Assembly: GCA_946631855.1 (NCBI GenBank) | Contig: CAMPAL010000008.1 | Location: forward strand, 1 to 42,553 | Length of the DNA stretch: 42,553 nt | Direction of reading: 5' to 3' | Source: an uncultured Treponema sp. | GTDB lineage: Bacteria > Spirochaetota > Spirochaetia > Treponematales > Treponemataceae | Shown: positions 1-42,553 of the stretch, piece after piece | Position numbering within the stretch: position 1 is the first letter of the stretch | Layout: every line of letters begins with the position of its first letter | Program-made: the position numbers and the translations under genes | The notes under the pieces: generated by a model | Database searches by the model: none | What the model was told of the DNA's origin: nothing | Seen by the model: the letters and a program-made list of their open reading frames with translations, nothing else

Positions 1-1133
1 TTCATAGCTTCCCAGTACATACCCATTTCTGGAATAGATGGCATTGGGAAAGCATAATCCAGCTGAGCCATAAAGCCTGCAAGATATGGTGAAGAAACTT
101 TAACATTGATAGAAGGAACTGTTCCTGTCAAATCGAAGCGGAGTTTCTGCATTTCTGCTGTAAGAAGGAATTCTCCAAATTCGTTTGCTTCTTCTGGGTG
201 TTCTGAATAAGCTGAAACGAACATAGCACGAGTTCCAGAGAATGATGCCGCTGGGCTTGTATTTCCTGGAAGTGAAGGAAGAGTTGTTACACCAAAGTTG
301 ATTCCTGCATTTTCAAATGGAACAACATTCCAAAGTCCTGTGATATGCATAGCGGCATTTCCAGACTGGAATGCGGCATCAGCAGTAGAAGTGTCAAGGT
401 CAGCAGCAGGAACATCAAGTGCAGAACGGAGTGTTTTGAAGAAGGTCATACCTTTTACAGATTCGTCAGAATTGATGTTTGTATTTGTTGTGTCAGTTCC
501 ACTTTCGCCAAAAAGTCTGTTTCCGTTTGAAGTTGTAAAGATGATTGTGTAGTAGCCGTTTCCAACATCCATTACAAAACCAAATTTTCCAGGATTTTTA
601 GCATTAAAATCTTTTGCCCATTTTGCAAGATCATCCCAGGTTTTTGGAACGTCATTTTCAGAAATCAAATCCTTGTTATAGAAAAGGGCATAAGTTTCTG
701 CAGATACTGGATAACCATACATTGTTCCGTCATATGTAAGAGCAGTTGAACAAGCTCCAAGAACTTCTGCTTTTACTTTGTCTGGATTTGCAGTTGGAAG
801 AACGTGTCCACCACTAACCAGAGAACCAAGTCTATCATGAGGAGCAGCGAACAAATCTGGACCTACTCCAGCTGGGCCATCAAGGGCAATCTGAGTAATT
901 GCATCTCCAAGTTCAACGTTTACATATTCAATTGTTACATTTGGGTGAGTTTTTGTAAAAGCCTGACCTGCCTGCTTAATAAATTCATCAGGACCATCAG
1001 CCGATTCCCAAACTTTAAGAACAACCTTTTGGCCAGATTTTGAACTCTTAGCACCGTCTTTTTTTGAACATCCAGCTAAAGCCAACATACCAATTGCAGC
1101 AATAGCAACAGTTTTTATTAATTTTTTGTTCAT
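1..1133 (-). CDS. ABC transporter sugar-binding lipoprotein (MalE-like), 3' end outside window
   Basis: Extracellular solute-binding protein of the family 1 (maltose/oligosaccharide) type, expected to be lipid-anchored and to deliver a sugar to an ABC permease. The start at 1133 has a strong ribosome site (AGGAGG at 1139-1144). The protein opens with a lysine-rich signal and a lipobox ending in LAGC. It then shows VWESADGPDEFIKQ, GPDLFAAPHDRLGSL, the YGYPVSAETYALFYNKDL block and the GNAAMHITGLW block, all typical of maltose-type binding proteins. 377 codons are visible; only the C-terminus is missing. It lies 25 bases after the stop of lacI on the same strand, so the two are probably cotranscribed. 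The substrate cannot be read from the sequence. Confidence 0.9.
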   Translation of the reverse strand, partial: MNKKLIKTVAIAAIGMLALAGCSKKDGAKSSKSGQKVVLKVWESADGPDEFIKQAGQAFTKTHPNVTIEYVNVELGDAITQIALDGPAGVGPDLFAAPHDRLGSLVSGGHVLPTANPDKVKAEVLGACSTALTYDGTMYGYPVSAETYALFYNKDLISENDVPKTWDDLAKWAKDFNAKNPGKFGFVMDVGNGYYTIIFTTSNGNRLFGESGTDTTNTNINSDESVKGMTFFKTLRSALDVPAADLDTSTADAAFQSGNAAMHITGLWNVVPFENAGINFGVTTLPSLPGNTSPAASFSGTRAMFVSAYSEHPEEANEFGEFLLTAEMQKLRFDLTGTVPSINVKVSSPYLAGFMAQLDYAFPMPSIPEMGMYWEAM

Positions 1134-1158
1134 TCTAACCTCCTACGAACAAATAAAT

Positions 1159-2199
1159 TTAACAAGATTTTCTTTCTACAATTTCAGATGGAAGTGTGAT
1201 GTTTATGGCATCATCATTTTGTCCAACCTGATTTTGTATTATCATTTCGACAGCCTTATGACCCATTAGTTTTTTCTGCACATTCATAGTTGTCAAAGGT
1301 GGATTTGTAAAAGCTGACATTTCAATATTATCTATACTCACAAGAGCAACTTTTTCTGGAACTGGAATTGAAGCTTCGTTCAGATAATGCAAAATACCAA
1401 TTGCAACTTCATCTGAACCGCAAACTATTGCCCGAGGAAGTTTCCCTTTTTCTGCAATTTTGACAATTTCTTCATAAGCCGAAGGAGCATCCGACGCATT
1501 TGCAAGATAAAATTCTTTAAGAACTGCATTCAAGTTTTTTCGTAAAAGAGCATGCTGAACACCAAAGACTCGTTCGTCATCCTGGCCAATATAGGCAATA
1601 TCTGTATAACCTTTTTTGATTAAGAATTCTGTGGCATTTTTTGCAGTTTCCTGGCGGTCAAACAAAATGCTGGTAAGTCCTTCGTGTTTCCATTCTAGAC
1701 AAAGTGTTTTATTTATTTTTGATTTAATTTTTTTGATAATTTCTTCATCTTCATCATCTTTAATTGCCCGGTTATTTGCCAGCAAAATTACAGACCCAAT
1801 TGATTCAGGGTGGATTAAATCATTAAACAAAAGAGGATTTTTAAGTTCATTAAAAAAGCGGATAAATTTTACATTGTAATTATTTTCGTGAGCGGCTGAA
1901 TAAATGCCAGAAATAATTTCTGTATAAAAAGGACGGAGAAAATCGCTTTCGTTACTAAGAACAATTCCAATATTTTTTGAAGCAAAGGCCTGGTCTCCCA
2001 ACTGTAAAGCCTGGGCAGCCTTGTTTGGACGATAGCCCAATTCCTCTATAACCTTAAGAATCCTTTGCCGTGTTTCTGGTGCTACCGAACGTTCTGTATT
2101 CCCGCTGATGACATAACTAACCATACTACGGGTAACACCTGCTGCTTTGGCAACATCATTTTGAGTAACATTTGTTTTAGATTCCTTTTTAGAACTCAT
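1159..2199 (-). CDS. LacI-family transcriptional regulator
   Basis: Sugar-responsive repressor: an N-terminal LacI helix-turn-helix (TQNDVAKAAGVTRSMVSYVISG) with the hinge RPNKAAQAL, then a periplasmic-binding-protein-like effector domain of about 280 residues. I chose ATG 2199 (about 346 residues). An in-frame GTG at 2223 lies inside a perfect palindrome and has no ribosome site, while AAAGG stands 8 bases before ATG 2199. The gene heads an apparent two-gene unit with the binding-protein gene at 1-1133, so it probably controls that transporter and itself. The effector is unknown. Confidence 0.9.
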   Translation of the reverse strand: MSSKKESKTNVTQNDVAKAAGVTRSMVSYVISGNTERSVAPETRQRILKVIEELGYRPNKAAQALQLGDQAFASKNIGIVLSNESDFLRPFYTEIISGIYSAAHENNYNVKFIRFFNELKNPLLFNDLIHPESIGSVILLANNRAIKDDEDEEIIKKIKSKINKTLCLEWKHEGLTSILFDRQETAKNATEFLIKKGYTDIAYIGQDDERVFGVQHALLRKNLNAVLKEFYLANASDAPSAYEEIVKIAEKGKLPRAIVCGSDEVAIGILHYLNEASIPVPEKVALVSIDNIEMSAFTNPPLTTMNVQKKLMGHKAVEMIIQNQVGQNDDAINITLPSEIVERKSC

Positions 2200-2215
2200 A
2201 CTATCAACCTTTGTT

Positions 2216-2231
2216 GTCAACACGTGTTGAC
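2216..2231. promoter_or_regulatory. Perfect 16-bp palindromic operator upstream of lacI
   Basis: GTCAACACGTGTTGAC is a perfect palindrome with a central CG, the classic form of a LacI-family operator. It lies between the predicted -10 box (2242-2247) and the ATG at 2199, just downstream of the predicted transcription start, where bound repressor would block transcription. Autoregulation is inferred from this position. Confidence 0.75.
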
Positions 2232-2241
2232 TATATTTTTT

Positions 2242-2269
2242 ATTCTAAATCAGAATCTTTAATTGTCAA
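2242..2269 (-). promoter_or_regulatory. Sigma-70 promoter of lacI and the sugar-binding gene
   Basis: On the minus strand, TTGACA (2264-2269), a 16-base spacer and TAGAAT (2242-2247). The palindromic operator follows immediately downstream. Confidence 0.65.
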
Positions 2270-2281
2270 ATTTAAATTTTG

Positions 2282-3934
2282 TTATTTCTGATAATTTGTA
2301 ACAGCTTCTGTAATTAATGGAATCAGCTGTTTTTTTCTAGAAACAACACCCTGGAGATAGAAAACTTTATCTTCCATCTTTGGCCAGCTTATAAATGGTT
2401 CGAACTTTGGATCGTAATCTATTAAAAGAATACTGGAAAGTTTTGTAATATCAGTAACAAGCAGACAAGAGAAGAGAGCCTTGTGAGCACGACGTTCAAG
2501 AGAAAGCTCCTTCATAAAGTCGGCCTTGCGGTCCATAACTTCCTTAGGATTTCCAACTTCAATCTGACTTGCGGTATATGAAACCTTACCTTCAACATAT
2601 TCCTTCATATCCTGGTGGATTAAATCAGAAGCTTCACGTCCCTTGATATTACTTCCTGCAATCAGAATTTCATTTCCCAACTGCTTGTAGTCTAAATCTG
2701 TAATTCCAGAAAGATATTCCACCATATCCCGGTCTACATCTGTTGTTGTGGCAGACTGCAAAATCAAAGTATCAGACAAAATTCCGCAGAGTAAAAGTGG
2801 AGCAATATCTTTTGGAATTGGAATTTTATATTCTTTATAAAGACCTGCAATCTGAGTAGCTGTAGAACCAACTGGACGATTGATAAAGGTAATTGGATTT
2901 TTTGTTGGGATTGCACCAATTCTGTGGTGGTCAATTACTTCCTGAATCACATAATGTTCAACACCTTCCACCGCCTGAGTTATTTCATTGTGGTCCACAA
3001 GAATAACTTCGATATTTGGTTCCTTCATCAAATCATGTTCAGAAATAATACCAATTACCTTGTTTTCCTCATCCACCACCGGAAGGTACTTACAATGAGC
3101 ATCTTTAAGAATATCCTTAATTTTTGCAACCGAATCGTTTATTGCAACAGTTTTAATTTCTGCATCACCCATAACACTTACAGGCATAGAATAAGCAATA
3201 AGCATAGATGTAGGTGATGTAGAATAAGGGCTGACAATTACAGAAACTCCATTTTTTTCTGCAAGCTCCCTTAATTCTTTATCAATAACACATCCACTGG
3301 TTGTAATAAGGAGTTTTACTTTATGTTCAATACAAAGCTTGTGAATATCATCTCTATCCGAAGCAATAACAATAATATTTTCAGAAGAATGAGCTTCAAG
3401 TCTTTTTACAAAAGTCTCAACTGATGATGAACCAACATGAATTGAAGCCTTAAAAGTCTTATCTCCATCATTTACAATAAGAGGCTGAGCATTTAAAGTT
3501 TTCAAAATAAGATTGATTGAAGTTGTAAATGAATGCTTTTTTTCAGGATTGAGGATTGTAAGAACCCCTTTTGCAAATCCAGAGTAATGCAAAAGTGAAA
3601 GATATTTTCCGTTCTTATCAACAACTGGCATAACTCTGATTTCTGTTTTTTCCATTCGTCCAATGGCTTCCCAGACAGAAACATCTTCCTGTACAGTTTC
3701 AACATTATCCTGCATAAAATATTTTACCTTTGGAATAAGGTCTGGAATATATTCTGGTTTTGGAAGTCCAAATTTTTCAAAAATATAACGGGTCTGAGGA
3801 TTCAAATGACCTGCACGGGCAGCGATGTATTCTGGATGACCCAGCAAATTCTTTAATCTTGCATAACCAACAGCTGAAACAACAGCATCTGTGTCGGGAT
3901 TTTTGTGTCCAATAATATAAACTGTCTTTTTCAT
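2282..3934 (-). CDS. Putative manganese-dependent inorganic pyrophosphatase with CBS and DRTGG domains
   Basis: Family II (DHH) pyrophosphatase, splitting PPi to phosphate in the cytoplasm. With the start at 3934 it is 550 residues. The DHH catalytic domain is interrupted: GHKNPDTD at 9-16; a first CBS about 70-125; a DRTGG-like region about 135-245; a second CBS about 250-305; then VDHNE (313-317), DHHRIG (335-340) and SDT (387-389). The DHHA2 domain ends with the substrate-binding SRKKQ (532-536). CBS/DRTGG pyrophosphatases are known to be regulated by adenine nucleotides, including diadenosine polyphosphates. The in-frame GTG/ATG extension to 3973 runs into the promoter. No good ribosome site precedes 3934, and a -10 box ends 7 bases upstream, so the message may be leaderless. 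It diverges from galK. Confidence 0.93.
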   Translation of the reverse strand: MKKTVYIIGHKNPDTDAVVSAVGYARLKNLLGHPEYIAARAGHLNPQTRYIFEKFGLPKPEYIPDLIPKVKYFMQDNVETVQEDVSVWEAIGRMEKTEIRVMPVVDKNGKYLSLLHYSGFAKGVLTILNPEKKHSFTTSINLILKTLNAQPLIVNDGDKTFKASIHVGSSSVETFVKRLEAHSSENIIVIASDRDDIHKLCIEHKVKLLITTSGCVIDKELRELAEKNGVSVIVSPYSTSPTSMLIAYSMPVSVMGDAEIKTVAINDSVAKIKDILKDAHCKYLPVVDEENKVIGIISEHDLMKEPNIEVILVDHNEITQAVEGVEHYVIQEVIDHHRIGAIPTKNPITFINRPVGSTATQIAGLYKEYKIPIPKDIAPLLLCGILSDTLILQSATTTDVDRDMVEYLSGITDLDYKQLGNEILIAGSNIKGREASDLIHQDMKEYVEGKVSYTASQIEVGNPKEVMDRKADFMKELSLERRAHKALFSCLLVTDITKLSSILLIDYDPKFEPFISWPKMEDKVFYLQGVVSRKKQLIPLITEAVTNYQK

Positions 3935-3941
3935 ATAAAAT

Positions 3942-3970
3942 ATCTTACCCTTTCCCTTGGAATTGTTCAA
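3942..3970 (-). promoter_or_regulatory. Promoter of the pyrophosphatase gene, leaderless geometry
   Basis: On the minus strand, TTGAAC (3965-3970), a 17-base spacer and TAAGAT (3942-3947). Only 7 bases separate the -10 box from ATG 3934, so transcription would begin at or next to the start codon. The box overlaps the galK promoter on the other strand. Confidence 0.5.
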
Positions 3971-3985
3971 CAAAAGTTCTATACT
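3957..3985 (+). promoter_or_regulatory. galK promoter
   Basis: TTGGAA (3957-3962), a 17-base spacer and TATACT (3980-3985). The leader is about 25 bases, with AAGGGAT before ATG 4018. It overlaps the divergent pyrophosphatase promoter, so the two may compete for polymerase. Confidence 0.6.
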
Positions 3986-4017
3986 CCCATTTAAATGCTT
4001 TTTTTAAGGGATAAAAT

Positions 4018-5205
4018 ATGATTGAAAAGACAACTGTAACTCCAGAACTTTTAAAAGAAAACTTTTTAAAAATTTATGGACCAGGAGAGGGAATCAGAAT
4101 GTTCGCTTCTCCAGCAAGAATTAACATTATCGGAGAACATATTGATTACAATGGTGGAAAAGTTTTTCCTGCTGCGATCGACAAATATCTTTACTGTGCA
4201 ATAAGAAAAAGAGCTGACTCAAAAATTATTTACAACGATCTTTTCTTCCCTGGAACTTTTGAATTTACAACAGATACAGACTTTAAGTTTGATAAAGCAA
4301 ATGATTATGCAAACTTTTTAAACGGCATTCTTTCCTGCATGAAAAAGCGCGGTCTTAAGTTTGACACAGGCTTTGACTGTCTGATTGCAAGTAACGTTCC
4401 TTCTGCAGGCGGCATTTCCTCTTCATCAGCTTTGGAATGCGGATTTGCCTGGGCTGTAAGCGAAACTTACGGATTCAACATTTCACGCAAAGACATTGCA
4501 TTGATGGGGCAGCAGTCTGAACATGAATTTATGAACGTAAACTGCGGAATTATGGACCAGTACATTATTGCTACAGGAAAAAAAGATACTGCTGAAGTTC
4601 TGGACTGTGCAAAAATTGAACACGAATACGTACCATTAAATCTTGGTGATTATCGTTTTGTTGTAATGAACACCAAGAAACAGAGAAAACTTGCTGATTC
4701 AAAATACAACGAAAGACGATCTCAGTGCGAAGAAGGACTTGCTATTCTTAATAAGGCTGGTGTTAATATTCCAGATCTTTGTAGTCTTTCAGTTGCAGAA
4801 TTCGAAAAAGTTGGATCTGCTATAAAAGATGATGTAATTTACCGCCGCGTAAGACACTGTGTAACAGAAATGGACAGAGTTCTTAAAGCTGTAGATGCCC
4901 TTAAAGCCGATAATCTCAAAGAACTTGGACAGCTTTTATACGCTTCTCACAAATCTTTGAAGGAAGATTACGAAGTTACAGGTCTTGAACTTGATACACT
5001 GGTTGATTTGGCTTCAAAAGAAGAAGGCTGTATCGGGGCCAGAATGACTGGAGCCGGCTTTGGTGGATGTGCAATTGCTCTTGTTCACAAAGACCATGTT
5101 GAAAACTTTATCAAAAACGTTGGACAGGGCTACAAAGAAGTTGTAGGTTACGAAGGAGCTTTCTTTGGATGTTCTTCCGGCGACGGTGTAAGAGAAATTA
5201 AATAG
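4018..5205 (+). CDS. galK: Galactokinase
   Basis: Phosphorylates alpha-D-galactose at C1 with ATP, the entry step of the Leloir pathway. At 395 residues it has the usual length. GHMP-kinase marks: the galactokinase signature GEHIDYNGG (39-47), the ATP loop PSAGGISSSSALE (128-140), the catalytic aspartate in CGIMDQ (D180), and the C-terminal GARMTGAGFGG. AAGGGAT precedes the ATG. No other Leloir gene (galT, galE) is adjacent. A beta-galactosidase further along the window could supply its substrate. A strong bidirectional terminator follows. Confidence 0.96.
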   Translation: MIEKTTVTPELLKENFLKIYGPGEGIRMFASPARINIIGEHIDYNGGKVFPAAIDKYLYCAIRKRADSKIIYNDLFFPGTFEFTTDTDFKFDKANDYANFLNGILSCMKKRGLKFDTGFDCLIASNVPSAGGISSSSALECGFAWAVSETYGFNISRKDIALMGQQSEHEFMNVNCGIMDQYIIATGKKDTAEVLDCAKIEHEYVPLNLGDYRFVVMNTKKQRKLADSKYNERRSQCEEGLAILNKAGVNIPDLCSLSVAEFEKVGSAIKDDVIYRRVRHCVTEMDRVLKAVDALKADNLKELGQLLYASHKSLKEDYEVTGLELDTLVDLASKEEGCIGARMTGAGFGGCAIALVHKDHVENFIKNVGQGYKEVVGYEGAFFGCSSGDGVREIK

Positions 5206-5221
5206 GATAAAATCCCCCAAA

Positions 5222-5279
5222 AAAAAGGACTGTCCTGGAAGTTAGTTTCATCAAAACTTCACCCGGGACAGTCCTTTTT
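5222..5279. terminator. Bidirectional intrinsic terminator between galK and the symporter gene
   Basis: Arms AAAAAGGACTGTCC (5222-5235) and GGACAGTCCTTTTT (5266-5279) are perfect complements, with a further GAAGTT/AACTTC pairing inside the loop. A-tract and T-tract flank the stem, so it works for galK (+) and for the symporter (-). Confidence 0.85.
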
Positions 5280-5304
5280 AGTTTAACCTGAAATTAATTC
5301 AGGA

Positions 5305-6747
5305 TTATTGTAATTTTGGATAACGATTGAAGTAATCCTTTGTTTCTTTAGCTGCAACACCAGAAAGTACAATCAAAGAAATACAGTTAGGAATTGCCAT
5401 CAAACCATTTGTAATATCAGCAATTGTCCAAACCTGTTTGATTGTAAAGTAAGGTCCAATAAATACAGCTGCAATGTAAAGCCAGCGGAAAATCTTAACA
5501 ATTATCATATTTCCTTTTGACAAGTATTCAAGACAACGTTCTGAGTAGTAGTCCCAGCCAAGAATTGTTGTAAATGCAAAGAATACCAGACAAAGCATAA
5601 GAAGGAACTGTACTGAACGACCATCACCACCAAGAACTTTACTGAAAGCGGCAGAAGTCAAAGCAATACCTTCTAAATCACCAGCACCTGCAGCATCTGC
5701 TCCAGTGTAGAATGCGATTACAATTGCAAGTCCAGTCATTGTACAAATGATGATTGTATCAATGAAAGTTCCGAGCATTGAAATAATACCCTGAGCTACT
5801 GGTTCTTCTGTCTGAGCGGCAGCAGCAGCGATTGGGGCAGAACCGAGACCTGCTTCGTTAGAGAAAATACCACGAGCAACACCCTTCTGCATTGAATCTG
5901 TAACCTGCTTAAAGAGCCATCCTGTAGCACCACCAGCAAGAGCCTTGAAACCAAATGCATTCTTAAAGATTACAGCAAAAGCAGCAGGAATCCTTGTAGC
6001 ATTCATAATCAAAATTGAAAGACCAAGGAATACATACACTACAGCCATAGCTGGAACAACTTTTTCTGCAACCTTAGAAATTCTTTTTAATCCACCAATA
6101 ATTACAAGTGCAACACCAAATGTTACAAGAAGACCTGCAATTACTACAGACCATGTATAATTATTTTCAAACAATGTGAAAGCAACATGTTTCATATCTG
6201 GGTCAATTGCGTTCTGAACAGCAGTTGTAATACCAGAAATCTGTGTAAATGTACCAATACCAAAAAGACCTACACAAACACCAAAAATAGCAAACAATAC
6301 TGCAAGCCATTTCCAGCTAAAACCAGTTTTTTCTTTCATACCTTTTTCAATTGTGTAGAAAGGTCCACCAAGAACGTGTCCATCAGCAGCGTGTTCACGA
6401 TACTTTACAGCAAGCATACATTCGGCATACTTTGTTGCAGTTCCAACCAAAGCAGCAAGCCACATCCAGAAAAGAGCACCAGGTCCACCACCAGCAATAG
6501 CAGTTGCTACTCCGACAATGTTACCAGTACCAATTGTTGCAGAAAGAGCTGTACACAGAGCCTGGAAAGAAGAAACCTCCCCCTTTCCATCGCTTTTCTT
6601 AAACATTGATTTGAAACCGCGTCCGAGCTTTGTAAACTGAACACCACGCAAACGAATTGTCAACAGGATTCCTGTTGCAAGGATAAGGATGATTGTTGGA
6701 ACTCCCCAAACAAAATCATCGATTTTAGTAATAATTTCTGTAAACAT
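5305..6747 (-). CDS. Sodium:alanine/glycine symporter (AGCS family)
   Basis: Inner-membrane sodium-coupled importer of alanine or glycine, about 480 residues with many hydrophobic helices. Family marks include the N-terminal MFTEIITKIDDFVWGVP, the block ALSATIGTGNIVGVATAI with GGPGALFWMW, and SNEAGLGSAPIAAAAAQT. ATG 6747 is preferred because AAAGGA lies 10 bases upstream; an in-frame TTG at 6786 falls inside the riboswitch terminator. The glycine riboswitch upstream points to glycine as a substrate or signal, a pairing known for this family. Confidence 0.95.
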   Translation of the reverse strand: MFTEIITKIDDFVWGVPTIILILATGILLTIRLRGVQFTKLGRGFKSMFKKSDGKGEVSSFQALCTALSATIGTGNIVGVATAIAGGGPGALFWMWLAALVGTATKYAECMLAVKYREHAADGHVLGGPFYTIEKGMKEKTGFSWKWLAVLFAIFGVCVGLFGIGTFTQISGITTAVQNAIDPDMKHVAFTLFENNYTWSVVIAGLLVTFGVALVIIGGLKRISKVAEKVVPAMAVVYVFLGLSILIMNATRIPAAFAVIFKNAFGFKALAGGATGWLFKQVTDSMQKGVARGIFSNEAGLGSAPIAAAAAQTEEPVAQGIISMLGTFIDTIIICTMTGLAIVIAFYTGADAAGAGDLEGIALTSAAFSKVLGGDGRSVQFLLMLCLVFFAFTTILGWDYYSERCLEYLSKGNMIIVKIFRWLYIAAVFIGPYFTIKQVWTIADITNGLMAIPNCISLIVLSGVAAKETKDYFNRYPKLQ

Positions 6748-6763
6748 ATTACCAGCATCCTTT

Positions 6764-6805
6764 AAAAAAAAATAAGAGCCAGCCAAACTTAGTTGAACCA
6801 GCTCT
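6764..6805 (-). terminator. Riboswitch expression-platform terminator
   Basis: On the minus strand, positions 6805-6775 fold into a hairpin of about 13 pairs (AGAGC..GCTCT at the base, several G-U pairs, loop UAA). TTATTTTTTTTT (6764-6774) follows, then the AAAGGA ribosome site of the symporter. The 5' arm overlaps the CTCTTTGGAGAG segment (6802-6813), which could form a competing hairpin. This is the likely switching point. Confidence 0.6.
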
Positions 6806-6835
6806 CCAAAGAGTGATAATGGGACATTTTTTATA

Positions 6836-6920
6836 CTCTGTCCACTTTGCCTGAGATATCAGCTTTAATAGCCTTAACCCTTCGGCGCTTCATAAGGATT
6901 TATGAAGACTCTCCAGAGAA
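6836..6920 (-). ncRNA. Glycine riboswitch aptamer (gcvT element), apparently single
   Basis: Reading down the minus strand: CTCTGGAGAG (6919-6910), a variable arm, GCGCCGAAGGGTTAAGGC (about 6887-6870), and CTCAGGCAAAGTGGACAGAG (about 6855-6836). These are the conserved blocks of the glycine aptamer. Only one full aptamer is visible; a short CTCTTTGGAGAG follows and may be a ghost second aptamer, as described for singlet glycine riboswitches. The terminator and symporter gene follow directly. Glycine may stabilise a form without the terminator, giving induction, or the reverse; the sign cannot be settled by eye. Confidence 0.85.
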
Positions 6921-6994
6921 TTACATGTACAAAACACGTTGTAAATGTAACAGTAAAAAAATACCAAAAAATTGAATTGTTATCAAGACAATTA

Positions 6995-7015
6995 TTTTTG
7001 CTAAGCAAAAAGTGC
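6995..7015. repeat. Short hairpin repeat TTTTTGC-TAA-GCAAAAA
   Basis: A 7-bp perfect stem with a 3-base loop, followed by GTGC. Its reverse complement matches 27240-27261 at 20 of 22 positions (6994-7015 compared). It lies between the riboswitch and the tRNA-Cys terminator. The rest of 6921-7017 holds no gene that I can support. Confidence 0.45.
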
Positions 7016-7017
7016 GC

Positions 7018-7055
7018 AAAAAAAAAGAACTCTTCCGGATGAAAGAGTTCTTTTT
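7018..7055 (-). terminator. Terminator of tRNA-Cys
   Basis: Stem GAACTCTT (7027-7034) with AAGAGTTC (7043-7050), extended by A/T pairs. In the tRNA direction it ends in a run of nine T (7026-7018). Confidence 0.8.
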
Positions 7056-7057
7056 AA

Positions 7058-7128
7058 GGAGTGGATAGGAGTCGAACCTACCAATGATGGTTTTGCAGAC
7101 CAGTCCCTTACCGCTTGGGTACCACTCC
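7058..7128 (-). tRNA. tRNA-Cys (anticodon GCA)
   Basis: 71 bases on the minus strand with a 7-bp acceptor stem (GGAGTGG/CCACTCC), D-stem CCC/GGG, anticodon loop CTGCAAA giving GCA, and a T-arm with loop TTCGACT. The base after the acceptor stem is T, the discriminator usual for tRNA-Cys. CCA is not encoded. It has its own promoter and terminator. Confidence 0.95.
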
Positions 7129-7141
7129 AAAAGGTTGTTCA

Positions 7142-7170
7142 AATATAGCAAATACGACGTTTTATGTCAA
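7142..7170 (-). promoter_or_regulatory. tRNA-Cys promoter
   Basis: On the minus strand, TTGACA (7165-7170), a 17-base spacer and TATATT (7142-7147), 13 bases before the mature tRNA. It is close to the full sigma-70 consensus. Confidence 0.8.
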
Positions 7171-7224
7171 TGCGTATCGGGCTGTCATATGGTATTTTTT
7201 TATTTTTCTAACTATACTAAAAGA

Positions 7225-7337
7225 ACAAACAGCGGGGTTCTTTGAATGCCTGCCTGTTTTTCCATCCCGTAGAAGCTTAGCTCCGGGGTGTTTTCATATA
7301 TCTGGCTGATTAGGACCTTTCTTAATCAGCTTTTTTT
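7225..7337 (+). ncRNA. Candidate small RNA ending in an intrinsic terminator
   Basis: The plus strand between tRNA-Cys and the next gene (both on the minus strand) has a -10-like TATACT at 7213-7218, a hairpin AAAGAAC/GTTCTTT just after it, a CCCG/CGGG hairpin about 7266-7286, and a strong terminator at 7305-7337. No open frame is convincing. I do not recognise the RNA; it lacks the SRP, tmRNA and RNase P core motifs. The -35 is weak (TGGTAT), so the 5' end is approximate. No plus-strand gene follows, so it is not an attenuator leader. Confidence 0.45.
7305..7337 (+). terminator. Intrinsic terminator on the plus strand
   Basis: GCTGATTA (7305-7312) pairs with TAATCAGC (7323-7330), followed by seven T. 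On the minus strand no T-run follows the hairpin, so it acts on a plus-strand transcript. Confidence 0.8.
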
Positions 7338-7641
7338 ATTCCTCTGTTTTTTCTTCATCATATTCATTGGTTTTTGAAAGAAAGTAACGGTTGTTTATTT
7401 CCACCACCAGAAGGGCACATCCAGAATAAGCAATATTTCCAACAAGACCAAAATCTCTGAAACAGGCTACAACTAAAAGACCTGCCGACATAAGATAAAT
7501 TACAGCTTTTCTAAGAATCATTCCTTTTGAAATGGTGGACGAATCTCTAAATCCATTTTTTTTTCCACGAATGAAAAACCAGATCATATCCAGCACAATC
7601 AAAATCACCATTACCAAAACTACAATTCTGTTTGTATGCAT
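7336..7641 (-). CDS. Small membrane protein of unknown function
   Basis: About 101 residues, not recognised. An N-terminal hydrophobic helix (RIVVLVMVILIVLDMIWFFI), a basic stretch (RGKKNGFR), then two hydrophobic segments (AVIYLMSAGLLVVACF and VGNIAYSGCALLVVEI) and an acidic tail (EYDEEKTEE). It is too small for an ECF S-component. ATG 7641 is preferred over the ATG at 7650 because AAGGG sits 9 bases before 7641 but directly abuts 7650. It overlaps no gene but follows the Nudix stop within 16 bases, so it is the third gene of the ECF-Nudix unit. The plus-strand terminator overlaps its 3' end. Confidence 0.6.
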   Translation of the reverse strand: MHTNRIVVLVMVILIVLDMIWFFIRGKKNGFRDSSTISKGMILRKAVIYLMSAGLLVVACFRDFGLVGNIAYSGCALLVVEINNRYFLSKTNEYDEEKTEE

Positions 7642-7656
7642 TTTTATCATCCCTTT

Positions 7657-8214
7657 TTATGAATTATTCTCAACGAATTTTCTTAAAGTCAATCTTGCAC
7701 TTTCAAAAGCCAAAGGCAGTTTTTCTACATCCTCTAAAGATGCAACTTTACAAGCCTGTAAGCCAGAAACTTCACTCTCCTGAGCTTTGAGACTGGAAAT
7801 AAAATCATCAATATCCTTAAAGTTTTCTGGCAAAGCTACAGTAAAAAATATGTCACAGGTTTTATATACAATGTTTTTATACGGATATGTATTAGGATTT
7901 GTACAAAGAAATTTTACAGCTTTTTCATCAATATCAACACCAATTTCTTCTCTGCATTCACGAACAATGGCTGATTCTGCACTTTCATCAAAATCGACAA
8001 AACCACCAGGAAGTGCAATAAATCCTTTTTTTGGTTCTTTTGCTCTTACTTCAAAAAGAACATTTTTATCTTTATCATAAATTATAATTCCAACGGCAGC
8101 GGCAACATTATTATAAAGATCGAATCCACAATCCCGGCAAATCCACTTACGAAGTCCAGGATTTTCAATATTCTTACTGCCACACATTGGACACATATTA
8201 AAAGCATTTGTCAT
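7657..8214 (-). CDS. Nudix hydrolase with N-terminal zinc ribbon
   Basis: Cytoplasmic pyrophosphohydrolase acting on a nucleoside diphosphate derivative; the substrate is unknown. An N-terminal zinc ribbon (CPMCG, then CRDCG about 20 residues on) precedes a Nudix fold with the box GGFVDFDESAESAIVRECREEIG, which has the required RE..EE residues. ATG 8214 overlaps the TGA of the ECF gene as ATGA and has GAGGTG 6 bases upstream, so I prefer it to a GTG at 8223. Translation is probably coupled to the ECF gene. The zinc ribbon resembles that of NudC-type enzymes, but the NudC signature downstream of the box was not recognised. Confidence 0.9.
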   Translation of the reverse strand: MTNAFNMCPMCGSKNIENPGLRKWICRDCGFDLYNNVAAAVGIIIYDKDKNVLFEVRAKEPKKGFIALPGGFVDFDESAESAIVRECREEIGVDIDEKAVKFLCTNPNTYPYKNIVYKTCDIFFTVALPENFKDIDDFISSLKAQESEVSGLQACKVASLEDVEKLPLAFESARLTLRKFVENNS

Positions 8215-10355
8215 TTGAAACACCTCATTGTGATTGCATCAGCCAGAGCTTCAGATTTTTTTATAGACTGAATGATTAAAGGTACCATTAAAGGTATGAT
8301 TGCCTTAATTTTTGCAAAAGTTCCCCTGGCCCTGCCCAGTCCCCCTCTTATTATCTGAGTTTTGATGATTGAAGAAGCTTCGTCCACCAGCACAGGAATA
8401 AATCTGAAAATAATTTCAATTATAAGTATAAGATAACGGACTGGAATTTTAATCCATTTTAACGGAGTTAAAAGAATATTCAAACCATCAATCAGGTCGT
8501 GCTCAGGAGTAGAAATAAAAAATGCAGAAATACAGGCAAGAGAAGAATAAGTTCTTAAAATAGTGGCAATACAAAACTTTATTTTTGAAGGAGTAATTGT
8601 AAACCATTTCCAGTTTGTATATCTTACTTCGTCTGCTAAAGGTGCATGGAAAATCAACTGGAAGACTGAAAAAAACAAGAGGAAAGGCAGGATTTTAAGC
8701 CAGGCTATACATAAATTTTTAAAACTGAATCCGCAAAGTAAACAGTAAATCAGAGAAAGGCCAAGAAAACCTGCACATAATTCAAGAGGCCTTAAAGCAA
8801 GTGAAAATACGAACATTGTCAGAAATAAGAGGATTCTTAAAACTGCCGGTATTTTTTCCACCAGCGATTTGTTTTTTTTCTTTGAACCGGAAAGGCCTGC
8901 CGAAGTATTCCTTAAAGAAGAAAGCATCGAGACGGTGGAAGGAACTTCTACCTGTGAAAAAGACTCGCTTTCTTTTGCCTGAGATAAGGCACAGCTGTCA
9001 TTTACAATTTTTCCTGCCTCAATCTGAATTTCCCTGTCAGCAAAATCAGCTTCATCTCTTTTGTGTGTACTAAAAAGGATTGTTTTTCCTTCTGAGGCAA
9101 GTTTTCTGAACATATTTAAAACTTCGTTTCTTGCACGGCTATCAAGCCCTGCTGTAGGTTCATCAAACAAAAGTACATCTGCATCTAAAGCAAGAATTCC
9201 TGCAATTGAAAGTCGTCTCTGTTCACCACCTGACAGGGCAAAGGTTTTCCTTTCCGCAAAAGTTTCAAACGGAAGAGCCGCATCATCCATCGATTTTTTT
9301 ACAAGTTCTTTTAAAACCTTACCACTTTTCCCCTGATTTCTTGGACCAAATGCTACATCATCTGCGGCAAATGCTTCAAAAAGAGCAGCCTTTGCATTCT
9401 GAAGTGCTAAAACAGGCCGTCCTTCCGCTTTTATACTTACACCAGGAGTTTCTTCCGCTTTCAGAAGGCCTGCACACAATTCAAGAATGGTAGACTTTCC
9501 GGCTCCAGAAGGGCCTGTAAGCGCGGTGATACTTCCTTTGTAAAGATCAAAATTGATATTTGAAACTCCATGTTTTTTTTCAGAAGAATCATAAGAAAAA
9601 TTTAACTCTCTTACCGACAAAGTTTTTTCTTTATTTTCACGTTGAGCAAGGACAGATTTATCACAAACAGGAAGAGGCTTGCCTTCTATTCTGAAAAGAT
9701 TATCAGGATTTTCAAAAAATGCCCGCTTAGTTCCGTAAAAGAAAACCTTCCCGTTTTCCATTCCAATTACAGTATCCGCTTCTTTTACAACCTCAATATC
9801 ATGAGTGATTTGGATAATAGTATTTCCACATTTGTGCCAGTATTTTACAAAATCAAGAATTTCCCTTCTGGAAACAGGATCTAGCATAGAAATAGCTTCA
9901 TCAAGAATTAAAATTTCTGGTCTTAAAGCAATTACTCCGCTAAGAGCAATTTTCTGAGTCTGACCAAGAGAAAGTGCCGAACTTGAAGAAGAGGCTCTGT
10001 CCAGCATATCAACAATATTTAATGATTCTATAGTTCTTAATTCAACTTCACTTTTAGAAAGCCCAAGATTTTGAGGACCAAAAGCAGTATCCCGGGAAAC
10101 AAGTCCGCTCACCAGCTGATCTTTTGGATGCTGAAAAACAATTCCTATCTGCTGATTTTTTTCTACAAGAATTTCCCCAGAATCAGGATTTTCCAGGCCA
10201 CACAAAAGTCTCGCAATCGTACTCTTTCCGCTTCCGTTATAACCAATAATTGCGGTGTAGGCACCTTTTTCAATGGCGAAAGAAACGTCATCCACCGCGT
10301 TACGTTTACTCTGAGGATATTTAAATATTAGATTTTTAACAGAAATTACGCTCAA
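8211..10355 (-). CDS. Fused ECF energy-coupling module: EcfA-EcfA-EcfT in one protein
   Basis: 714 residues combining all three subunits of an energy-coupling-factor transporter. ATPase 1: Walker A GYNGSGKST (38-46), signature LSLGQ (129-133), Walker B ILILDE (148-153), H185. ATPase 2: Walker A GPSGAGKST (281-289), LSGGE (374-378), VLLFDE (394-399), H431. After a Ser/Lys-rich linker (about 465-500), residues 500-714 are EcfT, with several membrane helices and a coupling-helix ARG (676-678). The first signature is off-consensus (Leu for Gly), so the two sites may be unequal. The module energises vitamin or metal uptake with a separate S-component; none is adjacent. The start is TTG without a ribosome site, about 10 bases from a -10 box. 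Confidence 0.92.
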   Translation of the reverse strand: MSVISVKNLIFKYPQSKRNAVDDVSFAIEKGAYTAIIGYNGSGKSTIARLLCGLENPDSGEILVEKNQQIGIVFQHPKDQLVSGLVSRDTAFGPQNLGLSKSEVELRTIESLNIVDMLDRASSSSSALSLGQTQKIALSGVIALRPEILILDEAISMLDPVSRREILDFVKYWHKCGNTIIQITHDIEVVKEADTVIGMENGKVFFYGTKRAFFENPDNLFRIEGKPLPVCDKSVLAQRENKEKTLSVRELNFSYDSSEKKHGVSNINFDLYKGSITALTGPSGAGKSTILELCAGLLKAEETPGVSIKAEGRPVLALQNAKAALFEAFAADDVAFGPRNQGKSGKVLKELVKKSMDDAALPFETFAERKTFALSGGEQRRLSIAGILALDADVLLFDEPTAGLDSRARNEVLNMFRKLASEGKTILFSTHKRDEADFADREIQIEAGKIVNDSCALSQAKESESFSQVEVPSTVSMLSSLRNTSAGLSGSKKKNKSLVEKIPAVLRILLFLTMFVFSLALRPLELCAGFLGLSLIYCLLCGFSFKNLCIAWLKILPFLLFFSVFQLIFHAPLADEVRYTNWKWFTITPSKIKFCIATILRTYSSLACISAFFISTPEHDLIDGLNILLTPLKWIKIPVRYLILIIEIIFRFIPVLVDEASSIIKTQIIRGGLGRARGTFAKIKAIIPLMVPLIIQSIKKSEALADAITMRCFK

Positions 10356-10364
10356 TTTTTGGGA

Positions 10365-10393
10365 ATTATAATCTACATTTTGACAGTTGTCTA
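10365..10393 (-). promoter_or_regulatory. Promoter of the ECF-Nudix unit
   Basis: On the minus strand, TAGACA (10388-10393), a 17-base spacer and TATAAT (10365-10370). The start codon TTG (10355) is only 9 bases beyond, so the leader is almost absent. The -35 lies inside the inverted repeat 10389-10401 shared with the divergent lacI promoter. Confidence 0.65.
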
Positions 10394-10409
10394 CTTTAGA
10401 CGTTATACT
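10380..10409 (+). promoter_or_regulatory. Promoter of the second lacI gene, leaderless geometry
   Basis: TTGACA (10380-10385), an 18-base spacer and TATACT (10404-10409). ATG 10417 follows after 7 bases, so the transcript would start at the A of the start codon or one base away. Confidence 0.7.
10389..10401. promoter_or_regulatory. Inverted-repeat operator shared by two divergent promoters
   Basis: GTCTA-CTT-TAGAC lies in the spacer of the lacI promoter and over the -35 of the ECF promoter. A repressor bound here would occlude both, so the adjacent LacI protein is the natural candidate. That assignment is inferred from position. Confidence 0.55.
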
Positions 10410-10416
10410 AATTCCA

Positions 10417-11454
10417 ATGATTACGCTTAAAGAAATTGCTCAACAATGTAATGTTTCTATCGCAACTGTATCCAATATTTTGAATGGAAAAGCAAAAGTT
10501 TCGAACGAGACTAAAGAAAGAGTTTTACAGATTATAAAAGAAACCGGCTATAAACCAAACTACATGGCTCGGCTTTTAAGGGCTAACAAAACCAGAACAA
10601 TTGGCGTCCTTGTTGATGATCTTACAGAATTCTCTTCTCCATTGATTGTTGATGGAATAATGACATATCTGGAAGAACACAATTACAAAACAATTCTTGA
10701 AAATCTTCGTTTCTATTCAAAATGGGGACGTGACTGGTATGAAAATGCAGATTATAAAAAGTCTGTTTACCAGGCTTTCCAGGAATTTTCTTCAATAAAG
10801 GTGGATGGAATCATTTATGTTTCAGGCCACGAAAGAAATATCAACATTATTCCAGAAGAATTCAATATTCCTACCGTAATTAGTTATGCCTTTTCTGACA
10901 GTCAAAACTTTTCTTCTGTTCTTATTGATGATTTTGACGGGGCTTACAAACTGACTGAATATCTTATAAAAAAAGGACACAAAAAGATTGCCCTGGTTCA
11001 GGGAATTGAAGGAAACATTCATACCGAAGAAAGACTAAGAGGTTTTAAAGCCGCTTTAAAAGACTATAAGCTGGAGGCAGATCCAAATCTTATGTTTCCA
11101 GGCATCTGGTTTCCTGAATCTGGTTATGAGGCCTGCAAAAAACTGATAGAATCAAAAAAAGATTTTTCTGCCATCTTCTGTTTCAACGACCTTATGGCAG
11201 CAGGCGTATACAAATATCTGACAGAAAATAATCTGCAGGTTGGAAAAGACATTTCTGTTGTTGGTTTTGATAACCGTACAATTGCAGAAGAACTTATTCC
11301 ATCCCTCACAACAATGGAAATTCCATTAAAAGAAGTTGGAATTTCTACAGCGAAAGAACTGCTTGATCAAATGACATCCGAAGAAGACTTCCAAAAACAG
11401 AAAATTTACATCAAATGTAACCTGATTGAAAGAGCTTCGGTTTCAAATAAATAA
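10417..11454 (+). CDS. LacI-family transcriptional regulator
   Basis: Repressor of 346 residues with the N-terminal helix-turn-helix LKEIAQQCNVSIATVSNILNG, hinge YKPNYMARLLRAN, and a C-terminal effector domain of the ribose-binding type (TRTIGVLVDD, DFSAIFCFNDLMAAGVYKYL, VGFDNRTIAEELIPSLTTM). ATG 10417 is chosen because the helix-turn-helix begins directly after it; the in-frame TTG at 10387 lies within the promoter. It diverges from the ECF gene, with the operator between them. An aminopeptidase follows within 21 bases and may be cotranscribed. The effector is unknown; control of an ECF system by a LacI protein is unusual. Confidence 0.9.
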   Translation: MITLKEIAQQCNVSIATVSNILNGKAKVSNETKERVLQIIKETGYKPNYMARLLRANKTRTIGVLVDDLTEFSSPLIVDGIMTYLEEHNYKTILENLRFYSKWGRDWYENADYKKSVYQAFQEFSSIKVDGIIYVSGHERNINIIPEEFNIPTVISYAFSDSQNFSSVLIDDFDGAYKLTEYLIKKGHKKIALVQGIEGNIHTEERLRGFKAALKDYKLEADPNLMFPGIWFPESGYEACKKLIESKKDFSAIFCFNDLMAAGVYKYLTENNLQVGKDISVVGFDNRTIAEELIPSLTTMEIPLKEVGISTAKELLDQMTSEEDFQKQKIYIKCNLIERASVSNK

Positions 11455-11474
11455 ATTCTACCATGGAGGATAAT

Positions 11475-12821
11475 ATGAACGAAAGCTTAATAGTTGATTA
11501 CAAAAACTTTCTGAACAACGGTAAGACAGAACGTGAATGCGTTTCACAAATCATTAAACAGGCCGAAAAAAAAGGCTACAAAGATATTTCTAAATTCAAA
11601 AAACTCAAACCTGGTGATAAAGTTTACATCACAAAAATGAATAAGGCAGTTGCCCTTTTCCAGATTGGTCTTGAACCTGTCGAAGACGGACTGAACATTC
11701 TTGGTGCCCACATTGATTCACCAAGACTGGATGCAAAACAAAATCCACTTTACGAAAAAGACAACATCACTTATTTGAACACCCACTATTATGGTGGAAT
11801 CAAAAAATATCAGTGGACAACAATTCCTCTTGCAATTCATGGTTTAGTCTGCAAAAAAGATGGAAGTTCTGTAAATGTTGTAATTGGTGAAAATAATGAT
11901 GAACCAGTTTTCTGCATTTCTGACATTCTTCCACATCTTGCCCAGGAACAAATGAAAGATAAAGCCAGCGATTTTATTAAAGGCGAAGATCTTGATGTTC
12001 TGATGGGATCTGTAAATCCTTCTAAACACAACGACGAAAAAGACAAGAAAGCAGAAAAAGAAAAGAGTAAAAAAGTTATTCTTGGACTTTTAAAAGAAAT
12101 GTACGGTATTGAAGAAGAAGATCTTCAGTCTGCTGAACTTGAAATTGTACCAGCCGGAAAAGCCCGTGACATGGGTCTGGATCGTTCAATGATTCTTGGT
12201 TATGGCCAGGATGACCGTTCATGTGCTTTTGCATCTTTTGCCGCAATGCTGGAAGTAAATGCAGGAGCCAGAACTACCTGCTGTCTTTGTGTTGATAAAG
12301 AAGAAATCGGTTCGGTTGGTGCAACAGGTATGGCATCAAATCTTTTTGAAAACATGGTTTCTGAAATAATTATCAGAACAAATGCAAGCTACAGTGATAT
12401 TGATTTACGCCGCTGTCTTGCTAATTCCTACATGCTTTCTTCAGATGTAAATGCTGCTTACGACCCATTAAATGCAGGTCTTTATGATAAAGATAATGCA
12501 AGCTTCTTAGGTGGTGGAGTTACTTTCCAGAAATACACAGGAAGTCGTGGAAAATCAGGGGCTTCAGATGCAAATCCAGAATTTGTTGCAAAAGTAAGAG
12601 CCGCTATGTACGATGCAAATGTAAACTACCAGATGGCAGAACTTGGAAAAGTAGACCAGGGTGGTGGAGGAACTATTGCTTACCATGCCGCCCGCTACGG
12701 AATGAATGTTCTTGATGCAGGAGTTGCAGTTTTAAGTATGCATGCTCCATGGGAAATTACCAGCAAAGAGGATATTTGCCAGATGTTCGAATGCTGCAAG
12801 GCATTTTTAATAATCAAATAA
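11475..12821 (+). CDS. apeB: M18-family metalloaminopeptidase
   Basis: Cytoplasmic zinc aminopeptidase (aspartyl aminopeptidase type), about 448 residues. Metal and catalytic blocks: LGAHIDSPRLDAK, GYGQDDRSCAFA, DKEEIGSVGATGM, SDVNAAYDPLNAG, and the C-terminal ending in LSMHAPWEITSKED with its metal histidine. ATG 11475 is preferred: the earlier ATG (11463) contains the GGAGG that serves 11475 at 7 bases. It follows lacI closely and ends at a strong bidirectional terminator. A role in turning over imported peptides is inference. Confidence 0.93.
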   Translation: MNESLIVDYKNFLNNGKTERECVSQIIKQAEKKGYKDISKFKKLKPGDKVYITKMNKAVALFQIGLEPVEDGLNILGAHIDSPRLDAKQNPLYEKDNITYLNTHYYGGIKKYQWTTIPLAIHGLVCKKDGSSVNVVIGENNDEPVFCISDILPHLAQEQMKDKASDFIKGEDLDVLMGSVNPSKHNDEKDKKAEKEKSKKVILGLLKEMYGIEEEDLQSAELEIVPAGKARDMGLDRSMILGYGQDDRSCAFASFAAMLEVNAGARTTCCLCVDKEEIGSVGATGMASNLFENMVSEIIIRTNASYSDIDLRRCLANSYMLSSDVNAAYDPLNAGLYDKDNASFLGGGVTFQKYTGSRGKSGASDANPEFVAKVRAAMYDANVNYQMAELGKVDQGGGGTIAYHAARYGMNVLDAGVAVLSMHAPWEITSKEDICQMFECCKAFLIIK

Positions 12822-12837
12822 TAATCGTTCAACAAAA

Positions 12838-12871
12838 AAAGGGATTTTGAAGTTTTCTTCAAAATCCCTTT
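12838..12871. terminator. Bidirectional intrinsic terminator between apeB and parB
   Basis: GGGATTTTGAAG (12841-12852) and CTTCAAAATCCC (12857-12868) pair perfectly around TTTT, extended by AAA/TTT on both sides. Confidence 0.88.
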
Positions 12872-12898
12872 CTCATTAACAACATCTTAGAAGTATCT

Positions 12899-13840
12899 TT
12901 ATTTTTTAGACATCAAAACATCGTAAATACGGTCAAAATCTTTTCTTGTATCAAAACCAATTACAATCGAACCTTTATTTATATCACCTTTTAAACTTAC
13001 GTCTCTGGTTCCAAAAATATTTCTTAATTCCTGTTCAAACTGTAAAATATCAGCATCTTTTTTTACTTTTGGTTTTTCTTCTTTAGCTTTTTTGGCAGCC
13101 CTTCCACCACCGTTGTATTCTTCTGCAAGCGCTTCTGCTTCGCGAACAGAAAGACCATTTCCAACAATCTTTCCGTACATAACGCGCATATCAGCATCAT
13201 TCTTAACCATAAGAAGGGCACGGGCATGCCCAGAAGTTATCTGTCCGCTGGAAAGGGAACGCTGAATATCTTCTGGAAGTTTTAACAAACGAATTGAATT
13301 GGCAACTGTAGCACGAGCTTTTCCGACTCTTTTTGCAACTTCTTCCTGAGTCAAATCGCCCATCTGAATTAAATTATAATAAGCAGTAGCTTCTTCTATT
13401 GGATTTAAGTCGGCACGCTGAATATTTTCAATAAGTGCCATTTCAAGTTTCTGCTGTTCATCAAACTTTCTAAGCTGAACAGGAACCTGAGTAAGACCAG
13501 CCATTTTTGCGGCACGAGTACGGCGTTCACCTGCAATAATGTAGAATGTACCATCACCGGCATCTTCAATAATGATTGGCTGAAGAATTCCATTCATCTT
13601 GATAGAATCACAAAGTTCTTCAAGCTTTTTAGGATCAAACTCTATACGAGGCTGTTTTGGATTAGGACGTAAAAGAGCTGGATCAATCCACAAACTGCCA
13701 TCAGCTTCAGAAGTAATAGCAGAAGGTAAATCTCTTGTATCAGTTTTTGTTGCACCAGTAACAATTGCCACTTCTTCAGAGGCTCTGGCATTATCACCTA
13801 ATAAGGCACCAAGTCCTTTTCCTAATCCATTTTTAGCCAC
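12899..13840 (-). CDS. parB: Chromosome-partitioning protein ParB
   Basis: CTP-dependent DNA clamp that loads at parS sites and works with ParA in chromosome segregation. 313 residues. It starts with the usual AKNGLGKGLGALLGD; the ParB/Srx CTPase domain has PNPKQPRIEFD and GERRTRAAKMAG; the helix-turn-helix is TQEEVAKRVGKARATVANSIRLLKLP; the C-terminus is a dimerisation domain. Its start overlaps the parA stop by 8 bases, so translation is probably coupled. I found no consensus parS site in the window. Confidence 0.96.
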   Translation of the reverse strand: MAKNGLGKGLGALLGDNARASEEVAIVTGATKTDTRDLPSAITSEADGSLWIDPALLRPNPKQPRIEFDPKKLEELCDSIKMNGILQPIIIEDAGDGTFYIIAGERRTRAAKMAGLTQVPVQLRKFDEQQKLEMALIENIQRADLNPIEEATAYYNLIQMGDLTQEEVAKRVGKARATVANSIRLLKLPEDIQRSLSSGQITSGHARALLMVKNDADMRVMYGKIVGNGLSVREAEALAEEYNGGGRAAKKAKEEKPKVKKDADILQFEQELRNIFGTRDVSLKGDINKGSIVIGFDTRKDFDRIYDVLMSKK

Positions 13841-14588
13841 GACGGATCACCTCTTCTGCTAATTTAGCATAACTGCGGGCACCCACACAGGATGGATCAT
13901 ACTTACAAATTGGGAGTCCGTGAGATGGAGCTTCAGAAAGTCTGACATTTCTTGGGATAATTGTATTGAAAACTACATCTTTGAAATAAGATTTAACCTG
14001 CATAACAACGTCCTGAGCAAGACGAGTACGGGAATCATACATTGTAAAGAAAATTCCACCAATCTTAAGACTTGGATTAATACCTTTCTGAACCTTCTGT
14101 ACAGTCTGCAAAAGAAGAGTAATTCCTTCGAGAGCGAAATATTCACACTGCATTGGAACCAGAACAGAATCTGCAGCTGCAAGTCCATTCAAAGTTAAAA
14201 TTCCAAGTGATGGAGGACAGTCAATCAAAATATAATCATATTTGTCTTTTAAAGGTGCAAGTGCATTTTTAAGATAGAACTCTCTATCCTTCTGATCTGC
14301 AAGTTCGATTGAAACACCAGACAAATCAATTGAGGCACTAATAGCATCAAGGCCTTCTACAGGAGTATGCTTTACACAATCTTCGGCAGAAACCTGTTCT
14401 GCAAGCAACTCATAAACTGTAGGCTTATCTTTAGAAACACCTACACCACTAGACATATTTCCCTGGGAGTCGAAATCGACCAAAAGAACTTTTTTACCAG
14501 CGAGAGCGATGTAAGCTCCAATATTAATAGCAGAAGTTGTTTTACCAACACCACCTTTCTGATTTACAAATACAATACACTTTCCCAT
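13833..14588 (-). CDS. parA: Chromosome-partitioning ATPase ParA (Soj-like)
   Basis: Deviant Walker ATPase of 251 residues that binds the nucleoid and drives ParB-parS complexes apart. P-loop KGGVGKTTSAINI (11-23), the VDFDSQGN block, and ILIDCPPSLGILTLNGL. It is the short Soj type without an N-terminal DNA-binding extension. No ribosome site precedes ATG 14588, and a TATATT (14596-14601) ends 7 bases upstream, so this may be another leaderless message, although the -35 is poor. It diverges from the methyltransferase gene. Confidence 0.96.
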   Translation of the reverse strand: MGKCIVFVNQKGGVGKTTSAINIGAYIALAGKKVLLVDFDSQGNMSSGVGVSKDKPTVYELLAEQVSAEDCVKHTPVEGLDAISASIDLSGVSIELADQKDREFYLKNALAPLKDKYDYILIDCPPSLGILTLNGLAAADSVLVPMQCEYFALEGITLLLQTVQKVQKGINPSLKIGGIFFTMYDSRTRLAQDVVMQVKSYFKDVVFNTIIPRNVRLSEAPSHGLPICKYDPSCVGARSYAKLAEEVIRRG

Positions 14589-14644
14589 AAAGTCTAATAT
14601 ATCATTTTTAGTTAAAATAGTATACTCTGAAGATAAGAGGTCAT

Positions 14645-15817
14645 ATGATTATTTCTGTCACACTTTCAAAACCAAATTCAAATGTTGAAGAAGAACTTGG
14701 AAAAGCTTTTGAAAAAATAAAGATTAAGATTGAAAATTCTGCCAGGGGAACCGGCTATTTTGCAGAAATGTTCACCAAAACTCAGGTTTTCCACCAGCAT
14801 TTTACAGAAGCTCAACTTCAGGACTTCCTTGAAAAACACGCAGGAAAAACTTTTAAAAACTGTGTTGAAAGAAGTGGCACCAGCGAAATTACAATAATGG
14901 CCAGCAAAAAGGGAAAAATTACCAGACTTGAAAGGCCTTTACCTCAAAATCAGAAAGAAAATGCTTCTTCGGGCAGCTTAAAAATCCTTCCAGCCGCTAA
15001 ACAGAAAAACTATCTTTTGTCAGAAGGAAATCCTGTTCCATTCTTAATTTTACTGGGACTTATGACCAGCGATGGAAAAGTTATTAAATCAAAATATGAT
15101 AAATTCCGTCAGATTAACCGTTTTTTGGAATTTATTGATGATATTTTGCCGGAAGTCCTGAACCTTAAAAAAAATTCCGGAGAAAATGAAAACTCTCCTG
15201 TAAGAATTGCAGATTTTGGATGTGGAAAATCATATCTTACTTTTGCAGTGCATTATTATCTTACCCAGATAAAAAAAATTCCCTGCATGATAGAAGGCCT
15301 GGACTTAAAGGAAGATGTAATTAAATACTGTAATGATATTACAAAAAAACTTGATCTTAAAAACTTAATTTTCCACACAGGAAACATTTCTGACTATTCT
15401 GGAAAAGAAAATCCTGATATTGTAATCACCCTGCACGCCTGCGATACAGCCACAGATTTTGCCCTGAAATATGCCGTAGAAAGAAATGCAAAGGCAATTT
15501 TAAGTGTGCCATGCTGTCAGCATCAGGTGAATCAGCAGTTAAGCAAAGAAAAAAACTTTCCAAAAGAATTTGAAGCACTGATGGAATGGGGCATTATAAG
15601 GGAAAAATTTTCATCTCTGGTAACAGATGCTCTTCGTGGAAAATGGCTGGAAAATCAAAACTATAAAGTTCAGATGCTGGAATTTATAGATATGGAACAT
15701 ACTCCAAAAAACATTCTTATTAGAGCAGTAAAAAACAAAAACACTGATAGAAAGCCTGAAAAAAACAGTCCTGAACTTTTACAGGCCCTCAAAATCAGTC
15801 CGGAAATCTGGAAATAA
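14645..15817 (+). CDS. SAM-dependent methyltransferase (Methyltransf_32-like)
   Basis: Class I methyltransferase of 390 residues. The SAM-binding motif I is IADFGCGKSYLTFAVHYYL (about 187-205), with IEGLDLKEDVIKYC next, ITLHACDTATD as motif IV, and the characteristic LSVPCCQHQVN. That last block is shared with the Methyltransf_32/TRM13-related group, so an RNA substrate is possible but not shown. The N-terminal 120 residues are not recognised. AAGAGG precedes the ATG. It ends exactly where the minus-strand carboxypeptidase gene ends, with no base between the two stop codons. Confidence 0.8.
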   Translation: MIISVTLSKPNSNVEEELGKAFEKIKIKIENSARGTGYFAEMFTKTQVFHQHFTEAQLQDFLEKHAGKTFKNCVERSGTSEITIMASKKGKITRLERPLPQNQKENASSGSLKILPAAKQKNYLLSEGNPVPFLILLGLMTSDGKVIKSKYDKFRQINRFLEFIDDILPEVLNLKKNSGENENSPVRIADFGCGKSYLTFAVHYYLTQIKKIPCMIEGLDLKEDVIKYCNDITKKLDLKNLIFHTGNISDYSGKENPDIVITLHACDTATDFALKYAVERNAKAILSVPCCQHQVNQQLSKEKNFPKEFEALMEWGIIREKFSSLVTDALRGKWLENQNYKVQMLEFIDMEHTPKNILIRAVKNKNTDRKPEKNSPELLQALKISPEIWK

Positions 15818-16612
15818 TTATTCAGCTTTTTTCCATGCGTCTATGAACTCAATCATAAACTGCTGAACATTACTAAACCATTTTTCCTGAAACTTTACAG
15901 CTTCAACTCCAATATAGCGGAAGTGCCAGCTTTCCCAGCGATATCCTGTTACAGGTTCATAGCCCTGAGGAAAACTTAAAGACCAGCCAAAACGAGCAGC
16001 ATTTTTGTAAACCCATTTTCCCGCAGGAGTTTCTGCAAAGGCATCATCAACAGGGGCAAAATCTAAAGCCATTCCAAGCTGATGCTGACTTGTTCCAGGA
16101 CGGGCACTTTCTCTTTCGGCTTCTTCAAGACCATCTACCCTAACCCAGTAATTAAAAAGATTATCCTGATACTCATAAGAACGATAAGTTGAACTTACGG
16201 TCAGAGTTACTCCATCATTTTTTGCAGCTGCACCAAGATCTTTCAAAGCTTCATATGCTTCTGGACGCAAACTCAGATTGTTTTTGTTGATTGCAAAATA
16301 ATCATTTTTTACAAGATGGATAAGATTTTTTGGCTCATATTCAGAAGAAACTTTGTGAGTTTTATCAATTAAAAAAAAAGGACTTAAATCTTCTGAAGAA
16401 AAATTCTTTTCAGTATCCAGAACTTTATGAAGATCTGCTAAAAATTCTTCAGGATTGCCATTTGGAATTGCAGCCTTACATTCATCCGTCATTGAAATAA
16501 GAACTCTGTTTAATTTTTCAATTTCAGGATTAACTGTAGCTTTTGAAGATTTTGCACATGCTGTAAAAGAAAAGAGTGCAAAAGCAACTACCAATAATAG
16601 ATTTTTTTTCAT
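15818..16612 (-). CDS. M15B D-alanyl-D-alanine carboxypeptidase, predicted lipoprotein
   Basis: Zinc peptidase trimming peptidoglycan side chains (VanY/DacB type), 264 residues. An N-terminal signal with lipobox FTAC predicts lipid anchoring. Catalytic marks: STYRSYEYQ, the metal motif SQHQLGMALDF, and ESWHFRYIG with the second zinc histidine. GAGG lies 5 bases before the ATG. It is the last gene of the minus-strand run that begins with the Lrp regulator, 14 bases after rsmG. Confidence 0.92.
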   Translation of the reverse strand: MKKNLLLVVAFALFSFTACAKSSKATVNPEIEKLNRVLISMTDECKAAIPNGNPEEFLADLHKVLDTEKNFSSEDLSPFFLIDKTHKVSSEYEPKNLIHLVKNDYFAINKNNLSLRPEAYEALKDLGAAAKNDGVTLTVSSTYRSYEYQDNLFNYWVRVDGLEEAERESARPGTSQHQLGMALDFAPVDDAFAETPAGKWVYKNAARFGWSLSFPQGYEPVTGYRWESWHFRYIGVEAVKFQEKWFSNVQQFMIEFIDAWKKAE

Positions 16613-16626
16613 ACTAACCTCGTTTT

Positions 16627-17283
16627 TTATATTTTTTGAATTATTACCAGATTTCTTTCGCTGTCTTCAAGTCCCGGAACTTTAAGATTTTCCACCTTGT
16701 ATTGTGGAACCAGAGCTTTTATTCCCTGCATTTCTTCTGTAATACTTTCCATTTTTGCCTTGTAAGCACAAAGATATCCGCCAGATTTGACCATTTTAAG
16801 CAAAGTTTTTGTCATCGCCTCATCTAAAGGTCTAAATGCCCTGAAGGTGATTAAATCATACTTTTGAGGAGGAACTTTTTCGGCCTCTGAACAGACAACC
16901 TCAACATTTTTAAGACCTAAAATAGCTGAACAATTTTCCAGAAAGGCACAGCGTTTGCTCATTCTTTCTACAAGATTAAATTTATAGTCCGGGAAAGCTG
17001 CCGCAAGAGGAATACCAGGCAAACCACCCCCCGAGCCTATATCACCAATCAATAAATCCTTTGAATTCAGATTCTTTATCAGACTATCAAGTAGCGGATA
17101 AGCTGCAAGAGAATCTAAAATGTGGCGGATTACCAGTTCATCATGATTGCTGGTATTTGTCAGATTATAAGCTGAATTAAAAAGTATAATTTCGTTGATG
17201 TAGGATTCCATTTTTCCTGCAAGTTCCTGAAAAGCAGCAGAAGGAATCCCACATTTTTCAAATCCATCAGTAAGTAAAGACAT
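16627..17283 (-). CDS. rsmG: 16S rRNA (guanine-N7) methyltransferase RsmG
   Basis: Methylates G527 (E. coli numbering) of 16S rRNA. 218 residues with NAYNLT-like FNSAYNLTNTSNHDELVIRH, HILDSLAAYPLL, the SAM motif IGDIGSGGGLPGIPLA, VERMSKRCAFLENC, and ITFRAFRPLDE, all diagnostic. It starts 2 bases after the upstream gene stops, so it relies on readthrough coupling. In many bacteria rsmG neighbours parAB; here it is 2 kb away. Confidence 0.96.
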   Translation of the reverse strand: MSLLTDGFEKCGIPSAAFQELAGKMESYINEIILFNSAYNLTNTSNHDELVIRHILDSLAAYPLLDSLIKNLNSKDLLIGDIGSGGGLPGIPLAAAFPDYKFNLVERMSKRCAFLENCSAILGLKNVEVVCSEAEKVPPQKYDLITFRAFRPLDEAMTKTLLKMVKSGGYLCAYKAKMESITEEMQGIKALVPQYKVENLKVPGLEDSERNLVIIQKI

Positions 17284-17285
17284 AA

Positions 17286-18179
17286 CTATCTCTTATCAAT
17301 ATCAAGCAGCATATCGGCAGTAAGACCACCATCATTTACATGCATTACAACAAGATTTCCTGTTTTTTCTGCTGTAAGGTTATGCTGAGACATAAGTTTA
17401 TATACAAAAGAATTCTCGTTTTTATTATCCTGCACAATAGAAGGCTGGACTTTATAGGAAATAGAGGAACCTGTTGAACTTACAGTTTTAAACAGCATAT
17501 AAAAAGTTTCTGACATAAGTGTCTGATTTGAATAGTACTTTCTGTCCGCTGTAAGAAGAAAAGTTCCATCAGCTTCAGGCTCACTAAAAAAAACTTTTGT
17601 CAGAGAATCGGTGATATTATATCCGTTAATTTTAAAACGCAGGATAACTGGAACTCTCTGTTTAAAAGTTTCAGAATCGGTCTGAGCCTTCTGCATGGCT
17701 TCTTTTTCTGCAAGAGAAACTTTTTTCTGTTCTTCTTTCAACTCATTCAAACTGTTCAAAACCTGCTGAAGCAAAACATTTGTTGAAGTAGAAGTTGAAT
17801 ATTTTGATAAAGCATTGGTGTCCAGTCCTGAAATGTTTGAAAAAAGCCCGAAATCATAAAGATTAGAAATATCCTGAGCTGTCAGGGTTGAACTGTTTGC
17901 ATTCAAAAGGGAACTTACAACATCTGAAGTTGTGCTTCCGCTGGAAATTACAGTTTCATTTGTATCTGTCTTTTTTTCACTTTTATTTTCCTGCTTCCTG
18001 TTCAAGGAATTACTTGGAAAACTTGGTGTATAAAAAGCAGAACCAGTTGTTACTGTTGGCATGGTTGGCATTTCCGGCATAGAAGGCATGGTAACCGACT
18101 GTGCCCACAAAAAGGAAGCCATAGAGATGAAAACAGTATTTACAAACACAAAAAGTTTTTTTGCTTTACAAGCTGGCAA
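17286..18179 (-). CDS. Predicted secreted protein of unknown function
   Basis: Not recognised. About 297 residues: a lysine-rich signal peptide with core LFVFVNTVFISMASFLWAQS, a Met/Pro-rich repeat just after cleavage (TMPSMPEMPTMPTV), a Ser/Thr/Asn-rich low-complexity region, a short coiled stretch (NELKEEQKKVSLAEKEAMQKAQ), and a C-terminal domain that looks beta-rich (VPVILRFKINGYNITDSL). I chose TTG 18179 because GGAGG lies 6 bases before it; ATG 18194 or TTG 18200 would give a longer n-region. It overlaps the upstream gene by 14 bases. Confidence 0.7.
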   Translation of the reverse strand: MPACKAKKLFVFVNTVFISMASFLWAQSVTMPSMPEMPTMPTVTTGSAFYTPSFPSNSLNRKQENKSEKKTDTNETVISSGSTTSDVVSSLLNANSSTLTAQDISNLYDFGLFSNISGLDTNALSKYSTSTSTNVLLQQVLNSLNELKEEQKKVSLAEKEAMQKAQTDSETFKQRVPVILRFKINGYNITDSLTKVFFSEPEADGTFLLTADRKYYSNQTLMSETFYMLFKTVSSTGSSISYKVQPSIVQDNKNENSFVYKLMSQHNLTAEKTGNLVVMHVNDGGLTADMLLDIDKR

Positions 18180-18978
18180 GACTCTCCTCCACATATTCAA
18201 GGCGCTGAGTTAACTGCGCAATTGTTTTTTCAAGCCGACTTTTTTCTTTTTCAAGTTTTGTTTTAGGATCTAATCCACGTGATTCAGCAGATTTTGCCTT
18301 CATCATTTCTCTTACAGTTGAAGGACTCTTTCCACCCTGTAGGAATTCCTGCTCAACCTGAGCACGATCATCCTTCTTTTTAACAGAGGCAACCACCTTC
18401 ATATTTTCAAAACCAATTGCAGGATTTACTTCTACTGCACCAACTTTACGAATGTCTTTTGCGGCATTTCTAGGCAGGCAGAGAACACGGTCTATATAAT
18501 CTTCATAACGAATATCTGATTCAACACAAAGATCAAATGCTCTGGCAAGTTTTTTTCCAAACTCCTGCATAAGCTGACCATTTTTTTCCAGATAATTTGT
18601 TTTAATATCTTCTGTAAGTTCTTTTAATTCGGGATTGTTTTCCCATCCAATAGAATAATAACCCTTCTGTTCAGCAATAGTCAAAAGATTTCCGAATTTT
18701 GCCCAGAATTCCTGTGTATGAACCTTGCAGGCGCATCCATAAGAAGGATCATTTTCCTGTTTCTCAATTGTTAGCAGATGATGGGTGTACTCATGAATAG
18801 CAGTGTAGATAAGCATATTATCAGTTTTTAAGTTCAGATTATGAATAAAAATTTCATGAGTATCAGGTTTATAAAATCCGTTTACTCTTTTACTTTCTTT
18901 ACCTGTCTGAGTAACTGTAAAATCTATATCACACGCCTCCAGATCAAGAAGAATTTCTTTTATTCTATCATTTGTCAT
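18166..18978 (-). CDS. HExxH zinc-metalloprotease-like protein with C-terminal coiled coil
   Basis: About 270 residues. The segment YTAIHEYTHHLL holds an HExxH zinc motif, preceded by KPDTHEIFIHNLNL and followed by HTQEFWAKFG, an arrangement resembling SprT-like or small cytoplasmic metallopeptidase folds. The C-terminal 60 residues are charged and heptad-like (LEKEKSRLEKTIAQLTQRLEY, slightly shortened here), predicting a coiled coil. No signal peptide. ATG 18978 has GAGGTGG 4-5 bases upstream; the longer frame to 19017 overlaps rsmE. The substrate is unknown. Confidence 0.75.
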   Translation of the reverse strand: MTNDRIKEILLDLEACDIDFTVTQTGKESKRVNGFYKPDTHEIFIHNLNLKTDNMLIYTAIHEYTHHLLTIEKQENDPSYGCACKVHTQEFWAKFGNLLTIAEQKGYYSIGWENNPELKELTEDIKTNYLEKNGQLMQEFGKKLARAFDLCVESDIRYEDYIDRVLCLPRNAAKDIRKVGAVEVNPAIGFENMKVVASVKKKDDRAQVEQEFLQGGKSPSTVREMMKAKSAESRGLDPKTKLEKEKSRLEKTIAQLTQRLEYVEESLASL

Positions 18979-19000
18979 TTTTCCACCTCTATTTGTTTTT

Positions 19001-19768
19001 TTATTTAAGATAACCAAGCGAATTCAATATGATTGAACCAGCTACGGTTGCGGCAGTTTCTGTTCTCATAATTCTGCTTCCCATTCCACAGCGGACATAG
19101 GAAAAATCTTCCAGAAGTTTGCGTTCTTTATCTGTCCACCCGCGTTCGCTTCCTATTGCAGCAAAAACAGCCCTTTTTTCTCCTGTTTCAGTTTGTCCAG
19201 AACTTTGTTCCAAAGCATCATTCAAAGACATTTTAGGATTGATGTTATCAAGAGCAAGTCTGGCAGGAGGATTTTTACAGGTCTCCTTAATTGAACGTTC
19301 ACATTCCTCCAGACACTCTGTAAGGGTCTTATGCAGGAATAATTCCGGTACATGTGTACTTCCAGCCTGAACAGTTCCGTCTAAAAGCATTTTATAGGCA
19401 GCCCCTTTTTCTACCAGGTTAGACTGCATATAAGATTTTTCACCAAGTTCTGTTCCTGTCAGATGAACCTGGCAAACTCCCAGAGCGGCAATATCTCGCA
19501 AAAGTCGTTTTAACTGTATTGGACGGGGAAATCCTATAATCATTCTTAAAGCTGTCAAAGGCTTTCCGTCCCCTTTTTCTTCAAAAGAAAAACAAATATT
19601 TTCATCAATCGAAGTAATTGTTGCAAGGCCGCTTTTTCCACCGATTATTCCAGCAGTAAAAGTGTCTCCCGGCTTTTTGTGAAGAACTTTTATAAGATGT
19701 TGTGCTCTTTCATCTTTTAATGAAAGAGGATTATTTATTTCGCTCTGAGAAAATAGACAAATATTCAT
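19001..19768 (-). CDS. rsmE: 16S rRNA (uracil-N3) methyltransferase RsmE
   Basis: SPOUT-family enzyme that methylates U1498 of 16S rRNA. 255 residues: an N-terminal PUA-like domain (ERAQHLIKVLHKKPGD), then the knotted SAM domain with GFPRPIQLKRLLRDIAALGV, IGSERGWTDKE and the signature MGSRIMRTETAA. It begins 2 bases after the TPR gene ends and lacks a clear ribosome site, so translation is probably coupled. Confidence 0.95.
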   Translation of the reverse strand: MNICLFSQSEINNPLSLKDERAQHLIKVLHKKPGDTFTAGIIGGKSGLATITSIDENICFSFEEKGDGKPLTALRMIIGFPRPIQLKRLLRDIAALGVCQVHLTGTELGEKSYMQSNLVEKGAAYKMLLDGTVQAGSTHVPELFLHKTLTECLEECERSIKETCKNPPARLALDNINPKMSLNDALEQSSGQTETGEKRAVFAAIGSERGWTDKERKLLEDFSYVRCGMGSRIMRTETAATVAGSIILNSLGYLK

Positions 19769-19770
19769 AA

Positions 19771-21129
19771 TTAGTTAAACATGTTTATTTTTTTAAGGAC
19801 TTTTATAACTTCATCCTTTTCCAGCAAATCGATTGGACGGCCTTCTGTGTATTTATGAGCACTTTCTGAGAAAGAACCGATTGTTACACAATAACCCTGA
19901 TCGCATTTAGAATCGCGGATTTTTCCATGGAATTCACGAATGTAAATATCTCCAATAACATTCTGAGTTCTATAAAATCTGAATAGTTGTTTTGCTTCCC
20001 ATTTTGGATTTTCAATTGCACAGATAATCTCTACAGTTTCAGAAGAAACCTGAACATCTTCAACCTTTACAAAAGAATCTTTGAAGTAAATTGAAATAAA
20101 TTTTCTACAGAGGGCAACGAAATCACTTGTACCGGCCATAAGATAGATCTGGAGATTTTTATTCTGATTAAGTTCAGAATATCTTGCTACCAGCTGATCT
20201 ACATCTTTATAACCAGTTTTAATCATCTGAATCTGCTTAAAATATGTAAGTGCCTTAGAAATATCATTCATCTGAATCAAGGTATTTCCCAGACGATATT
20301 TAATCTGAATCAAAGTTTGTTCAGGAACATTCTGCAGTTTAAGGGCAATTTCGTAATCTTTTATTGCTTCCTGAAAGTTTTTATTTCTTTCATGCATTTT
20401 TCCTGCTTCAAGACAAGACTGTGCTCCAAACTGTGGATCCGGACGCAAATGCATAAATACCTTAATGGCTTTATCACCCATTCCAACTTCAGTCATAGCA
20501 ACTGCCATATCATAAAGTAATTCTTTGTTATCAGGATGTTCATCCAGAACTTTCTTAAGGAATGGAAGACACTCACGATATTTCTGAGCCTTAAAAAGAC
20601 ACTGCCCAAGATATGAATTTACGTCAGGATTTTCAGGCTGAATTACTCTTGCTTTCTTAAAACAATAAGTCGCTTTATCGTAAACTCCAGTCTTAAAAAG
20701 AGCCTGACCCAGATAAAAATTACAGTCAAAATTATCAGGTTCTTTTTTTATTGAGGTCATAAGAATGTTGATTGCATCTTCCAGTTTATTCATATAGAAA
20801 GCTGCAATCCCCATTCTTAAAGTACATCTTGCAACGTTAATTTCAACGTGAGCAGTAGAAATATCAAAAAGAGTCTTGTAAACACCCCAAACCTTTTCCC
20901 AGTTTTTCTCGCTGAAATGAATATCTCCAACAAGTTCAAGAGCAGATACATTATGAGGGTCATGAATAAGCTTCTTTTCTGCTTCTTTCAAAACCGCAGA
21001 TTTTCCCTTCTTCTGAATACGCTGAGAGACATCCTTTCTATCTGATTTTCTGCTACCACCACGAATAAGTATCAGAACAATTACGAGGGAGGCAGCAACA
21101 ATAACAGCAATTAAAACCGAAAAAATCAT
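19771..21129 (-). CDS. Membrane-anchored TPR-repeat protein
   Basis: 452 residues: an N-terminal membrane helix (MIFSVLIAVIVAASLVIVLI), a basic linker, then at least six tetratricopeptide repeats (for example FDCNFYLGQALFKTGVYDKA and DVNSYLGQCLFKAQKYRECL), giving a protein-docking solenoid. The C-terminal 110 residues (after YSELNQNKNLQIYL) form a separate, unrecognised domain. It ends 2 bases before rsmE. The repeats probably face the cytoplasm, but topology is inferred from the basic residues after the helix. Confidence 0.85.
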   Translation of the reverse strand: MIFSVLIAVIVAASLVIVLILIRGGSRKSDRKDVSQRIQKKGKSAVLKEAEKKLIHDPHNVSALELVGDIHFSEKNWEKVWGVYKTLFDISTAHVEINVARCTLRMGIAAFYMNKLEDAINILMTSIKKEPDNFDCNFYLGQALFKTGVYDKATYCFKKARVIQPENPDVNSYLGQCLFKAQKYRECLPFLKKVLDEHPDNKELLYDMAVAMTEVGMGDKAIKVFMHLRPDPQFGAQSCLEAGKMHERNKNFQEAIKDYEIALKLQNVPEQTLIQIKYRLGNTLIQMNDISKALTYFKQIQMIKTGYKDVDQLVARYSELNQNKNLQIYLMAGTSDFVALCRKFISIYFKDSFVKVEDVQVSSETVEIICAIENPKWEAKQLFRFYRTQNVIGDIYIREFHGKIRDSKCDQGYCVTIGSFSESAHKYTEGRPIDLLEKDEVIKVLKKINMFN

Positions 21130-21144
21130 TAATACAAAAATCCT

Positions 21145-22317
21145 TTATTTCGAAGTTTTTTCTTTAACCATTTCTGCAATACGTTCCATTGCAATCTTAA
21201 TCTTATTTAAATCAGTTGCATAACAACAGCGGATAAAACCTTCTCCACCAGCACCAAAACAGGTACCTGGAACAACTGCAACATTATGCTTCTGAATAAG
21301 TTCTGTAGCAAAATCTTCGCTAGTCATACCGGTTGGACGAATATCAGGGAACATGTAGAAAGCTCCTTCTGGCTCAATACAAGGAAGTCCCATATCTGTA
21401 AAAGCTTTATACATTACGTTTCGTCTCTGCTGATAACTTACACGCATTTTTTCAACATCTGACCAGGCATTTTTTAATCCTTCTGCAGCCCCGTACTGAC
21501 TGAAAATTGGTGGACAGATTGATGTGTATGCATGAAGTTTACAACACTGAACCAGTAAATCATGAGGAGCAGCAATATAACCAATACGCCATCCTGTCAT
21601 AGCAAAAGACTTAGAGAAACCATTAAAAATGATTGCATAGTCTTTCATTCCAGGGAAAGAACCGATTGAAACGTGCTTATGTCCATCATAAAGAAGTTCG
21701 CAATAAATTTCGTCACTCAAACACCAGATTTGATGTTTTTTTACAACTTCTGCAATTTTTTTAAGTTCTTCAGCAGGAATAATTCGACCTGTAGGATTAC
21801 TTGGAGAACAGAACATAACAGCCTTTGTTTTTGGTGTACAGGCAGCTTCAATCTGTTCTGCAGTTGGATAAAATCCATTTTTACTTGTATCAAGGTGAAT
21901 AACCTTAGTCTGACAAAGAGCTGAAAGTGGCTGATAAGAAACATAACAAGGTTCACAAATGATGATTTCATCACCAGGATTCAAAATAGAACGGAGTACC
22001 AGATCCAGACCTTCAGAAGCACCTACAGTCGGGAGGATTTCTGTTTTTGGATCATAGTCCAGATTATAGCGGGTAAGATATTTAGAAATTTCTTCACGAA
22101 GTTCTATCAAACCCCAGTTAGAAGTATATGAAGTGTGTCCTTTTTCAAGATGATAAAAAGCTTCTTCACGAATTACCCAAGGTGTCGGGAAATCTGGTTC
22201 TCCTACACCAAGGGAAATAATATCATCGTGTCCGATACACAATTCAAAAAACTTACGGATTCCTGATGGAGGAATTTCCATCATTGAGGAACTAAATTTA
22301 TCATTTCTAGTATTCAT
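21145..22317 (-). CDS. PLP-dependent class I/II aminotransferase
   Basis: Fold-type I aminotransferase of 390 residues, cytoplasmic. Marks: ISLGVGEPDFPTPWVIRE, CSPSNPTGRIIP, DEIYCELLYDG (PLP aspartate), the Schiff-base lysine in FNGFSKSFAMTGWRIGY, and the C-terminal arginine region GFIRCCYA. Best matched by eye to the PatA/AspC-like group. The amino acid is not determined. It follows the Lrp-type regulator by 35 bases, a common pairing, which suggests the regulator senses a related amino acid. Confidence 0.92.
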   Translation of the reverse strand: MNTRNDKFSSSMMEIPPSGIRKFFELCIGHDDIISLGVGEPDFPTPWVIREEAFYHLEKGHTSYTSNWGLIELREEISKYLTRYNLDYDPKTEILPTVGASEGLDLVLRSILNPGDEIIICEPCYVSYQPLSALCQTKVIHLDTSKNGFYPTAEQIEAACTPKTKAVMFCSPSNPTGRIIPAEELKKIAEVVKKHQIWCLSDEIYCELLYDGHKHVSIGSFPGMKDYAIIFNGFSKSFAMTGWRIGYIAAPHDLLVQCCKLHAYTSICPPIFSQYGAAEGLKNAWSDVEKMRVSYQQRRNVMYKAFTDMGLPCIEPEGAFYMFPDIRPTGMTSEDFATELIQKHNVAVVPGTCFGAGGEGFIRCCYATDLNKIKIAMERIAEMVKEKTSK

Positions 22318-22352
22318 TAAAATATCTCCATAAAAAACGGCAACAGGAATAA

Positions 22353-22838
22353 CTAAGCCTGTACACCTTCACGACGGTCACACTCGTCTTCGACATAAAC
22401 GATTTCGTTCTCTTTATAAGTTTTTAAAACAAAATTTGTCTTAGTAGAACGAACGCCTTCCAAAGTTGAAAGTTTTTCACTTACAAACAAAGCAACATCT
22501 TTAAGATTATCACCTTCAATCAGAACCTTAAGATCATATCCGCCACTCATAAGATAAAGAGATTTTACCTGTGGGAAGCGGTAGATTCTTTCTGCAAGAG
22601 CATCAAATCCGTGTTCTCTCTGAGGCTGAACCTGAATCTGAATTTCCGCTACAACTTTGTCCCGCGCGACCGCATCTTTCTCTGGATTAACAACCGCTAT
22701 ATACTTGAGAATAACTCCATCATCTTCAAGCTTTTTAATAATTGCCTGAACTTCTGCTACGCTTTTTTTTGTCATTGCAGCAATATCTTCTGCAGACAGA
22801 CGAGCATTCTGACGTAATAAATCAAGTATTTCTTCCAT
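22353..22838 (-). CDS. Lrp/AsnC-family transcriptional regulator
   Basis: 161 residues: an N-terminal winged helix-turn-helix (ILDLLRQNARLSAEDIAAMTKKSVAEVQAIIKKL is spread over residues 4-37), then an AsnC ligand-binding (RAM) domain with MSGGYDLKVLIEGDNL. ATG 22838 follows GGAGG by 10 bases; the frame extends further to 22889, but that stretch looks non-coding and overlaps the divergent leader. It heads the eight-gene minus-strand run. A short acidic/charged tail (VEDECDRREGVQA) is unusual. Confidence 0.88.
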   Translation of the reverse strand: MEEILDLLRQNARLSAEDIAAMTKKSVAEVQAIIKKLEDDGVILKYIAVVNPEKDAVARDKVVAEIQIQVQPQREHGFDALAERIYRFPQVKSLYLMSGGYDLKVLIEGDNLKDVALFVSEKLSTLEGVRSTKTNFVLKTYKENEIVYVEDECDRREGVQA

Positions 22839-22947
22839 AATTGCTAATCCTCCATGCAAATTTTTATAGAAATTACATTTTACTATCATTCAGACTTTTT
22901 TACAATGAGCCGATTTTTACCTTATTTTCATTTAGAAAAAATATTTC

Positions 22948-22976
22948 TTCACAAAGATAAAATACTCCCCTATAAT
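22948..22976 (+). promoter_or_regulatory. Promoter of the DUF362 gene, leaderless geometry
   Basis: TTCACA (22948-22953), a 17-base spacer and a perfect TATAAT (22971-22976). ATG 22983 begins 6 bases after the -10 box. No ribosome site exists between them. Confidence 0.72.
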
Positions 22977-22982
22977 TCACCT

Positions 22983-24098
22983 ATGACAAATCTTGTAGGT
23001 CTAAAAAAATGCCAGGATTATGACTTTGAAAAGGTCTACCAGGCTATAAAAAAGCTTTTTGAGCTTGTTCCTCCCCCAGATGTAAAGGATAAAGTTGTCC
23101 TTCTTAAACCAAATATTCTTTATCCTAAAAAACCTGAACTTGCCGTTTGTACTCATCCAGTTCTTGTTGGTGCGTCTGTAAAGGCTTTTGTTGAACTTGG
23201 GGCAAAAAAAGTTTACGCGGGAGAATCACCTGCCATTGCGGGTTCAACCAGTGCCGCAAAATTTACTGGAATTTACGATCAGGTAGTAAACAACGGCGGT
23301 GAATGGATTGATTTTAAAGATGCAGAAATTATTGAATGTCCTCAAGGAAAGACTGTAAAACAACTGAATTTTACAACGGCCTTCCGCAAAGCTGATGTAG
23401 TAGTTTCTCTTTCAAAATTGAAGAGCCATCAGCTTATGGCTTACACCGGTGCCATGAAAAATCTTTTTGGGCTGGTAATTGGACTTGAAAAATCACAGAC
23501 CCACTACAGATTCCCTAACAAGAGTGATTTTGCTTCTTACATTACAGATTTAAATATTGCCGCAAACCCTCAGTATGCAATTATGGACGCTATAGTTGGA
23601 ATGGAGGGACCTGGAGGCCCGGGCGGTGGTGATCCTATTCACCTGGGATTTATTGCCGCTTCTGATAACATTCTGGCTTTAGACTGGAAATGTTCTTCTC
23701 TGGTTGGTTACAATCCTCATGAAATTACAAATCTGGAAGATGCCTTAAAACGCGGAATCTGGCTTAAATCTGAAAAAGACATTCAGGTTGTAGGAGAAGA
23801 TGAAGAAAACTGCCGTTCAAGGAACTTCAAAATTGTAAAAGACCCTTCACCAACGCTGCAGAAAATGATGCCACCTATTGTGAATGTTCTGGCAACTTAT
23901 TTCTTTGTAAAAACGCCTCATTTTAACAGCAAAAAATGCGTAAAGTGCGGAAAGTGTATGCAGATCTGCCCTCCAAAAGTTATCCAGATGAAAGGCGAAA
24001 ACGGAACAGCGACATTAACGGATAAAAAGAAGTGCCAGCATTGTTTTTGTTGCCATGAAATATGTCCAAATTCAGCAATCAAACTGCGCAAATTTTAG
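22983..24098 (+). CDS. DUF362-domain protein with C-terminal 2[4Fe-4S] ferredoxin domain
   Basis: About 371 residues. The N-terminal DUF362 domain has KVVLLKPNILYPKKPE, GAKKVYAGESPA, SLSKLKSHQLMAYTGAMKN and MEGPGGPGGGDP. The C-terminal ferredoxin domain has CVKCGKCMQICPP and CQHCFCCHEICP, enough cysteines for two 4Fe-4S clusters. The biochemical role of the family is not established; an electron-transfer or redox function is inferred. ATG 22983 is supported by domain alignment and the promoter; the frame is open back to 22854, but that part reads as non-coding. A decayed second copy of its last 15 codons lies at 24217-24264. Confidence 0.88.
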   Translation: MTNLVGLKKCQDYDFEKVYQAIKKLFELVPPPDVKDKVVLLKPNILYPKKPELAVCTHPVLVGASVKAFVELGAKKVYAGESPAIAGSTSAAKFTGIYDQVVNNGGEWIDFKDAEIIECPQGKTVKQLNFTTAFRKADVVVSLSKLKSHQLMAYTGAMKNLFGLVIGLEKSQTHYRFPNKSDFASYITDLNIAANPQYAIMDAIVGMEGPGGPGGGDPIHLGFIAASDNILALDWKCSSLVGYNPHEITNLEDALKRGIWLKSEKDIQVVGEDEENCRSRNFKIVKDPSPTLQKMMPPIVNVLATYFFVKTPHFNSKKCVKCGKCMQICPPKVIQMKGENGTATLTDKKKCQHCFCCHEICPNSAIKLRKF

Positions 24099-24128
24099 AT
24101 TATTCTTCAAAAACATTTTTTTAAACGC

Positions 24129-24225
24129 TTCATGGCAACTCCAGCCGTTTTACTGGTAAATGCTAAACAAACCCGCTGTCGCAGCTTTGTTTTTAACGCA
24201 TTTGCTATGTTAGGCATGCCATGAA
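24129..24225. repeat. Large imperfect palindromic (stem-loop) element
   Basis: Nested inverted repeats: TTCATGGCA (24129-24137) with TGCCATGAA (24217-24225), AAATGC (24158-24163) with GCATTT (24198-24203), AACAAA (24166-24171) with TTTGTT (24186-24191), and GCTG/CAGC around TCG (24175-24185). It occupies most of the gap between the DUF362 gene and the beta-glucosidase. It could be a REP/MITE-like element or a terminator-like structure, but no T-run follows. Confidence 0.55.
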
Positions 24226-24264
24226 ATCTGTCCGCACAATGCAATTAAACTTCGCAGGTTTTAA
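24217..24264 (+). pseudogene. Decayed 3' end of a second DUF362/ferredoxin gene
   Basis: These 16 codons read CHEICPHNAIKLRRF then stop, against CHEICPNSAIKLRKF at the end of the intact gene (24051-24098). That is 36 of 48 bases and 12 of 15 residues identical, with many differences silent, so the copy evolved as coding sequence before losing its upstream part. A TAG lies 2 codons upstream in frame. Confidence 0.6.
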
Positions 24265-24280
24265 GTAGCTAGATTTTCAT

Positions 24281-24294
24281 TCTATAAAAATAGA
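24281..24294. promoter_or_regulatory. Possible operator upstream of the beta-glucosidase
   Basis: TCTAT-AAAA-ATAGA is a 14-bp inverted repeat about 90 bases before the start. It is AT-rich and could occur by chance. It does not match the other operators in the window. Confidence 0.25.
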
Positions 24295-24381
24295 CTTTTT
24301 GACTTTTTTCATTTTTTTGCCTGCATTATTATATATGCTTAGTTAATTATGTCTAAAACTTATATTTTATCGGGGTTTAAA

Positions 24382-27165
24382 ATGAAAAAGACTTTAGACT
24401 GGAAAGAGTACGAAAAAAAAGCTATTCAAGCTATTGCAGAAGGATGTGTTCTTTTAAAGAATGACAACAATGCACTGCCTTTACAAAAAGGTGCAAAAGT
24501 TTCTGTTTTTGGGCGCATCCAATCATCATATTATAAAAGTGGAACTGGTTCTGGAGGAATGGTAAACGTTTCAAAAGTTTACAACATTGTAGAAGGACTG
24601 GAAGAATCAGGATTTGTATCCATCAACAAAAATCTTCAGGAAATTTATTCTAAATGGGAAGAAGAAAATCCTTATGACGAAGGAATTGGCTGGGGACATG
24701 AACGATGGAGTCAGGATGAAATGCCTCTGACCGAACAGATTGTAGAAACAGCCGCCGCAGAAAGCGATCTTGCCCTTATCATAATTGGTCGTACAGCAGG
24801 TGAAGACAAAGACAACAAAAATGAAGAAGGGGCTTACAAACTTACAGCAGCCGAAAATGATATGCTTGCCAAAGTAAGAAAGGGCTTCAAAACTGTCATT
24901 GTACTTTTGAATGTTGGAAACATAATTGATATGTCTTTTGTTGAAAAATACAATCCGGATGCAGTTATGTATGTATGGCAGGGAGGAATGCTTGGAGGAT
25001 TGGGAACAGCTCAGGTTCTTACCGGAAAAGTTTCTCCATGCGGAAAACTGACTGACACCATTGCAAAAGACATTTCTGATTATCCATCTGACAAAAACTT
25101 TGGAAATCCTGAAAAAAATGTTTATCAGGAAGATATTTTTGTCGGCTATCGTTATTTTGAAACTTTTGCAAAAGATAAAGTTCTCTATCCATTTGGATTT
25201 GGACTTTCTTACACCACCTTCGAACTTTCTGCCCTTCATTCAGAAAACAACTGTGAAAATCAAAATTTATTAATCGACATAAAAGTTGAAAACACCGGTT
25301 GTACTGAAGGAAAAGAAGTTGTTCAGATTTACATTGAAGCACCAAACGGAAAACTGGGAAAAGCTTCAAGAGTTCTGTGTGCTTTCGATAAAACATCAAG
25401 CTTAAAAGCAAACGAGACTGAAAATCTTTCTTTCAAAATCCCATATTATTCTTTTGCATCTTATGATGATTCTGGAGTATGCGGTCATAAATCTGCATGG
25501 ATTCTTGAAGAAGGAACATATTCTGTATATGCAGGAAGCGATGTTCGTTCTGCAAAGAAGTTAATGGACTTTAAGCTGGATGAACTTTTAATCCTCCGCC
25601 AGAGTGAAGAAGCCCTGGCTCCTGTAGAAAGTTTTGAACGTTTCCACAACAAGGGAAATGCAGAACTGGTTTATGAACCAGTACCTTTAAGAAGCAAAAC
25701 AATGGCAAGCCGTCGTGCAGAAAGAATTCCAACTGAAATTCCATCAAATTATAATTCAAACTACAAACTGGAAGATGTAATTTCTGGAAAATGCAGCATT
25801 GAAAACTTTGTAGCTCAATTTACCGACGAAGATTTAGCCTGCATAGTACGCGGAGAAGGAATGGGCTCAAGTCTTGTTACTCCGGGAACAGCATCTGCTT
25901 ATGGTGGAGTTTCACCACGCCTCAGAGAAAAATTCGGAATTGCAGCTGTTTGTTGTGATGACGGTCCTTCTGGAATGAGAATTGACTCCGGAATGAAAGC
26001 CTTTTCTCTTCCAAACGGAACTTCCCTCGCCTGCACATTTAACCGAAAACTGGTGGAAGAACTTTACACCTTTACCGGAATGGAAATGAAAACTAACAAG
26101 GTTGATAACCTGCTTGGACCTGGAATGAACATTCACAGACATCCTCTAAACGGCCGAAACTTTGAATATTTTTCAGAAGACCCATACCTTACAGGAGAAA
26201 TAGGAAAATCTGTTCTCAAAGGACTTCAGTCAGAAGGCGTTACAGGAACTATCAAACACTTCTGCGGAAACAATCAGGAAACAAATCGCCGTGCTCACAA
26301 TTCTGTTATTTCTGAAAGAGCCCTGCGTGAAATCTATCTAAAAGGATTCGAAATTGCTGTAAAAGCTAATGCAGATTCTGTCATGACTACATACGGAATG
26401 GTCAACGGAGTTTATACTGCCGGCGCTTATGATTTGAACACAACAATTCTGAGAAAAGACTGGGGCTTCAACGGTATTGTTATGACAGACTGGTGGGCTA
26501 CTATCAGCGAAGAAAACCTTCCGGAAAATCAGCATAACTTTGCAGGAATGATAAAAGCACAGAACGACCTTTATATGTGCTGTTCTTCGGGTGCAGAAAA
26601 CAAGGATGGTGATAACACTCTCGAAGCCTTAAAAGACGGCCGCCTTACAAAAGCAGAACTTCAGCGAAGTGCAATAAATATCTGCTGCCAGGTAGCAAAA
26701 ACCGAAGCTATGAAACGCCTTCTTGGAACTGCAGATACAATTGAAATTCTGAACCGTCCAAAAAATCCTGATGATATAAACATGGATGACATAGAATTTG
26801 TAGTTTTAAGCAAAGATAAAGAACTTGAACTCGATATGACTTACCAGGAATCTAAGGCAAATACAAATTACACCCTGGCATTCGATGTTTCAGATTTAGG
26901 AACTTATGAAATTTCAATTACAGGAAGTTCGAACCTTGGTGAACTTGCTCAGATTCCTCTTACAATTTTCTTCCAGGGCTTCCCGGTTGCAAGTTTTACC
27001 TTTAACGGAACTGGCGGAAAAGATGTTACAATAACTAAAAAAATGGTCTTCCCAACAAGGTTCTGTGTAAGCAGACTTTACGTTGCTTCAAACGGTTTAA
27101 ACTTAAAATCAGTTAAGCTTAAATACCTGAATGACCATGCAAGCTTTGCAGATTTAGGATTGTAA
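24382..27165 (+). CDS. Beta-glucosidase, GH3, with permuted domain order
   Basis: About 927 residues, no signal peptide, so probably cytoplasmic; it removes terminal glucose (or a related sugar) from imported oligosaccharides. The order is reversed relative to most GH3 enzymes. The C-type domain comes first (LLKNDNNALPLQKGAKVSVFG, about 15-280, with RYFETFAKDKVLYPFGFGLSY), then a fibronectin-III-like domain (about 290-390). The TIM-barrel follows, with LLGPGMNIHRHPLNGRNFEY, KHFCGNNQETNRR and the nucleophile aspartate in VMTDWW (D703). This order is known in Ruminococcus and Butyrivibrio beta-glucosidases. ATG 24382 has GGGG 7 bases upstream; ATG 24349 has no ribosome site. Confidence 0.93.
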   Translation: MKKTLDWKEYEKKAIQAIAEGCVLLKNDNNALPLQKGAKVSVFGRIQSSYYKSGTGSGGMVNVSKVYNIVEGLEESGFVSINKNLQEIYSKWEEENPYDEGIGWGHERWSQDEMPLTEQIVETAAAESDLALIIIGRTAGEDKDNKNEEGAYKLTAAENDMLAKVRKGFKTVIVLLNVGNIIDMSFVEKYNPDAVMYVWQGGMLGGLGTAQVLTGKVSPCGKLTDTIAKDISDYPSDKNFGNPEKNVYQEDIFVGYRYFETFAKDKVLYPFGFGLSYTTFELSALHSENNCENQNLLIDIKVENTGCTEGKEVVQIYIEAPNGKLGKASRVLCAFDKTSSLKANETENLSFKIPYYSFASYDDSGVCGHKSAWILEEGTYSVYAGSDVRSAKKLMDFKLDELLILRQSEEALAPVESFERFHNKGNAELVYEPVPLRSKTMASRRAERIPTEIPSNYNSNYKLEDVISGKCSIENFVAQFTDEDLACIVRGEGMGSSLVTPGTASAYGGVSPRLREKFGIAAVCCDDGPSGMRIDSGMKAFSLPNGTSLACTFNRKLVEELYTFTGMEMKTNKVDNLLGPGMNIHRHPLNGRNFEYFSEDPYLTGEIGKSVLKGLQSEGVTGTIKHFCGNNQETNRRAHNSVISERALREIYLKGFEIAVKANADSVMTTYGMVNGVYTAGAYDLNTTILRKDWGFNGIVMTDWWATISEENLPENQHNFAGMIKAQNDLYMCCSSGAENKDGDNTLEALKDGRLTKAELQRSAINICCQVAKTEAMKRLLGTADTIEILNRPKNPDDINMDDIEFVVLSKDKELELDMTYQESKANTNYTLAFDVSDLGTYEISITGSSNLGELAQIPLTIFFQGFPVASFTFNGTGGKDVTITKKMVFPTRFCVSRLYVASNGLNLKSVKLKYLNDHASFADLGL

Positions 27166-27178
27166 TTTCAGCAAAAAT

Positions 27179-27234
27179 ACGTCGAATCAAGGCACGCTCA
27201 CGCTTAAAGCCTTGACTTCGCCGTTTTTAGGTTT
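27179..27234. repeat. Hairpin-containing direct repeat, copy A
   Basis: About 56 bp, starting ACGTCGAATCAAGGC and ending CGCCGTTTTTAGGTTT. Near-identical to 27273-27329 (a few substitutions and one extra base). Within it TCAAGGC pairs with GCCTTGA. It lies between convergent genes. Confidence 0.75.
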
Positions 27235-27239
27235 TTTAA

Positions 27240-27261
27240 GCACTTTTTGCGAAGCAAAAAT
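27240..27261. repeat. Short hairpin repeat between copies A and B
   Basis: TTTTTGC-GAA-GCAAAAA preceded by GCAC. It matches the reverse complement of 6994-7015 with two differences, both in the loop. Confidence 0.5.
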
Positions 27262-27272
27262 GCGTAAATATT

Positions 27273-27329
27273 ACGTCGAGTCAAGGCACGCGTACGCTTA
27301 AAGCCTTGACTTCGCCGTTTTTAGGGTTT
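27273..27329. repeat. Hairpin-containing direct repeat, copy B
   Basis: About 57 bp, starting ACGTCGAGTCAAGGC. GTCAAGGC (8 bp) pairs with GCCTTGAC, extended to about 11 pairs by CGA/TTCG with a bulge. GGGTTT-GTAAT-AAACCC directly after it forms a further hairpin up to the beta-galactosidase stop. Confidence 0.75.
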
Positions 27330-27339
27330 GTAATAAACC

Positions 27340-29166
27340 CTAAATCCATCTCATCGAATCAATTAAACTGATTGTCGAAGAACGTTTTCCTTCTGTTTCA
27401 AAAATAATAATTTCATTTTTTCCAGAATGCAGCAAAGGCCCCGGAATATAAAGACTTAACTGAGGTCCAATTTCCCAGAATCGCCCGATATTAAATCCGT
27501 TCACCCAGACACAGCCTTTTCCCCAGCCTGCAAAATCAAGGAAAGTATCACAATAAACATTTTCAGCAAGGTCTAAATCAAACTCAAACTTAAAAAATGC
27601 AGGATTAGAACCAGTCTTTTCTTTCCATACAGCCTTATCTTCCAGAAGTTTCATCTGTTCTTCATCAAGCGGCAGATTAAAAATTTCCCAGTTATAATGT
27701 CCATGTGTATTTACAAGAACCTCTTCACTAATTCCTTTTTTCTGGTCTTCCAGTTTATGACCAAAATTTACACGTCCCATATTTTCAACCAGAAAATCCA
27801 GTCTTGCCCCCTCTTTTGAATTCAATTTCCAGGTTTTACCTTCTTTAAAAGTTAGAGGCCAGTGTCCAGACTGTTCACTGCAAATTTCCTTATCAAATGC
27901 GGTAAAGACTTTTTTTTCATCACTGAAAGCCAGAACTCTATCCACACATTTTTTAAATACAAGGGATGATGCTGACACATCAGATTTCATAAAAGAACGG
28001 TACAAAATATAACCGGTAGACTGACCTGCCTCTTCCATTGAAAGAGGAACAACCGACTTTTTCGCAACAGAAATTTTTTCAAGATTTTCAAAAAGATCTG
28101 CACAAGATGACCACTTTATCTTTCCGAAACTCTTTTTTTCAATTCTGGTGGAAAAATTTACATCAGAAACTGCCGAATCTCCAAGATTTTTCTTTATTAT
28201 TTCACGGAAGACCTGATATTTTTTAGTCATCTGTCCATCTTCAGACAAAGGGGCATCATAATCATAAGAAGTGGTATCTGGGGTGAGTTTTCCATAATAA
28301 TTTGAGCCGTTCATAAAGCCAAAATTAGTACCACCATGGAACATATAAATATTGATATTATGACCATTCTTTATTACATAATCATAATCAAGTTTATTTA
28401 TTGTGAGTTTGGAACTCTTTTTCTTTTTATTTCCCCAGGCATCAAACCAGCCAGCCCAGAATTCCATGTTCATAAGAGGCTTGTTTTCAGGCATCATTTT
28501 TTTCATCTGACTGAACTGCCACTGACAGGCTGATCCAAAATTTCCTGTCGGCAAAACTCCATCCACCTGACCTGCGGTAAAAACATCTTTTGACCATGGT
28601 CCATCAGAAGTAACAAAAGGAACTGTAATTCCATTATCTATCATCAGTTTTTCAATATATTCCAGATAAGCAGTATCATCCCCATAATAACCGTACTCAT
28701 TTTCAATCTGCATAAGGATGATTTTTCCACCATTGTCAATTTGATACGGAACCAGTTTTGGAATTAATACATCATAAAAATCTTTTACATGCTTAAGATA
28801 AGGTTCATAAGAACAGCGGAGTTTCATTCCAGGTTCAGCAAGCAGCCAGGCAGGCAATCCACCCCATTCCCATTCTGCACAAATGTATGGAGATGGACGA
28901 ATGATGATATATAGTCCAAGTTCCTGGGCAATTTCAATAAATTTGAATACGTTATGAATGCCCTCCCAATTGTAAGAACCTTTTTTCTCCTCGTGAAAAT
29001 TCCATGGAATATAAGTTTCTACAGTATTACAACCCATATTCTTTAACTTTTCCAGACGGTCCCGCCAATATTCAGGAACTACACGAAAATAATGGATTGA
29101 GCCCGAAATGATTTGAAGGGGCTGTTCATCAATATAAAATTTCTCTTTAATTTGGCATCTGCTCAT
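27340..29166 (-). CDS. Beta-galactosidase, GH35
   Basis: About 608 residues, no signal peptide, so probably cytoplasmic; hydrolyses terminal beta-galactosides. GH35 marks: ISGSIHYFRVVPEYWRDRL, CNTVETYIPWNFHE, RPSPYICAEWEWGGLPAWLL, the acid/base glutamate in IENEYG (E157) and the nucleophile in NMEFWAGW (E235). The C-terminal half has jelly-roll-like modules (WVNGFNIGRFWEIGPQLSLYIPG trimmed). ATG 29166 has AGGAG 5 bases upstream; the frame reaches a GTG at 29196 inside the operator. The 17-bp operator at 29179-29195 is shared with the outer-membrane protein gene at 39420. Confidence 0.95.
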   Translation of the reverse strand: MSRCQIKEKFYIDEQPLQIISGSIHYFRVVPEYWRDRLEKLKNMGCNTVETYIPWNFHEEKKGSYNWEGIHNVFKFIEIAQELGLYIIIRPSPYICAEWEWGGLPAWLLAEPGMKLRCSYEPYLKHVKDFYDVLIPKLVPYQIDNGGKIILMQIENEYGYYGDDTAYLEYIEKLMIDNGITVPFVTSDGPWSKDVFTAGQVDGVLPTGNFGSACQWQFSQMKKMMPENKPLMNMEFWAGWFDAWGNKKKKSSKLTINKLDYDYVIKNGHNINIYMFHGGTNFGFMNGSNYYGKLTPDTTSYDYDAPLSEDGQMTKKYQVFREIIKKNLGDSAVSDVNFSTRIEKKSFGKIKWSSCADLFENLEKISVAKKSVVPLSMEEAGQSTGYILYRSFMKSDVSASSLVFKKCVDRVLAFSDEKKVFTAFDKEICSEQSGHWPLTFKEGKTWKLNSKEGARLDFLVENMGRVNFGHKLEDQKKGISEEVLVNTHGHYNWEIFNLPLDEEQMKLLEDKAVWKEKTGSNPAFFKFEFDLDLAENVYCDTFLDFAGWGKGCVWVNGFNIGRFWEIGPQLSLYIPGPLLHSGKNEIIIFETEGKRSSTISLIDSMRWI

Positions 29167-29178
29167 GGGAACTCCTAT

Positions 29179-29195
29179 TGATAGTAATACTATCA
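29179..29195. promoter_or_regulatory. Operator of the beta-galactosidase gene (TGATAGT-N3-ACTATCA)
   Basis: TGATAGTAATACTATCA is a 7-bp inverted repeat with a 3-base spacer. On the minus strand a promoter TTTGCA (29210-29215), 17 bases, TAGTAT (29187-29192) puts the -10 box inside it, so binding should repress. The same element, with one base changed in the spacer, stands at 39375-39391. Confidence 0.75.
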
Positions 29196-29231
29196 CACCC
29201 TGCTAATTTTGCAAACAAATAAATGTTAAAT

Positions 29232-29273
29232 AAAAAAGACTGTCCTCAGGAATCAAATCCTTACTGACAGTCC
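29232..29273 (-). terminator. Terminator of the rubredoxin gene
   Basis: Arms GACTGTC (29238-29244) and GACAGTC (29266-29272), with AGGA/TCCT pairing inside the loop. On the minus strand a TTTTTT tract follows. The arm sequence matches the galK terminator. Confidence 0.75.
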
Positions 29274-29303
29274 TTCATCTTCTGTTGTTAATTTCTTGTA
29301 AGA

Positions 29304-29465
29304 TTACTCAGGTATAAATTTGTCCTTGCCAGCACCGCATTCAGGACATTTGTATGTAGCTGGGACATCACTCCATGCAGTTCCAGGAGCTACATTGTTT
29401 TTAGCATCTCCTTCATCTTTATCATAAACGTGTCCACAATTATCACATTGCATTCTTTCTACCAT
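29304..29465 (-). CDS. Rubredoxin
   Basis: 53-residue electron carrier with one iron bound by four cysteines: CDNCG (C7, C10) and CPECG (C40, C43), with the usual spacing, the aromatic VYD after the first pair and the family ending KDKFIPE. AGGTGA stands 6 bases before ATG 29465. It has its own promoter and terminator, so it is monocistronic. In anaerobic bacteria rubredoxin often feeds electrons to oxygen- or peroxide-detoxifying enzymes; its partner here is unknown. Confidence 0.95.
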   Translation of the reverse strand: MVERMQCDNCGHVYDKDEGDAKNNVAPGTAWSDVPATYKCPECGAGKDKFIPE

Positions 29466-29496
29466 GATTCACCTCGCCGTCTTAAAATTTAAAATT

Positions 29497-29524
29497 ATTA
29501 TATCACGTAAAAACCAAATAACAA
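29497..29524 (-). promoter_or_regulatory. Rubredoxin promoter
   Basis: On the minus strand, TTGTTA (29519-29524), a 16-base spacer and TATAAT (29497-29502), about 30 bases before the start. Confidence 0.65.
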
Positions 29525-29550
29525 CTAAAAATTTACTCTATAAAGAAAAA

Positions 29551-31191
29551 TTAATCCTGACGCATAGAAGCAAAAGGATCCACAGTTCTATACATTTCAC
29601 GGAGTTTTGGTTTTTCAATTTTTCCAGTTGCATTTCTTGGAACTGACGCAAAAATGATTTTTTTAGGTCTCTTATATTTTGGCAATTCCATACAAAACTG
29701 ATTTACATCATCTTCCGAACAGGAAACCCCTGGTTTTAATTCAATGATTGCAGCGGCAATTTCACCAAGTCTCTGATCAGCAAGCCCTATGACAGCAACA
29801 TCTTTAATCTGAGGCATTTTGCTAAGGAAGTCTTCAATCTGAACAGGATAAAGGTTTTCACCACCGGTAATAATTACATCCTTTTTACGGTCTACCAGAT
29901 AAATAAATCCATCTGAATCCTGCATAGCCATATCACCGGTGTAAAGCCAGCCTTCCTTATCAAGAACTTCTGCAGTTGCGTCAGGATTTTTATAGTACTC
30001 AACCATAACGCCTGGTCCTCTTACAGCAAGTTCTCCAACATCACCCTTTTTTACATCCTGATGTTTTTCATCAACAATACGAACTTCCCAGCCATAACCT
30101 GGAATACCAATTGCACCAATTTTATTGTCATGACCAACACCAAGGTGAACACAACCAGGTCCAATAGATTCAGAAAGTCCATAGTTTGTATCATAATCGT
30201 GATGAGGGAAGTACTTTTTCCAGTCTTCAATAAGTTTCTTTGGAACAGGCTGAGCACCAATATGCATTAAACGCCACTGATCCAGTTTGTAAGCCTTCAA
30301 ATCTACATCACCACGTTCAATTGCCACCAGAATATCCTGAGCCCAAGGTACAAGCAGCCAGACGATAGTACATTTTTCATCACTAACTGCCTTAAGAATG
30401 ATTTCAGGTTTTGTTCCGCGGAGTAAAACAGCCTTTCCACCACTAATTAAAGAACCAAACCAGTGCATTTTAGCTCCAGTATGATAAAGAGGTGGAATAC
30501 ACAAGAATACATCATCCTTTGTCTGACCATGATGATTTTGTTCTACAGCGGCAGAATGCATCAAAGCCTTATGCTTGTGCAAAATTGCCTTTGGAAAACC
30601 AGTTGTTCCAGAAGAAAAATAAATTGCCCCGTAATCTTCATCTGAAATTTCTATATTTGGATTTTCAGAGGAATAATTCATTACAGACATTACATAACTT
30701 TCAGAAAAAGATGGCTGCAGACCTTCTCCAACGTAAATTAAAAGGCGGTGAGCCATAATTTTTTCAGAAATTGTTTCCAGACGACCAATAAATTCAGGTC
30801 CAAAGAAAAGAACATCAATATCTGCAAGATTAAGACAATATTCAATTTCATCAGAAGCATAGCGGAAGTTTAACGGAACGGCCAAAGCACCTGTCTTTAA
30901 AATTCCAAAATAAATTGGAAGCCATTCAAGACAGTTCATCATCAAAATTCCAACTTTATCACCCTTGCGAACTCCACGTTCCAGAAGGAAATGGGCACAG
31001 CGGTTAGCCTTTTCGTTAAAAATTCTCCAGCTTATTTCACGACGGTATGGAAGATTAGGTTCCGGCTGAGTTAAATCAAACTCTTTCCAGGTAATACGAC
31101 GGTTATCTCTAACTTCGGGATTCAATTCGACAAGAGCACAATCGTTTCCAAATTCTACAGCATTACGCTCCAGGTATTTTGTAATAGGCAT
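29551..31191 (-). CDS. AMP-dependent acyl-CoA synthetase/ligase
   Basis: ANL-superfamily enzyme of 546 residues that activates a carboxylic (probably fatty) acid through an acyl-AMP to acyl-CoA. Marks: the P-loop YFSSGTTGFPKAILHKHK, NYGLSESIG, GWLYTGDMAMQDSDGFIYLVDR with the hinge KKDVIITGGENLYPVQIED, and the catalytic lysine in NATGKIEKPKLRE near the C-terminus. The N-terminus carries an extra insertion of about 25 residues (PEVRDNRRITWKEFDLTQPE) before the canonical start. AAGGA precedes the ATG. A TATAAT lies at 31227-31232 upstream. The substrate is not determined. Confidence 0.9.
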   Translation of the reverse strand: MPITKYLERNAVEFGNDCALVELNPEVRDNRRITWKEFDLTQPEPNLPYRREISWRIFNEKANRCAHFLLERGVRKGDKVGILMMNCLEWLPIYFGILKTGALAVPLNFRYASDEIEYCLNLADIDVLFFGPEFIGRLETISEKIMAHRLLIYVGEGLQPSFSESYVMSVMNYSSENPNIEISDEDYGAIYFSSGTTGFPKAILHKHKALMHSAAVEQNHHGQTKDDVFLCIPPLYHTGAKMHWFGSLISGGKAVLLRGTKPEIILKAVSDEKCTIVWLLVPWAQDILVAIERGDVDLKAYKLDQWRLMHIGAQPVPKKLIEDWKKYFPHHDYDTNYGLSESIGPGCVHLGVGHDNKIGAIGIPGYGWEVRIVDEKHQDVKKGDVGELAVRGPGVMVEYYKNPDATAEVLDKEGWLYTGDMAMQDSDGFIYLVDRKKDVIITGGENLYPVQIEDFLSKMPQIKDVAVIGLADQRLGEIAAAIIELKPGVSCSEDDVNQFCMELPKYKRPKKIIFASVPRNATGKIEKPKLREMYRTVDPFASMRQD

Positions 31192-31257
31192 AAAACATTC
31201 CTTAAATTATTTTTGATTTAATCTAAATTATAAGGGCAAATCTGAAATTTTAAAAGT

Positions 31258-32652
31258 TTAAGCTTGAAGCTTTTTCAAACTTTCGTGATAGTTTCTCCAC
31301 CACTCAAGTTCTTCTGAATCTGTGTTTGCTTCTGCTGTCTTGAATTCATGATCTATCATATCAATCAAAACTCGAAGCTTTATAACTACCTGAGCAATAC
31401 AAGGTTCAAAATGAATGCCTGAAGCCATACGGAAAAGTTCAATTGCTTCATCAACCGACATAGGATCTTTATAAAGACGCTGACTAATCAAAGCATCAAG
31501 AACATCTGCTGCAGCCATAATTCTGGCAGATAAAGGAATCTCAGTTCCAGCTAAACCTCTTGGATAACCGGTTCCATCCCATTTTTCATGGTGACAGTAA
31601 CACATATCAACGGCAATTTTATTAAAAGCTCCACCTTCAATCGGAGGTAAAAATCCAAGAAGCTTTTTTCCTTCTGCAGGATGACTCTTCATTATTTCAA
31701 ATTCTTCAGGAGTAAATTTACCAATTTTATTCAAAACTCCTTCAGGAACGTGGATTTTTCCAATGTCATGGAGGAAGGCAGCTTCTGTCAAAAGATGAAT
31801 ATTTTCATCTGTAAGTTCATCTACATAATAGCCTTCATCCCTTAATTCTTTTGCAATAATTTCAACATACTTTTGAGTATGAATAACATGCCTTCCGGTA
31901 AACAAATCATGAGAACCAAGACACTTGGCAACAAACTGAATAATTTTATACTGAGTATCAGTAAGTTCCTGGTTTTTCTTAGCAAGCTCTTTATTTTTTA
32001 AATCAAGTTCCTGGTTTTTTTCCTGGAGTTCAGCATTTATTCTGGCAAGTTCGTCAAGTGCATAGTTCAAACGACCTTGAGAACGCACAAGATGTGTAAG
32101 AGTAACATTAGACTTTCTGGTAATTTCTGTTGTTATTAAATAAAGGAAAATACCTTCAATAGAAAAACCAATAATACTGCGTATAAAATAAATAGTTCTG
32201 CTGTTTACACCTTTAGTAACCAGTTCTGCCCTTGCAGAGCCCATCCAGGTTACACCAATAATAAAAATAAAATTTGCAACATTTGTAACTTTAGTCAGAC
32301 GTTTATTATAGTAAAGACAGCTCAACATTGGAGCAAATCCATAAGAAAGGTAAAGGCTGATAACGCCAAAGGATCCCATCATACCAACGAATCCTGCAGC
32401 AGAAATAATGCCAAAATACATTACAAAAAACTGATACTTACCTTTTCGATTGAAAATATAACAGATAAGAGAAGTAATAAGCCCAAAAAAGAAAAGAGAT
32501 GCCGATTCAATATGAGGAATGTGCCAGAGTCCAGCAAGGGTGAGGAAAAAAAAGACGAAAGGAACAAATGTTGCACCAATTAAAACTTTTGTAACAGTTC
32601 TATTGATTCGAACAATGTTATCTTCAAAAAATTCTTCATCCAAATTAGACAA
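31258..32652 (-). CDS. Membrane-bound HD-GYP protein (putative c-di-GMP phosphodiesterase)
   Basis: 464 residues: about six membrane helices in 20-175, a coiled coil with the heptad-like stretch NAELQEKNQELDLKNKEL (206-223), then an HD-GYP domain with HD at 295-296 (FLHDIGKIHVPEGVL) and HHEKWDGTGYPRGL (354-367). All motif residues are intact, so c-di-GMP hydrolysis is likely, with the membrane part as a sensor. There is no GGDEF or receiver domain. The start is TTG 32652 with GAGGT 9 bases upstream. Confidence 0.9.
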   Translation of the reverse strand: MSNLDEEFFEDNIVRINRTVTKVLIGATFVPFVFFFLTLAGLWHIPHIESASLFFFGLITSLICYIFNRKGKYQFFVMYFGIISAAGFVGMMGSFGVISLYLSYGFAPMLSCLYYNKRLTKVTNVANFIFIIGVTWMGSARAELVTKGVNSRTIYFIRSIIGFSIEGIFLYLITTEITRKSNVTLTHLVRSQGRLNYALDELARINAELQEKNQELDLKNKELAKKNQELTDTQYKIIQFVAKCLGSHDLFTGRHVIHTQKYVEIIAKELRDEGYYVDELTDENIHLLTEAAFLHDIGKIHVPEGVLNKIGKFTPEEFEIMKSHPAEGKKLLGFLPPIEGGAFNKIAVDMCYCHHEKWDGTGYPRGLAGTEIPLSARIMAAADVLDALISQRLYKDPMSVDEAIELFRMASGIHFEPCIAQVVIKLRVLIDMIDHEFKTAEANTDSEELEWWRNYHESLKKLQA

Positions 32653-32706
32653 ATTAATCTACCTCACGAAAAAAATTAATAAACTCTACCAGATGAATTG
32701 CTCTTC

Positions 32707-32715
32707 ATTATAACA
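32707..32715 (-). promoter_or_regulatory. Extended -10 promoter of the HD-GYP gene
   Basis: On the minus strand, TGTTATAAT is a perfect -10 with the TGN extension. No convincing -35 lies upstream. The leader is about 48 bases. Confidence 0.5.
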
Positions 32716-32775
32716 TCTTTTTATAAAAAAGAAACGGGAATTTTACCTATTTAAAATTAGAAAAAAAATGCTTTC

Positions 32776-32804
32776 TTGAATTAATGCACTTTCATCTATA
32801 TAAT
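32776..32804 (+). promoter_or_regulatory. Promoter of the hisG operon
   Basis: TTGAAT (32776-32781), a 17-base spacer and TATAAT (32799-32804). The leader of about 43 bases contains a weak CACC/GGTG hairpin; I see no T-box or peptide attenuator. Confidence 0.72.
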
Positions 32805-32853
32805 TAAGAAATTAAAGACAATCACCCTTGCCGGTGAAAGATGGAGAAAAAAT

Positions 32854-33726
32854 ATGGACAAATTAAAAATTTTATTAGCAAAAGGAAGAATTTACGAATC
32901 GGTTTATGAGTTATTAAGCGATGTAGGTATCTCAATCCATCTACCCGACAGACAGTATTTCCCAACCACAAACCAGAAAGACCTTGCTTTCCAGGTTGTA
33001 AAACCTCAGATCACAAGTATTCTTCTTGCAAACAATAAAGCAGATGTTGGATTCAGTGGTAAAGACTGGGTTTTTGAAAATGATGTAGAAGATGATGTAG
33101 TTGAAATTATGGATTTAGGTTTTGACCCTGTACGTATTGTTGCTGCAATTCCAGAAGCCCGCGATTATGACAAACTTCTTAAAGGAAAAGTTACAATTGC
33201 AACTGAATATCAGAATTTAAGCCGCAAATGGGTAGAAACAAAGAAAATTGATGGAAAAATCTTCCGCACCTGGGGAACTTCAGAAGGATTTGTTCAGGAC
33301 ACAGATGATTCAATTGCTCAGATTTTAATTGATAATACATCAACAGGTTCTTCATTAAAAGCAAACAGACTTAAGATTGTTGATACTTTGATGGAATCTT
33401 CAACAAGAATGTATGCTTCAAAAGAAGCAATGAACGATCCAGAAAAGAAACAGAAAATCATGGAATTGAAAATGCTTTTTGAAACAGTTTTGAATGCCCG
33501 CGACAGAGTTATGCTTGAAATGAACTGTGCAGAAAAAGATTTCGACAACTTAATCAAAGCAATTCCAAGTATGAAGAGTCCAACAGTTTCACCACTTTTT
33601 GGTGGAAACGGATATGCGGTAAAAACTGCTGTAAAAAAATCAGAAGTACCAACACTTCTTCCAAAACTCCAGAGTCTTGGTGCAACAGATATCGTAGAAT
33701 ACGAATTGCGTAAAGTAATGCTGTAA
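32854..33726 (+). CDS. hisG: ATP phosphoribosyltransferase, long form
   Basis: First step of histidine synthesis: ATP plus PRPP gives phosphoribosyl-ATP. 290 residues, the long form with its own C-terminal regulatory domain, so no HisZ is needed. Marks: LKILLAKGRIYESVYELL, NKADVGFSGKDWVFEN, the PRPP loop near DNTSTGSSLKAN, and the ACT-like tail LPKLQSLGATDIVEYELRKVM. GGAG lies 7 bases before the ATG. hisB follows 12 bases later; the rest of the pathway is elsewhere. Confidence 0.95.
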   Translation: MDKLKILLAKGRIYESVYELLSDVGISIHLPDRQYFPTTNQKDLAFQVVKPQITSILLANNKADVGFSGKDWVFENDVEDDVVEIMDLGFDPVRIVAAIPEARDYDKLLKGKVTIATEYQNLSRKWVETKKIDGKIFRTWGTSEGFVQDTDDSIAQILIDNTSTGSSLKANRLKIVDTLMESSTRMYASKEAMNDPEKKQKIMELKMLFETVLNARDRVMLEMNCAEKDFDNLIKAIPSMKSPTVSPLFGGNGYAVKTAVKKSEVPTLLPKLQSLGATDIVEYELRKVML

Positions 33727-33738
33727 GAGGAGAAACTC

Positions 33739-34353
33739 ATGAGAACTGCAACTGTAAAAAGAACAACTGGCGAAACTCAGATTGAACTTACCCTCAATCT
33801 TGATGGAAGTGGAAAATGTAATGTTGAAAATCCAATTGGATTTTTTGATCATATGCTTAAATCTTTCTGTAAACACGGGCTTTTTGATCTTTCCGGAACT
33901 ATCAAGGGCGACCTTGAAGTTGACCAGCACCACACAATCGAAGATACAGGAATTGTACTTGGACAGTGCTTTCAGAAAGCTTTAGGTGATTGCGCTGGCA
34001 TTTACAGAAGCGGTTTCTTTATCTACCCTATGGACGAAACTCTTGTTCAGGCTGCAGTTGATTTTGGTGGAAGACCTTACCTGGTTTGTAATGCAAATCT
34101 TGCCGGTATGCCATTAATTTCTGTAAGTGGTGGAAAAGAAGCTTCTTTCCAGACAGACTGCTTTGAAGATTTCTGGCAGGGCTTTACATCAAATGCTTTG
34201 TGCAATCTTCATATTGATGTTATCCGTGGCAGAAGTGACCACCACAAAATTGAAGGAGCCTTTAAAGCTGTTTCAAGAGCAATCAGAAATGCTGTAGAAA
34301 TTGATCCTCGCCGCAATGGAGCAATTCCAAGCACAAAAGGTGTTTTAGTATGA
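33739..34353 (+). CDS. hisB: Imidazoleglycerol-phosphate dehydratase
   Basis: Manganese enzyme that removes water from imidazole-glycerol phosphate in histidine synthesis. 204 residues, monofunctional (no phosphatase part). Marks: GFFDHMLKSFCKHG, VDQHHTIEDTGIVLGQ, GRSDHHKIEGAFKAVSRA, all metal-site histidine blocks of the family. GAGGAG precedes the ATG. The stop overlaps the next gene as ATGA. Confidence 0.96.
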   Translation: MRTATVKRTTGETQIELTLNLDGSGKCNVENPIGFFDHMLKSFCKHGLFDLSGTIKGDLEVDQHHTIEDTGIVLGQCFQKALGDCAGIYRSGFFIYPMDETLVQAAVDFGGRPYLVCNANLAGMPLISVSGGKEASFQTDCFEDFWQGFTSNALCNLHIDVIRGRSDHHKIEGAFKAVSRAIRNAVEIDPRRNGAIPSTKGVLV

Positions 34354-35042
34354 AAATAGTTGTCTTTGGAGATTCCGTTCTAAAAGGTGTGATTACAACT
34401 CCAGAAACAACCAGTTTATTTGATGTAACAGAGAATGATTCTCTGACACTTGCTCAAAAAAAACTGGGTTTTGAACTGGATAACCGCTCAATTTATGGAA
34501 ATATCATCTCCAAAGGACAAAGTAAATTTAATAAATGGCTGGAAAAAGGCGGAAGTGCCGATATCTGCATTATTGAATTTGGTGATAACGATAGTGATTA
34601 CGACTGGTCCCCGATAAGTCAGAATCCTGGTGAAACTTTCGAGAAAAAAACACCACTGGAAGACTATACCAGAATTCTGAATGAAATGGTTCAAGCCTGT
34701 AAAGCCCATAATATTCTTCCGCTTCTGGCAACAGCTCCTGCTCTTATTCCAGAAAGATGGATTAACACAATCTCTAAAGACTTAAACAAAGAAAATATCC
34801 TTAAATTTCTGAACAATGATATAAATCGCTTATCTAAAAATCAGGAAGAATATTTCAACTGCATGCTTAAATATGCAAAAGAAAATGATATTATCTGCAT
34901 TGATTTTAGAAGCGAACTCTTAAAACAAAACAATTATAATGATTTAATCTGTCTGGATGGCATACATCCTAATGAAAAAGGATACGAACTTATGTCACAA
35001 ATCTGGATAGAAAAATTATCAGCACTTTCTTTAAATAAATAG
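34350..35042 (+). CDS. SGNH/GDSL-family hydrolase
   Basis: Esterase-like enzyme of 230 residues without a signal peptide. Block I is VVFGDSVLKG with the nucleophile serine, block III IEFGDNDSD (the usual GxND has become GDND), and block V DGIHPNEKGYELM with the catalytic Asp and His. The substrate is unknown: an acyl or acetyl ester on a sugar is typical. It overlaps the hisB stop by 4 bases, so it is translated with the his genes, although no link to histidine synthesis is evident. Confidence 0.85.
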   Translation: MKIVVFGDSVLKGVITTPETTSLFDVTENDSLTLAQKKLGFELDNRSIYGNIISKGQSKFNKWLEKGGSADICIIEFGDNDSDYDWSPISQNPGETFEKKTPLEDYTRILNEMVQACKAHNILPLLATAPALIPERWINTISKDLNKENILKFLNNDINRLSKNQEEYFNCMLKYAKENDIICIDFRSELLKQNNYNDLICLDGIHPNEKGYELMSQIWIEKLSALSLNK

Positions 35043-35050
35043 GAACAAAA

Positions 35051-35500
35051 ATGGACGAAATAGTAATTTATACAGACGGCGGCTGCAGCGGTAATCCAGG
35101 CCCTGGAGGATGGGGAATTGTTGTTATTGCCGATGGTGTTGCAAAACAACTTTCTGGTGGAGAAGCACAAACTACAAATAACAGAATGGAATTAACCGCC
35201 GCAATAACAGCCCTTCAAGTTATTCACAACACACCTGGTTTTGCCCAGAGGCCTGTAAAAATCAACATAGACAGTCAGTACGTAAAAAACGGAATTACCA
35301 CCTGGATAAAAGGCTGGAAAGCAAAAGGATGGAAAACAGCAGATAAAAAGCCTGTAAAAAATCAGGATTTATGGACACAGCTGGATGCCTTAAACGAAGG
35401 ATTAAAGGTGAACTGGAACTGGGTGAAAGGTCACGCAGGAATTGAATATAATGAAATTTGTGACCAGTTATGCAAAGAAGAAATGAACAAATTTAAATAA
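35051..35500 (+). CDS. rnhA: Ribonuclease HI
   Basis: Cuts RNA in RNA-DNA hybrids. 149 residues with the catalytic set: YTDGGCSGNPGPGGWG (Asp), NNRMELTAAI (Glu), DSQYVKNGI (Asp) and, near the C-terminus, VKGHAGIEYNEICDQL (His and Asp). AGGA lies upstream of the ATG. It starts 8 bases after the SGNH gene and ends the hisG-hisB-SGNH-rnhA run. No terminator hairpin is visible after it. Confidence 0.96.
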   Translation: MDEIVIYTDGGCSGNPGPGGWGIVVIADGVAKQLSGGEAQTTNNRMELTAAITALQVIHNTPGFAQRPVKINIDSQYVKNGITTWIKGWKAKGWKTADKKPVKNQDLWTQLDALNEGLKVNWNWVKGHAGIEYNEICDQLCKEEMNKFK

Positions 35501-35551
35501 TTTTTTGTTTTATATTTCCTAAAATCGTTAAAGTCGGACCATTAATATAAT

Positions 35552-36448
35552 GTGAAAAATTTATTCAAACTTATATTAATCAGCCCGATTTTTTTATGTC
35601 TTTTTCTTTCCTGTCAGCAGGCCTTCTCTCACACGGAAGAAACTATCACCCTTGAACTTCCAGACTGGCCGCCAGAAACTGAAGATGCGTCTTTATCGCA
35701 AAACTATCCTGAACTGTCCCGCTGGAAAATTCAGATAAACACCTGTTCTGAAATTAAAACTTTCTGGCTTACGCCACAGGACAAAGTCATTTCGTTTACA
35801 ATAAGTAAAAATCAACCTGCCAGTCTTACTGCCCTGCCCATTACTTTCCTGGCAGACGGTAATGAAAGTGCCTATTTTTACCCGGCAGGTTTTGTTTATC
35901 CATCCTCCTTTGACAGCAAAACAAATTCCAGAATTCGCTGGGAAGAAGGCTATCTTGCAGATTTAATTCATAAAATAATAGCGGGAAAAACAGAAACTGG
36001 TGTTTCAACTTCAAGGCTGCAAAAATTTATGTTTTCTTTCAACTGGAAAAAAGCCCAGGAAAATATAGACAGCAGGATTGAATCAAGTCTTTCTGACAGT
36101 CTGACAGCCTGCTACAACCCCTGGCTGATTGATACTGCAAATCTTTTGGATAATCTTTGTTACGGAAGTTTTAAAGTCAGCCTTTTAAATATCACAAGTG
36201 CCTTCACCTATAATCTGGACACACTTTTTCCATTGCAGGACCTTACACCCCTGTCAGCTTTTATTCCGGAAAATCAGAAACTTTCTGAAAAAGGACTTAT
36301 AGTTATAAAGAAGGCCTGCCCTACCCTGATCGGAGACGGAAAAGAAAAAGGACTTGTTTTCGTCTGCAATTCAGCAAAAAATCTTTCACGAGAGTATATT
36401 TATATGCCGATATATTGTGAAGATTATGAAAAAATTTACCCGTTTTAG
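35552..36448 (+). CDS. Predicted lipoprotein of unknown function
   Basis: Not recognised. 298 residues, GTG start, signal peptide with lipobox LFLSC (MKNLFKLILISPIFLCLFLS then Cys). The mature part is rich in aromatic and Ser/Thr residues, with ELPDWPPETEDASLSQNYPE near the N-terminus; a beta-rich fold is likely. No ribosome site precedes the GTG; a TATAAT abuts it directly, too close to be its promoter, so expression from the upstream operon is likelier. It overlaps the next lipoprotein gene by 23 bases. Confidence 0.7.
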   Translation: MKNLFKLILISPIFLCLFLSCQQAFSHTEETITLELPDWPPETEDASLSQNYPELSRWKIQINTCSEIKTFWLTPQDKVISFTISKNQPASLTALPITFLADGNESAYFYPAGFVYPSSFDSKTNSRIRWEEGYLADLIHKIIAGKTETGVSTSRLQKFMFSFNWKKAQENIDSRIESSLSDSLTACYNPWLIDTANLLDNLCYGSFKVSLLNITSAFTYNLDTLFPLQDLTPLSAFIPENQKLSEKGLIVIKKACPTLIGDGKEKGLVFVCNSAKNLSREYIYMPIYCEDYEKIYPF

Positions 36449-37634
36449 CTTTTATTTTATTGTAACACTATCATTTTTCTCATTATTTACTCTGAATTCC
36501 TGCGGTAAAAACAAGAACAAACAGGAAGCAACAAAAGACACTCAGGAAATTCAGCCTGTAGAAATTAAGAAAAATCATAACTGGTATTATTTTACAAATC
36601 AGACTTATAAACAGATTGATAAAGTACAAAACACACCACCCCAGCCTTTTCTGCCATGGACAGAAGCAGTTCGTATTTCTTCTGCAAATACAAAAAGTGA
36701 TTCTGAAGCAAAAGTGAATACAGCCTTCGCAATTGTGAACAGACTGGGGCTTCTCTGTCTGGAAGAGGATAAAATTTCAATTGCAAAAGATTTAACTCTT
36801 TTTGAAAATCGAACTGCAGGAAATCTGGTTTTTCTGAATAACACACCGATTTTTTCTGTATACAAAAGTTCCTTCTTCAACGATACAATTACAGACCCGG
36901 ATTATAAAAAACATTCTGAAAATCATCTTTTCCTCGTTCAGTTTGATGATACTGCAAAAATTTCTTACCCCATAATTAACTGCAACAATCTCTGCCAGAT
37001 TCCAAATTCAGAAGTTACAGATTTTACCTGGGATGGACTGAACTTCTGGTGCAGCGTAAAATCAATCACCGACACAAAAAATACCTTCTCTTATCTGAAG
37101 TTTAAATCAACAAGTCCTCTGCTTTCTCTTTCTCCTGCCAGCTCAAAAGAAAGTCTGGTTATTGAAGAGATTGATGTGGATTCTTACCGTGCAAAAAAAG
37201 AACTGCTTCCATATTCAAATGCTCCTGAAAGAATAAAAAGCCTGCTTAAAGGATTTTCTTCCACCCTTCCATTTAGTATCGAAGTAAAATCGGCAGGAGG
37301 AACTTCGCCCCGAACCTATCAGAATCAGATTGCAAATTCTACACAGAAGGAACTGCAGGCTAAAGCAATCATTTCACAAAGCTGGTCTGCGGCCCTTTTT
37401 GAAGATGGAACTTTGTACCTGGAAGGGGCATTGCCTGGAAAACACATTTTACGCGGTGGAAAGGCAATTGCCATAAGACTTCCAAAATTGCCTGAAAACT
37501 TTGTATATTCAGATTTTGTAATTTCCGGAACAACTTTATATGCGGCCTGGGAAGAATCAGTTTTCTATAAAACTGGACGCACAGGCTTTCTGGAAGTAAA
37601 CTTAGACAAAACCCTTTACAGCAAATTACTGTAA
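36426..37634 (+). CDS. Predicted lipoprotein of unknown function, possibly beta-propeller-like
   Basis: Not recognised. With ATG 36426 it is 402 residues: a lysine n-region, hydrophobic core FSFYFIVTLSFFSLFTL and lipobox LNSC. The mature part has spaced W/F-rich strands (TDFTWDGLNFWCSVKS, AALFEDGTLYLEGALPG, SGTTLYAAWEESVFYKTGRTG), which suggests a propeller-like or repeated beta fold. The start lies inside the upstream gene, so translation is coupled. It is followed after 23 bases by an outer-membrane-like protein, and the three probably form one envelope unit. Confidence 0.72.
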   Translation: MKKFTRFSFYFIVTLSFFSLFTLNSCGKNKNKQEATKDTQEIQPVEIKKNHNWYYFTNQTYKQIDKVQNTPPQPFLPWTEAVRISSANTKSDSEAKVNTAFAIVNRLGLLCLEEDKISIAKDLTLFENRTAGNLVFLNNTPIFSVYKSSFFNDTITDPDYKKHSENHLFLVQFDDTAKISYPIINCNNLCQIPNSEVTDFTWDGLNFWCSVKSITDTKNTFSYLKFKSTSPLLSLSPASSKESLVIEEIDVDSYRAKKELLPYSNAPERIKSLLKGFSSTLPFSIEVKSAGGTSPRTYQNQIANSTQKELQAKAIISQSWSAALFEDGTLYLEGALPGKHILRGGKAIAIRLPKLPENFVYSDFVISGTTLYAAWEESVFYKTGRTGFLEVNLDKTLYSKLL

Positions 37635-37657
37635 ATTAAAGATAAAGGTCAGATTTT

Positions 37658-38368
37658 TTGAAAAAGATTATTTTTTTTGTAACACTTTTTATATTCTCAA
37701 TGACAGCATTTGCACAGGAAAGTGAAAACATAAAATTTCTTGGAAATAAATTTACAAAACCACAGAACTTTTCTGAATTTATCAATCTCTTAGACTTTGA
37801 AATTGAAGCAGGGCCTGGCATGTACATAAATACCGAATCAAAAACAGTCAGTGCACCATCTCCCATTATTTACCCGGTTACAATGGGCTTTCTCTGGCCA
37901 AATAATACTTTTCTGGCAGTTCAGCCAAGCATGTCTTTTTTTATGATGAACCACCTCTGGTATAACAATAAAGCCCTGCCAGCAGAAATTGAAAACAGAA
38001 CCTCAACAACGCTTTCCTTTATGTTTACACTTCCAGCAGTAATTTCAATCTACATGGGAAAAACACGTCTACAGCTTATGCCTGGAATTTCAATTCTGAC
38101 TCGTTTTGCTTTTCTGGCAAATAATATAAATGCTGATGATTCAGGCTTTTCCGGTTCTGCCACATCTGATATTGCAAATATAAACGGCTGGTTCTGGAAC
38201 AATGCAAGATTTTTTTATTTAAGTTCCGGCATTTCTTTTTTGTACAATATTTACAATGATATAAAAATTGGACCTGAAATTAATCTTCACATACCACTTG
38301 TACCGCTTGTAACTGGCGAAGGTCTACAAGGTACAATCATCTCAATCGGGATGAAAATCTCTTTATAA
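37658..38368 (+). CDS. Predicted outer-membrane beta-barrel protein of unknown function
   Basis: Not recognised. 236 residues with a signal peptide (KKIIFFVTLFIFSMTAFAQ) and many alternating-hydrophobic strands with aromatic girdles (FLAVQPSMSFFMMNHLWY, MFTLPAVISIYMGKTRLQLMPGIS, GPEINLHIPLVP), ending ISIGMKISL. A small outer-membrane barrel is the best guess. The start is TTG with AAAGG about 10 bases upstream. It is the third gene after two lipoproteins. Confidence 0.65.
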   Translation: MKKIIFFVTLFIFSMTAFAQESENIKFLGNKFTKPQNFSEFINLLDFEIEAGPGMYINTESKTVSAPSPIIYPVTMGFLWPNNTFLAVQPSMSFFMMNHLWYNNKALPAEIENRTSTTLSFMFTLPAVISIYMGKTRLQLMPGISILTRFAFLANNINADDSGFSGSATSDIANINGWFWNNARFFYLSSGISFLYNIYNDIKIGPEINLHIPLVPLVTGEGLQGTIISIGMKISL

Positions 38369-38418
38369 TATGTTATATTTCTTCAGATAATTAAAAATGT
38401 AATTCATCTGGAGGCATC

Positions 38419-39318
38419 ATGAAAAATCTTAAAGACTTAAACTATGGTATTGTTGGACTTGGAATAATGGGCGGATCAATAGCAAAAGCAATCCGCCAGC
38501 ACATTTTGAGCCAGATTGAGTCTACAGGAAAGATTTATGCCTGCAATCGAAGTACAGCAAGTCTTTCAATGGCTCTTTCAGAAGGAGTTGTTGATTATAC
38601 CTATACAAGTGATAAAGTCAGCGAAATGATTCCCCACTGCGATATCATCTATGTTTGTTTATATCCTCATGCAACCCTGGATTTCCTCCTTGAACATAAA
38701 GATAAATTTAAAAGCGGTGCGATTGTAACTGATATTTCCGGCGTAAAAGGCATTTTTGAAAAATCACTTCCAGGCATTCTAAGACCAGATATAGATTTTA
38801 TTATCGGGCATCCAATGGCAGGTGGTGAAAAAGAAGGTTATGCCAACTCTGATGCAAAATTCTTTATCAATCACAATTATATTCTTTGTCCACAGTCTTT
38901 TAATAAGCCTGAAAATCTGGAATTGATGCGTGATTTTGTTACAGCAATTGGATTTACCAGAATTACAGAAACAGACTGCGATACTCATGATTATAAAATC
39001 GGATTTACATCCCAGCTTTGTCACGTAATTGCAAGTGCCCTGGTAGAAAGTGCTCAGGATCCAGAGATTACAGCATTTGGTGGTGGTTCTTTTGAAGACC
39101 TGACAAGAATTGCAATGATAAATGCTCCTTTATGGACGGAACTTTTCATCAGCAATAAAGAAAAACTTACAGAACACATTGAAAACTTCCAGAAAAAAAT
39201 GGAAGAATTCAAAAACGATATTCTGAATGAAGATTCTGATGCCCTGAAAGCCCTGCTAGAAGATACCCGCGAAAAAAGAATGCGAATGGGTTCAATCAGA
39301 ACTATAAAAAAGAACTAA
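38419..39318 (+). CDS. tyrA: Prephenate dehydrogenase
   Basis: NAD(P)-dependent oxidative decarboxylation of prephenate to 4-hydroxyphenylpyruvate in tyrosine synthesis. 299 residues: Rossmann motif YGIVGLGIMGGSIAKAI (9-25), TDISGVKG, the active-site IIGHPMAGGEKEGY, HDYKIGFTSQLCHVIASAL, and FGGGSFEDLTRIA. No ACT or chorismate-mutase domain, so it is monofunctional. GGAGG lies 6-7 bases before the ATG. No other aromatic pathway gene is adjacent. Confidence 0.92.
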   Translation: MKNLKDLNYGIVGLGIMGGSIAKAIRQHILSQIESTGKIYACNRSTASLSMALSEGVVDYTYTSDKVSEMIPHCDIIYVCLYPHATLDFLLEHKDKFKSGAIVTDISGVKGIFEKSLPGILRPDIDFIIGHPMAGGEKEGYANSDAKFFINHNYILCPQSFNKPENLELMRDFVTAIGFTRITETDCDTHDYKIGFTSQLCHVIASALVESAQDPEITAFGGGSFEDLTRIAMINAPLWTELFISNKEKLTEHIENFQKKMEEFKNDILNEDSDALKALLEDTREKRMRMGSIRTIKKN

Positions 39319-39334
39319 TCCTCATAAATTTTTC

Positions 39335-39362
39335 TTGCTATATTAAAAAAATACTATATACT
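39335..39362 (+). promoter_or_regulatory. Promoter of the outer-membrane protein gene
   Basis: TTGCTA (39335-39340), a 16-base spacer and TATACT (39357-39362). The predicted transcription start (about 39369) falls inside the operator cluster 39367-39391. Confidence 0.65.
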
Positions 39363-39366
39363 TACT

Positions 39367-39391
39367 CTATCACGTGATAGTAACACTATCA
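39367..39391. promoter_or_regulatory. Composite operator: palindrome overlapping the TGATAGT-N3-ACTATCA element
   Basis: CTATCACGTGATAG (39367-39380) is a perfect 14-bp palindrome. Its right half is reused in TGATAGTAACACTATCA (39375-39391), the same element as at 29179-29195. Three half-sites are thus stacked over the transcription start. Confidence 0.75.
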
Positions 39392-39419
39392 GACCAATCT
39401 TATTATTCAAGGATTTTTT

Positions 39420-40397
39420 ATGAACCTGAAAAAACTTTTTCTTGCTGTTTCAACAGTTCTTTTAATTGTATCAGCCATCACCGCTGATGAAGAAGTCAAA
39501 TCTGAATCTCCATGGAAATTCTCAATTGCAACAGATTTTGCATTCTATCCTAAGTCAGATTATGTAAGCGGAGCAGACCATTTTGCCCCCCTGACTGGTC
39601 CATACAGCGGGCTGGAAGGTCGTGTTACCGGCAATGCAGCTTACACAATTCCAACACCACTTGGAGAACACTGGCTTTTATCATCTGCTAACATCGGACT
39701 TAAGGGAAGTTTTGAACTTTCACCAGTTTCTGTAAAACCTGGACTTGAAGTAAATTTCACACCACTTCCATTTTTAGTTTTTGCCGCTGGTGCACAGGCC
39801 GGAACAGGGTGGACTTTAGCAGGCCTTCAGGGTATGGCAGCTTTTAACGGCCCTGTAGCAGGAACTTACACCGATTACAAAACATTCCAGGACTGGTTCT
39901 TAAAATGGTATGCTCAAGGAACTTTCCAGTTTGATACAGGTGCTATTTTTGCCGGCGACTGGACTCACTTCCAGATTATGTACACATATCAGATTTACTA
40001 CGAAAGACTTACTTCTGCAGCAGACGGTTCTATATGGATGTGGCAGTGTTCTGGCAACAAGGTGAACGGTTACAAAGAATATCAGAACCTTGTTTTAGCG
40101 TATGCAATGCCTTTAGTTCTTAGCCGTATTGGAGTTCTTACAGAAATAGATGGTCCTTATCAGGATCAGGTTTATACAAATCCTTACTACAAAGGCTCAT
40201 TCAAAACTGTAAGCATAAGCCCAATGGCACAGCTCACTTTTGGACAGCATGACGTACTTACAATTCTTGCAGGTTTTTCAAGTCGCCGCAGTTTTACACA
40301 AGCCCACACAAAATCAACAGAAGAAACTGCACTTACTTACGCAGGCCGCGAATGGTTCTTCAACAGAATTGCTTTGAGCTGGACACATAGTTTCTAA
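39420..40397 (+). CDS. Predicted outer-membrane porin-like protein
   Basis: Not assigned to a named family. 325 residues with a signal peptide (MNLKKLFLAVSTVLLIVSAITA), then amphipathic beta strands with aromatic residues (WKFSIATDFAFYP, HWLLSSANIGLKGSFELSP, HFQIMYTYQIYYERL) and a C-terminal WTHSF; a final phenylalanine is the usual beta-barrel assembly signal. AAGGA is 6 bases before the ATG. The operator shared with the beta-galactosidase suggests uptake or binding of galactosides at the outer membrane; this is inference. Confidence 0.75.
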   Translation: MNLKKLFLAVSTVLLIVSAITADEEVKSESPWKFSIATDFAFYPKSDYVSGADHFAPLTGPYSGLEGRVTGNAAYTIPTPLGEHWLLSSANIGLKGSFELSPVSVKPGLEVNFTPLPFLVFAAGAQAGTGWTLAGLQGMAAFNGPVAGTYTDYKTFQDWFLKWYAQGTFQFDTGAIFAGDWTHFQIMYTYQIYYERLTSAADGSIWMWQCSGNKVNGYKEYQNLVLAYAMPLVLSRIGVLTEIDGPYQDQVYTNPYYKGSFKTVSISPMAQLTFGQHDVLTILAGFSSRRSFTQAHTKSTEETALTYAGREWFFNRIALSWTHSF

Positions 40398-40435
40398 TTA
40401 AAAGATTGAAGGTGCTTTCCGCGAGGTCTGCATCT

Positions 40436-41077
40436 TTATTTTTTACATTTGCTGATAAAGCCATAAACCACAAAGCTTAAAACTGCACTTAAGGCCTTAT
40501 CTGTGAGATTTGTAATAAGGCCTCCAAGGTATATAGCCAGGCGAAGGTTTCCGATTGCAAGATAAATTGAACGAACGGCCGTATCAATGTTGTCAACTCC
40601 GGTATTTGCACCAAAAAGAAAATCTGAAATCAGATTACCCGAAACTGCGTTTGAAATACCGCTCCATAAACCTGCCCATAAAAAGGTTTCCAGAGGAATC
40701 AGAAGCTCTTTTTTATTTGTTCCATTCCGACTTCCTGGAAACTCGTTGCTGACATTTTTTGTCTGCAGGTTCAGTCGTTTTTTGTAATTCCAGAAAGTTA
40801 TATAAGCCAGAAGAGCAGTAAGCATATGGCAGAGGGTAAAAGGAAGCATGGAGTAATCAAAAAAATACAGTGTTAAATTCGAGATAACTGCACAGGCAAG
40901 TCCCCACCAGAGCCCGCATAAGGCAACCACGGAGATTGTTAAAAGGGAATCAAGATACAGGGGAATACTGATATTACGTGCAATAAAAGAACCCAGGCAG
41001 TTTACCAAAACAGCAGCAAGGAGAAGCATAAAATTAAAGGCTTCCTTTTTTATGATTTTCTCATTCATTTTCATCAT
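40436..41077 (-). CDS. Membrane protein resembling an ECF transporter S-component
   Basis: About 213 residues with five or six hydrophobic helices. The opening FNFMLLLAAVLVNCLGSFIA and the block ISIPLYLDSLLTISVVALCG, with LWWGLACAVISNL next, resemble substrate-binding S-components of ECF transporters. It ends in a basic tail (ISKCKK). The start is uncertain among ATG 41077, 41074 and 41068; all overlap the response-regulator gene. Lying downstream of a sensor kinase and regulator, it may be their target or a sensory partner. The only energising module in the window is the fused protein at 8211-10355. Confidence 0.6.
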   Translation of the reverse strand: MMKMNEKIIKKEAFNFMLLLAAVLVNCLGSFIARNISIPLYLDSLLTISVVALCGLWWGLACAVISNLTLYFFDYSMLPFTLCHMLTALLAYITFWNYKKRLNLQTKNVSNEFPGSRNGTNKKELLIPLETFLWAGLWSGISNAVSGNLISDFLFGANTGVDNIDTAVRSIYLAIGNLRLAIYLGGLITNLTDKALSAVLSFVVYGFISKCKK

Positions 41078-41744
41078 CAAAAACAAACCCCAGTCTTTTA
41101 GCAAATTCAATTAAATCAAGACGATCTGAAATATTTAATTTTTGATAAATTATTGACCGCTGATTTATAATCGTTTTTAATTTTTTACCAAGCTCTTTTG
41201 CAATTACTTCCGGTTCTTTTTTCTGAGCCAGCATATAAAAAACCTGCTGTTCACTTTTTGTAAGATTTTTATAAAGACTGTAAGTGTCCCCTTTTTCATG
41301 TTCATTAACCAGGCTTCCAGCAAGCATTATTTTCATCACCTTAGAAGACACAGCGTTAAAATAATTTCCGCCTTTAGAAATAAGTTCAATTGCCTGCAAA
41401 AGTTCAGAAGTTTTTGCATTCTTTGTTACATAGCCCTGAACTCCGGCTTTAAGTGCTTTTTCAATATGCAGGGGATCGGAATACATTGTATAAATAATTA
41501 CAGGAAGATTTTCTTTTAATTCCCTAAGCTTTTGAGTTGCTAAAAGTCCGTCTTTACCATCCAGATTCAAATCTATAATGGCAAGAGCAATGTCTGAATT
41601 ATTTTGTAAAACCTCAAGACTTTCTTCTATACTGGCGGCATATATAAAAGAAAGATTTTTATTCTCATTAGAAAGCAAAAAGCCAATTCCGTCGCGAATG
41701 CCTTCGTGGTCATCAAGAAAGAGGATTTTTAAGAGTGATTGCAA
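41061..41744 (-). CDS. NarL/FixJ-type response regulator
   Basis: About 227 residues. The receiver domain has DD in ILFLDDHEG, phospho-acceptor Asp in AIIDLNLDG (D58), Thr in IIYTMYSD and Lys in GYVTKNA (K108). The C-terminal LuxR-type helix-turn-helix has LTKSEQQVFYMLAQKKEPEV and a diverged recognition helix (IINQRSIIYQKLNIS). I chose TTG 41744: the upstream in-frame ATG (41759) contains the GGAGG that lies 8 bases before it. It overlaps the kinase gene and the S-component-like gene, so the three are translated as a unit. Confidence 0.88.
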   Translation of the reverse strand: MQSLLKILFLDDHEGIRDGIGFLLSNENKNLSFIYAASIEESLEVLQNNSDIALAIIDLNLDGKDGLLATQKLRELKENLPVIIYTMYSDPLHIEKALKAGVQGYVTKNAKTSELLQAIELISKGGNYFNAVSSKVMKIMLAGSLVNEHEKGDTYSLYKNLTKSEQQVFYMLAQKKEPEVIAKELGKKLKTIINQRSIIYQKLNISDRLDLIEFAKRLGFVFDDENE

Positions 41745-42553
41745 TTGTTGTTCCTCCATTGTTTATAAAATCGACCTGTCCATCCATCTGATTAACCCGG
41801 TCACAGATATTTTTTAGCCCCCAGTGTTTTTTGTCTTTATCTGATTTTTGCATGGCGTCCTTAAAATCAAAACCAAGGCCATTATCGCTGATAGAAATAT
41901 GAAGATTATTTGCAAGGTCTGCAATTTTAATCTGAACAAGAGTTGCCTGGACATGGCGGGCTATATTACTTAAAGCTTCTTTTATGATATGAATAAGCTG
42001 AATTTTATAATCTGATCGTATTTTTTCGATATTATCAGAATAAATATATAATTCACTTTTTATATGATAATTATCTTCAAAAGCAAGAAGCGTTTCGCGA
42101 ATGATATCTGTTAGTCTTTCCTGCAAATCTGTATGAAGAGAATCAATCATGTACCTTACTTCACTCAGAGCCTGATCGGCATATAATTCTGCCTTATCAT
42201 AATCACCTTTTTGAATCTGAAATTTTACGGCAGCTAAATCCTGGGCAACAGTATCATGAAGATTCCGGCTAAAAGAAATCTGTTCTTCATTTACAGCCTT
42301 AAGTCTTTCAAGTTCAGCCTTCTGACTCACTCTTTTATGAATTATGACTGCCATAGCAATTGTTACAAGAATGAGCGAAAAATACAAAAGACTGTCATAG
42401 CCTAAAAGATACTCCCTCTGCTGACTCAGAGTAAGTTCGAGCTCACCATTATCAAAACGCTGCAGGGTAAGACGTTTTAAAATTTCAGTACTGGTAAAAT
42501 TAAAAACCGCAACAAAAATAAGAATATATTCTATCTGAAAAAAAGACTTTTTG
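41713..42553 (-). CDS. Sensor histidine kinase (NarX/DegS type), 5' end outside window
   Basis: 280 residues visible, open to the right edge. A membrane helix (YILIFVAVFNF), about 40 external residues, a second helix (LLYFSLILVTIAMAVII), then a HisKA_3 dimerisation domain with the phospho-accepting histidine in RNLHDTVAQDLAAVKFQI, and an HATPase domain with IKEALSNIARHVQAT (N box), ISDNGLGFDF and GLKNICDRVNQMDG. Any larger N-terminal sensor domain is outside the window. It pairs with the overlapping response regulator. Confidence 0.9.
   Translation of the reverse strand, partial: KKSFFQIEYILIFVAVFNFTSTEILKRLTLQRFDNGELELTLSQQREYLLGYDSLLYFSLILVTIAMAVIIHKRVSQKAELERLKAVNEEQISFSRNLHDTVAQDLAAVKFQIQKGDYDKAELYADQALSEVRYMIDSLHTDLQERLTDIIRETLLAFEDNYHIKSELYIYSDNIEKIRSDYKIQLIHIIKEALSNIARHVQATLVQIKIADLANNLHISISDNGLGFDFKDAMQKSDKDKKHWGLKNICDRVNQMDGQVDFINNGGTTIAITLKNPLS

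Follow-up and report, generated by a model that had tools for sequence, protein, structure and literature searches.

The window analysed here, a 42,553-nucleotide stretch of DNA from an uncultured Treponema sp., carries a strong plus-strand terminator between two minus-strand genes, which raises the question of what transcript ends there. A sequence-only reading had proposed an unassigned small RNA running opposite to its neighbours. The relevant features of the locus are as follows.

7225-7337, plus strand: whole putative small RNA, about 113 nt, its ends placed by the -10 box on one side and the terminator on the other
7189-7218, plus strand: putative promoter, ATGGTA-18 nt-TATACT, matching the consensus by eye at 8 of 12 bases
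7227-7260, plus strand: 5' hairpin, variable in sequence across the family, in which a hairpin before the core is the rule
7258-7262, plus strand: pyrimidine linker before the core, consensus YYUUC from the A5 column counts
7263-7290, plus strand: conserved core hairpin, from pair counts and the match of models R1, R2 and R3 at 7258-7302
7263-7269/7284-7290, plus strand: outer helix of the core, 7 bp
7270-7271, 7272-7283 and 7273, plus strand: bulge, single pair and bulge of the core, respectively
7274-7276/7280-7282, plus strand: inner 3 bp of the core, closing a triloop at 7277-7279
7291-7302, plus strand: AU-rich linker containing AUAUA (108 of 113 contexts have ATATA in the tail)
7304-7337, plus strand: intrinsic terminator, 12-bp stem (7304-7331) and U tract to 7337
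7057-7128, minus strand: tRNA-Cys (GCA), divergent from the RNA
7336-7650, minus strand: ORF of 104 aa for a small, apparently membrane protein, convergent with the RNA

The terminator was confirmed as a 12-bp stem followed by a U tract, and the TATACT box that had been reported upstream is present at 7213-7218, although the putative promoter (8/12) falls below the 9/12 listing threshold of the promoter scan. A scan over 4 kb found two terminator-like sites (3.5 +/- 1.9 in shuffled sequences), so that such sites are not enriched per se. The two hairpins previously drawn upstream of the terminator proved to be real: 7221-7337 folded with -39.8 kcal/mol versus -26.17 +/- 3.3 for shuffled sequences (z -4.13; none of 200 shuffles as good), and 7225-7337 formed three hairpins, the last being the terminator. 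Likewise, no ORF of at least 40 aa starts inside 7225-7337, in agreement with the lack of a reading frame noted before, and the sole ATG within the interval (7246, located by eye) opens only 8 codons and is absent from the 93%-identical relative L002.

A conserved and covarying core hairpin

When 166 bases were compared with 59 relatives by BLAST, L002 matched over a long stretch (93%), and five shorter but strong matches covered the middle of the RNA. Placed in register, these relatives had the core hairpin in common, as well as the AUAUA tail, with a different hairpin after each. Covariance models were built from 15 loci (R1), 67 matches (R2) and 102 matches (R3), and pairing was assessed in three alignments. 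The first (A3) held 14 distinct sequences, L007 (16 loci found, 15 used) and five repeat loci being omitted, and was not fitted to the structure. In it, the 7-bp helix was fully paired with compensatory changes in three of the seven pairs, and the covariation score was 0.342 versus 0.118 +/- 0.031 in shuffled alignments. The larger ones were fitted to the model and consequently lean towards its structure. In A4 (59 distinct sequences), 99.7% of the cells of 11 pairs were standard, eight pairs had compensatory changes, and the score was 0.488 versus 0.142 +/- 0.012. In A5 (102 distinct sequences, corresponding to 102 matches out of 100 loci), 99.7% of pair cells were again standard, 326 cells were double-changed versus 110.6 in shuffles, and the score reached 0.768 versus 0.234 +/- 0.012 in shuffles and at most 0.219 when the structure was slid; double changes occurred in 8 of 11 A5 pairs, which is no more than in the shuffles (8.0).

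Covariation extended to the inner core, where pairs 15-26 (G-C to C-G) and 17-25 (A-U to G-C) changed together (A4 columns), whereas the minimum-energy folds of single members draw this part differently. The helix letters vary freely, and a few apical and linker letters are nearly fixed. These are GC-NNA-GC at the apex (mostly NAA), C in the closing C-G pair, and the tail motif AUAUA. Furthermore, no pairing occurs between the bases next to the end of the helix (0.00 versus 0.19 expected). A pseudoknot of the tail with the triloop or the bulges was unsupported (best excess pairing 0.15). We regard it as virtually certain that this is a conserved structured RNA, and a chance origin is excluded by the covariance-model matches found throughout the genus with compensatory changes. 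Of the two hairpins upstream of the terminator, the core is conserved between species with covariation, and the 5' one tends to be kept as a hairpin but not in sequence.

Relation to described RNAs

A search with the Rfam 15 covariance models, covering the window and the loci of 15 relatives, placed no family on the RNA; the only matches were to tRNA and Glycine models, elsewhere. In the window this held at the gathering score, and raising E up to 10 added chance-level matches only, which agrees with the earlier failure to recognise a known family. The Glycine riboswitch aptamer of the window lies at 6828-6926 (minus strand) and precedes a sodium:alanine symporter gene (5305-6786, minus strand).

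Group 1 of the family resembles part of 5S rRNA, a likeness noted by eye. However, the 5S model (RF00001) matched neither the RNA in the window nor anything in its own genome, which is incomplete and in which no true 5S was found by that model either, and other sub-groups keep the structure without the 5S-like letters. On the failure of the model on the RNA and on these sub-groups, we reject a 5S identity. Carriage by phages was not supported, two exact patterns giving no match in viral contigs (exact forms only).

We found no description of this RNA in the literature searched, nor any small-RNA study of this gut and rumen genus; the search did not extend to the supplements of PMC8040213, so that an earlier computational listing is possible. 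The best reading is that of a new RNA family, absent from Rfam. The strong covariation among 102 distinct relatives, together with the lack of an Rfam match, favours the unassigned plus-strand small RNA proposed at first, as far as sequence can indicate. What had been missed is a genus-wide family tied to tRNA-Cys. Its significance lies in being a covarying structured RNA family, absent from Rfam and common in gut and rumen Treponema.

Distribution across genomes

R1 detected the RNA in 60 of 200 genomes of the genus at E 0.01, and its 9 matches among 296 genomes of a phylum-wide draw all fell in that genus, one of the 138 sampled. With R2, 107 of the 196 genus genomes searched matched at E 0.1, as did 47 of 291 genomes of the order at E 0.05, the latter in 2 of 82 genera. 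R3 gave matches in 128 of 274 family genomes at E 0.1, from 2 of 20 genera, some of the weakest (E 0.05-0.1) being doubtful; at E 0.01 it matched 29 of 392 genomes across the phylum, from 2 of 166 genera. The second genus with the RNA is represented by genomes G418 and G638, and there too tRNA-Cys precedes it. An exact pattern retrieved 36 stretches from a collection of named genomes, 35 of them carrying the label Treponema or that of another spirochaete; T. bryantii is among these with XBD1002, NK4A124 and B25. In B25 (L142) the RNA stands by tRNA-Cys, and for XBD1002 (L125) no tRNA was present in the 8 kb examined. The remaining stretch of the 36 (L146, 3168-3194, minus strand) is in a contig labelled Ruminococcus (MAG SUG987) and has no tRNA in the 8 kb examined; this contig is perhaps misbinned or mislabelled. 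Multiple copies were observed in genome G071, where three cores lie within about 6.4 kb (L115, 1566-8004), the third having a degenerate 5' strand that retains its pairing, largely as G-U.

A survey of absences comprised 30 genomes (G137 being without a match) and 31 places, and 29 loci were read over 190 nt behind the tRNA. The genus loci came from genomes chosen for lacking, or nearly lacking, a model match. By eye, a core-like or diverged element was recognised at 9 of 23 tRNA-Cys loci of the genus (G128, G072, G135, G068, G035, G140, G020, G009 and G148), and none was seen within the 190 nt at the other 14, or at six tRNA-Cys loci from other families of the order. The RNA is therefore widespread in the genus, but not universal. 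Behind tRNA-Cys in G009 and G148 (L232 and L233), there is a longer, related-looking element that the models missed and that perhaps represents a diverged subfamily.

Genomic contexts and flanking hairpins

The contexts were compiled from the 67 matches, which without the repeats L056, L078 and L086 left 64 loci; 50 more made 114, and removal of one identical locus 113. In 91 of these, a same-strand tRNA-Cys was found upstream at 27-399 nt, and in 72 it was within 27-46 nt. In relatives the RNA commonly lies where a tRNA 3' trailer would be, yet the tRNA is divergent in the window, as it is in L002 and L097 (3 contexts in all). In 12 contexts the RNA was behind xylB, a name given by TIGR01312 on one example (L081) whose peptides the other xylB loci share, and in seven there was neither neighbour, one of these (L198) being cut by the contig end. 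Downstream, 44 of 64 loci, including the window, had the next ORF of at least 70 codons in antisense, and 20 had it in sense (mechanical ORFs). A cis-regulatory leader or riboswitch calls for a same-strand downstream gene, and such control is disfavoured by the changing identity of the next ORF and by its antisense orientation in those 44 loci.

The flanks of the core were also examined. Where tRNA-Cys was no more than 50 nt away (72 loci), at least five consecutive T preceded the core in 62 cases; a more distant tRNA went with such a run in only 2 of 19 loci, and 3 of the 22 other loci had one. A counter of perfect stems recorded a front hairpin in 95 of 113 contexts (39% in shuffles) and a T-rich terminator behind the core in 77 of 113 (12% in shuffles). 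Since this counter misses bulged or long-looped stems, the 5' hairpin of the window among them, a fold test against mononucleotide shuffles was used alongside. Before the core, the mean z was -6.3 (near tRNA), -3.1 (farther) and -2.3 (others), and behind it -4.3, -5.3 and -5.2, respectively. Folds better than those of shuffles in all three classes indicate that the front hairpin tends to be kept, terminator or not.

These contexts bear on an explanation in which the core hairpin, set between two terminator-like hairpins, would be a cis 3'-end element tuning the termination, processing or stability of tRNA-Cys, with no function as a separate RNA. The frequent position behind a same-strand tRNA-Cys, mostly at short distance, is in its favour. 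However, the core is kept behind xylB, beside divergent tRNA-Cys genes and in the seven other contexts, and promoter-like sites precede the RNA in L097 (11/12) and L002 (9/12; ATGGCA-18-TATACT, homologous to the window site), both with a divergent tRNA-Cys. We consider this explanation unlikely, and the persistence of the core behind tRNA-Cys, behind xylB and behind a promoter of its own while the neighbours change favours an RNA acting in trans. The tie to tRNA-Cys, with its escapes to xylB and to an own promoter, thus provides natural experiments that separate cis from trans. A common promoter for the 26 stand-alone loci was rejected (mean best score 6.65 versus 6.79 in shuffles) and, with no promoter above chance in that set, tRNA read-through is a likely source of the RNA there.

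Proposed function and possible protein partners

We give an even chance to the hypothesis of a free-standing small-RNA family, often the 3' trailer of tRNA-Cys, that would act in trans without Hfq and with an RNA-binding partner. From the structure, conservation and contexts described above, we infer its transcription, processing, partner and targets as follows. In most relatives, the RNA would be made by read-through as a tRNA-Cys 3' trailer and then freed from the tRNA transcript by processing, and in the window, where tRNA-Cys is divergent, it would be made from its own promoter. An RNA-binding protein, for which KhpA or KhpB are candidates, may hold the core hairpin, and the exposed pyrimidine and AUAUA linkers may pair with target mRNAs in trans. 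The terminator-like hairpin before the core in most tRNA-linked loci counts against this proposal, since it should lower read-through, and so do the chance-level promoter scores of the stand-alone loci as a set and the patchy occurrence of the RNA in the genus. A more tentative idea, which we find possible but rather doubtful, is that the RNA level reports tRNA-Cys transcription via terminator read-through and relays this signal to other genes without Hfq, through the core hairpin and a KH-domain partner.

With regard to the partner, Hfq (PF17209), which an Hfq-dependent small RNA requires in its organism, was detected in none of 98 genomes of the genus and in 5 of 14 control genomes, a search that a diverged Hfq would escape. 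The KhpA/KhpB domain (PF13083) was found in all 30 relatives searched (18 in the genus and 12 outside), and the genome of the window has two matches over the cut-off. Because these proteins also occur in relatives outside the two genera, they are candidates rather than specific partners. According to two reports on Borrelia (PMC13285594, PMC11607428), the protein formerly called Hfq is now FlgV, KhpA and KhpB bind RNA, and annealing was accelerated by KhpA, by 1.2-fold in solution and by 2.1-fold in gels. The family may thus offer a handle on how small RNAs work in spirochaetes without a detected Hfq.

A different function for a bound protein would be that the RNA titrates or scaffolds a regulator without pairing with mRNAs. 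Free helix letters combined with near-fixed apical and linker letters are expected of a protein site, and the unpaired bases at the helix end agree with it, but the linkers could equally serve as pairing seeds; we hold this explanation to be improbable, and prefer a trans-acting RNA that would pair with its targets.

Antisense regulation of the convergent 104-aa gene was rejected as extremely improbable: the arrangement is convergent in the window and ORFs of about 97-117 aa are convergent in seven other loci (L061, L043, L003, L005, L046, L071 and L097), but the overlap is of only about 2 nt, and at the other loci the ORF that follows is of another size or on the other strand. The antisense 3' end pointed out by the sequence-only reading exists, but within the stop codon of that ORF, and the orientation opposite to the neighbours is true in the window; both are incidental because the neighbours differ between species. 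The 104-aa ORF itself was without a Pfam or NCBIfam match. Farther along, an ORF of 714 aa (8211-10355, minus strand) contains two ABC-transporter stretches plus a CbiQ domain and is an ECF-type transporter, apparently as a single fused protein.

Comparison with known systems

Intergenic small RNAs with an intrinsic terminator are commonly Hfq-dependent. The Treponema RNA is like them in being short, structured and terminated, with an AU-rich stretch before the terminator, and differs in its strongly covarying core and in the lack of an Hfq match in the 98 genus genomes. The nearest precedent is the Escherichia coli RNA 3'ETS-leuZ, alike in place but not in anatomy, which is a tRNA trailer and sponges RyhB and RybB (Lalaouna et al. 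2015, via review PMC8166272). Both RNAs lie behind a tRNA gene, the Treponema one in most contexts, and may act in trans. On the review's account, however, 3'ETS-leuZ has 53 nt and is excised from the pre-tRNA, whereas the Treponema RNA, which carries the conserved core hairpin and a terminator of its own, can also occur away from a tRNA; sponge activity is established for 3'ETS-leuZ alone. Finally, a large computational catalogue of candidate structured RNAs of human microbiomes includes the Treponema motifs HMP2_2105 and HMP2_3043 (PMC8040213), which are likewise covariation-based but, as outlined there, sit immediately before the genes for L7/L12 and L20.

Follow-up and report, generated by a model that had tools for sequence, protein, structure and literature searches.

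Leaderless genes have been predicted in spirochaetes before. Zheng et al. (2011) reported genes of this type, termed TA-led, in 6 of 18 Spirochaetes genomes, where they made up 1.8–6.9% of genes with an average of 3.9% (PMC3160421); like the genes described below, these lack a Shine–Dalgarno (SD) sequence and have a TAnnnT/TATAAT box some 12 bases ahead of the start codon, and within an operon leaderlessness is confined to the proximal gene. Leptospira interrogans, likewise a spirochaete with many primary starts 0–10 bases from the start codon, has about 440 transcripts with leaders of less than 10 bases mapped by dRNA-seq (PMC5243855), although it belongs to another spirochaete lineage and its starts were mapped, whereas ours rest on prediction and comparison. 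The leaderless transcriptomes of Mycobacterium tuberculosis and Deinococcus deserti, as they are cited in that study, present leaderless initiation as regular for a sizeable minority of genes, as we propose here, and a paper on the Borrelia ribosome mentions leaderless transcripts as frequent. In Treponema denticola one transcription start has been mapped, 14 bases from its codon (PMC9481697), and no transcription-start map of any Treponema was found in the literature searched. The kind of gene start is therefore already known, being predicted in some Spirochaetes and mapped in Leptospira; what the sequence comparisons below add is a higher estimated share and comparative evidence for gut Treponema.

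The window analysed here, 42,553 bases, is the whole of one contig (C8) of a draft metagenome assembly of an uncultured Treponema (2.65 Mb in 217 contigs, 77% complete, GC 0.35). On the forward strand, a gene for a DUF362 protein with a C-terminal 4Fe-4S domain (22983–24098; Pfam PF04015, 5.5e-49) is preceded by a -35 hexamer, TTCACA (22948–22953), and a -10 hexamer, TATAAT (22971–22976), which together match the consensus at 11 of 12 positions with a spacer of 17, and only six bases (TCACCT) lie between the -10 hexamer and ATG 22983. The preliminary description had read this as a promoter followed by six bases, the ATG and no ribosome site, and both the sequence and our mixture model (leaderless posterior 0.985, SD posterior 0.000) bear it out. 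The gap of six places the TATAAT where TA-led genes have theirs, as a -10 box centred about 10–12 bases before the start codon, and the TTCACA at 17 bases falls within the 16–18 bases typical of sigma-70/sigma-A promoters; the exact TTCACA-17-TATAAT arrangement has one further copy in the 2.65-Mb genome. The divergent gene for an Lrp/AsnC-type regulator (22353–22838, reverse strand) is an SD-led contrast case, with GGAGG before ATG 22838. Judged by the DUF362 protein, the nearest named relative is Treponema sp. UBA4267 (96%); Treponema from the rumen and gut, T. bryantii among them, come next. About 120 bases past the stop codon, at 24219–24267, lies a degenerate repeat of the gene's final ~45 bases (CATGAAATCTGTCCGCACAATGCAATTAAACTTCGCAGGTTTTAAG), apparently a duplication remnant.

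Reading a transcription start and a mode of translation from the observed positions, statistics, -35 spacing and conservation, we infer that this sigma-70/sigma-A type promoter is sited so that RNA polymerase would start at, or 1–2 bases before, the A of the ATG. With the -10 distance established for sigma-70 promoters, the predicted +1 would be that A, preceded by a pyrimidine (T), and a pyrimidine before +1 is a favoured start context. The mRNA would then be translated without SD contact, presumably by 70S ribosomes or by initiator-tRNA-dependent binding of the 5′ AUG; as no SD is available to a leaderless message, the likely route would be for the 70S ribosome or initiator-tRNA complex to bind the 5′ AUG directly. 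Such a gene would represent one of two architectures in this organism, the leaderless one having its -10 box 6–9 bases before the ATG, lacking an SD and being nearly confined to genes that open a transcription unit, and the leadered one having its -10 box 16–25 or more bases upstream together with an SD. That the DUF362 gene has a housekeeping promoter giving a leaderless, SD-free mRNA, and that this is one of two regular architectures, we regard as highly likely.

The preliminary description had also proposed that the same geometry recurs in the window at 3934, 10417 and, less clearly, 14588. Each of these sites does have a -10 box 7 bases before its ATG, and an SD at normal spacing is absent from all four sites, 22983 included. 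The reservation about 14588 did not hold, as this site, where an extended -10 box (TGATATATT; 14596–14604, reverse strand) precedes a ParA/Soj-family gene (13833–14588; posterior 0.978), was among the best supported after comparing relatives. At 10417, the start of a gene for a LacI-family regulator, the promoter is TTGACA-18-TATACT (10380–10409, forward strand; leaderless posterior 0.979). The DHH/CBS/DHHA2 gene (2282–3934) has TTGAAC-17-TAAGAT (3942–3970, reverse strand), and the single-genome model gives it no clear class (leaderless 0.30, SD 0.59) because of AAGGGAAAGGG about 15–25 bases upstream; we favour a leaderless start here, to which the orthologues point.

Between the LacI-family gene and a divergent ABC/CbiQ transporter gene (8211–10355, reverse strand) there are just 61 bases (10355–10417) and two back-to-back promoters. 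The probable partner promoter, TAGACA-17-TATAAT (10365–10393, reverse strand), lies 9 bases before a TTG of the transporter gene, whose start codon is uncertain, and the -35 boxes of the two promoters adjoin inside one dyad, TTGACAGTTGTCTA. Genomes G015 (a congener) and G003 have the same 60-base layout with -10 boxes 7 bases before the ATG on both sides, though the divergent gene differs. The layout is likely to represent two leaderless genes that share a LacI operator. At the soj promoter (14596–14626), a palindrome, AGTATACT, sits roughly at the expected -35 position and is strongly conserved through the genus; it also contains the probable -10 (TATACT, 18 bases before ATG 14645) of a divergent, SD-led methyltransferase gene. 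In one species (G001, locus L215), parS-like half sites TGTGAAACA and TGTTTCAC stand directly before the soj ATG, which suggests that soj may be autoregulated by ParB in that species.

For the genome-wide count we sampled 1.19 Mb of this genome (G000; about 45%), 0.70 Mb of congener G015 and 200 kb each from two other families (G045 and G048), with gene starts picked automatically by coding score alone, blind to upstream signals. First-type genes were those divergent from the previous gene or separated from it by more than 60 bases, the remainder being operon-internal. A three-part mixture model (background, -10 box at gaps of 3–12 bases before the start codon, and SD) was started from the textbook consensus; the 16S gene, sought for a reading of the anti-SD, is absent from the 77%-complete assembly. 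The fit settled on TATAAT at gaps 6–9 and assigned 29% (95% bootstrap 23–35%) of the 451 first-type genes in G000 to the leaderless class and 57% to the SD-led class, estimates that are shares of a signal model and not counts of proven transcripts. In controls the leaderless share was 1.4% for dinucleotide shuffles, 2.3% at 50 bases upstream and ~0% for out-of-frame ATGs, and operon-internal genes gave 5.5%. The check put forward in the preliminary description, a comparison of real with shuffled sequence for boxes 6–8 bases before start codons, was thus strongly positive. A count of genes with posterior >0.8 was dropped as an estimate, and the re-estimated mixture share used instead, because with its prior the shuffles yield about 38 genes of 451, compared with 91 in the real set. 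Some of the model's calls are false. In the start region of the GH3 gene (24349–24384) it gave a leaderless score at ATG 24349, probably a false positive, since ATG 24382, which follows TCGGGG and opens with MKK, looks like the true start.

The replicate in G015 gave 35% leaderless (28–41%). Among all sampled genes the share was ~15% in G000 and 19% in G015 against the average of 3.9% for TA-led genes, which was obtained by another method and is not directly comparable. For the other families the values are suggestive, from 200 kb each (G045 16%, 5–28%; G048 10%, 0–20%), and a free fit on these small sets gave no clean box for G048. M. tuberculosis and D. deserti are high-GC organisms, and the present genome differs from them in its low GC, near-consensus TATAAT and the presence of a -35.

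One alternative is that the box before the DUF362 gene arose by chance in AT-rich DNA and that the real promoter lies further upstream, producing an ordinary SD-less leader on which initiation would depend on S1 or an unstructured AT-rich region. The upstream DNA is AT-rich, in keeping with the genome, and there are weaker promoter-like matches at 22879 and 22899. However, the box peak is position-specific: among the 202 first-type genes that lack an SD, near-consensus boxes at gaps 5–10 number 67, a density of 0.055 per gene and position or about four times the background of 0.013, with the peak at gaps 6 and 7 (19 and 20 boxes), whereas SD-led genes have their box at gaps 16–25 and none above background at gaps 5–10. 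This bimodal position by SD class is as expected from a leaderless and a leadered architecture. The -35 at exactly 17 bases also argues against chance; the 91 strong candidates have a -35 (4 of 6 or better) at spacer 17 in 28 cases, compared with about 4–5 at other spacers, and as the -35 played no part in choosing them, it independently supports their identity as promoters. In addition, the box geometry is kept in orthologues although their remaining upstream DNA is mostly unrelated. Among 26 distinct upstream regions from DUF362 orthologues, 14 carried a box at gap 5–8 (in 1000 shuffles the mean was 3.4 and the maximum 9). The DUF362 gene of the cultured relative Treponema bryantii B25 (L075) has TATAAT six bases before its ATG. 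A box at gap 5–8 was likewise present for the DHH-CBS gene in 18 of 29 (shuffles 3.3), for soj/parA in 18 of 25 (shuffles 4.6) and for the LacI-family gene in 7 of 11 (shuffles 1.7), while galK, a weak control with only seven aligned starts, had an SD in six of them. A chance box is therefore unlikely.

Leaderlessness is not obligatory for DUF362, since an SD is present in 11 of the 26 orthologue upstreams, several times (L006–L008) because the gene follows another. When orthologue pairs of G000 and G015 were compared, both members were leaderless in 11 pairs and both SD-led in 16, while 2 pairs were discordant and 3 ambiguous, so that 27 of 29 classified pairs agree (Fisher p = 4e-6); a further 27 first-type pairs with shifted starts were set aside. 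Other conserved genes of the leaderless class include a CarD-family regulator and a MurB-type gene.

Those shifted pairs show that some starts are in error, and the DUF362 promoter could in principle produce a leader ahead of a more downstream start codon. We consider this very improbable, as no SD-led downstream start is apparent and congeners align to the ATG from the first residue (MTxxVALxKC), which is why we take ATG 22983 as the real start. An in-frame ATG at 22854, from which the frame is open and which would place the box inside the gene, can be set aside as the least credible reading, because conservation among relatives does not reach into the extension and the signal-blind caller stops at 22983.

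Leaderless gene starts, then, clearly appear from the sequence evidence to be regular in this gut Treponema and conserved in related species, as the preliminary description had suggested from a single region; the genome-wide excess, the replicate in G015, the -35 spacing and the conservation among orthologues all support this. Very probably, about three in ten of the genes at the head of a transcription unit would have a message that starts at the start codon itself. We lean slightly towards a broader view, that certain Treponema genes (soj, DHH-CBS, DUF362, CarD, LacI) stably inherit leaderless initiation, which would then not be a by-product of promoter drift, that such initiation extends to ~30% of transcription units, several-fold above earlier spirochaete estimates, and that it allows divergent intergenic regions of 60 bases to accommodate two complete leaderless promoters whose -35 elements adjoin. 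If mapped, such starts would add a well-sampled and partly cultured genus to the bacteria with routine leaderless translation and would correct start-codon and promoter annotation in Treponema; a gene whose start is leaderless or SD-led depending on the species would also offer a system for a direct test of the effect of the switch. Elsewhere in the window, a glycine riboswitch aptamer (Rfam RF00504, 57 bits) is located at 6828–6926 on the reverse strand.
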